A stretch of DNA of 64,000 bases, from contig QOQV01000003.1 in the NCBI GenBank assembly GCA_003327435.1, forward strand, positions 1-64,000. Reading direction: 5' to 3'. Source of the DNA: Ignavibacteriota bacterium. Lineage in GTDB: Bacteria > Bacteroidota > Ignavibacteria > UBA10030 > BY39. The notes under the pieces were generated by a model that was given only the letters and a program-made list of their open reading frames with translations, ran no database searches and had not been told where the DNA came from. Below are positions 1 to 64,000 of the stretch, in pieces. The translations under genes and the position numbers were made by a program. The number at the start of each line of letters is the position of its first letter. Position 1 is the stretch's first letter.

Positions 1-317
1 CAGGTAATGCTGAGCGTTAGCGAAGCATCTGACTAAAATTCGTGAGCACCAGCGAAGCATCTGACATATTTGTTGATTTCCTTTGCGATCTTTGCGAGAA
101 AAACAAGAATCGAATCGGCTTTTCTGTCATGTTGAGCGAAGCGAAACATCTGACAATATTAAGTCAGATTCTTCACTCGTCCGTTTACCAACGGACTCAC
201 TCAGAATAACAAAGCCGAATTGTCATCCTGATCCGCCTCTGGCGGACCTGTCCGCCTTTGGCGGAGAAGGATCTGATTATACTCAGTCAGATTCTTCACT
301 CGTCCGTTTACCAACGG

Positions 318-471
318 ACTCACTCAGAAAGACAGTCGGCAGGTCATGCTGAGCGTTAGCGAAGCATCTGACATATTTGTTGATTTCCTTTGCATTCTTT
401 GCGATCTCTGCGAGAAAAACATGAAGCGAATTCGCCTTACTGTCATGTTGAGCGAAGCGAAACATCTGACA
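318..471. repeat. 154-bp direct repeat, copy 1
   Basis: This stretch is identical, base for base as read, to 512-665, giving a 194-base period. It spans the end of one inverted-orientation hairpin unit, a complete ATGCT/AGCAT unit, the CTTTGCG-type spacer and a complete ATGTT/AACAT unit. The similarity continues upstream to about position 291 with two mismatches. The first 160 bases of the window look like an older, diverged copy of the same block. Confidence 0.92.
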
Positions 472-511
472 GTGCTTCAGCCAGATTCTTCACTCGTCCG
501 TCTACCAACGA

Positions 512-665
512 ACTCACTCAGAAAGACAGTCGGCAGGTCATGCTGAGCGTTAGCGAAGCATCTGACATATTTGTTGATTTCCTTTGCATTCTTTGCGATC
601 TCTGCGAGAAAAACATGAAGCGAATTCGCCTTACTGTCATGTTGAGCGAAGCGAAACATCTGACA
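512..665. repeat. 154-bp direct repeat, copy 2
   Basis: Second perfect copy of 318-471. The identity implies recent duplication or gene conversion within the repeat cluster, since the surrounding units have diverged. After 665 the two copies part: copy 1 runs into an inverted-orientation hairpin and copy 2 into a different unit type. Confidence 0.92.
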
Positions 666-976
666 ACACGACCATTATCCTCCGCTCCGCTTCTAATGTC
701 ATCCGAGCATAGTGAAGGATCTGACAACACTCAATCAGATTCTTCACTCGTCCGTCTACCGACGGACTCGTTCAGAATGACAAAGTCGAACTGTCATCCT
801 GATCCGCCTCCGGCGGACCTGTCCGCCTTTGGCGGAGAAGGATCTGACTATAAACCACAAGCGAAGCAAAACATCCTACCATAACTTGAATTCCACCTCC
901 CCTTCTCTTAAATTTAATCAGAAATAAAAAAACGGATTCTATATGCATTTCTGTAAAAATAAAACAACATTTTCCC

Positions 977-981
977 GGAGG
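977..981 (+). promoter_or_regulatory. Ribosome binding site of the interrupted gene at 988
   Basis: GGAGG lies six bases before the ATG at 988. It is one of the few strong Shine-Dalgarno matches in the window and supports this long-leader start over an internal start nearer the lipoprotein signal. Confidence 0.6.
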
Positions 982-987
982 CGATAA

Positions 988-2484
988 ATGTTAAGGAAAG
1001 CAAGAGATGAACTGATAAGAAAATTAAACCATATCCAATCACTGCTTCAGGTAATCAAAAAACCACCTGATGATAAAATCTTCAATCTCAAATCTCCAAA
1101 TCTTCAAATCCTCAAATCCCTCATCACACTTCACCTGTTACTTATCACTGTTACAACCTTTTCGTGTCGCGAGCGAGTAACACCACCTGATATACCACCT
1201 TACATTCCGCCGATTGTTCTTGCAGTTGAGGACACATCCTGCACCGATGCATTCATAAGGATAAAGACGACGAAGGCATTTGACGGCGGAGTATTACAAC
1301 TCAGGCGCGAAGGTTCGACAAAGGTTGAGATAACAAACTTAAATACACAGCTCGACACACTGGTAATAGACGAAGGACTTCTGCCAAAGCGAGAGTATAA
1401 ATACAGAGCATACTGGATTGTAAACAGCACAGCTGTTGATTCGAGTATGGAGTTGATTGTAAGGACTATGGACACGACCAGTCACGACTTTAGCTGGGAG
1501 ATAACATATTTGGGAGATGGAGGTAACAGCATGCTTTACGATGTAGCTATAATAAACGACACGCTTGCGTATGCAGTGGGGGAGATACATTTGAAAGACA
1601 GTTTGGGGAATTGGGAACCGACACCGTATGGATTAGCAGTATGGAATGGGAGAGAGTTGAAGTTGAGAAAGCTTTTTGCACAGTATCCAGGTGTGCGGTC
1701 GCTTTCTCTGGTTAGGCCGCGTGGGATCTTTGCATTCTCAGAAATGAACATATGGTTTGCTGATGCAGATGTATTTTGGTGGGATGGTAAATCTCAGTTG
1801 TTGAAAGTTCATCAAGTTGTGAACACAATACTTTCTTCAGGCCAGTACGTAAACAAGCTCTGGGGTTCTTCAACTTCTAATATATATGCTGTTGGATACG
1901 GTGGTGCGATTGCACATTTCGACGGCGTACGCTGGCGGCGGATTGAAAGCGGGACGGATGTGGACTTGACAGATATATGGGGAAGTCCAGACGGAAGCAT
2001 TGTTTGGGCGTGCGGATATTATGATGATAAAGTCGGAACTTATTTATTTAAATATAATGGTATTAAATGGGAATTAGCTTATGATGGCTCATACACAGAA
2101 TTTATTTTAAGAGACGATTCAATTTCTGGATCTATAAGTAGTGTTTTCACATTGAATAAGAGGAAAGTATTTCTTGCAACGAATGCTGGTATTTATGAAA
2201 GCACATCAAACATAACTGGAAAAGCTAAAAGAATTTCTTTTACTTCGAGCTAGTTTCCCGGCTTTCCATATAGACTTAGAGGAATTAGTCACAATGATAT
2301 GTTTGTATCTGGTAACTATTATATGTTAGCACATTATAATGGTGTTTCAATGAAATATTATGATAACTTATCGGGTTATGGAAAACTACTTTCAGTGTAT
2401 CAAAAGGGGAACATAGTAATTGCCGTTGGTTATTTGATGGACCCAATTCATCGCAAAGGTATAATAATAATAGGAAGGAGGTGA
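988..2484 (+). pseudogene. Secreted lipoprotein of the Ignavibacteria 'glucosyltransferase-like' family, interrupted by in-frame TAG
   Basis: The frame runs from ATG 988 to a TAG at 2251-2253 (421 residues). It then continues in the same frame, with no other stop, to TGA at 2482-2484, giving about 498 codons. Residues 1-42 are a charged leader. A hydrophobic stretch then ends in TFSC followed by PPDIPPYIPP, a lipoprotein-like signal and proline linker. A fibronectin-III-like segment follows, then beta-propeller-like repeats containing WGSS, YAVGYGG, IAHFDG and IWGS. The part after the stop has the same style (RGISHNDMFVSG, AHYNG, ending IIIIGRR), as expected for the last propeller blades. TAG is one base from TGG (Trp), so a nonsense mutation, sequencing error or read-through would all fit. 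Proteins of this family are often labelled glucosyltransferase without biochemical support. Confidence 0.8.
1081..1118 (+). repeat. Octamer-like tract (about YTCAAATC) inside a coding region
   Basis: Within the leader of the gene at 988, about five imperfect units ending in CAAATC or CAATC follow one another, three of them exactly eight bases apart (1095-1118). They encode FNLKSPNLQILKS. The tract looks like an intergenic simple repeat captured between the start codon and the lipoprotein signal. An 8-base unit would shift frame if copy number changed. Confidence 0.55.
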
Positions 2485-2619
2485 TAAATTCAAGTAAATA
2501 AAAAGGACCATTGTGTAGTGCACATTTTATTTTGCCCATATTAATTTAATTAGAAATTTTTTAAATCGTCTTATGATAATTGAATCTGGTAAAGTTGTGA
2601 AAATACAACTATCCTATTT

Positions 2620-4317
2620 TTAAAATTGTATCACAACATTTTCAATAGGCCAGCGTGCTCTTAAAGTAATTGTGTCTGGATATACTGTAAAAATTTCAGA
2701 AAATTCAAACGGTTTGATTTTACCAAAATCGTATTTTAAATTTCCATTTTTATCTAAGAACGCCTCTATTACATATTTCCCTTCTGGTAAATCATCAAAA
2801 CTAAACTCACCAACTTCGTTGGTCTTTAGCCACTCGACCTTTTGTTTAACTTTGCTTACATCAAAAATTTCAACCATAACATTTCTGTAATCCAATGCTA
2901 TTTTCTCACTCTTTACCTTTCCGCTTATTGAACTAAACTTACTTTTATCAACAGTTGAAAACTCTAAAACAAAAGTGCTATCCTTAATTGAATTATTATA
3001 AATATCTACTAAGGAATCTAACTCAATCTTTATTGTGTATTTCATTCTGGTTAAAAGTCTTTCTTCAGGTGTGAATTTTACTTTGAGTTTAGTTTCCCAA
3101 AAAAAATTGCATCTTAAAATATTCCCAGCTGAATCTAAAAGATGAAAACCATTTACAAAAGTATTTTGAAGAATTTCTTCATTAAATGAAATTAAAAACT
3201 CTTTATTTAATGGAACATTGTTTTCTTTATTTTTAATATTTTGAAACTCAAAAGATGGCGCTATGGTATCATTTATTCTTGAACCGTAAAAATCAATCTG
3301 ATTTTTTTCGGAAAACATCTCATTTCCAGCAGTATCACAGATTTCATTCACAGTAAGTTTATATATAATACTATCCTGATCATCAGTATGCAAAAGAAAA
3401 GTATTGGGACTAATCAGAAAATAAGATTTGGTTTGTAAAGAATCCTGATTCAAAGAATCAAAAATAAAAAATTTTGCAGATTCCTTAACAGGTTCACTAA
3501 ATATTACCTGGACCTGATTTTTATTTAACGATTTAACATTAACAATGTAAGGTCTTGTTGTATCTTCCTGAGTAAGTTTGAATTTTAAATTGTTGAAATA
3601 AATACTTGTATCTTGAAGCATGATATCAAATTGTGCAGTTCCATATTGATCAACCTGAGCATCGTACAACAAATTATTATAGACATCTCTTATTGCAAAC
3701 AATCTATATAATCCTGGAGCAAGATATTTTAAACTAAATGAACCATCTCTCGAAGTTTGAGAGAGGTAATCAGGTTTTCTTTGAGTTAAATCAAGAGTAT
3801 CAGAGAATTTATTCGATATTTTATATGCAAAAATTTTAATTGCTTCAGGTTTGTCGGCGTAAACTTTCCCCGTTATATAAAATGAGTCAATACTTTCACC
3901 TGTTGAAAATGGAAGAGCAAATGTTTCAGATAGATTATTTCCTCTTCTGTCCTTTGCTCCTGTACCGACTACCAGTATATATGTTGTATTTTCCCTGAGT
4001 TTTTCTTCAAAAGATATTTTGAGTTCCTTACCACTCCAATCAAATTCAAATATTCCCAGATCCGGTGATATAAAAATTGCTTCCTGAACACTTCTTTGCT
4101 CCATATATTTATCAAATTCCAGTAAAACTTTATTGCCTTTAAAAAAAGTTGAATTGGGTTTAGGTTCGGAAAAAATGATTTTAGGTGGTGTAGTATCTAA
4201 TGGTCCTCCGGGCGGAGGATATTGTCCTGCACATCTAATTAATACAAAAATTAAAACAGCAAAAAGTGAAACCAATAAAAAGTTCAGGTAAAACTTTTCA
4301 GTTTGAATTTTTTTCAT
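2620..4317 (-). CDS. Ig-like (Big_5/SbsA type) surface lipoprotein
   Basis: This 565-residue protein has an N-terminal membrane segment ending in LIRC at about residue 29, then GQYPPPGGPLDTTPP. That is the standard start of Bacteroidota Ig-like lipoproteins, with Cys29 the likely lipidated residue. A Big_5 domain follows at about residues 40-140 (PPKIIFSEPKP through LPFSTG). Two or more similar beta-sandwich segments come next (around DTTRPYIVNVKS and DTIAPSFEFQ). The C-terminal SISGKV segment and the part up to FLDKNGNLKYD resemble carboxypeptidase-regulatory-like folds. Its start overlaps the end of mltG by 20 bases, so it is the last gene of the tsaD operon. The role is presumably envelope structure or adhesion; no enzyme motif is visible. 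Confidence 0.82.
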   Translation of the reverse strand: MKKIQTEKFYLNFLLVSLFAVLIFVLIRCAGQYPPPGGPLDTTPPKIIFSEPKPNSTFFKGNKVLLEFDKYMEQRSVQEAIFISPDLGIFEFDWSGKELKISFEEKLRENTTYILVVGTGAKDRRGNNLSETFALPFSTGESIDSFYITGKVYADKPEAIKIFAYKISNKFSDTLDLTQRKPDYLSQTSRDGSFSLKYLAPGLYRLFAIRDVYNNLLYDAQVDQYGTAQFDIMLQDTSIYFNNLKFKLTQEDTTRPYIVNVKSLNKNQVQVIFSEPVKESAKFFIFDSLNQDSLQTKSYFLISPNTFLLHTDDQDSIIYKLTVNEICDTAGNEMFSEKNQIDFYGSRINDTIAPSFEFQNIKNKENNVPLNKEFLISFNEEILQNTFVNGFHLLDSAGNILRCNFFWETKLKVKFTPEERLLTRMKYTIKIELDSLVDIYNNSIKDSTFVLEFSTVDKSKFSSISGKVKSEKIALDYRNVMVEIFDVSKVKQKVEWLKTNEVGEFSFDDLPEGKYVIEAFLDKNGNLKYDFGKIKPFEFSEIFTVYPDTITLRARWPIENVVIQF

Positions 4318-5332
4318 TACTTACCTTAATACTATTTCTAATTTTACGATAATTGTTTACATTCTTAAGATGTTCCGAATAAGTGCGACTGAATATATGC
4401 CCTTCACTACCTGAAGCAACGAAGTAAAGGAAGTTGTGTTTTTCGGGATATAATGCAGCCAATATTGCAGCTTTTCCTGGATTGTTAATAGGTGTAGGTG
4501 GTAATCCAAGATAACGATATGTATTATATGGAGAATCAATTTTTAGATCTCTATATTTTAACAATCTAGGACCGTCTTCAAGTACATACTGAATTGTTGG
4601 ATCAGCCTGTAACAGCATTTTCTTTCTTAAACGGTTATAATACACACCTGCAATTCTTGCTTTCTCAGAATCAAGTCTTGTTTCGCCTTCTACAATCGAA
4701 GCAATTGTTAGTACTTCGTTTGTCGATAATCCAAGAACGCTGGCTCTTTTTTGAAGCGTGTCATTATAAACTTTCCAGAATTGCTGTAGCAACCTTGCAA
4801 TCACTTCTTCTTCTTCAGTTTGCCAGTAAAATTGATAAGTGTCAGGCATCAGATATCCTTCGAGAGATACTGCATCAATTCCTTGCTTTTTCGCAAAACC
4901 TTCATCATAAACCAATTCTACATATTTTGCTGAATCAATACCCAATTCCCTCGCAAAAATTCGAGCTTGCATTCTGGCAGTTAAACCCTCAGGAATTGTA
5001 ACATCTATTTTCATTGCGGATTCACCTGTTTTTAAACACCTCAAAACATCTGAATTTGTCATTTTCCCGTGAAATAAATATTTTCCGATCTTAACTTCTC
5101 TCTCCACTCCCCTGATTTTACCAGCAAGTACAAATAGAAACTTGTTTTTAATAATACCGTTCGCTTTAAGAGAATCCACAATTTGTGAAAAAGTCATACC
5201 TTTAGAAACTTTAAATACTTTTTCTCCTTCAAATCCCAGATACGCTTCAAATGCAAAATAATATAAACCAGCAGATATTATTATCATAATAGCAAGCAGG
5301 AGAGCTATAAAATGTTTGGTTTTCTTTTTCAT
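4298..5332 (-). CDS. mltG: Endolytic murein transglycosylase MltG (YceG-like)
   Basis: MltG cleaves nascent peptidoglycan glycan strands at the inner membrane and helps set glycan length. The 344-residue protein has one N-terminal membrane helix (residues about 8-28) and a LysM-like segment. The YceG catalytic domain carries ASIVEGET at about residues 213-220, whose glutamate is the family's catalytic residue. It is followed by AGVYYNRLRKKMLLQADPT, the PYNTYRYLGLPPTPINNPG block and the terminal LYFVA...FSRTYSEHL motif. All family hallmarks are present and the length is normal. Its start overlaps the stop of the upstream membrane-protein gene by four bases (ATGA), and its end overlaps the next lipoprotein gene. 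Confidence 0.95.
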   Translation of the reverse strand: MKKKTKHFIALLLAIMIIISAGLYYFAFEAYLGFEGEKVFKVSKGMTFSQIVDSLKANGIIKNKFLFVLAGKIRGVEREVKIGKYLFHGKMTNSDVLRCLKTGESAMKIDVTIPEGLTARMQARIFARELGIDSAKYVELVYDEGFAKKQGIDAVSLEGYLMPDTYQFYWQTEEEEVIARLLQQFWKVYNDTLQKRASVLGLSTNEVLTIASIVEGETRLDSEKARIAGVYYNRLRKKMLLQADPTIQYVLEDGPRLLKYRDLKIDSPYNTYRYLGLPPTPINNPGKAAILAALYPEKHNFLYFVASGSEGHIFSRTYSEHLKNVNNYRKIRNSIKVSNEKNSN

Positions 5333-7146
5333 TGTAAATTAGAGATCATTTGTTTTGCCTGTAAATGATTTGGATTTAAGCGGAGGGTATTTTCAAAAAA
5401 CAATTTTGCTTTATTATATTCCTTCGCCATCATAAATATTTTCCCAATCAAAAAATTAGTCCAGTCAAGATCTGGATAAAAACTAATAGATTGGTTTAAT
5501 AAAAACATAGCCCGCTGTACCTCACCAAGATTTAAAAAATACTCAGCTTCTTCATTAATTCTAACTATATCCTGTGGTACAAAATCTGAATTTTTAGAAT
5601 ATTCAAAAACTTCCATTACCTCAGGAGTACTTTCATTGGTTATGAAAATCGGATTTTGATTCTTAATATGAAACCAGTTACGCAATGTTGCAATGTGGGT
5701 AACTTTTTTTGAATTTAAAAATCTCTTCAATCTATCAAAACTACCAATGTTAGGTATCATCTCAGGACTAACTAAGCCGACCATATCAACTACCTGTAAA
5801 TTTGAATAATAAGCAATTGCACCTATATCGTGCGTTGCAATTATTGCCTGTTGAGGGAGGTTTTTGTTCAGCCATTTAGCTGTAGTTATTTGACGATCAT
5901 AAATATACTTCACATCTTCAATATATGTTTTTTTAAAACCCAGTGAAGCGTAAAAAAATTGTAAAGTGATTAAACCCAATATTATAATCGCAAACAATAA
6001 ATATTTTTTGTAACTTACGAAACTTTTGAACTTATCATAAATATAATTTAAAGTCAATATAATTCCATAAATACCAAGTACAAGATAAGCTGGGAAAACA
6101 GGGAAAAGATATCTTCCTTTCTGATACAGGTATGGCAGGAATAATCCATAAGCCAGTATCATTCCCAGTACCCAACCAGCGAAAATTAGTTTTTCATTTT
6201 GATTGCGAGTAATAATTTTATAAAGAATTACTAAAAAACCAACAATGCTAAACACACTTAATATAATTAAATCACTTTCAGTAAAAAGCTGATACAACTG
6301 ACCAAGGTAATTCACATTTCCACCTGAATAATATTTTATCTTTGCAGAGAAAGTATTTGGAAAAAATGTTCCCGATAGTGAATAATTAAAAATGAAATAT
6401 GAAATTGATAATATGATTAAAATTAACAAACTAACCTTTAGTTCATTTTTTTTCTGCAGGAAATTTCTCTCAGAAAATTTTTCTTTCATCCAGTATTTTT
6501 TATAAAGCCAATCTAACAAAACCACACCATTAAAAATCAAAGCTTCAGGTCTGACCCATAAAAATAAACCAGAGAAAATGGAGAATAAAATCCATTTATT
6601 TTTTTTATAATAATAAATTGAAGAAATGAGGAAAAATATTGCCATTGTGGTTTCCATTCCAGAAAGTGCTGCCCAATGTAGCTTCCACATAAATCCAAAA
6701 AATAAAGTTCCAAAAATTGTTATAAGAGTAGAGGACTGAAATTCTAAATTTAAAATGTAATAAAAATAGATGAGTGAAGCTATAAAAAAGATTATTCCAA
6801 TAGTATAACTTAAAACAAACTCATTACTCGTAAAATTAAAACCAATTGATAACAGAAAAGTATAAAGAGGAGCGGTTGAGCCAGAGGTTATGTTTGTATC
6901 TTTATAGTAAGAGAATGAACCGTAATGATTTAAATTTTTCGCAAACTGAAGATGAATCCAGGGATCATCAAGTGGAAAAGAAAAATATCCATTTGTTCGG
7001 TACGAATCCACTATCACAAAAATCAAATATGAAAATGCACAGAATATTATTACAAAAATTAAAATCTTCAGTGCTTTCGGAGATATCTTAATGTCGTGCA
7101 GCAAATTCTGACTTATTTGATTTTTAGCCACTTTTTTCATTTTCAA
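5329..7146 (-). CDS. GT-C-like multi-pass membrane protein with C-terminal TPR
   Basis: This 605-residue protein begins with a cytosolic stretch and a membrane helix, then the loop FPLDDPWIHLQFAKNL. A DD or DE motif in the first extracytoplasmic loop is typical of GT-C glycosyltransferases that use polyprenyl-phosphate sugars. About ten further hydrophobic helices follow to about residue 395, then a soluble domain. The last 80 residues (EEAEYFLNLGEVQRAMFLLNQS ... NPNHLQAKQ) are TPR-like. The substrate cannot be told from sequence. It sits between tsaD and mltG with four-base overlaps on both sides, so translation is probably coupled. A glycan-modifying role at the envelope is inferred. Confidence 0.7.
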   Translation of the reverse strand: MKMKKVAKNQISQNLLHDIKISPKALKILIFVIIFCAFSYLIFVIVDSYRTNGYFSFPLDDPWIHLQFAKNLNHYGSFSYYKDTNITSGSTAPLYTFLLSIGFNFTSNEFVLSYTIGIIFFIASLIYFYYILNLEFQSSTLITIFGTLFFGFMWKLHWAALSGMETTMAIFFLISSIYYYKKNKWILFSIFSGLFLWVRPEALIFNGVVLLDWLYKKYWMKEKFSERNFLQKKNELKVSLLILIILSISYFIFNYSLSGTFFPNTFSAKIKYYSGGNVNYLGQLYQLFTESDLIILSVFSIVGFLVILYKIITRNQNEKLIFAGWVLGMILAYGLFLPYLYQKGRYLFPVFPAYLVLGIYGIILTLNYIYDKFKSFVSYKKYLLFAIIILGLITLQFFYASLGFKKTYIEDVKYIYDRQITTAKWLNKNLPQQAIIATHDIGAIAYYSNLQVVDMVGLVSPEMIPNIGSFDRLKRFLNSKKVTHIATLRNWFHIKNQNPIFITNESTPEVMEVFEYSKNSDFVPQDIVRINEEAEYFLNLGEVQRAMFLLNQSISFYPDLDWTNFLIGKIFMMAKEYNKAKLFFENTLRLNPNHLQAKQMISNLQ

Positions 7147-8168
7147 AATTCTTCAATACTCAGGTTGGCTTTGGCTGTTAAATCAAAAGGTGATTTAATA
7201 TTTCTTACAAGTAACATTTCCCCAACAAATGCAGTCATTGCAGCATTGTCAGTGCAATATTCCATATCTGGAACAAATACTTTAATATTTTTTTCTTTTC
7301 CAATTTTAATTAATCGCTTACGGAGTTCAGAATTAGCGGATACTCCACCCGAGATTGCAATATTTTTCACATTAAATTTTTCTGCCGCTAAAAAAGTTTT
7401 ATTTACCAGAACTTCAACCACTGCTGACTGAAAACTTGCACATAGGTTTCTTAATTCATCTTGTGGAATTTTAATTATATTCACATCCGAATAATATTTT
7501 TTCTTTTTTAACCAATAAAGTACCGAAGTTTTAATCCCACTGAAACTAAATTCGAATCCTTCTTTATCAAGATACGCTCTTGGAAATTTTACATAATCGG
7601 GATTACCTTCAGAAGCAAGTTTATCTATTTGAGGGCCACCGGGGAAACCAAGTCCTAACATCTTTGCAACTTTGTCGTAAGCTTCGCCGGCTGCATCATC
7701 AAGTGTTTCACCCAGCAACCTGTGAATGAGAGGTTTTTCAACATACACTAACTGCGTATGTCCACCGGAAACTATCAGACAAACAAAAGGATAATCCAAC
7801 TCTTTGTGTGTTAAAAAATTTGAATACAAATGTGCATGCATATGATTAACACCTACCAGTGGGAGATTCAGTTGATATGCAAGCGCTTTAGCAAAATTTA
7901 AACCAACCATAAGTGCACCAATTAATCCCGGTCCATATGTAACTGCTATACCATCTATCTGGGATAAATCTGTTTTGCTTATCTGTAGAGCTTCGTCTAC
8001 AACAGGAATAATTAATTTTTGATGAGCACGAGATGCGAGTTCAGGAACTACACCACCATATTTTTTATGTATCAATTGTGAAGATATTATGTTGGATAAA
8101 ACTTCACCGTTGCTTAATACAGCTGCAGAAGTTTCGTCACAGGATGTTTCAATTCCAAGTATTTTCAT
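7143..8168 (-). CDS. tsaD: tRNA N6-threonylcarbamoyladenosine transferase TsaD
   Basis: TsaD transfers the threonylcarbamoyl group from threonylcarbamoyl-AMP to A37 of ANN-decoding tRNAs, working with TsaB and TsaE, neither of which lies in this window. The ASKHA-fold signatures are all visible: MKILGIETSCDETS at the start, GPGLIGALMVG, the metal-binding NHMHAHLYSNF (two histidines), VSGGHTQLV, GEAYDKVAKMLGLGFPGGP and the terminal ISGGVSANSELR and CTDNAAMTA. I chose the ATG at 8168 because the family begins MKILGIETS; an ATG two codons upstream (8174) is also possible. It heads a four-gene operon in which each junction overlaps. Confidence 0.96.
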   Translation of the reverse strand: MKILGIETSCDETSAAVLSNGEVLSNIISSQLIHKKYGGVVPELASRAHQKLIIPVVDEALQISKTDLSQIDGIAVTYGPGLIGALMVGLNFAKALAYQLNLPLVGVNHMHAHLYSNFLTHKELDYPFVCLIVSGGHTQLVYVEKPLIHRLLGETLDDAAGEAYDKVAKMLGLGFPGGPQIDKLASEGNPDYVKFPRAYLDKEGFEFSFSGIKTSVLYWLKKKKYYSDVNIIKIPQDELRNLCASFQSAVVEVLVNKTFLAAEKFNVKNIAISGGVSANSELRKRLIKIGKEKNIKVFVPDMEYCTDNAAMTAFVGEMLLVRNIKSPFDLTAKANLSIEEF

Positions 8169-8239
8169 ACACATAAAATAAGCATTTTTTTAATATACTT
8201 GCAACCTGGCTATAATTTTTTTATCTTATAGAAAATTTT

Positions 8240-8243
8240 GGAG
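8240..8243 (+). promoter_or_regulatory. Ribosome binding site fixing the start at 8250
   Basis: GGAG stands six bases before the ATG at 8250. A TTG at 8238 would open the frame four codons earlier but overlaps this site, so ATG 8250 is preferred. Confidence 0.6.
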
Positions 8244-8249
8244 AAACTT

Positions 8250-8696
8250 ATGAAAAAAACATTATTAATTTTGCTGATTATATTTACTTTGAATGTATAT
8301 TCGCAGGATAAAGGATTTGGTGTTGGTGTAATTATTGGTGAACCGACAGGTATCAGTCTAAAAAATTGGTTGAATACTAAAAATGCAATTGATGCTGGTT
8401 TTTCCTGGACCTTATACAAACCAGCACTTCATATTCATGTAGATTATCTCTGGCACTCATATAATGTTTTTAACACAAAAGAACGCATACCGCTATATTA
8501 TGGAGTTGGTGGAAGAATAAAATTTGGAAATAAAGACGATGCACGAATTGGTGTCCGGGGAGTAATTGGTGTGGATTTCTTTGTACGAAATGCACCAATT
8601 GATATTTTTATTGAAATAGCACCGATATTTGATTTAATTCCTTCAACTTCTATGAGTGGTAACGGTGGTTTGGGAATTAGATACTTTTTTAATTAA
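8250..8696 (+). CDS. Small outer-membrane beta-barrel-like protein
   Basis: The 148-residue product starts MKKTLLILLIIFTLNVYSQ, a clean signal peptide probably cut after YSQ. The rest is glycine-rich and amphipathic with alternating hydrophobic residues (GFGVGVIIGEPTGISLKNW, HIHVDYLWHSY, GIRYFFN). It ends in phenylalanine and asparagine, typical of small outer-membrane barrels. No specific function is recognisable. It is divergent from tsaD (about 80 bases between starts) and ends two bases before the stop of the convergent S9 peptidase gene. Confidence 0.75.
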   Translation: MKKTLLILLIIFTLNVYSQDKGFGVGVIIGEPTGISLKNWLNTKNAIDAGFSWTLYKPALHIHVDYLWHSYNVFNTKERIPLYYGVGGRIKFGNKDDARIGVRGVIGVDFFVRNAPIDIFIEIAPIFDLIPSTSMSGNGGLGIRYFFN

Positions 8697-8698
8697 AG

Positions 8699-10741
8699 TT
8701 AGTTTCCGATAAACCGTTTTAACCAATCATAAAACTCTTTATACCAGTAGATTGAGTTTTGAGGTGTGAGAATCCAGTGATTTTCGTCAGGGAAATAAAC
8801 TAATCTTGCTGGTATTCCTTTCCCTTTCAGTACACCATAACATTCTAATGCATGATTTATGGGAACTCTGTAATCACGCTCACCATGAATTACCAACATT
8901 GGTGTGTTAAAGTTTTCTGCAAACTCAGCTGGACTCCATTTCTGGACATTTTGCTTGTTGTACCAGGGTGAACCACCGTAGGCTCTTTCTCTTCCATATG
9001 TAACATCTGAAGCAAATTGAGCCATCAGATTATAAACACCTGCGTGATTTATTAATGCCGCAAATCGGTTTGTGTGTCCCGCGATCCAGCTAACCAAATA
9101 ACCGCCATAACTTCCACCAGCTGCAGCCATTTTAGTCGAGTCGACATATCCTTTTGCAATCAAAAAGTCAGTTGCTTTCATAATATCTTCAAAAGGTTTT
9201 TCTGGGTGGGCTCCATTTATACAATCTGCAAAATATTGACCAAAACTTGTCGAGCCATGAAAATTAACTAACGCTACAACATAACCGGGTGCTGCAAACA
9301 GTTGTGGATTCCATCTGAAATGAAAATCATCACCCGAAATACTATGCGGTCCACCGTGAATTATCTGAAGCAATGGCCATTTCTTCGTAGGATCAAAATT
9401 ATAAGGATAGAGTACATACATTTGAACTGAATCTCCATCCGCACCTATGAAATAATATTCCTTTGCCTCAGCCATTGTAATTTTATTTAATAATTCATCA
9501 TTGAAGGCAGTGAGTTTTTTAATATCTTTCCCACCCTTACCTGTAATAAAAATTTCATTGGGATAATAAAATGTCTGGTTTAAAAACACCACTCTTCCAT
9601 CCTTCAAAGGATGTGGCAAATTACAGGTACCTAATCGGACTATTTCCTTAATATTTTTCCCATCAATGTCAATTTTAAATATTGATTTCTTCGCTCGATC
9701 CTCAACTGAATAAAAAATTGTGCGGTCATCTTTTGTTAATCTCCATTGCTCAGGTGTGCGATCATAAGTTTCGGGTGTTATTTGAATTTTTTTACCGGAT
9801 CTTTTCTCATATTTTATTAACCTGACTTTATCTGCATAAAAGTCTCTTATTTTTTGCATACCATAAATTAAAAATTCACCATTATTAGAATATCTTGGAC
9901 CGAAATCGTTAGCACTATTTTCAGAGGTAATGTTTGTTAATTTTCCTGACCCGTCAGTTGGAACGAGGAAAATATCCATATTTAAAGAATCATACGGCTC
10001 GGTGGTGGAATTGCCAGCAAAGGCAATTTCTTTCCCATCTGGAGATATATCATAATCCGCACCTTCCATCAGATCAAAATAATTTTTCCAATCTGGAAGC
10101 AAATCAGTCACTTTTTTGGTTTCAATATCAACTGAAAACAATCTTGGATAGTATCCTTCCGTCAGCCATCTATCCCAGTAGCGGATTAACCGACTTTCTG
10201 AAGCTTTTGCAGTTACTTTGCTTTTCTTTTTTTGTTCAATTACTTTTTTCATTGAATCAAGGTTGTTTGTCAATTCAGGTATTACATTCGCGGCAAAAGC
10301 TATTCTTTTCCCATCTGGAAACCACTTTGGACTTGAAACACCAAGCGGCATATCCGTTATTTTTATCGCTTCACCCCCGTCACCTGGAATTATGTATAAC
10401 TGAGCATAATCACCTTCTCTTTTTGAGGTAAAAGCAATTTTTTTTCCATCGGGACTCCAGGCAGGCGAACCATCCATCGCTTTAAATGTAGTTAACTGTT
10501 GAATCTGAGCTGTCTCATTATCTACCAGCCAAATGTTTGAGGTCCCCTTGTTTTCTTCTATATCATAAGAAGTTACTGTGAATGCAGAAAACCTTCCATC
10601 AGGCGATACTGTAAGTGAAGAAAGACGCTTTAATTTCCATAAATCCTGAGGGGTAAAAGGTCTTTTATTATTATCAGAATATAAGAAGTTTATAAAAATT
10701 GAAACTAAGATTATAATAAAAAAACACTTTTTTAAAATCAT
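8699..10741 (-). CDS. S9 family serine peptidase (dipeptidyl/acylaminoacyl peptidase type)
   Basis: An exported prolyl-oligopeptidase-family enzyme of 680 residues. After a signal peptide (residues 1-22) comes a WD40/TolB-like beta-propeller with recurring SPDGKKIAFTS-type blades (about 30-420), which gates access to the active site. The alpha/beta hydrolase domain carries HGGPHS as the oxyanion region, GGSYGGY with catalytic Ser544, HGERDYRVP with Asp623 and DENHWI with His655. The full triad is present and length is normal, so it should be active, probably trimming peptides in the periplasm or at the surface. It appears to be a single-gene transcript, divergent from the gene at 10849. Confidence 0.93.
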   Translation of the reverse strand: MILKKCFFIIILVSIFINFLYSDNNKRPFTPQDLWKLKRLSSLTVSPDGRFSAFTVTSYDIEENKGTSNIWLVDNETAQIQQLTTFKAMDGSPAWSPDGKKIAFTSKREGDYAQLYIIPGDGGEAIKITDMPLGVSSPKWFPDGKRIAFAANVIPELTNNLDSMKKVIEQKKKSKVTAKASESRLIRYWDRWLTEGYYPRLFSVDIETKKVTDLLPDWKNYFDLMEGADYDISPDGKEIAFAGNSTTEPYDSLNMDIFLVPTDGSGKLTNITSENSANDFGPRYSNNGEFLIYGMQKIRDFYADKVRLIKYEKRSGKKIQITPETYDRTPEQWRLTKDDRTIFYSVEDRAKKSIFKIDIDGKNIKEIVRLGTCNLPHPLKDGRVVFLNQTFYYPNEIFITGKGGKDIKKLTAFNDELLNKITMAEAKEYYFIGADGDSVQMYVLYPYNFDPTKKWPLLQIIHGGPHSISGDDFHFRWNPQLFAAPGYVVALVNFHGSTSFGQYFADCINGAHPEKPFEDIMKATDFLIAKGYVDSTKMAAAGGSYGGYLVSWIAGHTNRFAALINHAGVYNLMAQFASDVTYGRERAYGGSPWYNKQNVQKWSPAEFAENFNTPMLVIHGERDYRVPINHALECYGVLKGKGIPARLVYFPDENHWILTPQNSIYWYKEFYDWLKRFIGN

Positions 10742-10836
10742 AAGATTTTTCCTTTCAGTAGTTGTTTTTCAATATAATTATAAATTTTAATTTTTAAAAT
10801 TTTGAATCGAACATAAATATTAATATAATTACAAAA

Positions 10837-10842
10837 AAGGAG
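10837..10842 (+). promoter_or_regulatory. Ribosome binding site of the gene at 10849
   Basis: AAGGAG, six bases ahead of the ATG at 10849; a good Shine-Dalgarno match in a genome where many genes lack one. Confidence 0.6.
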
Positions 10843-10848
10843 ACCGTC

Positions 10849-11583
10849 ATGATTAAAAGATTATTAATCATAGTTGCAATTTTTATTCATTCACAAATCT
10901 CCCTCTCACAGGTCAACTTGCAACTTGGTGCAGGTGTTGGATTAACTTCACCTTTAGCTGATTATAAAGGAACAACCATCGAGTATTATCAAGGAAAAAA
11001 TTATGGATTAACTTCAGGATATAATTTTTATGGTAAAGTTAGAGCAGGTATCTTTGGTACAAACATAATTGGAGAGATTGGGTTCACATCGCTTAGCAAT
11101 AGCGGAAATTCCGAACCAGACAAAGGTAAAATTGAACTTAAGCAAAACTTAATAGCACTTAAAGTTGGACCTGAGTTTCAATTCACTCTTCCAACTTTAC
11201 CAATAAAACCTTACATTGGAGGAAACATAATTTATACTATCTTCACTGGAGAAACATCTTTTAACGGAGTTGCGGAAGTCCCAAGTGGAAATCACAAAAT
11301 GAAAACCACCAGTAGATTAGGTCTGGGCGGTAATGGAGGAGTTTTAATCAAATTAAATCCGATATTATCGCTCGATATATCGGCTTATTATCATTTTATC
11401 AATTTGATTGGAAAATCCTGGGATGCACCAATTACAGACAAGGTGAAACGTATTGATTCTTATATGTATTTAAATGACGATAAGGATCCGCTTGGATATC
11501 TTAACAGTACCGAGCATTTTATTTCAAAATCCCGTACAATACAAACAGCAGGATTATCGATAGGTCTGATGTTTGGACTATAG
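10849..11583 (+). CDS. Outer-membrane beta-barrel protein
   Basis: A 244-residue protein with a signal peptide (MIKRLLIIVAIFIHSQISLSQ). Amphipathic strands rich in glycine and aromatic residues follow: VNLQLGAGVGLTSPLADYKG, FYGKVRAGIFG, ALKVGPEFQFTLP, KPYIGGNIIYTIF, AGLSIGLMFGL. It matches the general OmpW/OmpA-type barrel pattern of Bacteroidota but no named family stands out. It lies between the divergent S9 peptidase and a convergent alkaline-phosphatase-fold gene whose stop is only three bases away. A porin-like or structural role is inferred. Confidence 0.75.
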   Translation: MIKRLLIIVAIFIHSQISLSQVNLQLGAGVGLTSPLADYKGTTIEYYQGKNYGLTSGYNFYGKVRAGIFGTNIIGEIGFTSLSNSGNSEPDKGKIELKQNLIALKVGPEFQFTLPTLPIKPYIGGNIIYTIFTGETSFNGVAEVPSGNHKMKTTSRLGLGGNGGVLIKLNPILSLDISAYYHFINLIGKSWDAPITDKVKRIDSYMYLNDDKDPLGYLNSTEHFISKSRTIQTAGLSIGLMFGL

Positions 11584-11586
11584 TAC

Positions 11587-12501
11587 TTATTCTTCTAAAA
11601 TTTTTTCTTTTATAAATGCTGATTCGATAATTTTACCTTTTGAGTAAGGCATTTCAAATTTTAGAAGTTTAGCCACCGTTGGTGCTATGTCGATTTGCTC
11701 ATAAAAAGTTGAATCTATAACTCCAGCAGGTGTATCAGGACCGAGGATTAACAAACTTATGTGGCGGCATCCTTCACAATCATCACCGTGATCATGAAAA
11801 CCTGTTTTTATTCTATCGAGGTGTCTTCCGTGGTCGTTTGTTATGAACAATGTTGTTTTATTTTGATAGATAGAATCATTCTGTATAAGATTCCACAAAA
11901 CCCACATCAAACTATCTGCAATTTTTAATTTGTTAGTGTAACTTTCAAAATCTTCATCGTGAGCAGCAATATCAACGCCAGCAAAATTTGCAATTATTAA
12001 TTTTGGACGATATGTCTGCATAACATCTTTAATATTCTCAAGTGTTAAACAATCGTCTTCTTCTTTTTCGGAATATTTAACTGAAGCTGCGTATTGATAA
12101 CCATAATCTGGGTGAGTACTATAAGCGAGTACATCAAGTTTCTTTTTTCCAAGAACCACAAAACAGGAACTTGCTGAAGTATCAACTTGCTTTCTATAAC
12201 ATTCGAACAATGTCGGCATTGAAGGTTTTTCACTCCCATCATTTTTGATGGATTGCCATGTTCCAGAAAGAATACTCGAATGTCCAGAATTTGTCTTAGT
12301 TGTTCCGTTATTGTAGAAATTAGTATATAATATACCCTGTGGTCTCAATGCTAACCATAAATTTGGTATATATGTGTGATTGGAATCTCCATAAGTTTCT
12401 GAATATCTTGGTCCATCGATAACAATAATAAAAACATTTTCAGTTAATTGGGCAGAAACACTGGTAAAAACGAATAATAAAACAAATAAACATTTTTTCA
12501 T
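11587..12501 (-). CDS. Exported alkaline-phosphatase-superfamily enzyme (phosphodiesterase/sulfatase-like)
   Basis: The 304-residue product has a signal peptide (MKKCLFVLLFVFTSVSAQ) and then VFIIVIDGPRYSETYGD, where the aspartate after II is the first metal ligand of the family. The nucleophile is probably the threonine or serine of TTKTNSGHSSILSG at about residues 67-80. Further ligands are in ANFAGVDIAAHD, FITNDHGRH and FHDHGDDCEGC. This pattern fits type I phosphodiesterase/nucleotide pyrophosphatase and related hydrolases. The C-terminal YEQIDIAPTVAKLL block is also typical. The substrate is unknown. The gene is monocistronic and divergent from the fatty-acid operon. Confidence 0.85.
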   Translation of the reverse strand: MKKCLFVLLFVFTSVSAQLTENVFIIVIDGPRYSETYGDSNHTYIPNLWLALRPQGILYTNFYNNGTTKTNSGHSSILSGTWQSIKNDGSEKPSMPTLFECYRKQVDTSASSCFVVLGKKKLDVLAYSTHPDYGYQYAASVKYSEKEEDDCLTLENIKDVMQTYRPKLIIANFAGVDIAAHDEDFESYTNKLKIADSLMWVLWNLIQNDSIYQNKTTLFITNDHGRHLDRIKTGFHDHGDDCEGCRHISLLILGPDTPAGVIDSTFYEQIDIAPTVAKLLKFEMPYSKGKIIESAFIKEKILEE

Positions 12502-12727
12502 TTATGATATCCTATCTAATTTAACGAGTAAAAATATTAAATAAGATCGTTACTTCAAAATTTTATCTTTAGAAAAGCTAATCAAAGATACAAAGCGTTA
12601 AAAGGTAAGTCATATTACTTTATAGATAAATCCTTGATTATGAATACATTTTTCACTATATTTTATGTGATTTTTTCAAAATTTTGCTGATTCTTTATTA
12701 TTTTAATCAATTTTCATAAATATTACA

Positions 12728-13288
12728 ATGAAACCTCCGAGTTCAATACATAAATCTAAAGCAATTAACGAGTTAAAAAACTCGGATTTAACAATAAACA
12801 TATCAAAACTTTCGGAGGGTATACATAAGTATCATCTACATACAGAATCATCAAATTTAGCTCTTGATGAGCGTTTCCATGATGATGTAGACATAGATGT
12901 TGTGCTTGATAAAACTTCAACACAGATTCTACTTAAAACAGAAATTGATACGGACGGAAACTTTGAATGCGATAGATGTTTAACAACTTTCTCGCGACAC
13001 ATTCATACTGCATATACATTAATGTATTTATATCAAGCACAGGAATTTGAGATTGAGAACGAAATTCAAGTTATAAATAGAGATACAGTTTTTATTGATT
13101 TAGCTGAGGATGTGAGACAGTACATATTGTTAGCTATACCGATAAAGCTACTCTGCAAAGAAGATTGTAAAGGTTTGTGTCCCAGTTGTGGTAAGAATCT
13201 AAACGAAGGTAAATGTAATTGTAATACTGACTTTATAGATCCCAGATGGGAAGCTTTATCAAAATTAATTAAAAATAAGAACAAATAA
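12728..13288 (+). CDS. DUF177 (YceD-like) protein
   Basis: A 186-residue cytosolic protein of the DUF177 family, whose gene almost always precedes rpmF and which in Escherichia coli (YceD) affects 23S rRNA accumulation. A cysteine pair CDRC lies mid-protein. The C terminus carries the family's CKEDCKGLCPSCGKNLNEG ... CNC motif, probably zinc-binding. It opens the long plus-strand operon, 14 bases before rpmF. The 226-base divergent gap upstream, which is strongly AT-rich, must hold the operon promoter. Confidence 0.92.
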   Translation: MKPPSSIHKSKAINELKNSDLTINISKLSEGIHKYHLHTESSNLALDERFHDDVDIDVVLDKTSTQILLKTEIDTDGNFECDRCLTTFSRHIHTAYTLMYLYQAQEFEIENEIQVINRDTVFIDLAEDVRQYILLAIPIKLLCKEDCKGLCPSCGKNLNEGKCNCNTDFIDPRWEALSKLIKNKNK

Positions 13289-13302
13289 CAATGGAGAAAT
13301 AA

Positions 13303-13488
13303 ATGCCAAATCCGAAACGAAGACATTCAAATTCGAGAACAAGGAAAAGAAGAACGCATTATAAAGCTTCACTTCCTCCACTTGGTGAATGCCCGAACTG
13401 TAAGGAACCAAAATTACTACATCGTGCCTGCCCACATTGTGGTTATTACAATGGCAGAACAGTATTGATTCCAAAAGAAACTAAATAA
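13303..13488 (+). CDS. rpmF: 50S ribosomal protein L32
   Basis: This 61-residue basic protein begins MPNPKRRHSNSRTRKRRTH, the standard L32 start. It has the two cysteine pairs CPNC and CPHCGYYNGR that bind zinc in the C+ form of L32. The four-cysteine version is the zinc-dependent type. Its position between DUF177 and plsX is the classic bacterial order linking ribosome and lipid synthesis genes. Confidence 0.98.
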   Translation: MPNPKRRHSNSRTRKRRTHYKASLPPLGECPNCKEPKLLHRACPHCGYYNGRTVLIPKETK

Positions 13489-13531
13489 TAATCTTAAAAT
13501 AATCGTTCATTAAGAGCGTATTTTCATTAAA

Positions 13532-14551
13532 TTGTTCACTAAAGGTGAAAAAATAAAAATAGTTGTTGATGCTATGGGAGGTGATTATGCACCTTCTAAC
13601 ATCATCTCGGGTGGAGTCGATGCATTGAAGGAAAGCAATAATAGGTTTCAGATTATTTTTGTTGGAAAGGAAAAAAGTATATTTGATGAACTTAAAAAAT
13701 TTCCTTACGAAAACCTGGATTACCAGATTATTAATGCATCCGAAGTAATTGAAATGCACGACTCACCAACTGCAGCTCTAAAGCAAAAGAAAGATTCCTC
13801 AATTTCAGTAGGATTAAATTTAGTTAAAGAAAAGAAAGCAGATGCTTTTATCAGTGCTGGTAACACAGGTGCAGTAATGTCAGCATCGACACTCATTTTG
13901 GGTAGAATTGATGGAGTAAGTAGACCAACCATTGGAACATTCTTTCCTACAGAAAAAGGTAAATCCTTATTACTTGATGCTGGGGCAAATGTTGATAGTA
14001 AACCCCAACATTTACTTGAATTCGCTTTAATGGGCTCAATTTTTACAAGTTATATACTTGGTTATCAAAATCCAACCGTAGGCTTGTTGAATATTGGAGA
14101 AGAAAGTTCAAAAGGAAACGAAACTGCTCAAGAAGCATATAAACTTCTAAAAGAAAGTTCCTTAAATTTTATAGGAAATGTAGAAGGTAGAGATATCTTA
14201 AAAGGCAAAGCACAAATTGTAGTTTGTGATGGATTTGTGGGAAATATTTTATTAAAATTCGCCGAAAGTATTCTTACTTTAATGAAGTTTAAATTTAAAG
14301 ATTATGCATCACAAAGTTTTTTTAAAAAAATCTGGGTCGGTTTAATGTATGGTACACTGAAAACTGTTTTAAAAGATATTGATTACCAGGAACATGGAGG
14401 TGTACCACTTCTTGGTGTTAACGGAGTTACCATCATTGGGCATGGTGGTTCAACACCCAAGGCAATTAAAAATATGATTTTCCGTGCCGAAGAAATGGTC
14501 CAGAAAAACATTAATGAACACATCCAACAAAAAATGAAAAGTATTCTATAG
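13532..14551 (+). CDS. plsX: Phosphate acyltransferase PlsX
   Basis: PlsX makes acyl-phosphate from acyl-ACP, the donor used by PlsY for glycerol-3-phosphate acylation. The 339-residue product shows [15 protein letters not shown] at the N terminus, then [45 protein letters not shown] and [13 protein letters not shown], all family signatures. The start is uncertain. No ATG precedes the conserved VDAMGGD, so TTG at 13532 is the best ordinary start codon, and no clear ribosome binding site stands before it. The gene ends two bases before fabH. Confidence 0.95.
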
Positions 14552-14553
14552 AA

Positions 14554-15555
14554 ATGGAAAAGATTAACAAAAAAAGAGCTGCAATAACAGCAGTTGCTCA
14601 TTATGTACCTGACAAAGTTTTAACAAATTTTGATCTTGAAAAGATGGTGGATACCACCGATGAATGGATAGTAACGCGAACAGGTATAAGAGAGAGAAGA
14701 ATCCTGGAAAAGGGTGCTTCTTCAGATATGGCTGTAGAAGCAATAAAAAAATTGTTAAAAATCAGAAACATTTCTGCAGAAGAGATTGAAATTATAATTG
14801 TTGCAACTGTAACCCCTGATATGTTATTTCCACCTACCGCAACAATTGTTCAACGAAAAGTTGGTGCTAAAAATGCCTGGGGATTTGATATGGAAGCTGC
14901 CTGTTCTGGCTTTCTATATGCACTACTTACCGGCGCTCAATTTATAGAATCCGGTAATTATAAAAAAGTGCTTGTGGTTGGAACCGACAAAATGAGTTCG
15001 ATTACTGATTACACCGACAGAAACAATTGTATTCTATTTGGTGATGCGGCTGGTGCAGTATTACTTGAACCTTCTGAAGATGAAAATTTGGGAATACTTG
15101 ATCATATTTTCTATTGTGATGGAACAGGTGAAGAGTTTTTGCATATGAAAGCCGGCGGTAGTCTAAATCCACCAACACACGAAACTGTAGATAAAAAATG
15201 GCATTACATTTATCAGGATGGAAAATCAGTCTTTAAGGTCGCAGTAATTGGTATGGCGGATGTTTCTGAAGAAATTTTAAAGAAAAACAACCTAACTGGA
15301 GACGATATTGATTATTTTGTTCCACATCAGGCAAATTTACGGATAATTGATGCTGCAGCGAAAAGGTTGGGAATAGATTACTCAAAAGTTATGATTAACA
15401 TAGACAAATATGGAAATACAACCGCTGCTACAATTCCACTCTGTCTATCTGAATGGTGGCAAGCAGGAAAATTGAAAAAAGGTAACACATTGGTTTTAGC
15501 AAGTTTTGGTGCCGGCTATACCTGGGGTTCAATATTATTAAAATGGGCATATTAA
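14554..15555 (+). CDS. fabH: 3-oxoacyl-ACP synthase III (FabH)
   Basis: FabH condenses acetyl-CoA (or a branched starter) with malonyl-ACP to start fatty-acid synthesis. In this 333-residue protein the catalytic triad is visible: Cys in [10 protein letters not shown] (about residue 116), His in VPHQANLRI (about 257) and Asn in [11 protein letters not shown] (about 288). The thiolase-fold N terminus [16 protein letters not shown] is also typical. The ATG follows the plsX stop by two bases, and fabD starts one base after the stop, so the genes are co-transcribed and probably translationally coupled. Confidence 0.97.
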
Positions 15556-15556
15556 T

Positions 15557-16471
15557 ATGAATGGTATTGCAGTAATATTTCCCGGTCAGGGTTCACAATA
15601 TGTTGGAATGGGCAAGGATTTATACGAAAGTGTTCCACTTGCAAGAGAAATTTTTCAGAAAGCAGATGATCTATTAAAAGTAAATTTGAGCAAAATTTGT
15701 TTTGAAGGTCCTGAAGAGGAACTCAAGCAAACAAAAAACACACAACCGGCAATATTTTTACACAGCTATATATTAACGCAACTTCTTAAAAATTTTTCAG
15801 CAGCTTACACAGCTGGACATTCACTTGGAGAATACACAGCTCTTGTTTTTGCAGGTGCGTTAAATTTTGAGGATGCTCTTAAGCTTGTCCGACTAAGAGG
15901 CGAACTAATGCAAAAAGCAGGTGAAGAAGAAAAAGGTAGTCTCGCAGCTATTGTAGGTTTAGACGCAACAATACTTGAGGAAATATGCCTGAAAGCAAGC
16001 GAGAAAGGAATAGTCCAATGTGCCAACTTCAATTCACCCGGCCAAATCGTTATAAGTGGATCAATTACTGGTTTACAATTAGCTATGCAAATGGCAAAAG
16101 AAGCAGGCGCAAAAATGGTGAAAGAGCTACCTGTGAGTGGTGCATTCCACTCCCCACTTATGGCTTCAGCAAAAGAAGGTCTGAGCAAAGCTATTGATAA
16201 TACCCATTTTTCAAATGCAAAAATTCCAGTTTATACAAATGTTACTGGTAATCCAATAAAAAATCCAGCAGAAATTAAAAACACTCTAAAAGAACAACTT
16301 ACAAGTGCAGTCCAATGGGAAAAATCTATAAGGAATATGATTAGTGATGGTGCAAAGGAATTTATAGAGGTTGGTCCCGGGAAAGTTTTACAAGGTCTGG
16401 TTAAACGAATTAATCCAGATGTGAAAGTAATCGGTATAGAAAAAATCACAGATTTAAGTTTGTTCAATTGA
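15557..16471 (+). CDS. fabD: Malonyl-CoA:ACP transacylase (FabD)
   Basis: FabD loads malonyl groups onto acyl carrier protein. The 304-residue sequence starts with FPGQGSQYVGMGKDL and has the nucleophile in GHSLGEYTAL (Ser about residue 89). The catalytic His lies in SGAFHSPLM (about 198), and the malonate-binding arginine in VRLRGELMQ. C-terminal YTNVTGNP and EVGPGKVLQGL are standard. The next gene's ATG follows its stop directly, with no base between. Confidence 0.97.
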   Translation: MNGIAVIFPGQGSQYVGMGKDLYESVPLAREIFQKADDLLKVNLSKICFEGPEEELKQTKNTQPAIFLHSYILTQLLKNFSAAYTAGHSLGEYTALVFAGALNFEDALKLVRLRGELMQKAGEEEKGSLAAIVGLDATILEEICLKASEKGIVQCANFNSPGQIVISGSITGLQLAMQMAKEAGAKMVKELPVSGAFHSPLMASAKEGLSKAIDNTHFSNAKIPVYTNVTGNPIKNPAEIKNTLKEQLTSAVQWEKSIRNMISDGAKEFIEVGPGKVLQGLVKRINPDVKVIGIEKITDLSLFN

Positions 16472-17047
16472 ATGAAACAAAATAATTTGCAAATAAAGGG
16501 ATATCAAATTGATCCCATCATTTTTGAGTTAGGATTTGAAAATTCTTCACCTAACGAATGTAAGGGTTTATGCTGCCGTAGTGGTGTATGGGTAAGCTTG
16601 AAAGAAAAAGAACAAATTCTCGAAAATAAAGATTTGTTTAAAAAATTTATGGATGAAACTCAAACACTGGATGATTCAATATGGTTCGAGAACAATATTA
16701 CAGCAGATATTGATTTTCCAGATGGATTGTGTGATTCTACAAATGTATATAACGATAAATGTGTTTTTTTAAATAAAGAGTATAAGTGTATTTTGCAGGT
16801 AGCGGCATTAGAAAGTGGTTTTGATAAATTTAAATTTAAACCTTATTTTTGCATAACATTTCCCGTTGTAATATCACAGAATACGATTACATACGATGAT
16901 TTTTTATTGAACATTGCACCTTGTTGTACTGCAAAAAAAACAAAAAATCCTAACTTTATAGAACAATGTGAGATTGAACTCTTGCATATTTTAGGAAAAG
17001 ATGGTTATATTAAGCTAAAAGAATTAGCAGAAGGTAACAAAAAATGA
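16472..17047 (+). CDS. DUF3109-like cysteine-cluster protein inside the fab operon
   Basis: A 191-residue cytosolic protein with nine cysteines, arranged as ECKGLCCRSGVWV near residue 30, GLCD, DKCVFL, YKCILQ, YFCITF and APCC. The CxxxCC-G-WV start and the later CVFL/YKC pattern match the DUF3109/YkgJ-like cysteine-cluster families, thought to bind a metal or iron-sulfur centre; function is unknown. It sits between fabD (no gap) and fabG (four-base overlap), so it is translated with the fatty-acid enzymes. It is not a known member of the pathway. The family assignment is from motif pattern only. Confidence 0.75.
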   Translation: MKQNNLQIKGYQIDPIIFELGFENSSPNECKGLCCRSGVWVSLKEKEQILENKDLFKKFMDETQTLDDSIWFENNITADIDFPDGLCDSTNVYNDKCVFLNKEYKCILQVAALESGFDKFKFKPYFCITFPVVISQNTITYDDFLLNIAPCCTAKKTKNPNFIEQCEIELLHILGKDGYIKLKELAEGNKK

Positions 17048-17790
17048 AATTATTGGATGGTAAAGTTGCAATTGTAACTGGCGCTGCTCGCGGTATTGGA
17101 AAAGCAATCGCAGTAGAACTTGCACAATCAGGAGCTAAAATAGCAATTACCGATATTGCTTCAGAGACGGAATTGAACGCAACAACAGAGGTAATTAAAG
17201 CTTTAGGTGGCGAAGCACTGGCATTTAGAGCTAATGCCGCATCATTTTCGGAAACCATACAAACTGTTGATAAAATTTATGAATTTTACAAAAGAATTGA
17301 TATATTAGTAAATAATGCAGGCATTACTAAAGACGGTCTTCTTTTAAGAATGACAGAAGAAGATTGGGATTTGGTAATTAATGTTAATTTAAAAAGTGTT
17401 TTCAATTATACAAAAGCTGTAATAAAATATATGATGAATCAGAAATCTGGTAAGATAATCAGTATCGCTTCGGTTGTTGGACTTATGGGAAATGCAGGTC
17501 AGGCAAACTATGCAGCTTCAAAAGCTGGTATTATAGGTTTCACAAAATCTATAGCCCGTGAAGTTGCTTCCAGAAATATCCAGGTAAATGCAGTTGCACC
17601 TGGTTATGTAGAAACACCAATGACTGAAAAATTAACACCAGAGCAGAAAAAGGCACTCACTGATATCATACCAATGAAGAGAACAGCAAATCCAGAAGAA
17701 ATTGCAAAAGTAGTAAGATTTTTAGCTTCGCCTGAATCAGATTATATTACTGGCGAAGTCATTAGTGTTAATGGTGGGTTATATATGTAA
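17044..17790 (+). CDS. fabG: 3-oxoacyl-ACP reductase (FabG)
   Basis: FabG is the NADPH-dependent first reductase of the elongation cycle. The 248-residue short-chain dehydrogenase has the nucleotide-binding TGAARGIGKA (residues about 12-21) and NNAGITKDGLL. The active-site serine is in IASVVGLMG, the YAASKAG tyrosine/lysine pair follows, and the C terminus is YITGEVISVNGGLYM, characteristic of FabG rather than other reductases. Its ATG overlaps the stop of the cysteine-cluster gene by four bases. Confidence 0.96.
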   Translation: MKLLDGKVAIVTGAARGIGKAIAVELAQSGAKIAITDIASETELNATTEVIKALGGEALAFRANAASFSETIQTVDKIYEFYKRIDILVNNAGITKDGLLLRMTEEDWDLVINVNLKSVFNYTKAVIKYMMNQKSGKIISIASVVGLMGNAGQANYAASKAGIIGFTKSIAREVASRNIQVNAVAPGYVETPMTEKLTPEQKKALTDIIPMKRTANPEEIAKVVRFLASPESDYITGEVISVNGGLYM

Positions 17791-17843
17791 AAATGAAAAT
17801 AGGTTATCAAAAATATTAACAAAAAAACAAAGGAGAAACAATA

Positions 17844-18080
17844 ATGAGTGATATTAGCGCAAAAGTAAAAGAAATAATAATGAACAAACTTGGTGTTGAA
17901 GAATCAGCAGTAACACCAGAAGCTTCTTTTACAAACGATTTAGGTGCAGATTCGTTGGATACAGTAGAACTGGTTATGGAATTTGAAAAAGCATTTAATA
18001 TTCAAATTCCTGACGAAGATGCGGAAAAAATCAGCACCGTAGGTGATGCAATTAATTACCTCACTCAAAAATTAGGTTAA
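17844..18080 (+). CDS. acpP: Acyl carrier protein
   Basis: A 78-residue acidic protein with the phosphopantetheine site [15 protein letters not shown]; Ser37 carries the 4'-phosphopantetheine arm on which acyl chains grow. The start follows an AAAGGAGAAAC ribosome binding site, stronger than that of its neighbours, and a 53-base gap from fabG. That fits the high ACP demand. It is followed eleven bases later by fabF, as in most bacteria. Confidence 0.98.
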
Positions 18081-18091
18081 AAAAATAGCCA

Positions 18092-19354
18092 ATGGGAATG
18101 AATAACAATAAAAGACGTGTCGTAATAACTGGTCTCGGAGCAGTAACACCAATAGGCAACAATGTAGATGATTTCTGGAAAAATCTGATTGCTGGTAAAA
18201 GTGGTGTCGGGAAAATTACCGGTTTCGATACCAAAGATTACGACACAAAAATAGCAGCCGAAATAAAAGGCTTTGATCCTACTTTATACATTGATAAAAA
18301 ATCAGTCAAAAGGATGGATCCTTTTACTCATTATGCCTTAGCATCGGCTGAAATGGCATATCAAGATTCAAACTTAAATCTTGAAAAGGAGGACAAAGAT
18401 CGCATAGGCGTAATATTTGGTTCAGGCATTGGAGGAATGTGGACATACTACTATCAGACAAGGGAATTGTTTTTTAATGGACCTCAAAGGGTAAGTCCAC
18501 TCTTTGTCCCAATGATGATATCAGATATTGCTGCAGGATATATATCTATGCGATATGGGATTAAGGGACCTAATTATGCGACGACTTCTGCCTGTGCAAC
18601 TTCCTCTCATGCAATCGCCAGTTCATTCTTACATATACAGCGAGGAGATGCTGATGTAATGTTTTGCGGAGGTTCAGAGGCTGCTATATGTCCCATTGGC
18701 ATTGCTGGTTTTAATTCGATGAAGGCAATGTCGACCCGTAACGATGAACCAGAAAAAGCCAGTCGTCCATTTGACTCTTTACGCGACGGTTTCGTTATGG
18801 GCGAAGGTGGAGCTGTTTTAGTTCTTGAAGAACTTGAACACGCACTAAACAGAGGAGCAAAAATTTATGCAGAATTAAACGGTATCGGTCTGACTGCCGA
18901 TGCATACCACATAACTGCCCCTGCTCCTGGTGGTGAAGGTGCTGTTCGCTCAATGAGCATCGCTATTAAAGATGCAAATTTACAACCAACCGATGTGGAC
19001 TACATAAATGCTCACGGTACATCAACACCACTCAACGACAAAACTGAAACCGAAGCAATTAAGACAGTATTTGGTGAACACGCATATAAACTCTTAATTA
19101 GCTCGAACAAATCTATGATTGGGCATTTACTTGGTGCAGCTGGTGCAGTAGAAGCTGTTGCAACCATTAAAACAATAACTGATAGCATTGTTCCACCAAC
19201 AATCAATTTAGAAAACCCGGACCCTGAGTGTGACTTAAATTATGTTCCAAATGTTGCAATAAAAAAAGAAATAAAAGCTGCAATAAGCAACACATTCGGT
19301 TTCGGTGGTCACAATGCATCCTTACTTTTTACAAAATTCAATGAAAAATTCTGA
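18092..19354 (+). CDS. fabF: 3-oxoacyl-ACP synthase II (FabF)
   Basis: FabF elongates acyl-ACP with malonyl-ACP. The 420-residue product has the Cys-His-His triad in [11 protein letters not shown] (Cys about 168), [11 protein letters not shown] (His about 308) and [12 protein letters not shown] (His about 345), plus the terminal [12 protein letters not shown]. An alternative ATG two codons downstream (18098) would give the more usual [12 protein letters not shown] start. The choice does not change the fold. Confidence 0.96.
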
Positions 19355-19356
19355 GA

Positions 19357-20148
19357 ATGTTTTTCCTGAAAATATGGCAAAAATTATTTAATCATAAAGC
19401 AAAAAAACAAACACAAGAAATTGAAATACCCGAGAATTACAAAAAAATTGATCTAAAAAAATTTGAAAAAATCTCCGGGTATAAAATTAACAATCCAATA
19501 TATTTCTATCAAGCTTTCACACATCGTTCTTACCTGCAATATATCGATAAAATTGATGTACTTTCAAACGAAAGATTGGAATTTTTAGGTGACTCCATTC
19601 TGAATCTAATTGTTGCAGATTACCTTTATTCCCATTATTCAAATGCAGATGAGGGTGAACTTACCAAAATGCGTTCACGACTTGTAAATCGTTCAGCACT
19701 TGCTACTTACGCTCGAAACATTAATCTCTGGGATTTTTTACTTCTCAGCTCCAGCGCAAGTCAAACAAGTGGTCAGGGCTCAGATACAATACTGGCAGAT
19801 GCTTTTGAAGCCGTGCTCGGTGCGATGTATTTAGATAGCGGATTTGAACAAATTAGAGAGTTCATTGAAAAATGTATCACAACAGCAATAAAATCCAATT
19901 CAATAAATATTGAAGATACCAATTATAAAAGCTTACTCCTTGAATATGCACAATCTAAAGGTTTTGGACCTCCAAAATATACAACTATTAAAGTCGAAGG
20001 ACCAGATCACGATAGAATCTTTACAGTCGAAGTTTTAGTAAATAACGAACCCTGTGGAATCGGAACAGGTAGAAACAAAAAATCAGCCGAACAACAAGCT
20101 GCCGCAATGGCGTTAGAAAAGTTAAAAGGAAAAATCGAAAATGCCTGA
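19357..20148 (+). CDS. rnc: Ribonuclease III
   Basis: RNase III cuts double-stranded RNA and matures rRNA precursors. The 263-residue protein has an unusual basic leader of about 35 residues, then the endonuclease domain with HRSYLQ, the signature [14 protein letters not shown] (catalytic acidic residues) and [15 protein letters not shown]. The C-terminal double-stranded RNA-binding domain contains [29 protein letters not shown] and MALEKL. It begins two bases after fabF and overlaps gcvPB by eight bases. Neighbouring acpP/fabF is a common conserved order. Confidence 0.96.
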
Positions 20149-21586
20149 AAAACTTTTATTCGAAAAAAGCAAACCCAATAGAAAAGGTTATACCCTTCCA
20201 AAATTAGATGTTCCAGAACAACCTCTTGATAAGTTAATACATCCAAAATTTCTTCGTAAAATGGAACCAGCACTACCAGAAATTAGCGAAAATGAAGTTG
20301 TCCGTCATTACATCCGGCTATCAACAATGAATTATCATATTGATAAGGGTTTCTATCCACTTGGTTCCTGCACAATGAAATACAATCCAAAAGTAAATGA
20401 ATATACAGCTTCCTTACCTGGATTTGTTAACTTACATCCTTTTGAACCCGATGAACTGGTCCAGGGTGCTCTAAAATTAATGTATGAACTTGGAACATAT
20501 CTGAAATCAATAACAGGAATGAAAGGCATAACACTTCAACCAGCTGCAGGTGCACAGGGAGAACTAACAAGCTTATTGATGTTCCGTGCCTATCATAACT
20601 CACTTGGGAAACCCAGAAACATTATACTCGTTCCTGACTCCGCGCACGGAACCAATCCAGCCAGTGTAACTATTTCAGGATTTAAAGCTGTAAGCGTAAA
20701 ATCAAATTCAGAAGGTACAATAGATATTGACGACTTAAAAAGAAATCTCAATGAAGATGTCGCAGGTATTATGATAACCAACCCTAACACACTTGGCATC
20801 TTCGAAAATAATATTTTAGAAATAGAAAAATTAATTCACGATGCTGGTGCATTAATGTATATGGATGGTGCAAATTTAAATGCTTTACTTGGAATTGTTA
20901 GACCAGGAGATATGGGATTCGATGCTGTACATATTAATCTTCACAAAACCTTTTCCACGCCACACGGTGGTGGAGGGCCGGGTTCAGGACCTGTAGCAGT
21001 AAGCAATCGACTTGAACCATTTTTACCAATTCCACAAATTAAAAAAATGGGTGAAAAATACTATTTGACCTTTGATTTACCAAAATCTATTGGAAAAGTT
21101 CATACCTTCTACGGAAATTTTGGAATATTTGTAAGAGCATATACATACATTCGTATGATCGGTAATGATGGATTAAGACAAATCAGTGAAAATGCGATAA
21201 TTAATGCCAACTACTTGCTAAGCAAACTAAAAGATTATTTTGAACTCCCTTACAAGAACACACCAATGCACGAGTTCGTATTATCGGGAGAAAAACAGAA
21301 ACAAATGGGAGTAAAAGTAATGGACATAGCAAAACGACTTTTAGATTACGGCTTTCATGCTCCAACAACTTACTTCCCATTAATTGTAAAAGAAGCACTG
21401 ATGATAGAGCCAACTGAAACAGAAACAAAAGAAACTCTGGATGCTTTTGCAGAAGCTTTAATTAAAATTAATGAAGAAATTTCTAATAATCCTCAACTTG
21501 TACTTTCAGCCCCACAAAGTACACCGGTAAAACGTCTCGATGATGCTCGAGGAACAAAACAACTTAATGTATGCTACAAGGAATAA
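20141..21586 (+). CDS. gcvPB: Glycine dehydrogenase (decarboxylating) subunit 2
   Basis: This is the C-terminal half of the P-protein of the glycine cleavage system, in the two-subunit form. It decarboxylates glycine with pyridoxal phosphate and passes the aminomethyl group to lipoylated H-protein. The 481-residue sequence has [14 protein letters not shown] near residue 72, [23 protein letters not shown] and the PLP-lysine motif [20 protein letters not shown] with Lys269. Subunit 1 (gcvPA), gcvT and gcvH are not in this window, so the partner must be encoded elsewhere. It overlaps rnc by eight bases and the next gene by sixteen. Confidence 0.96.
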
Positions 21587-21993
21587 AATTAGCTAATACA
21601 GACAAAGATATAATTAAAATCTTAAAGAGTGTAAAGACAATTGCAGTTGTTGGTAGCTCTCTCTCACCTGAAAAAGACAGCTACAAAATTACAAGATACC
21701 TAATAGAAAAAGGATACAATGTATTCCCTGTTAATCCTAATTATCAGGAAATACTGGGACTAAAAAGTTATCCAGACCTCGTCACGATACCGGTCGCGAT
21801 AGATCTTGTAAATGTTTTCAGACGTCCTGAATTCTCACTCGAAGCAGCAAAAGAAGCTGCATCAGTCGGCGCAAAAGCAATCTGGTTCCAGCTGGGTGTT
21901 GCATCACCTGAAGCTATAAAATATTCACTTGAACATAATTTAACGGTTGTATTTGACCACTGTATCAAAGTAGAGCACTCACGGTTATTTTAA
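21571..21993 (+). CDS. CoA-binding Rossmann protein (YccU type)
   Basis: A 140-residue single-domain protein of the CoA_binding_2 family. The nucleotide fold is clear: [19 protein letters not shown] near residue 25, [11 protein letters not shown], then [20 protein letters not shown] and the terminal [11 protein letters not shown] with the conserved cysteine. It binds CoA in related structures, but its cellular role is not established. It overlaps the end of gcvPB by sixteen bases, so it belongs to the same transcript. Confidence 0.9.
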
Positions 21994-22000
21994 TCAACAG

Positions 22001-23320
22001 ATGAGAACCTTTTTTATATTAATCCTGATATTTTTTTTATTCCCCACCTTAAGTTTCTCAAAACAAGAAATTAATCAGAATCAAGCAACGATTGGAGTTG
22101 TTGATAGCATAATAATCATAGGAAACAACAAAACCAAAGCATTTGTGCTTCTTCAAGAAATAAAAATAACCACTGGAGATACTCTAACACAAGCTCTCAT
22201 CGAGGACACGAAAAACCGCCTCTACAATTTACAACTTTTCAATAGTGTCGATATTTTTACTTATCCAAAAGAAAATAAGCATTATGATGTAATCATTCAG
22301 GTCAGCGAAAGATGGTTTATATATCCCATACCAATATTTGGAATTAAAGATCATAACTGGAAAAAATTATATTTTGGTCTCGGACTTCTAAACACAAATT
22401 TTCGGGGAATGAATGAGAAAACTTTTTTGTTTGGAACTTTAGGATACGAACCATCCCTTCAACTTTTTTATCGAACACCAAATCTTAAAATAATTAAAGG
22501 AGGATTTTTAGAATTCACATTATCTCTTTTAAAAGCCGAAAATCGAAGCATAAATGTTCCATATCTCACCAAAAACTTTAACATTGTAAACTATAACACC
22601 CATCTGACTTTAGGAAAAAGATTAAACCTGCATCAGGATATCTGGATAAACATTGGATATCAATTATTAAAAGTAGATAAAGAATTTTCAAGAGCCACAT
22701 TAAATCCATCCGGTATCGATAATTTGCCAATTTTCGGAATTGGTTATAAATATGATACGCGCGACTTAAACGATTTCACTATGAGAGGAACATTTTTCAG
22801 CTATCAATTGAATAAATATGGACTCTTTCAGGAAAATATCAATTATGCAAAGAACTATTTTGATTTCAGAAGATACATTCCATTACTAAAAAAAATTACA
22901 TTCGCATTTCGAAATTATCTTGTATTATCACATGGTAAAAAAATACCCAGTTATAGCTTATCACATTTAGGTTATAGCGAGAAAATCAGAGGCCACTTTA
23001 CAGAAATATTTGAAGGTGAGAATGTTCTTACTGCATCAAGTGAATTTAGAATATTCGTTATAGAACCAAAATATTTTAATATTGAATTTATCCCGTTACC
23101 TGAGTTCAGTACCTGGAAATTTGGAATTGCAGCAGTACTGTTCGGAGATGCAGGCAAAGTGTGGTACAACAAAGAACAATTCAAATGGACTAATTTGAAA
23201 AAAGGTTACGGTATTGGTGTGAACTTTATACTACCATATCATCTGGTCTTCAGAATTGAATACGCATTCAACGAATACAATAAAAAAGAATTTATATTTG
23301 ACCTATATTCTTCGTTTTAA
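22001..23320 (+). CDS. Omp85/BamA-like outer-membrane protein with one POTRA domain
   Basis: The 439-residue product has a signal peptide (residues 1-20). A single POTRA-like domain follows at about 30-105 (VVDSIIIIGNNKTKAFVLLQEI ... LFNSVDIF). The rest is a beta barrel containing the Omp85 signatures KIRGHFTEIFEGENVL, a variant of the usual VRGY lid motif, and VLFGDAGKVW. BamA has five POTRA domains, so this short form is not the main assembly factor. It may insert or translocate specific proteins or lipids. It lies seven bases after the CoA-binding gene and twelve before rsmE. Confidence 0.85.
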   Translation: MRTFFILILIFFLFPTLSFSKQEINQNQATIGVVDSIIIIGNNKTKAFVLLQEIKITTGDTLTQALIEDTKNRLYNLQLFNSVDIFTYPKENKHYDVIIQVSERWFIYPIPIFGIKDHNWKKLYFGLGLLNTNFRGMNEKTFLFGTLGYEPSLQLFYRTPNLKIIKGGFLEFTLSLLKAENRSINVPYLTKNFNIVNYNTHLTLGKRLNLHQDIWINIGYQLLKVDKEFSRATLNPSGIDNLPIFGIGYKYDTRDLNDFTMRGTFFSYQLNKYGLFQENINYAKNYFDFRRYIPLLKKITFAFRNYLVLSHGKKIPSYSLSHLGYSEKIRGHFTEIFEGENVLTASSEFRIFVIEPKYFNIEFIPLPEFSTWKFGIAAVLFGDAGKVWYNKEQFKWTNLKKGYGIGVNFILPYHLVFRIEYAFNEYNKKEFIFDLYSSF

Positions 23321-23332
23321 GAAAAAAATTTT

Positions 23333-24046
23333 ATGTTAGATTACTTTTACACACCACCAGAATTTATAAAAACAGATATAATCACAATTGGTGAAGATGA
23401 ATTTAATCATCTTGTTCATGTGATGAGAAAAAAGAATGGTGATTTAATAATGGTAGTTGATGGCAAAGGAAATGCTTATGAGGCAATCATTCTTGATATA
23501 CACAAGAAGCAGGCAGAGGCAAAAATATTAAAAAAACATAAGAACCACAATGAGCCGGACATTAAACTCACGCTTGCAGTTGCTCTGTTAAAAAATCCAT
23601 CGAAGTATGATTTTCTTGTTGAGAAAACTGTTGAAATTGGTGTAAGCGAAATTATTCCTATATTCACAGAACGCACAATTCCAAAACATGCTAAAACCGA
23701 AAGATGGCAAAAGCTTGCAATTGCTGCGATGAAACAATGCGGTAGAGCTTTCCTGCCCAAAATTACTGAACCTGTAAATTTTAATGACTTAATAGCAAAT
23801 TCAGGAACATCATCAGAGAAAATTATATTACACAATAACAACTCTAAATATAAATCTCACACATTCAACTCACTCTTAACTAAAAAATTTAAGGATTCAT
23901 TAATTTTAATTGGTCCAGAGGGTGGTTTTACAGATGAGGAAGTCGAGTTTGCTGTTAACTCTGGTTTTCAAATTGTTTCTTTAGGAACAAGGAGATTACG
24001 CACCGAAACTGCTGCAATTGTTGCAAGTACAATCTTGCTATACTAA
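23333..24046 (+). CDS. rsmE: 16S rRNA (uracil-1498-N3)-methyltransferase RsmE
   Basis: RsmE methylates U1498 of 16S rRNA. The 237-residue SPOUT-fold protein starts with an OB/PUA-like N-terminal domain (EDEFNHLVHVMRKKNGD) and has KNPSKYDFLVEKTVEIGVSEIIP and QCGRAFLPKI. The knot region is IGPEGGFTDEEVEFA ... SLGTRRLRTETAAI, the SAM-binding signature of the family. It closes the long plus-strand operon, and the convergent small gene on the other strand begins its stop codon seven bases later. Confidence 0.95.
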   Translation: MLDYFYTPPEFIKTDIITIGEDEFNHLVHVMRKKNGDLIMVVDGKGNAYEAIILDIHKKQAEAKILKKHKNHNEPDIKLTLAVALLKNPSKYDFLVEKTVEIGVSEIIPIFTERTIPKHAKTERWQKLAIAAMKQCGRAFLPKITEPVNFNDLIANSGTSSEKIILHNNNSKYKSHTFNSLLTKKFKDSLILIGPEGGFTDEEVEFAVNSGFQIVSLGTRRLRTETAAIVASTILLY

Positions 24047-24052
24047 GTAAAA

Positions 24053-24229
24053 CTATTTTTTAAAGTAAATACATTTAGAATTTTTCGAGTTATATTGTTT
24101 AAAATGCTTACAGTATACAGGAATATCTCTCCGACAATCTCCTGAAGAGGATTTGTCAGCAAAGCCGGCGTATTTACAACCAAAATCGCAATAATTTGGA
24201 AATTTATCCTTTTTTTGATTTATTTTCAT
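24053..24229 (-). CDS. 58-residue cysteine-rich protein
   Basis: A complete minus-strand frame from ATG (24229) to TAG (24053), too short for most ORF filters. It reads MKINQKKDKFPNYCDFGCKY... with five cysteines at 14, 18, 32, 40 and 53, and basic residues throughout. The CxxxC, then GDC, YC and C spacing suggests a metal-binding or disulfide knot; there is no signal peptide. It fills the otherwise empty 212-base gap between rsmE and the carbonic-anhydrase gene, and nothing in the plus strand explains that sequence. No ribosome binding site is obvious. Function is unknown; codon-level plausibility and cysteine spacing are the only support. Confidence 0.6.
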   Translation of the reverse strand: MKINQKKDKFPNYCDFGCKYAGFADKSSSGDCRRDIPVYCKHFKQYNSKNSKCIYFKK

Positions 24230-24258
24230 AAGTTTAATTTAGTAAAAGTCAAACAAAA

Positions 24259-24801
24259 ATGCACAATTTAATACCATATAAAAAATCGTCGGACATTATA
24301 GAAATTTACAATAACACACCAATTGAGTTACTGTTGGAATATCATAACCTGAATAAACCTTTTGCAAAGTATTCATCAGCTCAGATTCTCATCGGAATGT
24401 GTATGGATAATAGAAAGAAATTAAACATTCCTGATAATTTTGCATATATTTTAAGAACAGGAGGAGCAAATTTAAGATTCAGTGAGTTTAAAATTTCCTA
24501 TGCTATTGCAATTGGAGGTGTGAAATATATTGCCCTGATAGGTCATAATAATTGTGGTATGGTTAACCTCATTTCAAAAAAAGAAAAATTTATAGATGGC
24601 TTAATTCATAATGCTGGATGGGATAAGATTTCCGCAGAAGAACATTTTATGCAGTATGCACCAATGTTTGAGATAGAAGATGAAGTTAACTTTTTGATAA
24701 CTGAAGCAAAACGACTACGGATCCGTTATCCAAAAATTACCATTGCACCACTTCTTTATTTAATTGAAGAAAATAAAATATATCAGATTCAAGAAAATTA
24801 A
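24259..24801 (+). CDS. Beta-class carbonic anhydrase-like protein
   Basis: Beta-carbonic anhydrases interconvert carbon dioxide and bicarbonate at a zinc site held by Cys, His and Cys. This 180-residue protein has CMDNRKKL (Cys48, with the Asp-Arg dyad at 50 and 52) and IGHNNCGMV (His95, Cys98), plus the LRTGGAN loop between them, so all active-site residues are present. It is shorter than typical plant-type enzymes but close to the compact bacterial class. It is followed immediately by the DUF72 gene with no gap, implying one transcript. Confidence 0.85.
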   Translation: MHNLIPYKKSSDIIEIYNNTPIELLLEYHNLNKPFAKYSSAQILIGMCMDNRKKLNIPDNFAYILRTGGANLRFSEFKISYAIAIGGVKYIALIGHNNCGMVNLISKKEKFIDGLIHNAGWDKISAEEHFMQYAPMFEIEDEVNFLITEAKRLRIRYPKITIAPLLYLIEENKIYQIQEN

Positions 24802-25530
24802 ATGTCATTAACTCTAAGAATTGGTTGCTGTGGTTGGGGTTATTTGAAACCTTTAAATCTACCAGTAAAAAAATTTTTCCCGAAACAAAGTTTGCTACAA
24901 TCTTATGCAACAATTTTTGATACTGTTGAAATCAATTATACTTTCTACCGAATTCCACAGACAAAGACAGTACAAAAATGGAGACAGGAAGTTGATGCTA
25001 TCAATCCAGATTTTGAGTTTACAGTAAAAGCTTTTCAAATTATTACACACAAACTAAGGTTTAAAGACGCTTCTACTAAATATTTCGATATATTAATAGA
25101 GTTATGCAAAATTCTAAAATCAAAAGTAATTTTATTTCAATCACCATCCACGTTTACGCCTAAAGAAGAAAACTTATTAGCACTGGAAAATTTTTTCAAA
25201 AATATTAATAGAGAAAATTTCACCCTCGTATGGGAATCAAGAGGAAATTGGAATATAGAACTAATTAAAGAACTTTGTAAAAGTTATAACTTAATTCATT
25301 GTGTAGATCCTTTCAGGAATGAACCTATTATTTTAAAAAAACAAAAAACAATATACTTCAGATTACATGGAATAGGTGAAAAAATGTATGTTTATAAGTT
25401 CAATAGAACTGAGCTAATTGATTTAAAAACAAAATTAAGCAGAATTCCTAAGGAATCTAAAACCGCATACATATTTTTTAATAATACCAATTGTTATGAG
25501 GATGCTTATCTTTTTAAGCAAATGATTTAA
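24802..25530 (+). CDS. DUF72 (YecE-like) protein
   Basis: A 242-residue protein of the DUF72 family, a TIM-barrel-like fold without an established biochemical role. The N terminus LRIGCCGWGYLKPLNL and the motifs DTVEINYTFYRIP, FEFTVKAFQIITH, VWESRGNW, IHCVDPFRNEP, YFRLHGIGEK and YIFFNNTNCYEDAY match the family along its length. It starts one base after the carbonic-anhydrase stop. Nothing in the sequence shows what substrate it binds. Confidence 0.88.
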   Translation: MSLTLRIGCCGWGYLKPLNLPVKKFFPKQSLLQSYATIFDTVEINYTFYRIPQTKTVQKWRQEVDAINPDFEFTVKAFQIITHKLRFKDASTKYFDILIELCKILKSKVILFQSPSTFTPKEENLLALENFFKNINRENFTLVWESRGNWNIELIKELCKSYNLIHCVDPFRNEPIILKKQKTIYFRLHGIGEKMYVYKFNRTELIDLKTKLSRIPKESKTAYIFFNNTNCYEDAYLFKQMI

Positions 25531-25595
25531 CTTGCCTATAATAAAAGATTTTCTTATTATCTCATTTGTATAAACAAAAAAGGTAGCAATACACA

Positions 25596-26930
25596 ATGAC
25601 AGAAAATCGTTCGCAGTGGGGTACAAAAGTTGGTTTTATACTTGCAGCTGCTGGTTCTGCCATAGGTCTGGGTAACATATGGCGATTTCCCTATACAGCT
25701 GGAGAAAACGGCGGTGCAGCTTTTGTCCTCGTTTACCTTATTTGTGTACTTTTGATTGGCATTCCCGTCTTAATTGCCGAACTAACTCTTGGCAGATATA
25801 CACAACGCAATCCAGTAGGGGCAATTAAAACAATTTCACCTACAGGTCTATGGAAAATTTTAGGATACCTGGGAGTCATATCTGGAATTATGATTTTATC
25901 ATATTATTCAGTCGTTGCTGGCTGGACGATTGGTTACATTTTCAAAACTGCTTTTCACCAAACTTCTGATTTTGGAACATTCATTGCAAATCCTATAAAC
26001 GAAGTTTTTTATTTTGTAATTTTTCTTACTTTGACAATGCTGGTGGTAATCAGCGGAGTAAAAGGTGGAATCGAAAAATGGTCAAAAATCCTGATGCCTT
26101 TATTGTTTCTTATATTACTCGGATTAATATTTTACTCATTAACTCTACCAGGTGCAAAAGCAGGAATAAAATTTTATCTTCAACCCGATTTCAGTAAAAT
26201 CACTGGCAGAACAATACTCGCAGGTTTAGGACAGGCGTTTTTTTCACTGAGTTTAGGAATGGGAGCAATGATAACTTATGGAAGCTATCTAAGTCGTACA
26301 ACCAATTTAGTTTCTTCTGCAACATTGGTTGCACTTTCGGACACTTTAATTGCGGTGATGGCTGGACTTGTGATTTTTCCTGCCCTTTTCGCAGTAGGTA
26401 TGGAACCAACACAGGGTGCTGGACTTGTATTCAATGTTTTACCAAAAATTTTTGAACAGATGCCTGCCGGAACGATAGTCGGAATCTTCTTCTTCATCCT
26501 TTTAGCAATAGCAGCGCTAACATCTTCAATTTCACTGCTTGAAGTTGGCGTTGCCTGGGCTGTTGACGAATTGAAATTTACTCGCAAAAACGCAACATTA
26601 TTACTTACAGGAATCACATTCTTCTTAGGCATCCCCTCAGCATTATCACAGGGGGCAAGCAAATTTTTTACAGAAATAAGCTTGTTTGACCGAATCGGTT
26701 TTTTAGATATTGCTGATTTTATTTTTGGTTCGTTTGCATTAACATTCGGTGGAATGTTACTCTCAATCTTTATCGGCTGGAAATGGGGTGCTAATAAAGC
26801 AATCGAAGAAATAAAATTCGGTTTATTTAAAGAGTCGACTACTCTTTTAAATATCTGGAATTTTTTAATACGCTTTGTATGTCCTGTAATAATATTCTTT
26901 GTTTTGCTGAATATTTTTAAAATCTTCTAA
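25596..26930 (+). CDS. Sodium-dependent symporter of the SNF/NSS family
   Basis: A 444-residue LeuT-fold transporter. The first helix has GFILAAAGSAIGLGNIWRFPY, the sodium- and substrate-binding unwound helix of the family, followed by GENGGAAFVLVYL. About eleven hydrophobic helices are visible, the usual count for bacterial members. Substrates in the family are mostly amino acids, and the specific one cannot be read from sequence. It precedes another sodium-coupled carrier by 19 bases, suggesting a joint amino-acid uptake unit. Confidence 0.93.
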   Translation: MTENRSQWGTKVGFILAAAGSAIGLGNIWRFPYTAGENGGAAFVLVYLICVLLIGIPVLIAELTLGRYTQRNPVGAIKTISPTGLWKILGYLGVISGIMILSYYSVVAGWTIGYIFKTAFHQTSDFGTFIANPINEVFYFVIFLTLTMLVVISGVKGGIEKWSKILMPLLFLILLGLIFYSLTLPGAKAGIKFYLQPDFSKITGRTILAGLGQAFFSLSLGMGAMITYGSYLSRTTNLVSSATLVALSDTLIAVMAGLVIFPALFAVGMEPTQGAGLVFNVLPKIFEQMPAGTIVGIFFFILLAIAALTSSISLLEVGVAWAVDELKFTRKNATLLLTGITFFLGIPSALSQGASKFFTEISLFDRIGFLDIADFIFGSFALTFGGMLLSIFIGWKWGANKAIEEIKFGLFKESTTLLNIWNFLIRFVCPVIIFFVLLNIFKIF

Positions 26931-26949
26931 ACATAAAAAGGAAATCTCT

Positions 26950-28344
26950 ATGGATGAACTTTATTTACAACTTGTGAAATCAGTTGATGAATTTGCTACA
27001 TGGATCTGGTCTTATATGGTGTATGTCCTTTTTGCGGTTGGATTATGGTTGACATTCAGAACTGGATTTATACAATTCAGGAGATTCAAAGATGCATATA
27101 AGTTAGTTATAAAAGGATTTATGGGAAAGAGATCAGATAAAAAACTTGAAGGTGATGTCTCGCCATTTGCAGCACTTTCGACTGCACTTGCAGCAACCGT
27201 TGGGAATGGAAATATTGGTGGAGTTGCAACTGCACTTTTCTGGGGCGGACCCGGTGCAATATTCTGGATGTGGGTTTGCGGATTCATAGGTATGGCAACA
27301 AAATATTCAGAAGCATTACTTGGCGTTCACTATCGTGAAAAATACCCAGATGGCACAATTGCTGGCGGTCCAATGTACTACATAAAAAATGGTCTAAAAA
27401 ATAAAAAACTGGCTTTACCACTTGCAGCAATTTTCGCAGTATGTGGAGCTTTCGCAGCACTCTTCGGTACTGGTAATATGATGCAGGCAAATCAAATGGC
27501 GCTGGCTTTCGATAGCCAATTTGGTATACCAAAAATTTTATCAGGAATTGTAATTACATTTCTGGTCGGACTCGTAATAATTGGAGGCATTAAAAGAATC
27601 GCCCTAGTTGCTGAGAGAATAGTTCCTGCAATGATTGTAATATATTTTGTTTTCGGATTCGTAGTTATTATAGAACATTACACTGAAATTCCTGGTGTTT
27701 TCGGCCTGATTTTCCAATATGCTTTTACACCATCAGCAGCAGTAGGTGGATTCTTAGGAGCTACAACGAAACAAGCAATACAATTCGGATTTCGTAGAGG
27801 ACTTTTATCTAACGAAGCAGGATTAGGAAGTGCACCAATTGCTCACGCCGCAGCACAATCACCATCACCAGTTCATCAGGGTTTGATTGGAACTATGGAA
27901 GTGTTCATTGATACAATCATCGTCTGCAGTTTAACTGGAATAATTAATTTATCAACTGGTATGTGGAAAAGTGGATTGACTGGAACAGCAATGACTGCCG
28001 CGTCGTTTTCAGAAGGTATTCCATATCTTGGTGGTTATGTAGTCGCACTGGCTTCGTTTCTTTTCGGTTACACAACTTTAATAGGTTGGTGCTACTACGG
28101 TGAACAATGCTTGAAATATCTTTTTGGAATAAAAGTAACATATACATATAGAGTGATCTATATAATTTTAATGCTTATAGGTTCTGTTGCATCAATCGAG
28201 TTAGTTTTTTTCGTAGGAGACATTGCAAATGCTTTTATGGCACTCCCAAACCTCGTTGCACTTGCATTTTTAGGTGGAACGGTTAGTAAAATTACAAAAG
28301 ATTTTTTTAATAAATACCCAAGTATCGAACATTTTAAAGAGTAA
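26950..28344 (+). CDS. Alanine/glycine:cation symporter (AGCS family)
   Basis: A 464-residue multi-pass transporter with the AGCS hallmarks: LWLTFRTGFIQFRRF near the start, SPFAALSTALAATVGNGNIG, GGPGAIFWMWVCGFIGMATKY, GGPMYYI, FGTGNMMQANQMA and RRGLLSNEAGLGSAPIAHAAA. Such carriers bring in alanine or glycine with sodium. Glycine uptake would suit the glycine cleavage gene 6 kb upstream, but that link is inference. A weak AAAAGGAAAT ribosome binding site precedes the ATG. Confidence 0.94.
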   Translation: MDELYLQLVKSVDEFATWIWSYMVYVLFAVGLWLTFRTGFIQFRRFKDAYKLVIKGFMGKRSDKKLEGDVSPFAALSTALAATVGNGNIGGVATALFWGGPGAIFWMWVCGFIGMATKYSEALLGVHYREKYPDGTIAGGPMYYIKNGLKNKKLALPLAAIFAVCGAFAALFGTGNMMQANQMALAFDSQFGIPKILSGIVITFLVGLVIIGGIKRIALVAERIVPAMIVIYFVFGFVVIIEHYTEIPGVFGLIFQYAFTPSAAVGGFLGATTKQAIQFGFRRGLLSNEAGLGSAPIAHAAAQSPSPVHQGLIGTMEVFIDTIIVCSLTGIINLSTGMWKSGLTGTAMTAASFSEGIPYLGGYVVALASFLFGYTTLIGWCYYGEQCLKYLFGIKVTYTYRVIYIILMLIGSVASIELVFFVGDIANAFMALPNLVALAFLGGTVSKITKDFFNKYPSIEHFKE

Positions 28345-28347
28345 AAT

Positions 28348-29130
28348 ATGAAACTTGCAGTTGTACAAACAAACCCGATTTTTGGAGATATTCAAAAAAA
28401 CATAGATAATGCAATAAAACTAATGAGTAACACTCCTGCTGACTTTTATGTTCTGCCAGAATTATTTAATACTGGTTATAATTTTTCAAGCAGAAATGAG
28501 CTTGAAAATCTTGCGGAACCAATTGAAGGTCAAACATTTTTTGTGCTTCAAGCTTTTGCTCGTCAAAGACAATGCTATATTGCCTACGGTTTTGCTGAAT
28601 CTGACGGAATTGTATTTTTCAACTCAGCCGCTTTAGTTGGTCCAGAGGGATTAATAGGTTTATACCGAAAAGTTCACCTTTTTTATAGAGAAAAACTTTT
28701 TTTCAAGAAAGGAAATTTAGGATTTCCAGTTTTCAATACGGTGTTTGGAAAAGTAGGAATTATGATTTGCTTCGACTGGTATTTCCCGGAAGCAATGAGA
28801 ACACTTACAATAAAGGGCGCACAACTGGTCGCTCATCCATCAAACCTTGTTTTACCATACTGTCCAGACGCAATGATAACTCGATGTTTGGAAAACAAAG
28901 TTTTTGCTGCAACAGCAGATCGTGTGGGTTCTGAAGAAAATGCAGACATCAAACTCAGCTTTATAGGTAAAAGTGAAATTGTGAGCCCAAAGGGAGAAAT
29001 TCTTTGCAGATTGGATGAAACAAGTGAAGGTGTCGGTCTTGCTGAGATAGACCTATCAGTTGCACTAAATAAAAAACTTAATGAATATAACGAATTGTTT
29101 GAGGATAGAGACCAGAGAAGTTATTTTTAA
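28348..29130 (+). CDS. Carbon-nitrogen hydrolase (nitrilase superfamily)
   Basis: A 260-residue cytosolic enzyme with the Glu-Lys-Cys triad: Glu38 in VLPELFNTGY, Lys108 in YRKVHLFY and Cys141 in IMICFDWYFPE. That length and layout fit omega-amidases and related C-N hydrolases acting on small amides. The exact substrate is unknown. It starts three bases after the AGCS symporter, so it may process the imported compound. Its stop overlaps the stop of the convergent panD gene by four bases. Confidence 0.88.
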   Translation: MKLAVVQTNPIFGDIQKNIDNAIKLMSNTPADFYVLPELFNTGYNFSSRNELENLAEPIEGQTFFVLQAFARQRQCYIAYGFAESDGIVFFNSAALVGPEGLIGLYRKVHLFYREKLFFKKGNLGFPVFNTVFGKVGIMICFDWYFPEAMRTLTIKGAQLVAHPSNLVLPYCPDAMITRCLENKVFAATADRVGSEENADIKLSFIGKSEIVSPKGEILCRLDETSEGVGLAEIDLSVALNKKLNEYNELFEDRDQRSYF

Positions 29131-29504
29131 CACCCCTGTTTGTTAAGGTTTGCTAATTCTTTTTTCGAGTATTTTACAAACTTATTGTTTTTATCTACGA
29201 TTACAATTTTAGGTTTTATAGGTTTCTTTGACAACTGGAAAGTCATAATTATGACTTCGTCCCCTTTTTTGATAAGATGTGCAGCACCTCCATTCATACA
29301 TATCTGTCCAGAATTCTTTTTTCCTTTAATCACATAAGTTTCGAGCCGATTACCATTTGTATTATCCACCACCAGAACTTTTTCATATTCGTCGATATTC
29401 GCTTTTTTCATCAGGGCTTCATCAATTGTAATTGAGCCAACATATTTCAGATTGGCTTCCGTTACTGTGGCATTATGTATTTTTGATTTTAAAAATTGTC
29501 TCAT
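29127..29504 (-). CDS. panD: Aspartate 1-decarboxylase
   Basis: PanD makes beta-alanine for pantothenate, and hence for coenzyme A and the ACP arm. The 125-residue proenzyme self-cleaves between Gly23 and Ser24 in KYVGSITIDE to create the pyruvoyl cofactor. Further family motifs are NRLETYVI (conserved Arg), SGQICMNGGAAHLI and GDEVIIM. Length is normal. The other pantothenate genes are not nearby. Confidence 0.95.
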   Translation of the reverse strand: MRQFLKSKIHNATVTEANLKYVGSITIDEALMKKANIDEYEKVLVVDNTNGNRLETYVIKGKKNSGQICMNGGAAHLIKKGDEVIIMTFQLSKKPIKPKIVIVDKNNKFVKYSKKELANLNKQGC

Positions 29505-29584
29505 ATTAATTGATTTCCATTGTGGATTAATATACGAAAAATAGTGAAAATGTTCAATTTAGTGTTTCAGAGATTTTAAAAAAA

Positions 29585-29956
29585 TTATGAGAAATCAAGC
29601 ATTTCAATGTCTACCTCAGTCAAGCCATATTTTTTCAATATATCTTCATTTTTTAATAATGCTGCTCTTTCTTGATGATAATCATTCGGATGATAAGTTA
29701 TGACAGCATCAGCATAATCTGATGGCATTTTTTCCAATTCTTCTTTTGAAAGTTGAGTTATATCAATATTTTATGTTTTGAAGGTTTTAAATTTTTAGAA
29801 ATTAATATTTTAGATATATTCATAAGTTGATCTAATAATATATGTTATCTATTCCATGCAATATGATCATTGATATGATACTTCTCACCTTGTTTTTAAA
29901 AAATCCTCGTTGTAAATTTCTATACCACCTTCACTAAAATATAATTTATTTTCCAT
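29585..29956 (-). pseudogene. Frameshifted gene remnant
   Basis: Minus-strand fragments in different frames line up into one plausible protein. It starts MENKLYFSEGGIEIYNEDFL (ATG 29956) and is stopped by TGA soon after. In shifted frames come KYHINDHIAWN, then HILLDQLMNISKILISKNLK, then an open 61-codon stretch through LSKEELEKMPSDYADAVITY and VDIEMLDFS to TAA at 29585. Frame changes and stops between blocks show decay. The first block resembles the start of some DNA methyltransferases, which is weak evidence. The remaining blocks are unrecognised. Confidence 0.55.
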
Positions 29957-30115
29957 TATTGAATCTGCTTATTATAAATAAATTCTCTCTTCGTCACTAT
30001 TTGAATAGTACCATCAGATAATTTTATTCATTGTAAATAATCTTTTATAAAAGAAAGCAAAAACCTCTTTAAATTGCAAATTAAATTTCTGTTTATCACA
30101 GTATAATTCCAAAAT
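29957..30115 (-). pseudogene. Second decayed coding remnant upstream of the frameshifted gene
   Basis: Between rtcB and the remnant at 29956 the minus strand carries ELYCDKQKFNLQFKEVFAFF in one frame. DGTIQIVTKREFIYNKQIQ follows in another, ending in a TAA that overlaps the next ATG (TAATG), as in an operon. The pieces look like the end of a former gene. Neither is recognisable, and the whole 29505-30115 gap contains nothing else I can support. Confidence 0.35.
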
Positions 30116-31561
30116 TTATCCTTTCATTACCGCAATTGGCGTCATCTTAGCAACTTTTTTTGCAATTCCGGCATTGTGTACTACTTCCACAACCTCACTA
30201 ACATTCTTATATGCATCGGGCTTCTCTTCAGTTAATCCTGATTTTGTCTGAGCACGAACCAGAATATTTTGCGACTTCATCTGTTGTAAAAGTTTTTCAG
30301 CACTTGTCTCACGCTTTGCCTGTGCACGACTCATTGCTCTGCCGGCACCATGACAACTTGAACCAAAAGTTTCCTTCATTGCCTGTTCGGTTCCAACAAG
30401 TACATACGAACAGGTTCCCATACTTCCAGGTATCAAAACCGGTTGTCCAAATTTTTGAAGTTCCTCGGGCAATGCTTTATGTCCTTTCGGAAACGCACGC
30501 GTCGCACCCTTGCGATGAACAAGTACCTTCTTTTTTCCACCATCGGTGCCAAATATCTCTGGATCAATATCATGCTCTTCAAACTTTGCAATGTTATGAC
30601 AAACATCATAAACAATTTTCAAATCTCCGTTTCCCATAATTCGCTGAAATGCTTCACGAGTCCAGTGCGTAATCATCTGTCGGTTTGCAAAAGCAAAATT
30701 GGCAGCAGCAGCCATCGCTGCTAAATAGTCCTTACCTTCCTTCGATTTAATTGGAACGCATGCAAGTTGCCGATCTACAACTTTAATTCCGTACTTTTTC
30801 ATACCTTCCTGCATTATATCAAGATAATCAGTACAAACCTGATGACCGAGCCCTCTTGATCCACTATGAATTAAAACTACAATTTGATTTTTCCGCATTC
30901 CAAAATTTTTTGCAGTTTCTTCATCATAAACTTCCGAAACAACCTGTATCTCAAGAAAATGATTCCCAGAACCAAGCGTTCCGAGCTGGTCATGTCCTCT
31001 CTCTTTAGCGCGTGAACTTACAAGTGATGGATCGGCTCCAGGAATTTTTCCATATTCTTCAATATGTTTTAAATCTTCTTCGTTACCATAACCATTTCGG
31101 ACAGCCCAGGAAGCACCGTCTATCAAGACATTGTCCAACTCAGCTTTTGTCACCTCAAGTAAACCACTTCGTCCTGTACCACAAGGTATATCTCTGAATA
31201 ATTGATTTAAAAGTTGTTCCAACTTTGGTCTGACTTCATTTTCCATAAAAGGGCTGGATAGAAGTCGAACACCACAATTAATATCAAAACCAACACCTCC
31301 AGCCGATACAACACCTTCTTCAATATCTGCTGCTGCAACTCCACCAATACAGAAACCATATCCCTGATGTGCATCAGGCATTGCAAGAGAACGACCAATC
31401 ATACCTGGAAGTGTTGCAACGTTTGCAACCTGCTCTTTAGTTTGATCCTTCTCAATGTGTTTGATCATCTCTTCGTCTGCATATATCAAGCCATCAATCC
31501 GCATCCCCGTTTTATAACTTTTTGGAATTAAAAACCTATAATCATCTATTTTTTGTATCAT
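30116..31561 (-). CDS. rtcB: RNA-splicing ligase RtcB
   Basis: RtcB joins RNA 2',3'-cyclic-phosphate or 3'-phosphate ends to 5'-OH ends using GTP and manganese. The 481-residue protein has metal ligands in GGVGFDINCGVRLL, GSGNHFLEIQ and LIHSGSRGLGHQV, the KGATRAFPKG nucleotide region and the guanylylated histidine in SSCHGAGRAMSR (about residue 403). The C-terminal YKNVSEVVEVVHNAGIA is standard. It is the second gene of an archease-rtcB pair, 18 bases downstream of archease, and has a strong ribosome binding site. Confidence 0.96.
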   Translation of the reverse strand: MIQKIDDYRFLIPKSYKTGMRIDGLIYADEEMIKHIEKDQTKEQVANVATLPGMIGRSLAMPDAHQGYGFCIGGVAAADIEEGVVSAGGVGFDINCGVRLLSSPFMENEVRPKLEQLLNQLFRDIPCGTGRSGLLEVTKAELDNVLIDGASWAVRNGYGNEEDLKHIEEYGKIPGADPSLVSSRAKERGHDQLGTLGSGNHFLEIQVVSEVYDEETAKNFGMRKNQIVVLIHSGSRGLGHQVCTDYLDIMQEGMKKYGIKVVDRQLACVPIKSKEGKDYLAAMAAAANFAFANRQMITHWTREAFQRIMGNGDLKIVYDVCHNIAKFEEHDIDPEIFGTDGGKKKVLVHRKGATRAFPKGHKALPEELQKFGQPVLIPGSMGTCSYVLVGTEQAMKETFGSSCHGAGRAMSRAQAKRETSAEKLLQQMKSQNILVRAQTKSGLTEEKPDAYKNVSEVVEVVHNAGIAKKVAKMTPIAVMKG

Positions 31562-31567
31562 ATTATT

Positions 31568-31575
31568 CCCTCCTT
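31568..31575 (-). promoter_or_regulatory. Ribosome binding site of rtcB
   Basis: On the minus strand AAGGAGGG lies six bases before the rtcB ATG. It is the best Shine-Dalgarno match I saw in the window and sits wholly in the archease-rtcB gap. Confidence 0.7.
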
Positions 31576-31579
31576 TTGA

Positions 31580-31999
31580 TTAAATATCTAAAAAAACTCT
31601 AACCAATCCTCGTTCGGAATTTTCACAAACCAGTATCTGATGATATGTAACTGCTTTAACATCAAGCTTTGTCTGATGTTTTTGATTATTAAATATTTCA
31701 CCTTTTACTTCAGCTTTTAAAAAGTTTGGATTTAAATCCTCAATATCGAATTCACAGCATACAAAATTATCACCATCATATAAATACAAAATTTCACTCA
31801 ACCACTTAACCAGCAGATGTTCATAATCAGATGCTTTTATTTCGATTTTTCTGTGCTGTATTGGTTCAACAGTTGTTAGATCCAATATAATAGAATTTAG
31901 TGCAATTGCAGCTTCTTCGAAAGCTTCTTTTAGATTTTTTCCATAAGCTTCGATGCCCATATCAGCAGGATGATCCAATATCACATAACCGCGTTTCAT
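31580..31999 (-). CDS. Archease, RtcB activating protein
   Basis: Archease promotes RtcB guanylylation and multiple turnover. The 139-residue form (ATG 31999) starts MKRGYVILDHPADMGIEAYG, with the conserved HPADMG-type acidic site. It ends with KAVTYHQILV and GLVRVFLDI, the metal-site region of the family. A TTG at 32020 would add seven residues, but the ATG matches the family start better. The gene directly precedes rtcB, the conserved RNA-repair pairing seen in many bacteria and archaea. Confidence 0.93.
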   Translation of the reverse strand: MKRGYVILDHPADMGIEAYGKNLKEAFEEAAIALNSIILDLTTVEPIQHRKIEIKASDYEHLLVKWLSEILYLYDGDNFVCCEFDIEDLNPNFLKAEVKGEIFNNQKHQTKLDVKAVTYHQILVCENSERGLVRVFLDI

Positions 32000-32101
32000 A
32001 TCAATAAAATAATCAATCAAACAGTTAATAGCAAAATTTGCATTTCCTTGAAAAAATAACGAAATTTTAGAAAATTTTCGTTAAAAAACCTCAATTTCAA
32101 T

Positions 32102-32437
32102 ATGAAAACAAATATCTGGATGGTTTTATTCATTTCTGTAACAATACTTGCGGCAGTTGTTATTGCATATCAGGATTTAAGAAGAGCTGATCAACCACTG
32201 ATTTATTATAAGGAAAAATATGAAGAACTTCAGCGTGCTTACATAGAATTAGCAAAATCACATTCGTATATCCTTGAAACCATTATGAAAAACAATGTAA
32301 ATATTCAACCATATCTTGCAGATTTTGCTAACAAACCTCCTGAAGAGTTTAATGAATATTTAAGGCGCCGTATTGTTGCAATGCAACTTGAAATTGAACG
32401 TTTAGAATATGAAAAACAAAAACTAATCCAAAAATAA
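32102..32437 (+). CDS. Small membrane-anchored coiled-coil protein
   Basis: A 111-residue protein with one N-terminal membrane helix (about residues 6-23) and then charged, heptad-like sequence: YYKEKYEELQRAYIELAKSH and a second helix IVAMQLEIERLEYEKQKLIQ. No family is recognised. It lies 14 bases before pta and divergent from archease (about 100 bases between starts), so it probably shares a promoter region with, and a transcript including, pta. Confidence 0.65.
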   Translation: MKTNIWMVLFISVTILAAVVIAYQDLRRADQPLIYYKEKYEELQRAYIELAKSHSYILETIMKNNVNIQPYLADFANKPPEEFNEYLRRRIVAMQLEIERLEYEKQKLIQK

Positions 32438-32451
32438 ACTGAAAGGAAATA

Positions 32452-33435
32452 ATGGTACCCTCTGAATTATTATCTTCGATTAAAGAAAATGCAAAGAAAC
32501 ACAAAAAAACAATCGTTCTTCCTGATGCTCTTGATGAAAGAGCCATCAAAGCAAGTAGAATTATTTTAGATGAAGGTATTGCCAATCCAATTTTAATTGG
32601 TGACGAATCTCAAATTAGAGCCAAAGCCGAGAACTTAAATGTATCGCTTCAAGGAATTAGAGTTGTTGATCCGAAAAAGTCAGACAAATTAAGCGACTTC
32701 TCTCATATATTTTATAATCTCAGAAAAGAGAAGGGGATTACTTTTGAAGATGCGCAAAAGATAATGACAAATCCGCTTTACTTTGGAGCAATGATGGTTC
32801 GAGAAGGTATGGCTCATGGAAGCGTTGCTGGTTCAATTTCTACAACCGGCGATGTATTAAGAGCCGCAATACAAGTTATAGGAATGAAAGAAGGAATTAA
32901 CATTGTTTCTTCCTTTTTCCTGATGGTATTTCCACATAAAGTTTTCTCATTTGCTGATTGTGCTGTGGTTCCGGATCCAACTGTAGAACAACTTGCTGAT
33001 ATTGCAATTTCAACTGCAGAGAACCATCAGAAACTTACTGGTGAAGAGCCAAGAGTTGCTATGCTTTCATTTTCAACAAAGGGCAGCGCTTCACATCCAT
33101 TTGTTGAGAAAGTACAGAATGCTACAGAAATTGTTAGGAAAAAAGCACCGAACCTAATTGTGGATGGCGAATTGCAACTTGATGCAGCGATAGTCCCAAA
33201 AGTTGCACAATCGAAAGCACCAGGAAGTCCAGTTCAGGGAAATGCAAATGTGCTGATATTCCCTGATTTAGATGCAGGTAACATCGGATACAAACTTGCT
33301 CAGCGACTCGGTGGAGCCGAGGCTATTGGTCCGATTGTGCAGGGTTTAAAAAAACCGGCATTCGACTTATCTCGTGGTTGTAGTGTGGAAGATATTGTTA
33401 ACACAACAGCAATAAACTGTGCAATGAGTATTTAA
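32452..33435 (+). CDS. pta: Phosphate acetyltransferase
   Basis: This enzyme interconverts acetyl-CoA and acetyl phosphate. The 327-residue short form contains only the catalytic PTA_PTB domain: [18 protein letters not shown] near the start, [47 protein letters not shown] and [21 protein letters not shown] near the end. Acetate kinase is not adjacent. It begins after an AAAGGAAATA ribosome binding site and is followed five bases later by the acyltransferase-like membrane protein. Confidence 0.94.
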
Positions 33436-33440
33436 AAATA

Positions 33441-34595
33441 ATGCATCAGTCAGGTACCAAAACCAGATATTTGTTCATTGATTTGTACCGTGGACTTGTT
33501 GTAATTTTCATGCTTGAGGGGCATTTATTTCGTGAATTACTGCATCAGGATGTAATTAAAACTTCATTTTTCCAATTTCATGATTTATTTCACGGTATAA
33601 GTGCCCCTGCGTTTTTGTTTGGCTCAGGTTTGACATTCGTCCTGTCTACTCGAAAAAGATGGGAAGATTATCATCACTGGGATCCACCATTCGCCCGCCG
33701 ATTAGGAAGGATACTTACAATTTTGTTTTTAGGCTACGCTTTACACCTGCCATTCCTATCTGCTAAAAAACTATTTACCGAAGGTAAATTTGAACATTAC
33801 CTGCAATTATTTCAAAGCGATGTTTTACAATGCATCGGTTTTGGACTTTTAATTCTTCATGCATTGTTGTTTTTTTTCAAAACAGAAAGAAGATTTTATG
33901 GATTGGTATTATCTGCCACAGTTGCAATTCCACTTTTAACTCCATTAATTTGGGAAGTTGATTTTTCGGAACATTTTCCAATCTATATTGCACAATTATT
34001 AAATAGCAAATATGGATCGATTTTTCCTCTCTTTCCTTTTGTGGGGTTTCTATTCGCCGGAGTTATTGTTTCCTGGGAGTTTATGTATGCAGTCGAGCAC
34101 AAACGAGAACACAAGTTTATGAAACGATTTCTCTATTTAGGAGTTGTTTTTGTGCTTTTTGGTTTGTTGATGGATGCTCTTCCGTTTCAGATTTATCCTG
34201 TATATAATTTCTGGTATACAAGTCCAAATTATTTTCTTATTAGAATCGGGGCGCTTTTATTTCTTTTTGGATTAATCTGGAAAATTACAGAAAAAATAAA
34301 AAATCCACCCAAATGGATAACAATACTTGGCAAAGAATCATTATTAGTTTATGTAGTACATCTGATAATTTTATATGGATCAGTGATAAATCCATTTATT
34401 AGTTTAAAAACTATATTTGGAACAAACTTACAAATTGTTGAAACAATTCCAATATTTATTGGATTTGCAATTTTAATGATTGCCTTAGCATTTTTATGGA
34501 GTTATCTGAAAGAAAATAAACATAATTTATATAGAATCATTCAAATTACAATAGCGGCTATTTTTTTGACAATATTTTTTTCACTCGAATATTAG
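33441..34595 (+). CDS. HGSNAT-like (DUF1624) membrane acyltransferase
   Basis: A 384-residue protein with about ten hydrophobic helices. The N terminus RYLFIDLYRGLVVIFMLEGHLFRE and the next block GISAPAFLFGSGLTFVLSTRK resemble the heparan-alpha-glucosaminide N-acetyltransferase catalytic family (DUF1624) and other membrane acyltransferases. A conserved histidine is visible in the first helix. These proteins move acetyl groups across membranes onto sugars. Its position right after pta, which produces or uses acetyl-CoA, is suggestive but not proof. Substrate unknown. Confidence 0.75.
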   Translation: MHQSGTKTRYLFIDLYRGLVVIFMLEGHLFRELLHQDVIKTSFFQFHDLFHGISAPAFLFGSGLTFVLSTRKRWEDYHHWDPPFARRLGRILTILFLGYALHLPFLSAKKLFTEGKFEHYLQLFQSDVLQCIGFGLLILHALLFFFKTERRFYGLVLSATVAIPLLTPLIWEVDFSEHFPIYIAQLLNSKYGSIFPLFPFVGFLFAGVIVSWEFMYAVEHKREHKFMKRFLYLGVVFVLFGLLMDALPFQIYPVYNFWYTSPNYFLIRIGALLFLFGLIWKITEKIKNPPKWITILGKESLLVYVVHLIILYGSVINPFISLKTIFGTNLQIVETIPIFIGFAILMIALAFLWSYLKENKHNLYRIIQITIAAIFLTIFFSLEY

Positions 34596-34899
34596 AAGGA
34601 TTTTGCAACAACTACCCAAAATAATAATAAACATATTACCTGTAATAATTTTTTATCAAAGCTCCGTTTTAACAATCTCCCCATTTAGATGCAATAACCA
34701 CAAATAACTTCTAATATTTTCCTTATCTCTCCTTAAAACTTACAAAATCACCAATATTCCATCGATAATTATTGTAATCAGTTATTAGTTTAAATAATTA
34801 AAGATAACTTAATATTTCCATAACATATCAGTAATAGATGAATCTTATATTGATACCGGTAAAAATTAATAATTATGTAAATCAAAATAATCTATTATT
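34596..34899. other. AT-rich intergenic gap, nothing recognised
   Basis: This 304-base stretch has no convincing frame on either strand and no strong hairpin or tRNA-like fold. It must include the promoter of the phosphoesterase gene at 34900. The sequence is so AT-rich that chance promoter matches are uninformative. Confidence 0.6.
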
Positions 34900-35709
34900 A
34901 TGTATACGAACGAAAAAAATCTCTCAAATTACATACAGCAAAACAATAACGGACACAGAGAAAATTCAATATATGTTGATTCTAATGGTGTTCTATCAAA
35001 TATAAATTTTTTAACAGAAGTATATACTAAACCTCATGTTGATACAATTATAATATCTGATATACATCTCGGTTCAGCTGTTTCAAGAGCGGGTGAATTA
35101 ATTAAACTGCTTGAAAATTACTCATTCCGACAGTTAATACTAAACGGCGACATTTTCGATGATTTGAATTTTAAAAGATTTCGAGATGAAGATTGGGAAT
35201 TGCTAAGATACCTGCGAATTTTTTCTAAAGATAACGCAAAGAAAATTATCTGGATAATAGGAAACCACGATGGGGATACAAAGTTCTTGTCAGATCTTCT
35301 TGGAATAAGAATATATGAGAAATATTTCTGGCGATACAATTCAAAAACTTACTTAGCCATTCATGGGCATCAATTCGATGATTTCCTTTATAAACATACT
35401 ATAATTAGTAACATTTCATCCTGGATTTATTATCTCATTCAGAGATTGGATGGAGAAAGCCAAAGCTTAAGTCGCTTCATAAAACGTGCAAGTAAATCAT
35501 GGTTAAAAGTATCGAATAAAGTTGCGATGCGAGCTTTGAACCACGCTCAAACAAACAATGCTGATGTTGTTATTTGTGGGCACATTCATCAGGCAAAATA
35601 TCAAAAAAATGGATCTACCGAATATTATAATTCTGGATGCTGGACAGATAAACCTTCACATTATATTACCATTGATTCAACAAATGGAATAACATTAAAT
35701 CAATTATAA
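34900..35709 (+). CDS. Calcineurin-like phosphoesterase (LpxH-like)
   Basis: A 269-residue metallophosphoesterase with the full metal-binding set: IISDIHLGSA, LNGDIFDDLN, IIGNHDGD, AIHGHQFDDF and VICGHIHQAK, ending in YYNSGCWTD. This arrangement matches UDP-2,3-diacylglucosamine pyrophosphatase-like proteins of Bacteroidota, which act in lipid A synthesis, but other small phosphodiesters are possible. An N-terminal extension of about 45 residues precedes the domain and is of unknown use. The gene appears monocistronic. Confidence 0.85.
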   Translation: MYTNEKNLSNYIQQNNNGHRENSIYVDSNGVLSNINFLTEVYTKPHVDTIIISDIHLGSAVSRAGELIKLLENYSFRQLILNGDIFDDLNFKRFRDEDWELLRYLRIFSKDNAKKIIWIIGNHDGDTKFLSDLLGIRIYEKYFWRYNSKTYLAIHGHQFDDFLYKHTIISNISSWIYYLIQRLDGESQSLSRFIKRASKSWLKVSNKVAMRALNHAQTNNADVVICGHIHQAKYQKNGSTEYYNSGCWTDKPSHYITIDSTNGITLNQL

Positions 35710-35975
35710 AGATAATTTTCAACTTATTGTTAAGTAACAAATAATTTACAACATCAAAGCAAATCTCTAAAAATTTTTGGTCTTGAGAATTACCCGTTAT
35801 AAAAAACCTCCAAATTTTACTGATATGAGAAGCAATTTCCAAATATTTGGCGCTGATTACTGTGATTTCAATAATTTATAAACTTAACAATTTTTTAACA
35901 TTACCTGCATTATTTCTTAACATACAAAATTTATATTATGGCGTAATTATTCATTTAAAAAAAATTAAAAATAAT

Positions 35976-38705
35976 ATGAGCCCACTTAGAAGATTTTATC
36001 TAATCTTTAAGACCTTCCCCTTTATCGCTTTAACAATATTCTATTTTCAACTCTATGCACAACAGAACGGCGAAATATCTGGTATAATTACAAGTCGTGA
36101 AACAGGTGAACCATTAATTGGTGTAAATATAATAATCGAGGGAACTACTCTGGGAGCGTCAACAGATTTGGATGGAAAATATCTCATACGAAGAATACCG
36201 CCTGGTACCTATTCCTTACGGATTTCAGGTGTTGGATACGCTACAAAAATCATAACAGATGTTTCCATAAACGGAAAACCGGTTGAATTAAACATAAGTA
36301 TGACAGAAGAAACTTTCAAACTACAGGAAGTAGTAGTTACAGCTGAAATGATAAATTCGACAGAGAGTGCTCTACTTGCACAACGTAAAAGATCCATATA
36401 TATAAGTGATCTAATAAGTGCTGAACAGATTAAACGAACGCCAGATGCTACATCTTCTGATGCTTTAAGACGTGTCACTGGTCTAACAATCGTAGACAAC
36501 AAATTTGTTTTTATTCGCGGAATTAATGACCGTTATAACGGAACCTCGCTTGATGGGGCTCCGGTCGCAAGTACCAGTGTTGGGAAAAAAAGTTTCTCAT
36601 TTGATATGATCCCTTCAAATCTTCTTGAAAATTCACTGGTTATTAAAAGTGCAACTCCTGATCTTCCTGGAGATTTTTCAGGCGGACTTGTCCAGCTTAA
36701 CACACTTGATTTCCCACAAAAGAAAGTTGTAAAATTTAATTTTAGTTCTTCATATAATACAAATACTACAAATAACAACATATTACTTTCCAGAGTTGGT
36801 AAGTACGATATTATAGGGTTTGATGACGGAACCAGAAAATTCCCAGGTAAAACCGATCCAATTGAAAATGCAATTTTGGCACCAAACACATGGGCTCCAA
36901 GAAATATAAAAGCACCTTTCAATTTATCATTTTCGCTTTCCGCTGGTAATCGTATTGATATCGGAGAAGAGAATGAGTCGACAAATCAATTTGGATATGT
37001 TACTGCATTAACTTACAGGAATTCATACCAGAAAAATCCTAAAATTATAGACGACTGGCAGGTGGGGCGATATAACTGGGGTAATAAATATGAAAATTCG
37101 ATTCTCTGGGGATTATTGGCAAATTTAAGTTATAAGTTTAGTGGAAGGAATAAAATCAGTTTTAAAAATAATTTTGACCAATCCGCCGAAGATGAAGTAA
37201 CAAGATATAATTCATTCGATTATGGTAATTCTCAGGAAAAAATATACACAACTATCAACTGGACACAAAGATCCATTTACACCGGTCAATTAAGTGGCGA
37301 ACACGAATTTACAAAACTTGGTGGTTTGTCAGTACAATGGCGTAGTTCACTATCAACCTCTAAACGCGAAGATCCAGATAGAAAAGAAGTTACCTACTAT
37401 CGCAACCTCGATGAACCCAACGAACCTTTCGTTGCTGCTGTTAATAAACGCTCGTGGGCAATAATGAACGAAAGAACAATAAGTTACGATATCGACTTTG
37501 AGTTTCCATTATCAATTGCAAAACTTAAATTTGGGGGCAGAGCACTCAAAAATTATTCTAACTATAATATAAGATATTTCAATGTAATTCCTGATTACCT
37601 TGGAGGTATTTCAGATAGTTTGACAACTTTACTACTTGAATATATATATTCAAATGAAAATTATGGTCGTGGCAAGTTCCTATTTCACGAAACTTCAAAA
37701 GCATCTGATACATACACAGGAAGAAATGCACTTTCTGCAGGTTATTTGATGTTCGATATACCATTTTCTTTGTTCCATAATAAATTCAGGTTAGTGAGTG
37801 GAGCTCGAGTTGAAAATTCAGTACAAAATGTACAAATTCCAAAATCCAAAACTCCAGATTCACCAATGAATGTTACCGAATTGAAAAATACTGATATTCT
37901 TCCATCAATAAATCTGACTTACTTTTTAAATGATTTTACAAACTTAAGATTTGCATACTATCATTCGGTTAACCGCCCAGAAATTCGGGAACTTGCATCA
38001 ACAGGATTTTATGATTTCGTTAAATATGAAATAGTTGGTGGAAATCCAAATCTCAAACGAGCATATATTAAGAATATTGATCTTAGATTAGAAACATTCC
38101 CAGCAATAGGTGAAGTATTCGCATTCAGTATATTTCAGAAATATATATCAAATGCAATTGAAGAAGAGTTAATACATACATCAACACGTACTCGAACCTG
38201 GTTTAACTCTCCAAAAGCAATAAATAATGGCTGGGAAATAGAAGTCCGTAAATCTCTTGGATTTTTAGGTGAATATTTTTCTAATATCATATTAATTGGA
38301 AATTATACGCGCATCCACTCAAGTGTAGAGTTTGAAAATGTAGAAGGTAATTCGGAAAACACAATCAAAAAAATTAAAACAAGACCACTCCAAGGTCAAT
38401 CTCCATATGTAATTAATGCAGGAATATTTTTCAGAGAACCATATTTCAGAACAACATTAAATATTCTTTATAACAAATTCGGACGAAGGCTTGAGACGGT
38501 TGGCTTCCTTACGTCTGATATTTATGAAGAACCCCGTGACATTATTGATATGACTTTAACTCAACCTTTATTCGATTCATTTGAAATCAAATTTACTATA
38601 AAGAATTTAGGCAATAGAAAGAAAGTTTTATCCCAAGAAAATCGAATTTATGAATCTACTTATTCGGGTCGAACATATTCTATCCAGATGTCCTACGGTT
38701 TTTAG
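35976..38705 (+). CDS. TonB-dependent outer-membrane receptor
   Basis: I chose ATG 35976 (909 residues), which gives a signal peptide ending in YFQLYAQ; the frame is open upstream to 35847 but that part reads as leader. Order: carboxypeptidase-regulatory-like domain (about 33-110, GEISGIITSRETGEPLIGVN), plug domain (LRRVTGLTIVDNKFVFIRG, RYNGTSLDGAPV), then a long barrel ending YSIQMSYGF with the terminal aromatic residue. Such receptors import large ligands using TonB energy. No SusD-like gene follows; instead a beta-helix T9SS protein comes 185 bases downstream. The ligand is unknown. Confidence 0.92.
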   Translation: MSPLRRFYLIFKTFPFIALTIFYFQLYAQQNGEISGIITSRETGEPLIGVNIIIEGTTLGASTDLDGKYLIRRIPPGTYSLRISGVGYATKIITDVSINGKPVELNISMTEETFKLQEVVVTAEMINSTESALLAQRKRSIYISDLISAEQIKRTPDATSSDALRRVTGLTIVDNKFVFIRGINDRYNGTSLDGAPVASTSVGKKSFSFDMIPSNLLENSLVIKSATPDLPGDFSGGLVQLNTLDFPQKKVVKFNFSSSYNTNTTNNNILLSRVGKYDIIGFDDGTRKFPGKTDPIENAILAPNTWAPRNIKAPFNLSFSLSAGNRIDIGEENESTNQFGYVTALTYRNSYQKNPKIIDDWQVGRYNWGNKYENSILWGLLANLSYKFSGRNKISFKNNFDQSAEDEVTRYNSFDYGNSQEKIYTTINWTQRSIYTGQLSGEHEFTKLGGLSVQWRSSLSTSKREDPDRKEVTYYRNLDEPNEPFVAAVNKRSWAIMNERTISYDIDFEFPLSIAKLKFGGRALKNYSNYNIRYFNVIPDYLGGISDSLTTLLLEYIYSNENYGRGKFLFHETSKASDTYTGRNALSAGYLMFDIPFSLFHNKFRLVSGARVENSVQNVQIPKSKTPDSPMNVTELKNTDILPSINLTYFLNDFTNLRFAYYHSVNRPEIRELASTGFYDFVKYEIVGGNPNLKRAYIKNIDLRLETFPAIGEVFAFSIFQKYISNAIEEELIHTSTRTRTWFNSPKAINNGWEIEVRKSLGFLGEYFSNIILIGNYTRIHSSVEFENVEGNSENTIKKIKTRPLQGQSPYVINAGIFFREPYFRTTLNILYNKFGRRLETVGFLTSDIYEEPRDIIDMTLTQPLFDSFEIKFTIKNLGNRKKVLSQENRIYESTYSGRTYSIQMSYGF

Positions 38706-38737
38706 ATAGATTCCAAATAACAGAATAAAAAAATACC

Positions 38738-38758
38738 GGCAGTGTTGCTACCACTGCC
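38738..38758. other. Perfect 7-bp hairpin between receptor and beta-helix gene
   Basis: GGCAGTG and CACTGCC flank a seven-base loop, 32 bases after the receptor stop. The plus strand has no T-run after the stem. The minus strand does (a run of T to the left of 38735), so it would work as a terminator only leftward, where no gene needs it. It may instead mark an attenuating or RNA-stabilising element between the two genes. Confidence 0.4.
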
Positions 38759-38890
38759 AGTGTTAAAGCAAAAAGACAATTCAGATACCATTACAAGCCA
38801 ATTAATTCCGCTTTTTGCTTTCTCAATATACAAACTTAAAAGAAAAAATAGATAATAAATATCAACATCAAACAATACAAGGAAGTAATT

Positions 38891-40642
38891 ATGAACAAAA
38901 TTTTTATCTTTTTGATTTTAATGTTTCTAATTTTTAGTATAACAGCATATGCTCAAAAACCCCGTGTAATACTTGGAGCTGGAATAGGTGAAGCTCATTT
39001 TAAAGAACCGTATCACCAAAATTATAATCGGACTTTATCGGCTGATACGGTATATATCCTTACAGGATGGTACTTTGTTGATTCAACATATCAAATTACC
39101 ATACCAGCCGGTACACTTATCCTGGGTGATAGTGCTTCAGCTGGAACATTAATTATAAAAAGAGGTGCACGCATATATGCAGAAGGAACACCACAACGCC
39201 CGATAGTTTTTACAAGCAAAGATCCAGTTGGAAGACGCGATCCGGGAGATTGGGGTGGTGTTATTATCTTAGGAAAAGCTCCAACTAATCAACCCACAAC
39301 AAAACAGGTTGAAGGTGGATTTGGAACAATCCCAAATAGTGATGCTATGTATGGAGGTTCTGATCCTGATGACAACAGTGGTGGATTCCGTTATGTGCGA
39401 ATTGAATTTGCAGGTAGTGTCTTTTCTCAGGATAACGAGAGTAATGGATTAACATTAGGAGGAGTCGGTAGAGGTACCCAAATTGATCACATACAGGTTA
39501 GTTTTGGGAATGATGATGACTTTGAATTCTTTGGTGGTACAGTTGACGCAAAATACTTAGTTAGCTGGAGAAATCTTGACGATAATTTTGATTCAGATTT
39601 TGGATGGTCTGGACGTCTACAATTTGTTTACGCTAAACGAGATCCATTGATTTTTGATGCATCTCCAGCTGGTTCATCAAATGGTTTCGAATCCGATAAT
39701 GAAGGTGCATCTCCCTACACTGCAGTACCGAGAACAAAAGCACGCATCTCAAATGCCACAATTGTTGGTCCACAGAGTGATACTTCAATTGCCGTCAATG
39801 CAAAATATCAGTTTGTTGCATTATTACGACGAGCAACAGAACTCAGTATTTATAACTCAATTTTAATGGGATACCCTCGCGGCATTCAACTTAGAGATAC
39901 ACTCACTCAACGCGCTGCAATTGATAACCGCCTTGAAATAAAAAACACAAGTTTACAATCATTAGTAGCAAACCTTTTAACACTTAGTAGTAGTCCAAAT
40001 ACTGGAAATATTCCTGGATTTAATGTCAAGGACTGGTTCGATGGTGTTGCTCCATACCAACCTACTGGTAATATTGGTAGTACTGCACGAAATGTCATTG
40101 ATGTGGGATTACCACCTGAAGTATTCAACCTTGATAGGACTAACAATCCAGTACCGCTACCAAATTCTGAGGCAGCCACTGCAGGAACACTTTTCCAGGG
40201 TCGGCTCGCTGGTGACTCATGGTTTGATTCTGTTTGGTATCGAGGTGCATTTGATCCCTCACTGCCCAGAAGTCAACAATGGGATTTTGGATGGACCAAT
40301 TATGAGCCGGAGAATTATGATCCAGAACAAGCTACTAATATTTTGCCGGATAATAATTTACCAGCAACATTTAATTTAGGAAGGAATTACCCAAACCCAT
40401 TTAATCCATCAACTCAGTTTACGATCGATATTCCTCATCAAGTAAACATCCAATTAATGGTATATAACGTATTAGGTCAAAAGGTAAAGACTTTAATAAG
40501 CGGAGAGATGGTTGCCGGTTCATATATAATAGAGTGGAATGGAACAGATGATTCTGGAATATCCGTTCCAAGTGGAATTTACTTCATCCGTATGACGACC
40601 AATGAATTCAAATCTGCTCAAAAAGTTTTATTGTTAAAATAA
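38891..40642 (+). CDS. Beta-helix surface protein with T9SS sorting domain
   Basis: A 583-residue secreted protein with a signal peptide (ending TAYAQ). The central domain has right-handed beta-helix character: YQITIPAGTLILGDSASAGT, LIIKRGARIYAEGTPQRPIVF, WGGVIILGKAP, YVRIEFAGS, DHIQVSFGNDDDFEFFGGTV. Aspartate-rich loops (DPDDNSGG, NDDDFE, DDNFDSDFGW) could bind calcium. The C-terminal 90 residues are the type A sorting domain (NYPNPFNPSTQFTIDIP through SGIYFIRM and KVLLLK), which directs outer-membrane passage by the T9SS. It follows the TonB receptor on the same strand and may be its surface partner. Confidence 0.88.
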   Translation: MNKIFIFLILMFLIFSITAYAQKPRVILGAGIGEAHFKEPYHQNYNRTLSADTVYILTGWYFVDSTYQITIPAGTLILGDSASAGTLIIKRGARIYAEGTPQRPIVFTSKDPVGRRDPGDWGGVIILGKAPTNQPTTKQVEGGFGTIPNSDAMYGGSDPDDNSGGFRYVRIEFAGSVFSQDNESNGLTLGGVGRGTQIDHIQVSFGNDDDFEFFGGTVDAKYLVSWRNLDDNFDSDFGWSGRLQFVYAKRDPLIFDASPAGSSNGFESDNEGASPYTAVPRTKARISNATIVGPQSDTSIAVNAKYQFVALLRRATELSIYNSILMGYPRGIQLRDTLTQRAAIDNRLEIKNTSLQSLVANLLTLSSSPNTGNIPGFNVKDWFDGVAPYQPTGNIGSTARNVIDVGLPPEVFNLDRTNNPVPLPNSEAATAGTLFQGRLAGDSWFDSVWYRGAFDPSLPRSQQWDFGWTNYEPENYDPEQATNILPDNNLPATFNLGRNYPNPFNPSTQFTIDIPHQVNIQLMVYNVLGQKVKTLISGEMVAGSYIIEWNGTDDSGISVPSGIYFIRMTTNEFKSAQKVLLLK

Positions 40643-40676
40643 AAAAATATAACTCAATCTTGCCTCTGTAATACTG

Positions 40677-40750
40677 TTGTAAGAGGTTGCTTAACATAAG
40701 GATTTTATAATATTCTTTTCATAGTATAACTCCTTGGCAACCTCTTGCAA
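40677..40750. repeat. Inverted repeat with 14-base arms in the convergent gap
   Basis: The arms TTGTAAGAGGTTGC (40677-40690) and GCAACCTCTTGCAA (40737-40750) are complementary except for one position, separated by about 46 bases. They lie between two convergent genes, so the structure could stop transcription from both sides. However, the long loop and lack of a T-run directly after either arm are unlike a simple rho-independent terminator. Confidence 0.55.
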
Positions 40751-40801
40751 TATAATAATTTCAAAAAATCCATAACTAAAATTTTTCGACGTGTGATTTT
40801 T

Positions 40802-43800
40802 TTATTTAATCAATACAAATTTTTTAACTGCCATAAAGTCAGCGGTAACAAAACGGTAAAAATATATACCACTCGAAAATTGTGATCCGTTAAATTCAAC
40901 TTTGTACTTTCCTGGTTTCTTCTCCTCATTTACAAGTGTCAGCAATTCTTGACCGAGAGTATTGTAAACTTTAAGTGTAACAAATGATGCTTCGGGAATA
41001 CCAAATTGTATTTCTGTGATTGGATTAAATGGATTAGGATAATTCTGATAAAGAACAAACTCTTCTGGAATTTCCTCAATTTCTGATACAGCTTCGAGTG
41101 GTGGGTTAGGAGGAAGCTCATTTATTGATACTATTTTTATATTTGATAATGTATTAAAAATTCCTGAAGACGATAGAATGAGCTTTCCATTTTGCTCTAC
41201 TTTTACCCAATATCCTTTACCTGGATAAATGGTATCACTAATTAAATATCCAAATGAGTATTTGTAAAAATTTGATGTCACCATACTCCCAGGTATAGAA
41301 CTAATTGAATTTACACTAACAACATTGGATGCTGAGCCAATTAAATTCCAACCTGAGTAAACATCAACTGTCTCTGGATCACATAAATAACCAGTCATTG
41401 GAACATGACCAGTATCGCTGAATTTTATCCAGTATCCAATTCCAACTGAAAGTGTTTCTTTTTCTACATATCCAGAATTATATACAAACGCCTTCGAAGT
41501 CGAAGTTGGATACAAGACATTTTTTCTAAAATCGGAAACCAGCAACGGGACCGAAAGCAAATTCCATCCCTTTTCAAAAGAATAAGAATTCGTGACCATG
41601 CCTGGTATTGCACCAGTATAAAAATACCATGGAGAACCAGTAGCTTGTATATTTGCACTTGAATTAACAGCATGAACCTGCCAATAGTATGTCTTATTTG
41701 TATCAAGTGATGTATAGGAATAACTAGTATCTGTTTGACTTATCACAAATGTTGGTGGTATCAAAGTATCAAGATACACCAGATAATTTCCAGCAGCTTG
41801 TGAAGAGCGCCAGATTAATTTACCATTCAATGGTTGATTAAGGGTTCCATTAATAGGGGAAACAAGTGTAAAAGAAGATGGTGAATTTATTATGTATTCA
41901 TCAGCACCTATATCTGGCGAACCACCTCTTGTATTTCCATCGAAATCATCTAAAATTCCTATAGGAATTCCGTTGTTATCAGCATATGAATATACTGCTG
42001 GATTGATATGTAAATTATTAGAGGAAGGATTAACAAATTTTGGATCAGCATTATAGCTAGAAAAATCGCAATTAGACATTGCAATCCAAATTGGAAGATT
42101 GGAGAACATATTTAACCATCCTGTAAGATGAGAGTTATTAAGATTATAAAAAATATTTTTATCTGAAAAACCTGGCAACCAATTAACAGGATGTACTGAA
42201 TTGGCAATAGCAATATGAAATCCAATACCGGATCTTTCATTGCAAAATATATTGTTTTTGATATTAACAATTGAAACTCCGGTTCTTCTATAACAATATG
42301 AAGAATCCAAACCACTTGAACTTCCTCCAATGTATATGGAATTAAAGAATAGATTATTAAAAATTTTACCGGAGAAAATTTTATCAAAAATTCCAGTATA
42401 TGTACACTTATTTGAAAGTCCAACCGCTAAAGAAACCATATTATTTACAACTGTAACACTATCGTTTATAAAGTCAAACAAAAAGCCACTTACATTACTT
42501 GATGCATTAACATCAGATGGTCCAACATTGTAAATGAAATTTTTATAGATGTTTGTATAGTGAGAGTTTACATATATTCCTATAAAATCATTCGCAAATG
42601 GTGGTGTTTGGACAACATTAACAATCATATTTTGAGATACATTAGCCGTATCAACAAACAAAATTTTTATACCGATTACAACTCCTCCACCATCAATCTT
42701 AATTTTTTTACTAAGACTAGTATCACCTATAACATTTCCACATATATCGGCTCTGGCTTTAGAATATATATTCATTCCATTGATATCAATTCCTATAAAA
42801 CTGGAAGACATAACTGGTTTAGTAAGGTATATATTTTTTATTTTATTATCCTTAACTGTACTAACTAAATTGGTATCAATATTTAATGAAATGCCCGTAA
42901 ATGTTAAACCGCTTACATCAACCAATGGAGTACCCTCTGCCATGGGGAGAATACCGCCAATAAAATTACTACTTATAAAATGTCCACCGCTTCTTTGAGA
43001 AGTTGACGGCAACAAATATATTCCTGTCATCTGCTGATTTTGGGAAACATTTTGATAAATAGAATTTGAGATAATATTCCACCTCATGCCATACAGCTTC
43101 AAACCATAATTGCTCCAGTTGTATATTTTAGAATCTTGAATTGTATTAGAGTCGTTTGGCGCATTTGTAGTCCAATCGGAATAGATTGCATTCACAGGTT
43201 GTGGAGAAGCTAAATCAGATCTATCTCTGATTTCACAATTTAGAATTATATTGTGACTGTTACCACTTGTCATTGTATGTTCACCAAAATAAACAGTACC
43301 ACTATAGCTGGATGTATTCGATCCCTCAATCTTCAAATATTTCAAAACATTATAAGTTGCATCATTATTCAGACGAATTGATGGTCCAACAAAGCTGTTA
43401 CTTAAATTCCGAATCGTCCAGAAAATAGAGTCGCCAGTGCCACCAGCCCTACCATCCAAAATTATTCTATCTGCACCATTGAAGTCTATTAAAGGAAACT
43501 CACCATAAACGTTCCCCTGAGTTGTTCGCATGCTTACGCCACTGGCAGGCCGAATAGTCACAGTCCAATTGCCACCACTAGTAAGATATTCATTAAATCT
43601 TATCGGAAATATTTCACCAGTTGTACCATCATAATCTGATTGTAATTCAAAAATTACATCACCTGTAAGAATTATTTTATTTAATGTATCTGCAATCTGA
43701 CTTAATTTCTTAAAGGTATAAGAATTTCCAACAGAATAAGTTCCTCCAGCAACTAGTAATGAATTAAAATTATAACTTAAAGCACTTTGAACATCTGGTA

Positions 43801-45313
43801 ATGGGCCAATATTTTGACTGATAGGAAAAGTTCCATTTTGCTGTGGTGACCCTGTAGCCATCAAGATTGATCTCATCGTAAGAGGAGGTAAAGGGCGATT
43901 ATATAAATTTTCATACCTACTTTCGACCAATGCAACTGCAGCGGCAACGATTGGCGATGCGCTTGATGTACCTGCGAAACAGCTATCATAATAATAATTT
44001 TTACCAGAAGCGGTATAAAATGGCGGGCATATCGAAGGAAATGTTCCGGTAGTTGTAACCTTCTCTCCCCATCCCTGCAAATTCACTCTCGAACCATAAT
44101 TTGAAAAAGCTAATCTCGAACGCGCAACATCTGAACCGAAAAAGGCACTCGGAGCTGCACCTGCACCGACTATTATAGCGCCAGAATTATTTTGAGATAA
44201 GAATGGCCAATGTCCATAATTACCGGTACTATAAATAGTAGCATCAAGATTTTGATACCCATTAGCTCCAGCTTCAATTACATGTATTCCATTTCCAATA
44301 GCAGTGAGAATAATCTCGTAAACTGTTGGATCCCACTCGACTGGAACTAACCCTGTATCACTGCTACCCGTGTAATATGGACCTGCGCCTTGCTGTTCAA
44401 TCAAAATAATATCACCTGCTTGAAGGTTACTAATTACATATGTTAGTGCAGTAGTCAAAAGCCAGCTACCATTCAAAAATGTTGGAGCAACTTTAACATT
44501 GCTCCCATAACAAGCACCCGTAGTACCAATACCATTTCTCAAACTCACCAATTCACCTAAAACGGCAGTTCCGTGGTTATCATCTCCAATTGGATCGATT
44601 GCAACATAGCCAGGTGGAATTAACATACTTATTCCGCTCGGTAAATCATTATGATTCAAATTCCACCAATATTCTACGTCACAAATAGTAACATTTTGCC
44701 CACTATCATTAACAAACCAAGCAAATGTTGCACCGATACCAGTAGTAGCAGTATTTAAATAACCCTGCTTTGCTTGATAATTACCAGGTTGCGGTAATGG
44801 AAGTGGTAATAACAATGGTTTTGCCAGTTCAACTTCTGAAAGTGCATTAAGTTGGTTAATCCAATCCTCGGAGTTTTGATTTTCAGGTACGCTCAAAATA
44901 AAATAATTATTCAAATTTGCAATAGCCCTATTCAAGTTTTCCTGAGCATTTAATCGGAGATTTTCAATTTCATATTCAGAAATTGCAGCCATTCTATTCC
45001 ATTTCCCCCCATTTTTACTAAACATTTCTAATAACTTTTTTGCTTGTATCGAATTCAAAGCTTTACCATCTTTCTCATATGGGTAATCATCTTCATTCAA
45101 GCTAAAATTAAAATCATCTAAAAATTTTACTTCTATGTGTTTTCTATCCTCCCATTTTTTAAGACTTGTACGAACTGGTTTCTGCAACAATTTACGTTGT
45201 TTAAAATAACCTGAATTCAATTGTTCACGATTTTGTTGTGCAGCACTACTATCAAATATCAAAATTAAAACAAAAAATACCGTTATTAAAAAATTAATCA
45301 TTAATCGTATCAT
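40802..45313 (-). CDS. Secreted S8 (subtilisin-like) protease with beta-helix and T9SS domain
   Basis: A 1503-residue exported protein. After the signal peptide and a propeptide-like segment (to about 175) comes the peptidase domain with Asp212 in TICDVEYWW, His247 in DDNHGTAVLGE and Ser450 in GTSSASPIVAAAV, a complete subtilase triad. Residues about 530-1170 are parallel beta-helix-like (repeated NIIxN and IxNNxF motifs). A fibronectin-III-like domain follows (SFTLVSPINGT ... YYWQVHAV), then a SLP-type module with KGWNLLSVPL and SGWNLIGSA. The C terminus is the NYPNPFNPITEIQFGIP sorting domain. It is presumably a surface protease with binding modules; substrate unknown. Confidence 0.92.
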   Translation of the reverse strand: MIRLMINFLITVFFVLILIFDSSAAQQNREQLNSGYFKQRKLLQKPVRTSLKKWEDRKHIEVKFLDDFNFSLNEDDYPYEKDGKALNSIQAKKLLEMFSKNGGKWNRMAAISEYEIENLRLNAQENLNRAIANLNNYFILSVPENQNSEDWINQLNALSEVELAKPLLLPLPLPQPGNYQAKQGYLNTATTGIGATFAWFVNDSGQNVTICDVEYWWNLNHNDLPSGISMLIPPGYVAIDPIGDDNHGTAVLGELVSLRNGIGTTGACYGSNVKVAPTFLNGSWLLTTALTYVISNLQAGDIILIEQQGAGPYYTGSSDTGLVPVEWDPTVYEIILTAIGNGIHVIEAGANGYQNLDATIYSTGNYGHWPFLSQNNSGAIIVGAGAAPSAFFGSDVARSRLAFSNYGSRVNLQGWGEKVTTTGTFPSICPPFYTASGKNYYYDSCFAGTSSASPIVAAAVALVESRYENLYNRPLPPLTMRSILMATGSPQQNGTFPISQNIGPLPDVQSALSYNFNSLLVAGGTYSVGNSYTFKKLSQIADTLNKIILTGDVIFELQSDYDGTTGEIFPIRFNEYLTSGGNWTVTIRPASGVSMRTTQGNVYGEFPLIDFNGADRIILDGRAGGTGDSIFWTIRNLSNSFVGPSIRLNNDATYNVLKYLKIEGSNTSSYSGTVYFGEHTMTSGNSHNIILNCEIRDRSDLASPQPVNAIYSDWTTNAPNDSNTIQDSKIYNWSNYGLKLYGMRWNIISNSIYQNVSQNQQMTGIYLLPSTSQRSGGHFISSNFIGGILPMAEGTPLVDVSGLTFTGISLNIDTNLVSTVKDNKIKNIYLTKPVMSSSFIGIDINGMNIYSKARADICGNVIGDTSLSKKIKIDGGGVVIGIKILFVDTANVSQNMIVNVVQTPPFANDFIGIYVNSHYTNIYKNFIYNVGPSDVNASSNVSGFLFDFINDSVTVVNNMVSLAVGLSNKCTYTGIFDKIFSGKIFNNLFFNSIYIGGSSSGLDSSYCYRRTGVSIVNIKNNIFCNERSGIGFHIAIANSVHPVNWLPGFSDKNIFYNLNNSHLTGWLNMFSNLPIWIAMSNCDFSSYNADPKFVNPSSNNLHINPAVYSYADNNGIPIGILDDFDGNTRGGSPDIGADEYIINSPSSFTLVSPINGTLNQPLNGKLIWRSSQAAGNYLVYLDTLIPPTFVISQTDTSYSYTSLDTNKTYYWQVHAVNSSANIQATGSPWYFYTGAIPGMVTNSYSFEKGWNLLSVPLLVSDFRKNVLYPTSTSKAFVYNSGYVEKETLSVGIGYWIKFSDTGHVPMTGYLCDPETVDVYSGWNLIGSASNVVSVNSISSIPGSMVTSNFYKYSFGYLISDTIYPGKGYWVKVEQNGKLILSSSGIFNTLSNIKIVSINELPPNPPLEAVSEIEEIPEEFVLYQNYPNPFNPITEIQFGIPEASFVTLKVYNTLGQELLTLVNEEKKPGKYKVEFNGSQFSSGIYFYRFVTADFMAVKKFVLIK

Positions 45314-45881
45314 AACACTACTCTCCTTTCTAACTTTGGTTTCGATGTATTATTGAGAACAAAAAAACATACTTAGATTAATCACCTAAGTTTTAATGGT
45401 GCTGAACTAAAAATATTTTATACAGATACTATTAAAAAAATAGCGATAGCATACGCTCGCTATATAGCACAAACTTTATATTTATTATTTGTTCTCTCAG
45501 GTAGGTATGTATTTACATATATTTTACGTAATAAAACAAGAATAGGATTGGAAAAAGAATAAAAATTTTTAAAAAAATTAATGGGGTTAGAAAAAATTAT
45601 ATGAGGGTTTATAGATGGTGTATAATTTTTCCTGCACCAGATAAGTTTATATCCCATTGACATAAATGTATCCCATTTATTAGATAGAATTTCTGAAGCA
45701 TTAAAACATTTATGTAGAACGGGTCCGAATAAAATATTATAATTCACTCTGAACCCTTTAGATTCACAATTAAATATAGGTTATATTAATTAAAAATCCA
45801 AACAAGATTTATAATAATTCAAGTGATTCACAAAATAAAATACGATTTTTATGTTAAATTTCACGATATATTAATATTTTC
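45314..45881. other. Intergenic region between giant gene and S8 protease gene
   Basis: This 568-base gap is AT-rich. It holds a terminator-like hairpin near 45441 and must contain the promoter of the S8 protease gene. A minus-strand frame at 45460-45747 (GTG start, 95 codons, Phe/Asn-rich) has no recognisable motif or ribosome binding site and is probably chance, though its stop lies within the hairpin. Confidence 0.5.
45434..45462 (-). terminator. Probable rho-independent terminator
   Basis: On the minus strand, TAGCGA and TCGCTA pair across a ten-base loop (45441-45462) and are followed by seven T residues (45440-45434). It lies 420 bases beyond the stop of the giant T9SS gene and ahead of the protease gene, so it would separate these two leftward transcripts. 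The stem is only six pairs. Confidence 0.5.
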
Positions 45882-48800
45882 CTACTTCAAAAACAGCAAT
45901 TTCTTTATTGAAATATATATTTTACTTTCGCCTGAAGCGGATATTTTATAAAAATAAACACCACTTGATATTCCATAATCAGAAGCATTAAATTCCAGAC
46001 TATACTTTCCTGCTTCCTTTTTTTCGTCCACAATTGTTGCAACGACTCTTCCGAGTAAATCATAAACTTTTAGTGTAACATTACTTTTTATAGGCAGTTG
46101 ATAACTTATTGTTGTTGAAGGATTGAACGGATTAGGATAGTTCTGAAATAGTGTAAATTCTTTCGGTAATTCACCATTCGATTTGATACCGGTAATGATC
46201 GTATAAGTATCGGATAATGATTTAGATTCTTCAATATTACCTACGTTATCACGGGCTATGCTGTAGAAAGCATATTTATTATTCAATATTCCTGAAAAGA
46301 CCGCTGATGTATCAGTAACATCAGTCAACCATGCTGAATAGGGACTATCATTGACCGAGACATAAATTGTGTAGTTTTTAATACCTGAGCCACAAGAGTC
46401 ACTTCCTGTCCATGCAACCTCGAATGTTGTGCTGTTTGTTTGAGGCAGAGGGTAAACTCGGCTTAGAGGTTTATCTGCGTCTATGGTATTGAAAATATCA
46501 GGAGTATTTATTGTTTCATTTACATCAAAAACTATTGATGCTTGAGCGTGTATTCTTTCTCCTGAACTTAAAGTTGGTTTCGGTTTTATTGTGAAATTTA
46601 TAAATCCCTCACCATGGTGTAAAGAATCGTTCACTAAAAGAAATCCAAGCAAGGGATCAGTTGGAATTTGCCCTGTGTTCGGATCGATGGATTTAAGAAT
46701 CCAGAAAGCTTCGTTCTTTGCGAGATCGATACCCGCATTAAAATCTACATAAACACCAAGTGAATCTCTGACATCAATACGTTTCGAATAGAATGCTTTA
46801 TTGGAAGGAACATCAAAGAAGAAACTACCAAATCCAAAGTTTCCTAAACGGAATGTGCGTATATCAAATGAACTATCTAATTGCAATTTTACTATAACCG
46901 TCTTAGCAGGCGCGTCTGCTTTTTCTGGATCATTTTCGAAGCGAATTGTATATGGCAATGTTTCAGTATTGGCTATCCATTTAAGATCTCCGTAACCGGA
47001 GGGACCAATGATATCATTCGGGTCAACAGCTTGATAGATTGCCGGACATAATGAATAACAAACTAGGCAATTTATCAAAGACACAACACCCACACAACTA
47101 AATAATCCAGCGTCCATTCCTGCCATCGGAAAACCACAACTAACAGTCAATCCAAACACGCATGAGGGGGCAGTGAGTGGTCCACCAAGTAGACAGTCAA
47201 TACCTGCCGCAGCACAGCCTGTTAGCGTACACACTAAGGTGCAAACTTTTGGACCCGATTGTTGAGTACTTGCCGTCTTAGCAATTTGCATTGGAATGAT
47301 AGATTTCTTTGGAATATTTATAAAATCTTCCGGTTCTATTAAATTGTTATTAATCATAAATCCTTTCACCGAATCGCTGAATGTTTGATAATCTTGTGCG
47401 AGATTAACAAGACCTGAATCCATTATAGATGAATTATCAAGTATCAATTGTCTTGCAATATCGGTTTGCATGTTAATATTTTCGATGTATGCTTTTTTAT
47501 CCATTCCGTATGCAATTATTTTTATTGGAGCCCTATGATGCTCAAACATTATCTGAAGCAGTGAAAGATTTATTTGAACCACTTCACCGACAATTATATC
47601 TCTTGCAGTAAGTGGAATTATTCGCCAATCATCGCTATCGAAATAAGGTAAAGTCTTACTTTTTAGTGTTTCTGGTACAAATGACTTAAAACTTTTGAAT
47701 CTGTCTGAAGAAACGTCAACCTTTTGAGGAGCCGATAAAGCTATCACCACGCTCAGGTAAGGTAAATCAATATTCCATGTATGCGCAAATTGTATAGTGT
47801 ACATTGACGATAAACGACCTGGTAATGCGTCCGGAATTGTATGAGTAAAATATATTTCTCCTCGATTTAATGGTTCAACAATAAATCCGCTTGCAAGGTA
47901 TACTGTAGAATTATCTGGATTTTTTGCCACAATATCATAAGTCCCTAAGGGGATATCTTCTAAATCCCATCTCAATTTCACTTCGGTCGTATTTATGAAT
48001 CTCACTATTTCACTTTCATAGAGTGAATCTTTATTATCTTTCAAGTATAATTTTATTCCATCACGAAAACCAGCACCATTTAACACGCAAGTTACCTTAC
48101 CACCTAAGCCACCATGGTTTGGAGTTATACCAGTGATTGAAAAAGGCAAAGCTGTGGCAAGTAATGTGACATTTTCATTGTTTGCACCAACAGGGAAACT
48201 TCTAGCAATAATCAGTAAATAATACGTACCAGCTCTGGTCGAAGGTACAACAAGTTCTTGATCCGACGTAAATGGTATGGTAGCTGAGTAATCAAAATCA
48301 TTGAAAGTTGGTGCTTTATCGTATGAAATATACACCTCATTCGAGACACTACTAACATTACTTGTTAATGATAACTTCAAATCAAGATGGTCACCTACAT
48401 CCACACGATAATAGCGTAATTGGTTTAGCATAAGGGTTGTGTTCATTGGTGTATTCAAGTGTATTTCTGGAACATTAACATTCATGGTTGCATTGGAAGC
48501 AAATGAATTGTTCTGATCATTACTTTCTCTGATGTTATTCCGGATATCCGTCCTGACAATAGCATGATAATTACCTATTGAAACACCTGGTATTTCAGAG
48601 GTAATTTCTCCTAGAGAATCTGCTTTGAAAATTTTTATGAGATCGGTTTTTATTGAAAATCTTGCTGATGTACCTGGTGCCAGGTCGATATACCGGTAGG
48701 AAATACCGAAAATTGGATCTTCAACATTCCAAATGGTATCAGAAGAAATGTAGACAGCATCATACATCCAACCGGTAGCATTGTACAATCCGGTATTCCT

Positions 48801-51800
48801 TAATGTCCATGTAATTGTAATATCAGTACCGCATTCAACAGTATCAGGAATTTCGATATTTGTGACAATTAAGTCAGAGGGAGGCGGCATCGTTATCGTT
48901 ATTGGTACTGCTTTCCAATTATTATATTCAGTTTGATGTTCGTATATCTCGCTAGCAATGTCAGTACAGAAAATCAGATAAAAATTACCCGATAGATATA
49001 TAGGAACAGTAACTGTGAGCGAATCTGTATAACTTTGACCTGCGTGCAATGTGCCGGTCTGAGATATAGTACCTAATCTCAAATCATGAGGGCTATAGTT
49101 TGTATCAGCAGATAAGTAAATACCGTCAGACCAAGTGTTAACTAAATTACCTGCCAGTCCAGAATTAGTCACAGTCCAGGTTAAATTAATCGGTTGACCT
49201 GCCTGTGCCTGTGATGGTGATGTGACATCTGAGACAATAAAATCTGGCGAAGGTGTTAATCTAATATTAATTTTCTCAGGGGAATATCCTGTGTTATTGT
49301 TTTCGTTAACTTCTTTAACAGATAAATGTGCGTCTGCTATTATTAGTAAATAATAATTGCCTTGTATGCCGTTTGGAATTGTTACCGTTAGATCACGGGA
49401 ATAGGTTTCATTTGGTCCTAATTCTCCAGAATGACTGAAAGAACCTATCTTTATATCAGATCCATCGAAAATTGTATCAATGGAAATATATAATTCATCT
49501 ATCCATATTGATGATAATGTTTTTGCACTTCCAATATTCTGAATCGTCCATTTTGTCCTAATAGGTTGACCGGATGACCCGGTAGTATCAACAGAAACAT
49601 TTTTTACTACTAAATCTACTGGTGGATATGGATTAATTGTAATTTCAGTGCTTCGAAATATATTATTACCTTCATCAGTATTTTCATAAATTGAATTATT
49701 AGCGTCAACAAACAGATAAATGTAATATGAACCATAGATATCGGTTCCAATTGTTACCAAACTGGTTTCTATTTGGGTTTGGTTTGGTGCAAGAGGTAAG
49801 GAATGTAATTTACTTCTAAGTAACTTTGCACGTGGAGCAAACCAACTAGCAGTGTCGGATAAATATATATTATCTATCCATGGGATTGTTGCCAAACCAT
49901 CTCCTGAATTTTTTACTACCCAACCGATTGTCACTTTCTGACCGGCAGTAATTTCCATCGGCACATTTAGGGATATAGTTTCCAAATCGGGCCAGGGTGT
50001 AAGATTTACTGCTAAAGTTGAAGTACTTTTAAGGATATTGTTATCTTCATATATGTATTCGAAAACTTGATTGTTCCAATCAGTCATAACATAAATATAA
50101 TATGGACCAGAATAGCCGTTAGGAATTGTTACTGTAGCAAGTTTAGTATAAGTTGATTCTGGCTCTAATTTTCCTGTAAAAGTTATGGTTCCTAAGGAAA
50201 CACATGAATCTAGAATGAATGAAGATACACGGGAAATATAAATGCGGTCACTCCATCCGCTCTCAAACGGGGAACCTGGACCTTGGTTTTGGACCGACCA
50301 CTGAATAGTAATAGGTTGACCAGAATTTCCAGTAGGTGGTATTTGCATATCTGTAACGACAAGATCAGGTGGTGGAGATAAAGTTATGATAAGGGAATCG
50401 GTTCGAGAAATATTATTACTCTCCCAAACATTTTCATAAATCTCATTATGATCGTCTGTTCGGATAAACAGGTAATATTTTCCCCAAATCGTATTTGGTA
50501 CCATTATCCTTTCATACGTCGAATATCCACTATCAGGCAGCAAGATCCCGATATGGCGTTTTTCGTACACTTTATGAGCAGAAGAATTATTAAAAATAGA
50601 ATCTGGAGAAATATAAAATCCATCCCACCATTGTCCAGTTACGGTTGAACCAGTACCTAAATTTTTAACAGACCACATAACATCGATACTGTCGCCGGAA
50701 AAAGCATTTTCAGGAGCAACAATGGACACTACTCGAAGATCGGGCGGGGGAGTAAGATTAACCTGCATATTATTATAAAGGCGGTTATTCTCTTCGTTAA
50801 ATTCGGAGAGTCTGTTGTCTTGGTCGGTGATTACAAAAATATAATATGTTCCGGTTATTCCTCGTGGCAAAGTAAATGTTGCTTTATTAGCGTAACTCTC
50901 ACCAGCATTAAGATAAGTTGCATTCTGAGAACTACCGAGATGTATCGCAGTAGAGAAGTTGATTACTGAATCTGGAAATAGCCAAATTGCATCAGACCAA
51001 AAAGGTGTATTTGTCCCTGCAGCCCCAACATTGGTAACAATCCATAGGACTTCAAAGCTCTGCCCAGAATATACCGAGGAGGGCAATTGAATTTCCGAGA
51101 CTATCAGATCTGGAGAAAATTTTGTTGTAAATTTCCATACATCAGACCATCCACTTACCGCCAATGGACTTATAGCTTTGACGCGCCAATAGTACATTGT
51201 TCCGACCTCCCATGAAGGCATTATACTTGTTGTATCAATAATTGTTGAATCATTGATAATTATTATTGTGAAAAGAGAATCCTTTGCCACCTGTAGATGG
51301 TATTTTGCTGCGAAAAATGCCGGATGCCAGGTAAGTCGCTCGGTATGTGATATATTCGTTGATTGATTAGGTGGTGTTGCCAGTTCGGGAGGCATTATTC
51401 CATTACCTATCAAAGCGATATTCAAATCCGGATTATTCAAGGCATTACTGAAAATTGTAATAGTACTGCTCTGCACTCCCGGTCCACTTGGTGTAAAAGC
51501 AACCCGAATAATGTGGCCGCCCCGTGGAGGGATTGAAAACGAAGTAGGAGCAAGAACAGAATATCGAGAACTGGCACTTGTGATATCAGAGATTGAAAGT
51601 GTTCCTGTTCCTGTGTTAATAATATTCAAGGAGAGTGTATCAGAACTCCCTTCATAGACAATACCAAAATTTAATGCATTGGAATCAGCGCTTATGGCGG
51701 GAAATCCGGTCAAGGTTAAAGTCACGGGAATTCCCACAGATGGATGTACAGTATCGTTGCATGTAATATTCAGCGTTGAGTTATAAACTCGTTCTATCAA

Positions 51801-54800
51801 ATCATCCGTCTTGATTTTAACTGAAACATTTTGGGAATCACCAGGAATGATTATGCCAGTTGAAGGAACAAGAGATGTATATTTTTTTGCCACATATTTC
51901 AATGCGTTTGCAATGATTAATGCTCCGTCCGTTGTATCGACCCAACCATACTGATAGGCAGTTGAGGAGGGAGGATAAAATCCCAGATCGATACGGCTGA
52001 CACCGTTTATTGTTTTCTCAGCTATCAAAGGAGTACCATCGCTCCAGTCGGCGATCCGCGCGCCACCTTCGACTATTCCACCAGTATAACGCAGGCTGTT
52101 GCCGCCGTTGAAAGAATGAACATTTCGCATTATCGGATGGTCCGATTGATATATTTTGCCGAGAAATGCTTGCGTGCCTTTGCCGATGCTCGGTGCGATT
52201 ACCCAGTAGTTTTCATCGCTGAACCTTCCTTTCACAATACCACCATATTGTGCTGGTTGCCCCGTATAGTAAGACATTACCACTCCGCCGCCACTGTCTA
52301 TATAGTCCGCTAGATTATTCCCGAGAGTCTCCGGATTTAGGAAAGATGCACCCCAGCTCCAGACCATTACAGCATCGAATGATTGTAATTGCGCGACTGT
52401 CGGCGTACCATAATATTCCATCAGGAGAGTAATGCTGTTAAAAATACCGGTACTTAGAAGTTTATTTCGAACATCCATTGCATACTTCCACGCATCATAA
52501 TATATTAACAGAGCATTAATTGCTCCATCTTTATGATTCTCCGAAAACATTACACTCACGGCTGTCTCAGGTGTGAAATTGAGCAAAGTATTGGCATCAC
52601 CTTTCGGCAATTCACCCGATGCCATCTTTTCTTCAACAGCCCGGCGCATTTCCTCAACTACTCTTATGATTTTAGCATTTGCGGTATCTCTAACTATGCC
52701 CTCAACTCTCCATTCTAAATTACTTGTACCCAGGTTTTTAATATTCATTAATCCTATTGCACTATCGCCCGCGTGGAGAGAAAAAGCAAAAGAGTTTGGA
52801 TTGATACTGATTTCAGGATTACCTGTAACGGAAATACCAACCGCGAAATGTTTATCATTATTAAGCGGATCGTTGCTTTCGATTACGAACCTGTGATCAT
52901 ACTCTCCTGCAGCTAACCCCCGTGTATCAACTATTAGAGTTACAGAATCTGATGACCCTGCTGCAGTTGTTCCATAGGACGGATTAGTTATGACAATTTT
53001 TCTTCCAACATATGAAAGTGCGTTCGCAATGATATTGGCGCCATCAGTTTTAAAATCCCAATAACAGTTATTGACCGTGGAGGAAGGTGGATATAGATTA
53101 AGATCAACCCTATTAACTCCTTTAATTTTTCTTTCTGCAATGAGCGGAGAGCCGTCTGTCCAGTCTGCAATTCTGATTGACCCAGGCAAGAGGGTTGGAC
53201 TTATATATTTTTTAGGGCATTCGGCGTAGAGGGAATTTACCCCTTTCATTAACGGATGACCAGGTTCATAAACAGTTCCCAAATTAGCATCACCGGTGAT
53301 TATGGGATTACTGCTTGATGTCATTACCCAATAACTATTGTATTCAAACCTTCCGGAAATGCTTGAAGAAACTCCAGATTCAGATGCAATAACAACTCCT
53401 CCACCTTCATCTATATATGAAGCGAGATTATCTCCAAGAGTATATTTATTAGCAAAATACTGCCCCCCGCTCCAAACTAAAACAGCATCAAAATCACGGA
53501 GCTGGGCAAGTGTAGGTGTCGTGATATTCGCCTGTATTATTGTGATACTGCGGAAGCGGTTTGTAAGCAATAATCTGTTCCTAACATCCTGAATAGCATT
53601 TAAGTCATCAGCGGCTATAAGGGCAACATCCAAACTCTCCGATATCGAGGTATGATTGCTTCGTGGAAAGTTCCTGACATGCCAGCGAAGGTCACTCAAA
53701 CCGGTATTGCTGATAATAAAACTCCCTTTTGCCGTATCCCCCCTGAGAAGTGAAAATCCGAGTGTATCGGGATAAACACTAATAACCGGAAGATTGACCG
53801 TAACAGCTGAGAGAGGAATGATAAGAAGAGGATGGCTGGTGTCGTTGCTCGTTATCGTCAAATCTTCATTCCACGAAGTTACTATACTTCGCTTGCATTG
53901 TATGCGGACATCACGCCAGAGATTGAAATCAATCACGAAAGTAGTGCTGTCCAGAATAACAAATTCCGGATTACTTGTTGTAACTCCCAATATATTTAAT
54001 GCCGCGTTCCCGTTGTTATAAATCCTAAATACCAGAGTATCGGGGTATCCTACCAGCCCTTGACCAAAATTCATCGTATCTTTCGAAACACTGATATGTG
54101 GGTAGCCCTGCACTTTGAGACTTATCGGAACATCTTTTATTGGCGTTGTAGGATCATTGCTTAAGAAACGTAAATTTACTTTATAATTCCCGCTGGCGAC
54201 ATTTTTCCCGTTGTAACCGACTGACAATTCTTCTGAAGAGTCTGGGTGGACAGTAGCAGAATCAGGGGAAACTGCGAATATCTTCTGCGCCTTAAAATTC
54301 TTAACCAACGACATCTCCTCTACGCTCATACCACGGAGTGCCTCCCCCTCGAGATTCATGAGTTCTTCAGCAACGGCAATCCCTTCCTGCTGGCTCCATC
54401 TCTGTGCACCAAAGTGCATAATAATGAACGTCTCACCAGCAGGGATATTAACATACCACCTGTATGTGATATAATTACTATTCGGTGGCCCACCATATAT
54501 GTAATTGGGTTGCAAAATACCACCTGCCCCTACGAAAACATCGACAAATGCTGGCACTTCAGGTCTGGTTGAATCCCGGACGACAATCCAATTATCATCC
54601 ATCCCAAAATTCTGATCACCCGACGATGTTATAGCATAATAATCAGTTGAATGATGGCCAAAATGGGTAGTCATCTCTACGGTTTTTCTACGATCTTCCG
54701 ATGTTTTGTTCTTAAATATTTCCAGGTAACGGATGAATGAAGCATTTTTCGGGATAAATATTTTTCTGTAAATGTCCTCATATATGTTCGAGTAGGGACC

Positions 54801-56642
54801 TATTACAACTTCACGACCACTTTCTTCCGTTGATGCCGAATCATAATAATTCCCAAAGTAGGATAGATCGAAGCCCCCATTAAAGACATTGTTTGTTCCA
54901 TATTTTATTCCACCGTCTTTATCAAGATCCCACGTAAAATCTAATGCATCGTAAAGTGTAATGGGAAGCATTATTCTTACTCCTAACGAATCGCTTTCAG
55001 GGGAAATAAATTTTGTGTTAAATTTTAAATCGCTACCTCCATTATTAGATAATGTCAATAACCTGCTTGTTGAATCACCAATATTTATCACTACTTCGGG
55101 TATTAATGAAGGGGTTAGATTTATAACAGGTGGATAAACTGCACTTCCTTTCATTACTACATTTACACTCGAATTATCAGGATCGTCACTCGAAATCGTG
55201 AGAATACCTGTTATCATTTCCGCACTCATGCGAGTATATATTATCCCGATTGACCTGGTATGGTTTGGTGCAATTGAAAATTGTATAGTGTCAAGAATAA
55301 CAAACTCACTATTATTGCTTTGAATATTTGTGATATTAAGTAAGTCGTTACCATCATTTGAAATTGTAAAATAAGCAGTATCGGGATATCCGACATATCC
55401 CTGGGTGAAAATAAGTGTATCAACTGAAAGAACTATATTAGGTGTACCTGCTACATCTAAACTTATTAAAACCTGTGATTGTGGAGTAACAGGGTCATTA
55501 CTCTCGATTGTGACTGTATTCTGGTAATTGCCGCCATATAAATCTTTTGAATTTACATTTACGTTGACAGTCTGATTGCCACCTGCTGCGATGTTGCCAC
55601 TGGTTGGATCTAATTTTACAAATTTTACTCCAACGTAACATAGCGCATTTGCCATGATTATAGCACCATCGGTGTTTGCATCCCAATAATATTGGTACAC
55701 TGATGATGAGGGAGGGTAAAAGCCCAGATCGATTCGGTTCACTCCGTATATCTTCCGCTCTGCAATGAGAGGAAATCCGTCAGCCCAATCGGCAATACTT
55801 ACGCCACCAGGCTCGACCCAGCTGGAATAGCAGATGCTATAATAACCACCATCAAACGTTGACACCCTTCTCATGACGGGATGATCCGGATTGTGGATGG
55901 TACCAAGAAGTGTTGAACTATACCTCATATGAGTCCACCCGGGTGTGATGACCCAGTAATTTTGAGAATTAAATCTTCCCCTGATCATCATGTGAACACT
56001 CTGTGATGTACCAGCATAGACGGCGGTAACCACACCACCACCTGCATCGATGTAGTCAGCGAGATTATCCCCGATCATTTGTGTATCAGCAAAGGAATTC
56101 GCGCTCCAGACCAATATTGCATCAAATGTTTTGAGCTGATTGACTGTTGGTATAATACTTCGAGCATCGATTATTGTGACGCTATTGAACATACCTGTAG
56201 CAATAAGTTTCTGCTGTACATCTGAGGCATATGTCGGATCGTCCGCAGCGAGTAGGGCAACATTTCTCAAAGAAATATCCATTGACTTTTTGAAGACAAC
56301 ATTTATGGCTGTTTCTTTCGACCAGGAATAAGAAATATTCTCTTCTTTACTTTGACTTATAGGATGAGATTGGGTAGGTGCTTCAGCTTGCTTTCTTAGC
56401 TCCTGTACAACCGATTCGATCTTTGCACGCACGGTGGCGGTATCAAAATTACCTACTGACCAGAGTAAATCACTCGTGCCTATGTTGCTGATAGTCAATT
56501 GTGCATTAGCAGTATCGCTCGATGAGAGTGAAAAGTTGAGTGAAGTTGGATTGATATTTATTTGCGGTTGTGGAAAAGTGGTTGTAAACATGAAGATAAT
56601 AAAAGTTATCTCCAACAATAAGTTACAAATAAATTTTTTCAT
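45882..56642 (-). CDS. Giant T9SS-secreted protein: three ThuA/GATase-like modules, seven CARDB repeats
   Basis: A single 3586-residue frame with a signal peptide (ending TTTFPQ). In order: choice-of-anchor/Ig-like domains alternating with three related Rossmann-like modules at about 127-341, 1006-1214 and 1377-1586. Each module has a VALxAADD-type start, FDAxLVWS, GDNLAxYIDxGGGVV, ADWxDGxPLIAE and NRxDLxxYPPSS, resembling ThuA/class I glutamine-amidotransferase folds. Next come a fibronectin-III segment, seven CARDB repeats of about 125 residues (about 1843-2720, each opening P-D-L-x-V), an IPT/TIG-like domain (PFSITGITPNHGG) and a cysteine-rich hydrophobic stretch (about 3128-3204). A DUF7619-like domain (GYGDLKWIANTE) and the NYPNPFNPSTTISYQLP sorting domain end it. 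A TGAGGATC ribosome binding site precedes the ATG. Function is unknown; adhesion or glycan binding is inferred. Confidence 0.9.
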   Translation of the reverse strand: MKKFICNLLLEITFIIFMFTTTFPQPQININPTSLNFSLSSSDTANAQLTISNIGTSDLLWSVGNFDTATVRAKIESVVQELRKQAEAPTQSHPISQSKEENISYSWSKETAINVVFKKSMDISLRNVALLAADDPTYASDVQQKLIATGMFNSVTIIDARSIIPTVNQLKTFDAILVWSANSFADTQMIGDNLADYIDAGGGVVTAVYAGTSQSVHMMIRGRFNSQNYWVITPGWTHMRYSSTLLGTIHNPDHPVMRRVSTFDGGYYSICYSSWVEPGGVSIADWADGFPLIAERKIYGVNRIDLGFYPPSSSVYQYYWDANTDGAIIMANALCYVGVKFVKLDPTSGNIAAGGNQTVNVNVNSKDLYGGNYQNTVTIESNDPVTPQSQVLISLDVAGTPNIVLSVDTLIFTQGYVGYPDTAYFTISNDGNDLLNITNIQSNNSEFVILDTIQFSIAPNHTRSIGIIYTRMSAEMITGILTISSDDPDNSSVNVVMKGSAVYPPVINLTPSLIPEVVINIGDSTSRLLTLSNNGGSDLKFNTKFISPESDSLGVRIMLPITLYDALDFTWDLDKDGGIKYGTNNVFNGGFDLSYFGNYYDSASTEESGREVVIGPYSNIYEDIYRKIFIPKNASFIRYLEIFKNKTSEDRRKTVEMTTHFGHHSTDYYAITSSGDQNFGMDDNWIVVRDSTRPEVPAFVDVFVGAGGILQPNYIYGGPPNSNYITYRWYVNIPAGETFIIMHFGAQRWSQQEGIAVAEELMNLEGEALRGMSVEEMSLVKNFKAQKIFAVSPDSATVHPDSSEELSVGYNGKNVASGNYKVNLRFLSNDPTTPIKDVPISLKVQGYPHISVSKDTMNFGQGLVGYPDTLVFRIYNNGNAALNILGVTTSNPEFVILDSTTFVIDFNLWRDVRIQCKRSIVTSWNEDLTITSNDTSHPLLIIPLSAVTVNLPVISVYPDTLGFSLLRGDTAKGSFIISNTGLSDLRWHVRNFPRSNHTSISESLDVALIAADDLNAIQDVRNRLLLTNRFRSITIIQANITTPTLAQLRDFDAVLVWSGGQYFANKYTLGDNLASYIDEGGGVVIASESGVSSSISGRFEYNSYWVMTSSSNPIITGDANLGTVYEPGHPLMKGVNSLYAECPKKYISPTLLPGSIRIADWTDGSPLIAERKIKGVNRVDLNLYPPSSTVNNCYWDFKTDGANIIANALSYVGRKIVITNPSYGTTAAGSSDSVTLIVDTRGLAAGEYDHRFVIESNDPLNNDKHFAVGISVTGNPEISINPNSFAFSLHAGDSAIGLMNIKNLGTSNLEWRVEGIVRDTANAKIIRVVEEMRRAVEEKMASGELPKGDANTLLNFTPETAVSVMFSENHKDGAINALLIYYDAWKYAMDVRNKLLSTGIFNSITLLMEYYGTPTVAQLQSFDAVMVWSWGASFLNPETLGNNLADYIDSGGGVVMSYYTGQPAQYGGIVKGRFSDENYWVIAPSIGKGTQAFLGKIYQSDHPIMRNVHSFNGGNSLRYTGGIVEGGARIADWSDGTPLIAEKTINGVSRIDLGFYPPSSTAYQYGWVDTTDGALIIANALKYVAKKYTSLVPSTGIIIPGDSQNVSVKIKTDDLIERVYNSTLNITCNDTVHPSVGIPVTLTLTGFPAISADSNALNFGIVYEGSSDTLSLNIINTGTGTLSISDITSASSRYSVLAPTSFSIPPRGGHIIRVAFTPSGPGVQSSTITIFSNALNNPDLNIALIGNGIMPPELATPPNQSTNISHTERLTWHPAFFAAKYHLQVAKDSLFTIIIINDSTIIDTTSIMPSWEVGTMYYWRVKAISPLAVSGWSDVWKFTTKFSPDLIVSEIQLPSSVYSGQSFEVLWIVTNVGAAGTNTPFWSDAIWLFPDSVINFSTAIHLGSSQNATYLNAGESYANKATFTLPRGITGTYYIFVITDQDNRLSEFNEENNRLYNNMQVNLTPPPDLRVVSIVAPENAFSGDSIDVMWSVKNLGTGSTVTGQWWDGFYISPDSIFNNSSAHKVYEKRHIGILLPDSGYSTYERIMVPNTIWGKYYLFIRTDDHNEIYENVWESNNISRTDSLIITLSPPPDLVVTDMQIPPTGNSGQPITIQWSVQNQGPGSPFESGWSDRIYISRVSSFILDSCVSLGTITFTGKLEPESTYTKLATVTIPNGYSGPYYIYVMTDWNNQVFEYIYEDNNILKSTSTLAVNLTPWPDLETISLNVPMEITAGQKVTIGWVVKNSGDGLATIPWIDNIYLSDTASWFAPRAKLLRSKLHSLPLAPNQTQIETSLVTIGTDIYGSYYIYLFVDANNSIYENTDEGNNIFRSTEITINPYPPVDLVVKNVSVDTTGSSGQPIRTKWTIQNIGSAKTLSSIWIDELYISIDTIFDGSDIKIGSFSHSGELGPNETYSRDLTVTIPNGIQGNYYLLIIADAHLSVKEVNENNNTGYSPEKINIRLTPSPDFIVSDVTSPSQAQAGQPINLTWTVTNSGLAGNLVNTWSDGIYLSADTNYSPHDLRLGTISQTGTLHAGQSYTDSLTVTVPIYLSGNFYLIFCTDIASEIYEHQTEYNNWKAVPITITMPPPSDLIVTNIEIPDTVECGTDITITWTLRNTGLYNATGWMYDAVYISSDTIWNVEDPIFGISYRYIDLAPGTSARFSIKTDLIKIFKADSLGEITSEIPGVSIGNYHAIVRTDIRNNIRESNDQNNSFASNATMNVNVPEIHLNTPMNTTLMLNQLRYYRVDVGDHLDLKLSLTSNVSSVSNEVYISYDKAPTFNDFDYSATIPFTSDQELVVPSTRAGTYYLLIIARSFPVGANNENVTLLATALPFSITGITPNHGGLGGKVTCVLNGAGFRDGIKLYLKDNKDSLYESEIVRFINTTEVKLRWDLEDIPLGTYDIVAKNPDNSTVYLASGFIVEPLNRGEIYFTHTIPDALPGRLSSMYTIQFAHTWNIDLPYLSVVIALSAPQKVDVSSDRFKSFKSFVPETLKSKTLPYFDSDDWRIIPLTARDIIVGEVVQINLSLLQIMFEHHRAPIKIIAYGMDKKAYIENINMQTDIARQLILDNSSIMDSGLVNLAQDYQTFSDSVKGFMINNNLIEPEDFINIPKKSIIPMQIAKTASTQQSGPKVCTLVCTLTGCAAAGIDCLLGGPLTAPSCVFGLTVSCGFPMAGMDAGLFSCVGVVSLINCLVCYSLCPAIYQAVDPNDIIGPSGYGDLKWIANTETLPYTIRFENDPEKADAPAKTVIVKLQLDSSFDIRTFRLGNFGFGSFFFDVPSNKAFYSKRIDVRDSLGVYVDFNAGIDLAKNEAFWILKSIDPNTGQIPTDPLLGFLLVNDSLHHGEGFINFTIKPKPTLSSGERIHAQASIVFDVNETINTPDIFNTIDADKPLSRVYPLPQTNSTTFEVAWTGSDSCGSGIKNYTIYVSVNDSPYSAWLTDVTDTSAVFSGILNNKYAFYSIARDNVGNIEESKSLSDTYTIITGIKSNGELPKEFTLFQNYPNPFNPSTTISYQLPIKSNVTLKVYDLLGRVVATIVDEKKEAGKYSLEFNASDYGISSGVYFYKISASGESKIYISIKKLLFLK

Positions 56643-56649
56643 GGGATCC

Positions 56650-56916
56650 TCAATGAATTATGTTATTAATAATCTGTCTAATTGATTTTATATAATAATG
56701 TCCGAGCCCAGAATTTTGTTGTGTTGAGGTAAGACCATCATCCGTAGATCTCCAGATGTCCCAGCCATAACTTCCGGCAAAAATGTCTCCATTGCTATTT
56801 GAAGCAAAACAGAGTGGTGTTACACCAAATGGACCAGTAAGCTGCTGCCAATTAATTGTCTGTGAAAAAGACATTGAAACAACACAAATTATTAAAACAA
56901 ATGGAAAATATTTCAC
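56650..56916 (-). pseudogene. Truncated N-terminal remnant of a secreted beta-propeller protein
   Basis: An 88-residue frame with GTG start, an intact signal peptide (MKYFPFVLIICVVSMSFSQ) and one blade typical of Ignavibacteria sialidase-like or Reg_prop-like cargo (NWQQLTGPFG, NSNGDIFAGSYG, IWRSTDDGL). After about residue 68 the blade pattern collapses into unrelated sequence and a stop. Full relatives have many blades and a sorting domain. The GTG overlaps the stop of the receiver gene by four bases, and its own stop is seven bases before the giant gene's ATG. It may still be translated as part of the operon. Confidence 0.65.
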
Positions 56917-57284
56917 GATTCTCTCGTTGAATTATTGTTATTTAAACATTTTGGAATTAATTCTACATTTTCTTTTAAAAAGAAATTATAAGCACCCCAC
57001 TTTGATGCGACTTCACGGTACTCGGTGTCGTTATATTGAGTAAGTATTATTATTTTTGCTTCTGGATTTTTTCCGGTTATTAATCGAGTTGCTTCTAATC
57101 CATCCATAAGAGGAAGTTTAATATCCATCAAGACCCAATCTGGTTTGAATTCGTTGTACATTGATACAGCAGATTCTCCATCTTCACATTCGTATATCGT
57201 TTCTATATTATGGATAGAAGCTTGAAGTATTTTTTTAATAAATACTCGAAATTTAGTGTTATCGTCTACAATAAGAATGGTCAT
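56913..57284 (-). CDS. Stand-alone receiver-domain response regulator
   Basis: A 123-residue CheY-like protein with no output domain. The acidic pocket Asp7-Asp8, phosphoacceptor Asp54 in VLMDIKLPLMDGLEA, the switch Thr in IIILTQYND and the Lys in FFLKENVELIP are all present, so it should be phosphorylatable. The last residues NNNNSTRES replace any output domain. It lies 144 bases downstream of the LuxR-type regulator and overlaps the next start by four bases. It may act by protein contact, as a phosphate sink, or as a target of the kinase at 58069. Confidence 0.88.
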   Translation of the reverse strand: MTILIVDDNTKFRVFIKKILQASIHNIETIYECEDGESAVSMYNEFKPDWVLMDIKLPLMDGLEATRLITGKNPEAKIIILTQYNDTEYREVASKWGAYNFFLKENVELIPKCLNNNNSTRES

Positions 57285-57428
57285 TTAATAATTAATGGTT
57301 ATTCTTTCAGGATAATAAAAGCTTTTTCGAAGGCAAAGTAAATATGTACATATACTTATTTTAATAAGTAATTGTACTTATTTTTAATAAAGATAGGATT
57401 ATAGGATGGAAATTTGGTTTTAATCTGG

Positions 57429-58076
57429 TTATAACATGTGTTTATGCTCTATCGCAAACTGTAGGAGTGTATTATATCCCTCAATACCCAACTTCTCGCA
57501 GATGTGTGCTCTATGATTCTGGACTGTCCGATGACTAATGTGCAACTCCTCACCTATCTCTTTACTCGTTTTATTTTCAGAAATAAGTTTTAATATTTTC
57601 AATTCCATTGGAGTAAGTAATTTTAAAGAAGGTTTTTTGTTTAATAATTCAGAGGTAGCATGTGTGCGTTTAGCAAGATTATCCGAAAATTCAGAACTGA
57701 AATAGTATTTCCCAAGTGATACTTCTTGAAGACATTTTTTAAAATTAATTCCCGCCGATTCTTTTAATATATAGCCCTTAACATCTAATTCAATTGCTTC
57801 ATCGAAGTATTCCTCTTCTTTATACATTGTCATTACGATATAATCTTTTTTAAATGTTTTTTCATTTAAATTCCTGATAAGTTCAAATCCGTTCATTGAT
57901 GGTAATGAAATATCAACAACAATAATGTCTGGTTTGAGTTGTTCGCAAAGTTTCAGTGCTTCAACACCGTCTCCGGATTCACCAACTAATTCAAATCCAT
58001 CCATATCTTCTATTATCTTTATTAAACCCTGTCTTACGATTGGGTGATCATCAACGATAAATATTTTTTTAGCCAT
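57429..58076 (-). CDS. NarL/FixJ-family response regulator
   Basis: The 215-residue protein has a receiver domain (Asp9-Asp10, phosphoacceptor Asp55 in IIVVDISLPSMNGFE, Lys in KGYILKESAG). Its LuxR-type helix-turn-helix at about 150-212 has LTPMELKILKLISENKTSKEIGEEL and HISHRTVQNHRAHICEKLGI. It is therefore a DNA-binding transcription regulator. Its start overlaps the end of the kinase gene by eight bases, so the two are translated together and are almost certainly partners. Likely targets include the downstream secreted-protein genes, but this is inference. Confidence 0.94.
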   Translation of the reverse strand: MAKKIFIVDDHPIVRQGLIKIIEDMDGFELVGESGDGVEALKLCEQLKPDIIVVDISLPSMNGFELIRNLNEKTFKKDYIVMTMYKEEEYFDEAIELDVKGYILKESAGINFKKCLQEVSLGKYYFSSEFSDNLAKRTHATSELLNKKPSLKLLTPMELKILKLISENKTSKEIGEELHISHRTVQNHRAHICEKLGIEGYNTLLQFAIEHKHML

Positions 58077-61000
58077 TATCTTTTTTTTCTTTTACGATTG
58101 GAATTTTAATTAAGATATTTGTTCCTTTATTTATAGATGAATCGATTTTCATTTCTCCTTGTAGCAATCTGACCCTCTCAAAAATGTTAGAGATTCCGAA
58201 TCCTTCATTCGCTTTATCCTTTGTAAAGATATCATCTGTATTAAATCCTTTACCATTATCGGCTATCTCAATCCTCAGAGTATCTTCAATTTGCTTCACA
58301 TCAATAATACATTCAGTTGCATTTGAGTGCTTTATAACATTGTTCAAAGCTTCCTGAATAATTCTGAATATGTGTATTTCTGCTATTGGAGAAAAGAGTT
58401 TATCAATCTCATCGACATCATAAACAAAATGGATTGATGAAACTTGCATAAACTTTTTCACACACGATTGAATGGCTTTTTTTAAACCGAGTCGGTCAAG
58501 CGTGTGAGGATGGAGGTCATACGATATTTCTCGCACCTCATCCATCGATTCCTGTGCAAGTTGCGAAATTTCATGTAATTCATCTGAGTTAACATTTTGC
58601 TCGGCTGTGTTTGCCTCGTATTGATCAAGTGCATTTTTTATAATTAATAAATTTTGACCGATACTATCATGAAGTTCGCCCGCAATTCGCTTTCTTTCAT
58701 GCTCCTGAAACTCTACAAATCGCATTGAGATCTGCTGTTGTGCTAACTTTTCTTTGTGCAGTTTATTTATACGCAATCGATAAAATGAATAACCCAGAGC
58801 AATAATAAAAAGAGCAGATAAAGACCTCGCCCACCATGTTTCCCAATATGGTGGGGTGATAATTATGCTCAAAGCTCTACCTTCGTTATTCCAGACACCA
58901 TCATTATTGCTTCCTTTAACACGAAAAACATAATCACCACCATCTAAATTCGTGTAGGCAGCATAACGTCGTGTACCAGCATTTATCCAATCCTTATCAT
59001 ATCCTTCAAGCATATACATATACTGGTTTTTTTCAGGTACTGTGTAATCGAGTGCAGAAAATTCAAACGAGAAAAAATTTTGCTTATAAGAAAGCTTAAC
59101 TTCAGTAATTGTTTCCAATGAGCCGTTAAGTTGTACCTGTTTATCAAAAATTTTAAAATTGGTCAGGACTATCGTCGGGATGTTATTATTTTTTTTAATT
59201 TCTTCTGGCCGGAAAGAATTTAATCCATTTATACCGCCGAAGAAGAAAACTCCATTTCTATTTTTAAAGTATGCGCCTTGATTAAACTCATTACTCTGGA
59301 GCCCATCATAAAAATCAAAATTTCTAAATTCAAAAGATTTAGGATTAAAGCAGGACAAACCTTTATTTGTGCTGAGCCAGAAATTTCCATTTGCATCTTC
59401 TAAAATTCCATAAACAACCTCATTGGGTAAGCCATCTTTTTGTGTAAAGTGCGTAAATGACTCTGTTTCTCGATTAAAAAGATTCAAGCCGCCACCGTGT
59501 GTACCAAGCCACAAATTACCCTTTGAATCTTCATAAATTACATAAATAGTATTGCTACTGATCGAATTTGGATTCGACGGTTCGTATTGATAAATCTTGT
59601 TTTTATTAGTTGACGGATCAAATTGATTCAAACCTGCGCCCCAAGTTCCTATCCATAAGTAACCATATTTATCTTTCAGTATCGACCAGATATAATTTCC
59701 ACTTAATTCGTTTGGTTTAATCCCTGTTCTTTGATAACGGACGAACAACTTATTTTTCAAATCAAATTTATTCAATCCTCCGCCAGCAGTTCCAATCCAT
59801 AAATTTTCTTTATCATCCTCAAAAATTGTCATAATATTATTAGAGCTTATACTATTGGAGTTTTTATCATCATGTTGATAATGTATGAAAATATTTTTCA
59901 CTGGATCATACATATTTAATCCACCCGATTCTGTGCCAATCCATAAATTACCCAACTTATCCTCTAACAAAGCTATTATAGAATTATTACTCAAACTGTT
60001 TCTCTTTGTTGGGTTGTATGTGTAATAAAAAAATTTCCCTTTCTCTTTATCAAAACGATTTAAGCCACCTCCACGTGTGCCGATCCACAAATACCCCGAG
60101 CGGTCTTCGCATATTGCACGCACTGTAGGGTTGTTTAATCCCTTATCACTGTTAGGTTCAAAGCGAATATGACGGAATTTGTTTCGATTTGCATTAAAAT
60201 AATTTATACCATTACTGCCCGTTCCAATCCAGATTCCTCCAAATCTATCAGCATATACTGAAAATATAGTTTCATCACTAAGTCCGTTAATATTGTAGAT
60301 GTCAAAACCTATTTTTGATACTTTGCCATTAGAAGGATCAAATAAAATTAATCCATCACCACGAGTGGCAATCCACAAAATTCCATTTTGATCTTCTGCA
60401 ATCTGACCAACTTCGTCAGTGCTAAATTGATACCGTATAAATTCATTTTTCTCTCGATCATAACGATTCAATCCTTCTGCAAATGTACTTACCCAGATAT
60501 TTCCCTTTCTGTCTTCATATACATTAACAATCCTATTCCCACTTATACTTTTATAATTATTTGGTTCGTTTTGATAAAATGTGAATTTATTTAATTCAAT
60601 GTTGTAAGAATATAAACCTATCCAAGTTCCTATCCAGAGTAAACCATCACGAGCAAGCATCATACAACGTATGTTGGGGGTATTCAATGTAAAGTGAGTA
60701 AAGGTATTGGATTTTCTATTGTAGCAATTCAAGCCACCACCCCAGGTGCCTACCCAAAGATTTCCCGATTTATCCTCAATAGTACTAACAACATTATTGT
60801 TGCTTAATCTATTTGTATCCGATGGGTTATGCCGGTATCGTACAAACTTGTTTTGTTGTCTATCGAATTTGTTTAGACCTCCATTATAAGTTCCAATCCA
60901 TAAGTCACCACGACTATCTTCAAAAATAGACCATATCCAATTATCGGAAATAGATGCCGTATCTGTCTTATCATTTCTGTAAACTACGAAATCATAGCCA

Positions 61001-61218
61001 TCGTATCTATTCAAGCCATCTTGAGTTCCAAACCACATATAACCATAACGATCCTGATAGATGGTGTTAATCGTAGATTGAGATAATCCCTGTGGTAAGG
61101 AAATACTTCTGAACTGATAAGATTGCTCATAAGTAAGACCATTCGAGAAAGTCATCAAGGTTAACAGGATTATATTAATTTTTCTGAGATATCCCATATA
61201 AAATGAAATATAATTCAT
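58069..61218 (-). CDS. Reg_prop periplasmic-sensor histidine kinase (HisKA_3)
   Basis: From ATG 61218 the protein has 1049 residues (a TTG at 61251 or an ATG at 61197 are alternatives). After a signal-like helix come 14 Reg_prop repeats with cores such as LWIGTRGGGLNRFD and LWIGTWGAGLNQFD, enough for two seven-bladed propellers. A Y_Y_Y domain (about 690-760), one membrane helix and a short coiled coil follow. HisKA_3 has ERKRIAGELHDSIGQNLL with phosphorylated His850, and HATPase_c has EALNNVIKHS, DNGKGF and GFGISNIFERV. Unlike hybrid Bacteroides relatives it lacks a fused receiver and regulator, which are separate genes downstream. The ligand is unknown, often a glycan in related systems. 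Confidence 0.93.
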   Translation of the reverse strand: MNYISFYMGYLRKINIILLTLMTFSNGLTYEQSYQFRSISLPQGLSQSTINTIYQDRYGYMWFGTQDGLNRYDGYDFVVYRNDKTDTASISDNWIWSIFEDSRGDLWIGTYNGGLNKFDRQQNKFVRYRHNPSDTNRLSNNNVVSTIEDKSGNLWVGTWGGGLNCYNRKSNTFTHFTLNTPNIRCMMLARDGLLWIGTWIGLYSYNIELNKFTFYQNEPNNYKSISGNRIVNVYEDRKGNIWVSTFAEGLNRYDREKNEFIRYQFSTDEVGQIAEDQNGILWIATRGDGLILFDPSNGKVSKIGFDIYNINGLSDETIFSVYADRFGGIWIGTGSNGINYFNANRNKFRHIRFEPNSDKGLNNPTVRAICEDRSGYLWIGTRGGGLNRFDKEKGKFFYYTYNPTKRNSLSNNSIIALLEDKLGNLWIGTESGGLNMYDPVKNIFIHYQHDDKNSNSISSNNIMTIFEDDKENLWIGTAGGGLNKFDLKNKLFVRYQRTGIKPNELSGNYIWSILKDKYGYLWIGTWGAGLNQFDPSTNKNKIYQYEPSNPNSISSNTIYVIYEDSKGNLWLGTHGGGLNLFNRETESFTHFTQKDGLPNEVVYGILEDANGNFWLSTNKGLSCFNPKSFEFRNFDFYDGLQSNEFNQGAYFKNRNGVFFFGGINGLNSFRPEEIKKNNNIPTIVLTNFKIFDKQVQLNGSLETITEVKLSYKQNFFSFEFSALDYTVPEKNQYMYMLEGYDKDWINAGTRRYAAYTNLDGGDYVFRVKGSNNDGVWNNEGRALSIIITPPYWETWWARSLSALFIIALGYSFYRLRINKLHKEKLAQQQISMRFVEFQEHERKRIAGELHDSIGQNLLIIKNALDQYEANTAEQNVNSDELHEISQLAQESMDEVREISYDLHPHTLDRLGLKKAIQSCVKKFMQVSSIHFVYDVDEIDKLFSPIAEIHIFRIIQEALNNVIKHSNATECIIDVKQIEDTLRIEIADNGKGFNTDDIFTKDKANEGFGISNIFERVRLLQGEMKIDSSINKGTNILIKIPIVKEKKDNG

Positions 61219-61254
61219 CCTAAATCTAAACACGATTGTTGATAAAAACAAATA

Positions 61255-61280
61255 AGCCCCGCAGGAATTTCTGCGGGGCT
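61255..61280 (-). terminator. Strong rho-independent terminator
   Basis: A perfect ten-pair GC-rich stem (AGCCCCGCAG / CTGCGGGGCT) with a six-base loop is followed on the minus strand by a T-rich run, and on the plus strand by TTGTGTTT, so it can work in both directions. It lies 24 bases beyond the stop of the repeat cargo gene at 61304 and before the kinase gene, separating their transcripts. Confidence 0.88.
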
Positions 61281-61303
61281 TTGTGTTTAATAATTTATAC
61301 TTT

Positions 61304-63997
61304 TTATCTTATTAACAGCAACTTCTTTGTATCTACAAAATTATCAGCTTTTAAACGGTAGAAATAAACCCCGCTGGGTAAATTTGAAGCATCCAGTGCA
61401 ACTTCATATGTTCCCGGACTCTTTTCTTCATTTACAAGCATTATTACCTCCTGACCAATTGTATTATAAACTTTGAGTGTGACATACGATGTTTTTGGAA
61501 TACTAAATTGTATCTTGGTGATTGGGTTAAACGGATTTGGATAATTCTGGTATAAATTGTAAGTAGTTGGTGTCTGTGTAGAAATTTCCTTTACCTCTAC
61601 CACCAACGGATCAAATTTTCCCCAGACACGATAAGCATTATATTCAATATTATTATGAACTTCTGTCCAGGAATCATATACTAATAATATCTTGTCTCCA
61701 TAACCACGTGCAAGTGCAGGAGAAAAAGTACTGGAATCTTTCTTAATGATAGGAACTTCTTCCAATATAGTTCCATCTGTACTAACACAAGCACCGTAAA
61801 TATTAGATATAGTTTGATTATCACGATAATCCTCCCAAGTTATGATGTAATTTTTCCCATCAAATATAATAGAAGGATTTTCCTGACTATTTATAGCTGT
61901 GCAAATAGCAATACCATTTGTGTCAAGAACTAAACCATCTGGTGTCACTCTCGCAGCATATATATCATTTTCGTTATTTCGATTGTCTTGCCACACTACA
62001 AGGTAATTATTACCATCGAACGCAATTGCTGGTTTAACTTGATTACTTGTCGCACTTGAAATAATGAACCCATCTGGATCAAGTACTTCAGCGTTTTGAC
62101 TGACTCTACATCCATAAATATCACCTTTGTGTTCCCATACAACCATATAATTTGTTCCATCGAAACTCAGTGCAGGGTTTTTATCTGAACCAGATTCATT
62201 ATAAATTGGAATGCCATTATAATCCAAAACATTACCATTTTGGTCTACTCGGGCTCCATAAATATCACTGCTCAATCCACGTGTATCATGCCAAACGACA
62301 AAATAATTTGTGTCACCAAATATAACTGCTGGTCTTTGTTGCCATCCATTTACATAACAAATATCCCAAACATCATACACTGATCCATTTTTATCGAGGA
62401 TTGCACCTTTAATATTTGCTTCCCCTTCGCTCCAATCTTCAAAAACCACAAGATAATTTGTATCATTAGAAGCAACTGAGGGATAAGAAGCATCGCTTGA
62501 GTAAATGTTGATTAAACTTGAATCGAGAATTACACCATCTAAACTTACTCGAACTCCCTTGATACCAATAGGATTATTATCTTGATATTGTTCAAAAACC
62601 ACCAGAAAGTTAGTATCACCAAATGTTACTGCCGGTTCCCATGATTCAATTACTGCTTTAATAGATGAAATGCAGAAATTATCAACATCAAGTACAGAAC
62701 CATTTCTACTAACCCGTATACCATATACATCTTCGTAATAATCTGGTGGTGTACTATGATCCCATAATAATAGGTATGATGTATCGCCAAATACAATCGA
62801 TGGGTTCCTTTCATCAACTAAAGAGTTGGTTCTAAGAGGAAGTGCATTAGTGTCAATTAGAATTCCTCCCGCGCTTAAACGTGCACCATAAATATCAAGA
62901 TTATCTGTTCTCCCGTCATTCCACGCAATAAAAAAGTTATCCCCATCGTTTGTTACAGATGGTTTCCATTGTGAGCCGATTGCACTACAAATCATTATAC
63001 CGTTAGTATCTAAAACAACACCTGATGTACTTACTCTTGTACCGTAGATATCATAATCGGGCCAACCTGTTTCCCACACTACCAAGTAGTTAGTTCCATT
63101 AAATGATATCTCAGGATTAAATTCCTCAGATGGAAAATTTGTACAGATTGGAATTTCATTAGTATCAATCACGATACCTGAAGTACTTACCCTCACTCCA
63201 TAAATATCTACACCATGGCGTCCGTCATTCCAGACAACAAGATAGTTTGAACCATCAAATGCTATACAAGGATTAAAATGTGCAAAATCACCAGATGTTA
63301 GTGGAATACTTTGAGTGTCAATAACCGTACCTTCAGGTGTTATGCGTGCAGCGTGTATTTGATAGTATGGGCTTAATTGTTTACCCTCTTCCCAAACGAC
63401 AAAATAGTTAGTCCCATCAAATGCAACTGACGGATTATATTGAATATCCGGACCAGTTCTAATTACAATACCTGATGAATCTAACAAAATCCCATTTCTA
63501 CTTATGCGTGCCGCGATTATATCGTAATCATCACTTGGATACCGTTCAATCCGTCGATTCCAGACAACTAAAAAATTATTACCATCAAATGCAATTTTAG
63601 GATCTGCCTCACTTATCTTATAAGATGAAGATTTTGCTATAACAATTCCCGAAGTATCAAGTAAGATGCCTTCCTTTGTGACTCGTGCACCGTAAATATC
63701 ATAATTGCCATTACGTATATCTTCCCATACTACAAAATAATTTTCTCCATCAAATGCAGCTGAAGCATTTTTTTGATCCCGCGGTGCTGGAAATACTTGT
63801 GGACTTTTATCGATGAGAAACTCATCCCCAGAAATTTGTTTGAATGAATTTTGATTTGAGTGGTTTTTAACTAACGACGCTTGTTTTGTTTTGTTTAATT
63901 TATGATTCACTTTCGAATTTTGTGAGACGCTCTCGTATCTTTCCTGGGCAGATAAGATATAAGTAAAAAACAAGCAGGCGATAACAAGTTTTTTCAT
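61304..63997 (-). CDS. T9SS-secreted protein with 13 tandem 'NYLVVWxD' repeats
   Basis: An 897-residue protein that appears complete: a signal peptide (MKKLVIACLFFTYILSAQ) begins three bases from the window edge. From about residue 55 to 770 there are thirteen full repeats and one partial, each about 52-58 residues. Each has a core like FDGTNYLVVWEDxR, then DIYGARV, then GxVLDTNGIxI. Repeat length and the VVW strand suggest a beta-propeller or elongated beta array. The C-terminal sorting domain has NYPNPFNPITKIQFSIP and SGVYFYRL. No enzyme motif is visible; a surface-binding or structural role is inferred. A strong terminator follows the gene. Confidence 0.88.
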   Translation of the reverse strand: MKKLVIACLFFTYILSAQERYESVSQNSKVNHKLNKTKQASLVKNHSNQNSFKQISGDEFLIDKSPQVFPAPRDQKNASAAFDGENYFVVWEDIRNGNYDIYGARVTKEGILLDTSGIVIAKSSSYKISEADPKIAFDGNNFLVVWNRRIERYPSDDYDIIAARISRNGILLDSSGIVIRTGPDIQYNPSVAFDGTNYFVVWEEGKQLSPYYQIHAARITPEGTVIDTQSIPLTSGDFAHFNPCIAFDGSNYLVVWNDGRHGVDIYGVRVSTSGIVIDTNEIPICTNFPSEEFNPEISFNGTNYLVVWETGWPDYDIYGTRVSTSGVVLDTNGIMICSAIGSQWKPSVTNDGDNFFIAWNDGRTDNLDIYGARLSAGGILIDTNALPLRTNSLVDERNPSIVFGDTSYLLLWDHSTPPDYYEDVYGIRVSRNGSVLDVDNFCISSIKAVIESWEPAVTFGDTNFLVVFEQYQDNNPIGIKGVRVSLDGVILDSSLINIYSSDASYPSVASNDTNYLVVFEDWSEGEANIKGAILDKNGSVYDVWDICYVNGWQQRPAVIFGDTNYFVVWHDTRGLSSDIYGARVDQNGNVLDYNGIPIYNESGSDKNPALSFDGTNYMVVWEHKGDIYGCRVSQNAEVLDPDGFIISSATSNQVKPAIAFDGNNYLVVWQDNRNNENDIYAARVTPDGLVLDTNGIAICTAINSQENPSIIFDGKNYIITWEDYRDNQTISNIYGACVSTDGTILEEVPIIKKDSSTFSPALARGYGDKILLVYDSWTEVHNNIEYNAYRVWGKFDPLVVEVKEISTQTPTTYNLYQNYPNPFNPITKIQFSIPKTSYVTLKVYNTIGQEVIMLVNEEKSPGTYEVALDASNLPSGVYFYRLKADNFVDTKKLLLIR

Positions 63998-64000
63998 AAT

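Follow-up and report, generated by a model that had tools for sequence, protein, structure and literature searches.

What is unusual in the giant protein encoded in the window (the 64,000 nucleotides of Ignavibacteriota DNA analysed here) is that guest domains are nested within HYDIN-type Ig domains, at a fixed site of apparent exchange; the preliminary description of this DNA had missed this feature. The gene lies on the minus strand at 45882-56642 and encodes 3586 residues in a frame with an ATG start and no internal stops. Three ThuA-like modules each part the two halves of one HYDIN/ASH-type Ig-like domain and, as read from their flanks, do so at a single fixed site. In a fourth split Ig domain, the insert is unrelated to the ThuA-like modules. 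The modules had been described as interleaved with Ig-like domains. Such domains are indeed present, but the joined halves, an AlphaFold model and a host-domain HMM place the modules inside them, not between them. Our search of the open-licence literature turned up no account of Ig domains with a ThuA-like domain inside them, which is weak evidence of absence.

Pfam searches with the whole 3586-residue protein return seven CARDB stretches (PF07705, 2e-59), six HYDIN-type Ig stretches (PF22544) and ThuA (PF06283, 6.3e-10, summed score 40.1 bits), together with DUF7619 and Por_Secre_tail. The earlier account of a giant T9SS cargo is borne out by the unbroken frame, the signal peptide and the sorting tail, and the seven Pfam stretches support its CARDB array as a stalk. 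That the frame might be several misassembled genes is rejected because collinear relatives carry aa 1757-3586 as one frame. For the N-terminal half, the search for the same architecture elsewhere, which had been suggested beforehand, found the module-in-Ig order as one frame in further genomes.

From the N-terminus (all coordinates are on the minus strand), a signal peptide-like segment recognized by eye (aa 1-25; 56568-56642) is followed by host 1, whose first half (aa 27-63; 56454-56564) matches positions 1-39 of the host HMM and whose second half (aa 341-397; 55452-55622) matches positions 39-95, with module 1 (aa 118-345; 55608-56291) as the guest. After an uninterrupted Ig-like domain (aa 398-503; 55134-55451), assigned by reading the sequence and from the six HYDIN-Ig stretches, the halves of host 2 (aa 505-543, 55014-55130; aa 788-844, 54111-54281) enclose the different guest (aa 547-784; 54291-55004). 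An uninterrupted HYDIN-type Ig domain (aa 848-944; 53811-54101), which matches host HMM positions 1-91 with no gap, separates it from host 3 (aa 952-989, 53676-53789; aa 1216-1272, 52827-52997), the host of module 2 (aa 1000-1220; 52983-53645). Host 4 (aa 1276-1313, 52704-52817; aa 1588-1644, 51711-51881) carries module 3 (aa 1358-1598; 51849-52571), and a further uninterrupted HYDIN-type Ig domain, the best PF22544 stretch of the protein, lies at aa 1648-1746 (51405-51701). The uninterrupted domains of the same type serve as internal controls. All four hosts are delimited by joined halves and the host HMM, and host 3 by the AlphaFold model as well. The modules are placed by repeat alignment and the host HMM, to which structure prediction and fold comparison are added for modules 1 and 2.

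When the halves of host 1 are joined in silico, they match PF22544 over positions 3-93 of 100 (E 7.4e-9, 36.2 bits), whereas separately they reach 16.5 and 21.8 bits, both below the cut-off of 25.5. Joined host 3 (28.9 bits) and joined host 2 (29.5 bits) also pass this cut-off, while joined host 4 is weaker (19.1 bits). Thus, once the guest is left out, the host reads in sequence as a HYDIN/VesB-like Ig domain (PF22544) for hosts 1, 2 and 3. It belongs with the HYDIN/VesB/CFA65 Ig, ASH and choice-of-anchor D domains (PF22544, PF15780, NF012200), from which it differs in that a guest, some 150-305 residues long, breaks it at one loop.

For host 3 together with module 2, an AlphaFold model (pLDDT 88.7, pTM 0.78) predicts the same nesting. 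The HYDIN-type chain 7n6g_4C aligns to the model within residues 2-326 (102 residues, 1.5 Å, Z 14.2), and CEP192 (6fvi) aligns over residues 1-327 (Z 13.3). Since these solved domains align across both ends, the two halves are predicted to build one domain around the module. The host HMM finds the order host(1-39)/ThuA/host(39-95) in 8 proteins, with 14 modules in all, and a break at the same place, about position 39, nine times around non-ThuA guests; the HMM was built partly from split hosts, so that 9 of these 23 have the break by construction and 14 are independent. Elsewhere in the same genome, no strong-scoring split host was found. Another Ig-like family takes the same kind of guest: in locus L012, a module lies inside a HYR domain, whose joined halves score 59.4 bits and separate halves 17.6 and 41.7. 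A further HYR domain of that protein shows, by eye, a C-type-lectin-like sequence at the same site.

The three modules, each of about 220 residues, align from end to end, with copies 2 and 3 sharing 50-51% identity with copy 1, and are therefore real repeats. A genome search found no further copies. In the guest tree, one clade holds all three (98/96), and they probably arose by copying within this gene. AlphaFold2, run with an alignment of 29 relatives, gives a model of the module (pLDDT 93.7, pTM 0.92), for which the closest solved folds come from class-I-GATase-like and ThuA-like proteins, namely 2gk3 (Z 21.2), 3rht (Z 20.1) and 1t0b (Z 19.1; 201 residues, 2.9 Å). Further kin are 4pxy (Z 16.3), 4e5v (Z 16.1), IFT52 (Z 15.1), a GH42 domain (Z 14.8) and OST48 (Z 13.2), and beta-1,2-glucosyltransferase and Agd3 are also among them. 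On this predicted structure, the modules have the ThuA/class-I glutamine-amidotransferase fold, in agreement with the three ThuA/GATase-like modules first noticed. In sequence searches, module 1 alone scores 23.4 bits against the single-domain Pfam ThuA cut-off of 33.4, the genome-wide ThuA search gives module scores of 22.9 and 17.0 bits with only the whole-protein sum exceeding the cut-off, and 14 of the 29 family members have a weak Pfam ThuA match. NCBIfam holds no fitting model, the module profile has no significant match among the sequences of solved structures, and no canonical ThuA was found elsewhere in the genome. Compared with the ThuA family (PF06283; 1t0b, 4e5v, 4pxy) and the GATase1-like 3rht, whose fold matches almost the entire module (Z 16-20), the modules are 10-14% identical, fall singly below the family cut-off, and are secreted, Ig-nested and present three to a protein.

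Do the modules act as enzymes? The preliminary description had suggested glycan binding or processing; processing through an amidotransferase-type catalytic site finds no support. No Cys is conserved among the 29 family members, and the column expected for the nucleophile elbow, after strand 4, holds Phe in 17 of 29 and Tyr in 5 of 29, its position being set by strand order rather than by superposition. Judged from these alignments, the Cys nucleophile of class-I glutamine amidotransferases is not present. The modules could still be active ThuA-type enzymes on a stalk, sugar-modifying for example, with an active site other than Cys-His-Glu: their fold kin include ThuA-like proteins and domains of carbohydrate enzymes (GH42, beta-1,2-glucosyltransferase, Agd3), and all three copies retain polar positions such as G-R, Y, H-P, D-G, W and TDG. 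However, the R, PPS and TDG positions do not persist in a distant clade of the family, single modules fall short of the ThuA cut-off, and GH42 and IFT52 use this domain non-catalytically. Taken with the missing nucleophile, this makes an enzymatic role quite improbable in our judgement, and ligand binding, not glutamine hydrolysis, is the likeliest role of the three guests.

The ThuA/GATase fold serves many purposes, protein-protein contact included: the GH42 domain is for trimerisation and the N-domain of IFT52 for partner docking. The presence of both among the fold kin could be taken to mean that the modules are spacers or units for oligomerisation or docking, without a small ligand, and the occurrence of tandem triplets without Ig hosts in Phycisphaerae fits such a structural role. 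We nevertheless think it unlikely. The conserved positions appear, from topology and strand order, to lie mostly in post-strand loops, where the fold has its active-site crevice, and there are more of them than a spacer would need; moreover, the socket mates are of a binding type (LamG, and the C-type-lectin-like guest in the HYR domain).

For a ligand-binding role, it is tempting to propose a sugar or glycan as the leading guess. Sugar binding has been proposed for GIFT domains (PMC7226087), and carbohydrate binding has been suggested for the ThuA-like domain of PelA (PMC12022489). The GIFT domain (GldG, IFT52, OST48/Wbp1) belongs to the same fold class, a likeness seen by fold comparison alone, and the modules stand outside any ABC, IFT or OST context. 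Glycan binding by the modules is possible, by analogy, because of this kinship (ThuA, GIFT, GH42 domain) and because of the other occupants of the same socket.

These other occupants are diverse. In other bacteria, the same host site holds GEVED, LamG, nidogen-like or propeller-like guests, and loci L021 and L050 share a nidogen-like guest, so named by eye, at 41% identity. In L005, a single protein contains seven split hosts, whose guests are GEVED and LamG domains, both named by Pfam, and ThuA-like modules. On the host tree, the seven L005 hosts form one group (90/88) irrespective of the guest they carry, but the two ThuA guests of L005 belong to separate clades: one goes with the modules of the 3586-residue protein (92/89), the other with L048 (100/100). 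Guest type is unclustered on the host tree (7 changes versus 7.4 in shuffles). The conflict between the host tree and the guest tree suggests an exchange of guests; the case is moderate because the host tree has 96 columns and one strongly supported branch. The guest of host 2 is a single copy in the genome that matches nothing in Pfam and no PDB sequence significantly; it is possibly an undescribed beta domain.

Across bacteria, then, the same socket would have been refilled with unrelated guests. It may be that the HYDIN/ASH-type Ig domain is a general guest socket at one loop, a swap site used across several phyla for binding heads (ThuA-like, LamG, GEVED, nidogen-like, propeller-like and others without a name), and that ThuA-like guests represent a new class of head that recognises sugars. 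We offer this wider proposal tentatively and hold it to be somewhat short of probable. If real, a fixed socket would account for the arrival of very different heads on one and the same stalk; it would also make unannotated giant surface proteins easier to parse and offer protein engineering a natural two-point insertion site. Because bacterial surface proteins are commonly treated as beads on a string, automatic annotation overlooks split domains; this socket is possibly where bacteria exchange parts that probably touch the outside world.

The modules belong to a family of secreted domains that is undescribed and thinly spread over Bacteroidota, Planctomycetota and other phyla; it represents an undescribed secreted branch of the ThuA fold. 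A scan of GTDB contigs found 18 module loci (Planctomycetota, Bacteroidota, WOR-3, Hydrogenedentota, Sumerlaeota and others), and relatives were found neither in viral contigs nor in plasmids. In Phycisphaerae, the module is often near the N-terminus or in the host-free triplets mentioned above; at L006 (1871-6854), two adjacent Phycisphaerales genes each encode three tandem ThuA-like modules with a dockerin-like C-terminus. A secreted protein with a ThuA-like module and Asp-rich repeats also occurs in a record labelled as a Klebsiella pneumoniae MAG (L011); it does not look enterobacterial, and the record is probably mislabelled or mis-binned. Closer to the source, the module is present in 7 of 296 sampled genomes of the phylum and in 2 of 60 near relatives (own genome counted in both), a genome of the same order (G032) carries a nested module on another chassis with InlB-type repeats, and a genome of the same genus has none.

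This patchy distribution bears on the plainest account, namely that the protein is an ordinary large T9SS surface protein whose nesting arose neutrally as domains were shuffled and has no particular function. The style of the sorting tail and the low GC content suggest a member of Bacteroidota akin to Ignavibacteria. T9SS cargo is common, with 93 matches to the tail in a genome of 2.6 Mb, and the module, absent from the same-genus genome and present in only 1 of 59 sampled relatives, is missing from nearly all of them and is therefore dispensable. On the other hand, the same break point is reused in several phyla with unrelated guests, and the module codons are constrained in relatives (dN/dS about 0.06 in L027/L028, with dS near saturation, and 0.35-0.54, mild constraint, in the L006 paralogues), so that the domain is not free to decay there. 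We accordingly give the neutral account little credence.

The C-terminal half is of a more familiar kind. It comprises an FN3-like domain recognized from its sequence (aa 1751-1842; 51117-51392), the seven CARDB repeats (aa 1843-2726; 48465-51116), a putative PPC-like and IPT/TIG-like region conserved in relatives (aa 2727-3131; 47250-48464; PPC is named by Pfam in relative L044), a Cys-rich, hydrophobic, Gly-rich segment (aa 3132-3206; 47025-47249), the DUF7619 region (aa 3210-3390; 46473-47015; PF24595, 5.9e-16) and the T9SS type A sorting tail (aa 3495-3586; 45885-46160; PF18962, 8.8e-10; TIGR04183, 2.3e-9). With the signal peptide, the tail gives the protein the features of a T9SS type A cargo, and we infer export by this route. 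Relatives in the same family and order, which like other large T9SS surface proteins with CARDB repeats resemble this half, keep aa 1757-3586 or 1844-3586 at 41-44% identity; their N-termini consist of extra CARDB repeats or 690 unrelated residues, and the ThuA/Ig half is absent there. This marks the ThuA/Ig half as a distinct part, confined to certain lineages. The segment at 47025-47249 resembles a membrane hairpin, upstream of a DPNDIIGP motif, which is odd for a secreted surface protein; its Cys residues are kept in relative L043, and L044 has a hydrophobic segment instead.

We propose that the protein is secreted and sorted by the T9SS to the surface, where the half from CARDB to tail would be a conserved chassis, providing the stalk and the export/anchor signal, and the N-terminal half, with its split and intact HYDIN/ASH-type Ig domains, would form a display array. 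Four Ig domains would each carry one guest at one fixed loop; because it is inserted there, a guest would project sideways from the stalk, anchored by its two ends. A surface stalk bearing an exchangeable-socket array of three non-hydrolytic, ligand-binding heads, perhaps glycan-binding, is a reading to which we give an even chance.

The neighbouring genes, a subtilase-type T9SS protein and two-component genes, indicate no substrate, and promoter and terminator scans gave no usable signal. Directly upstream, 56650-56916 and 56913-57281 encode, respectively, a short secreted ORF of 88 residues that resembles a truncated propeller protein and a response regulator consisting of a receiver only. 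Beyond these, 57429-61251 encodes a Reg_prop/Y_Y_Y histidine kinase and a LuxR-type response regulator, adjoining T9SS genes.
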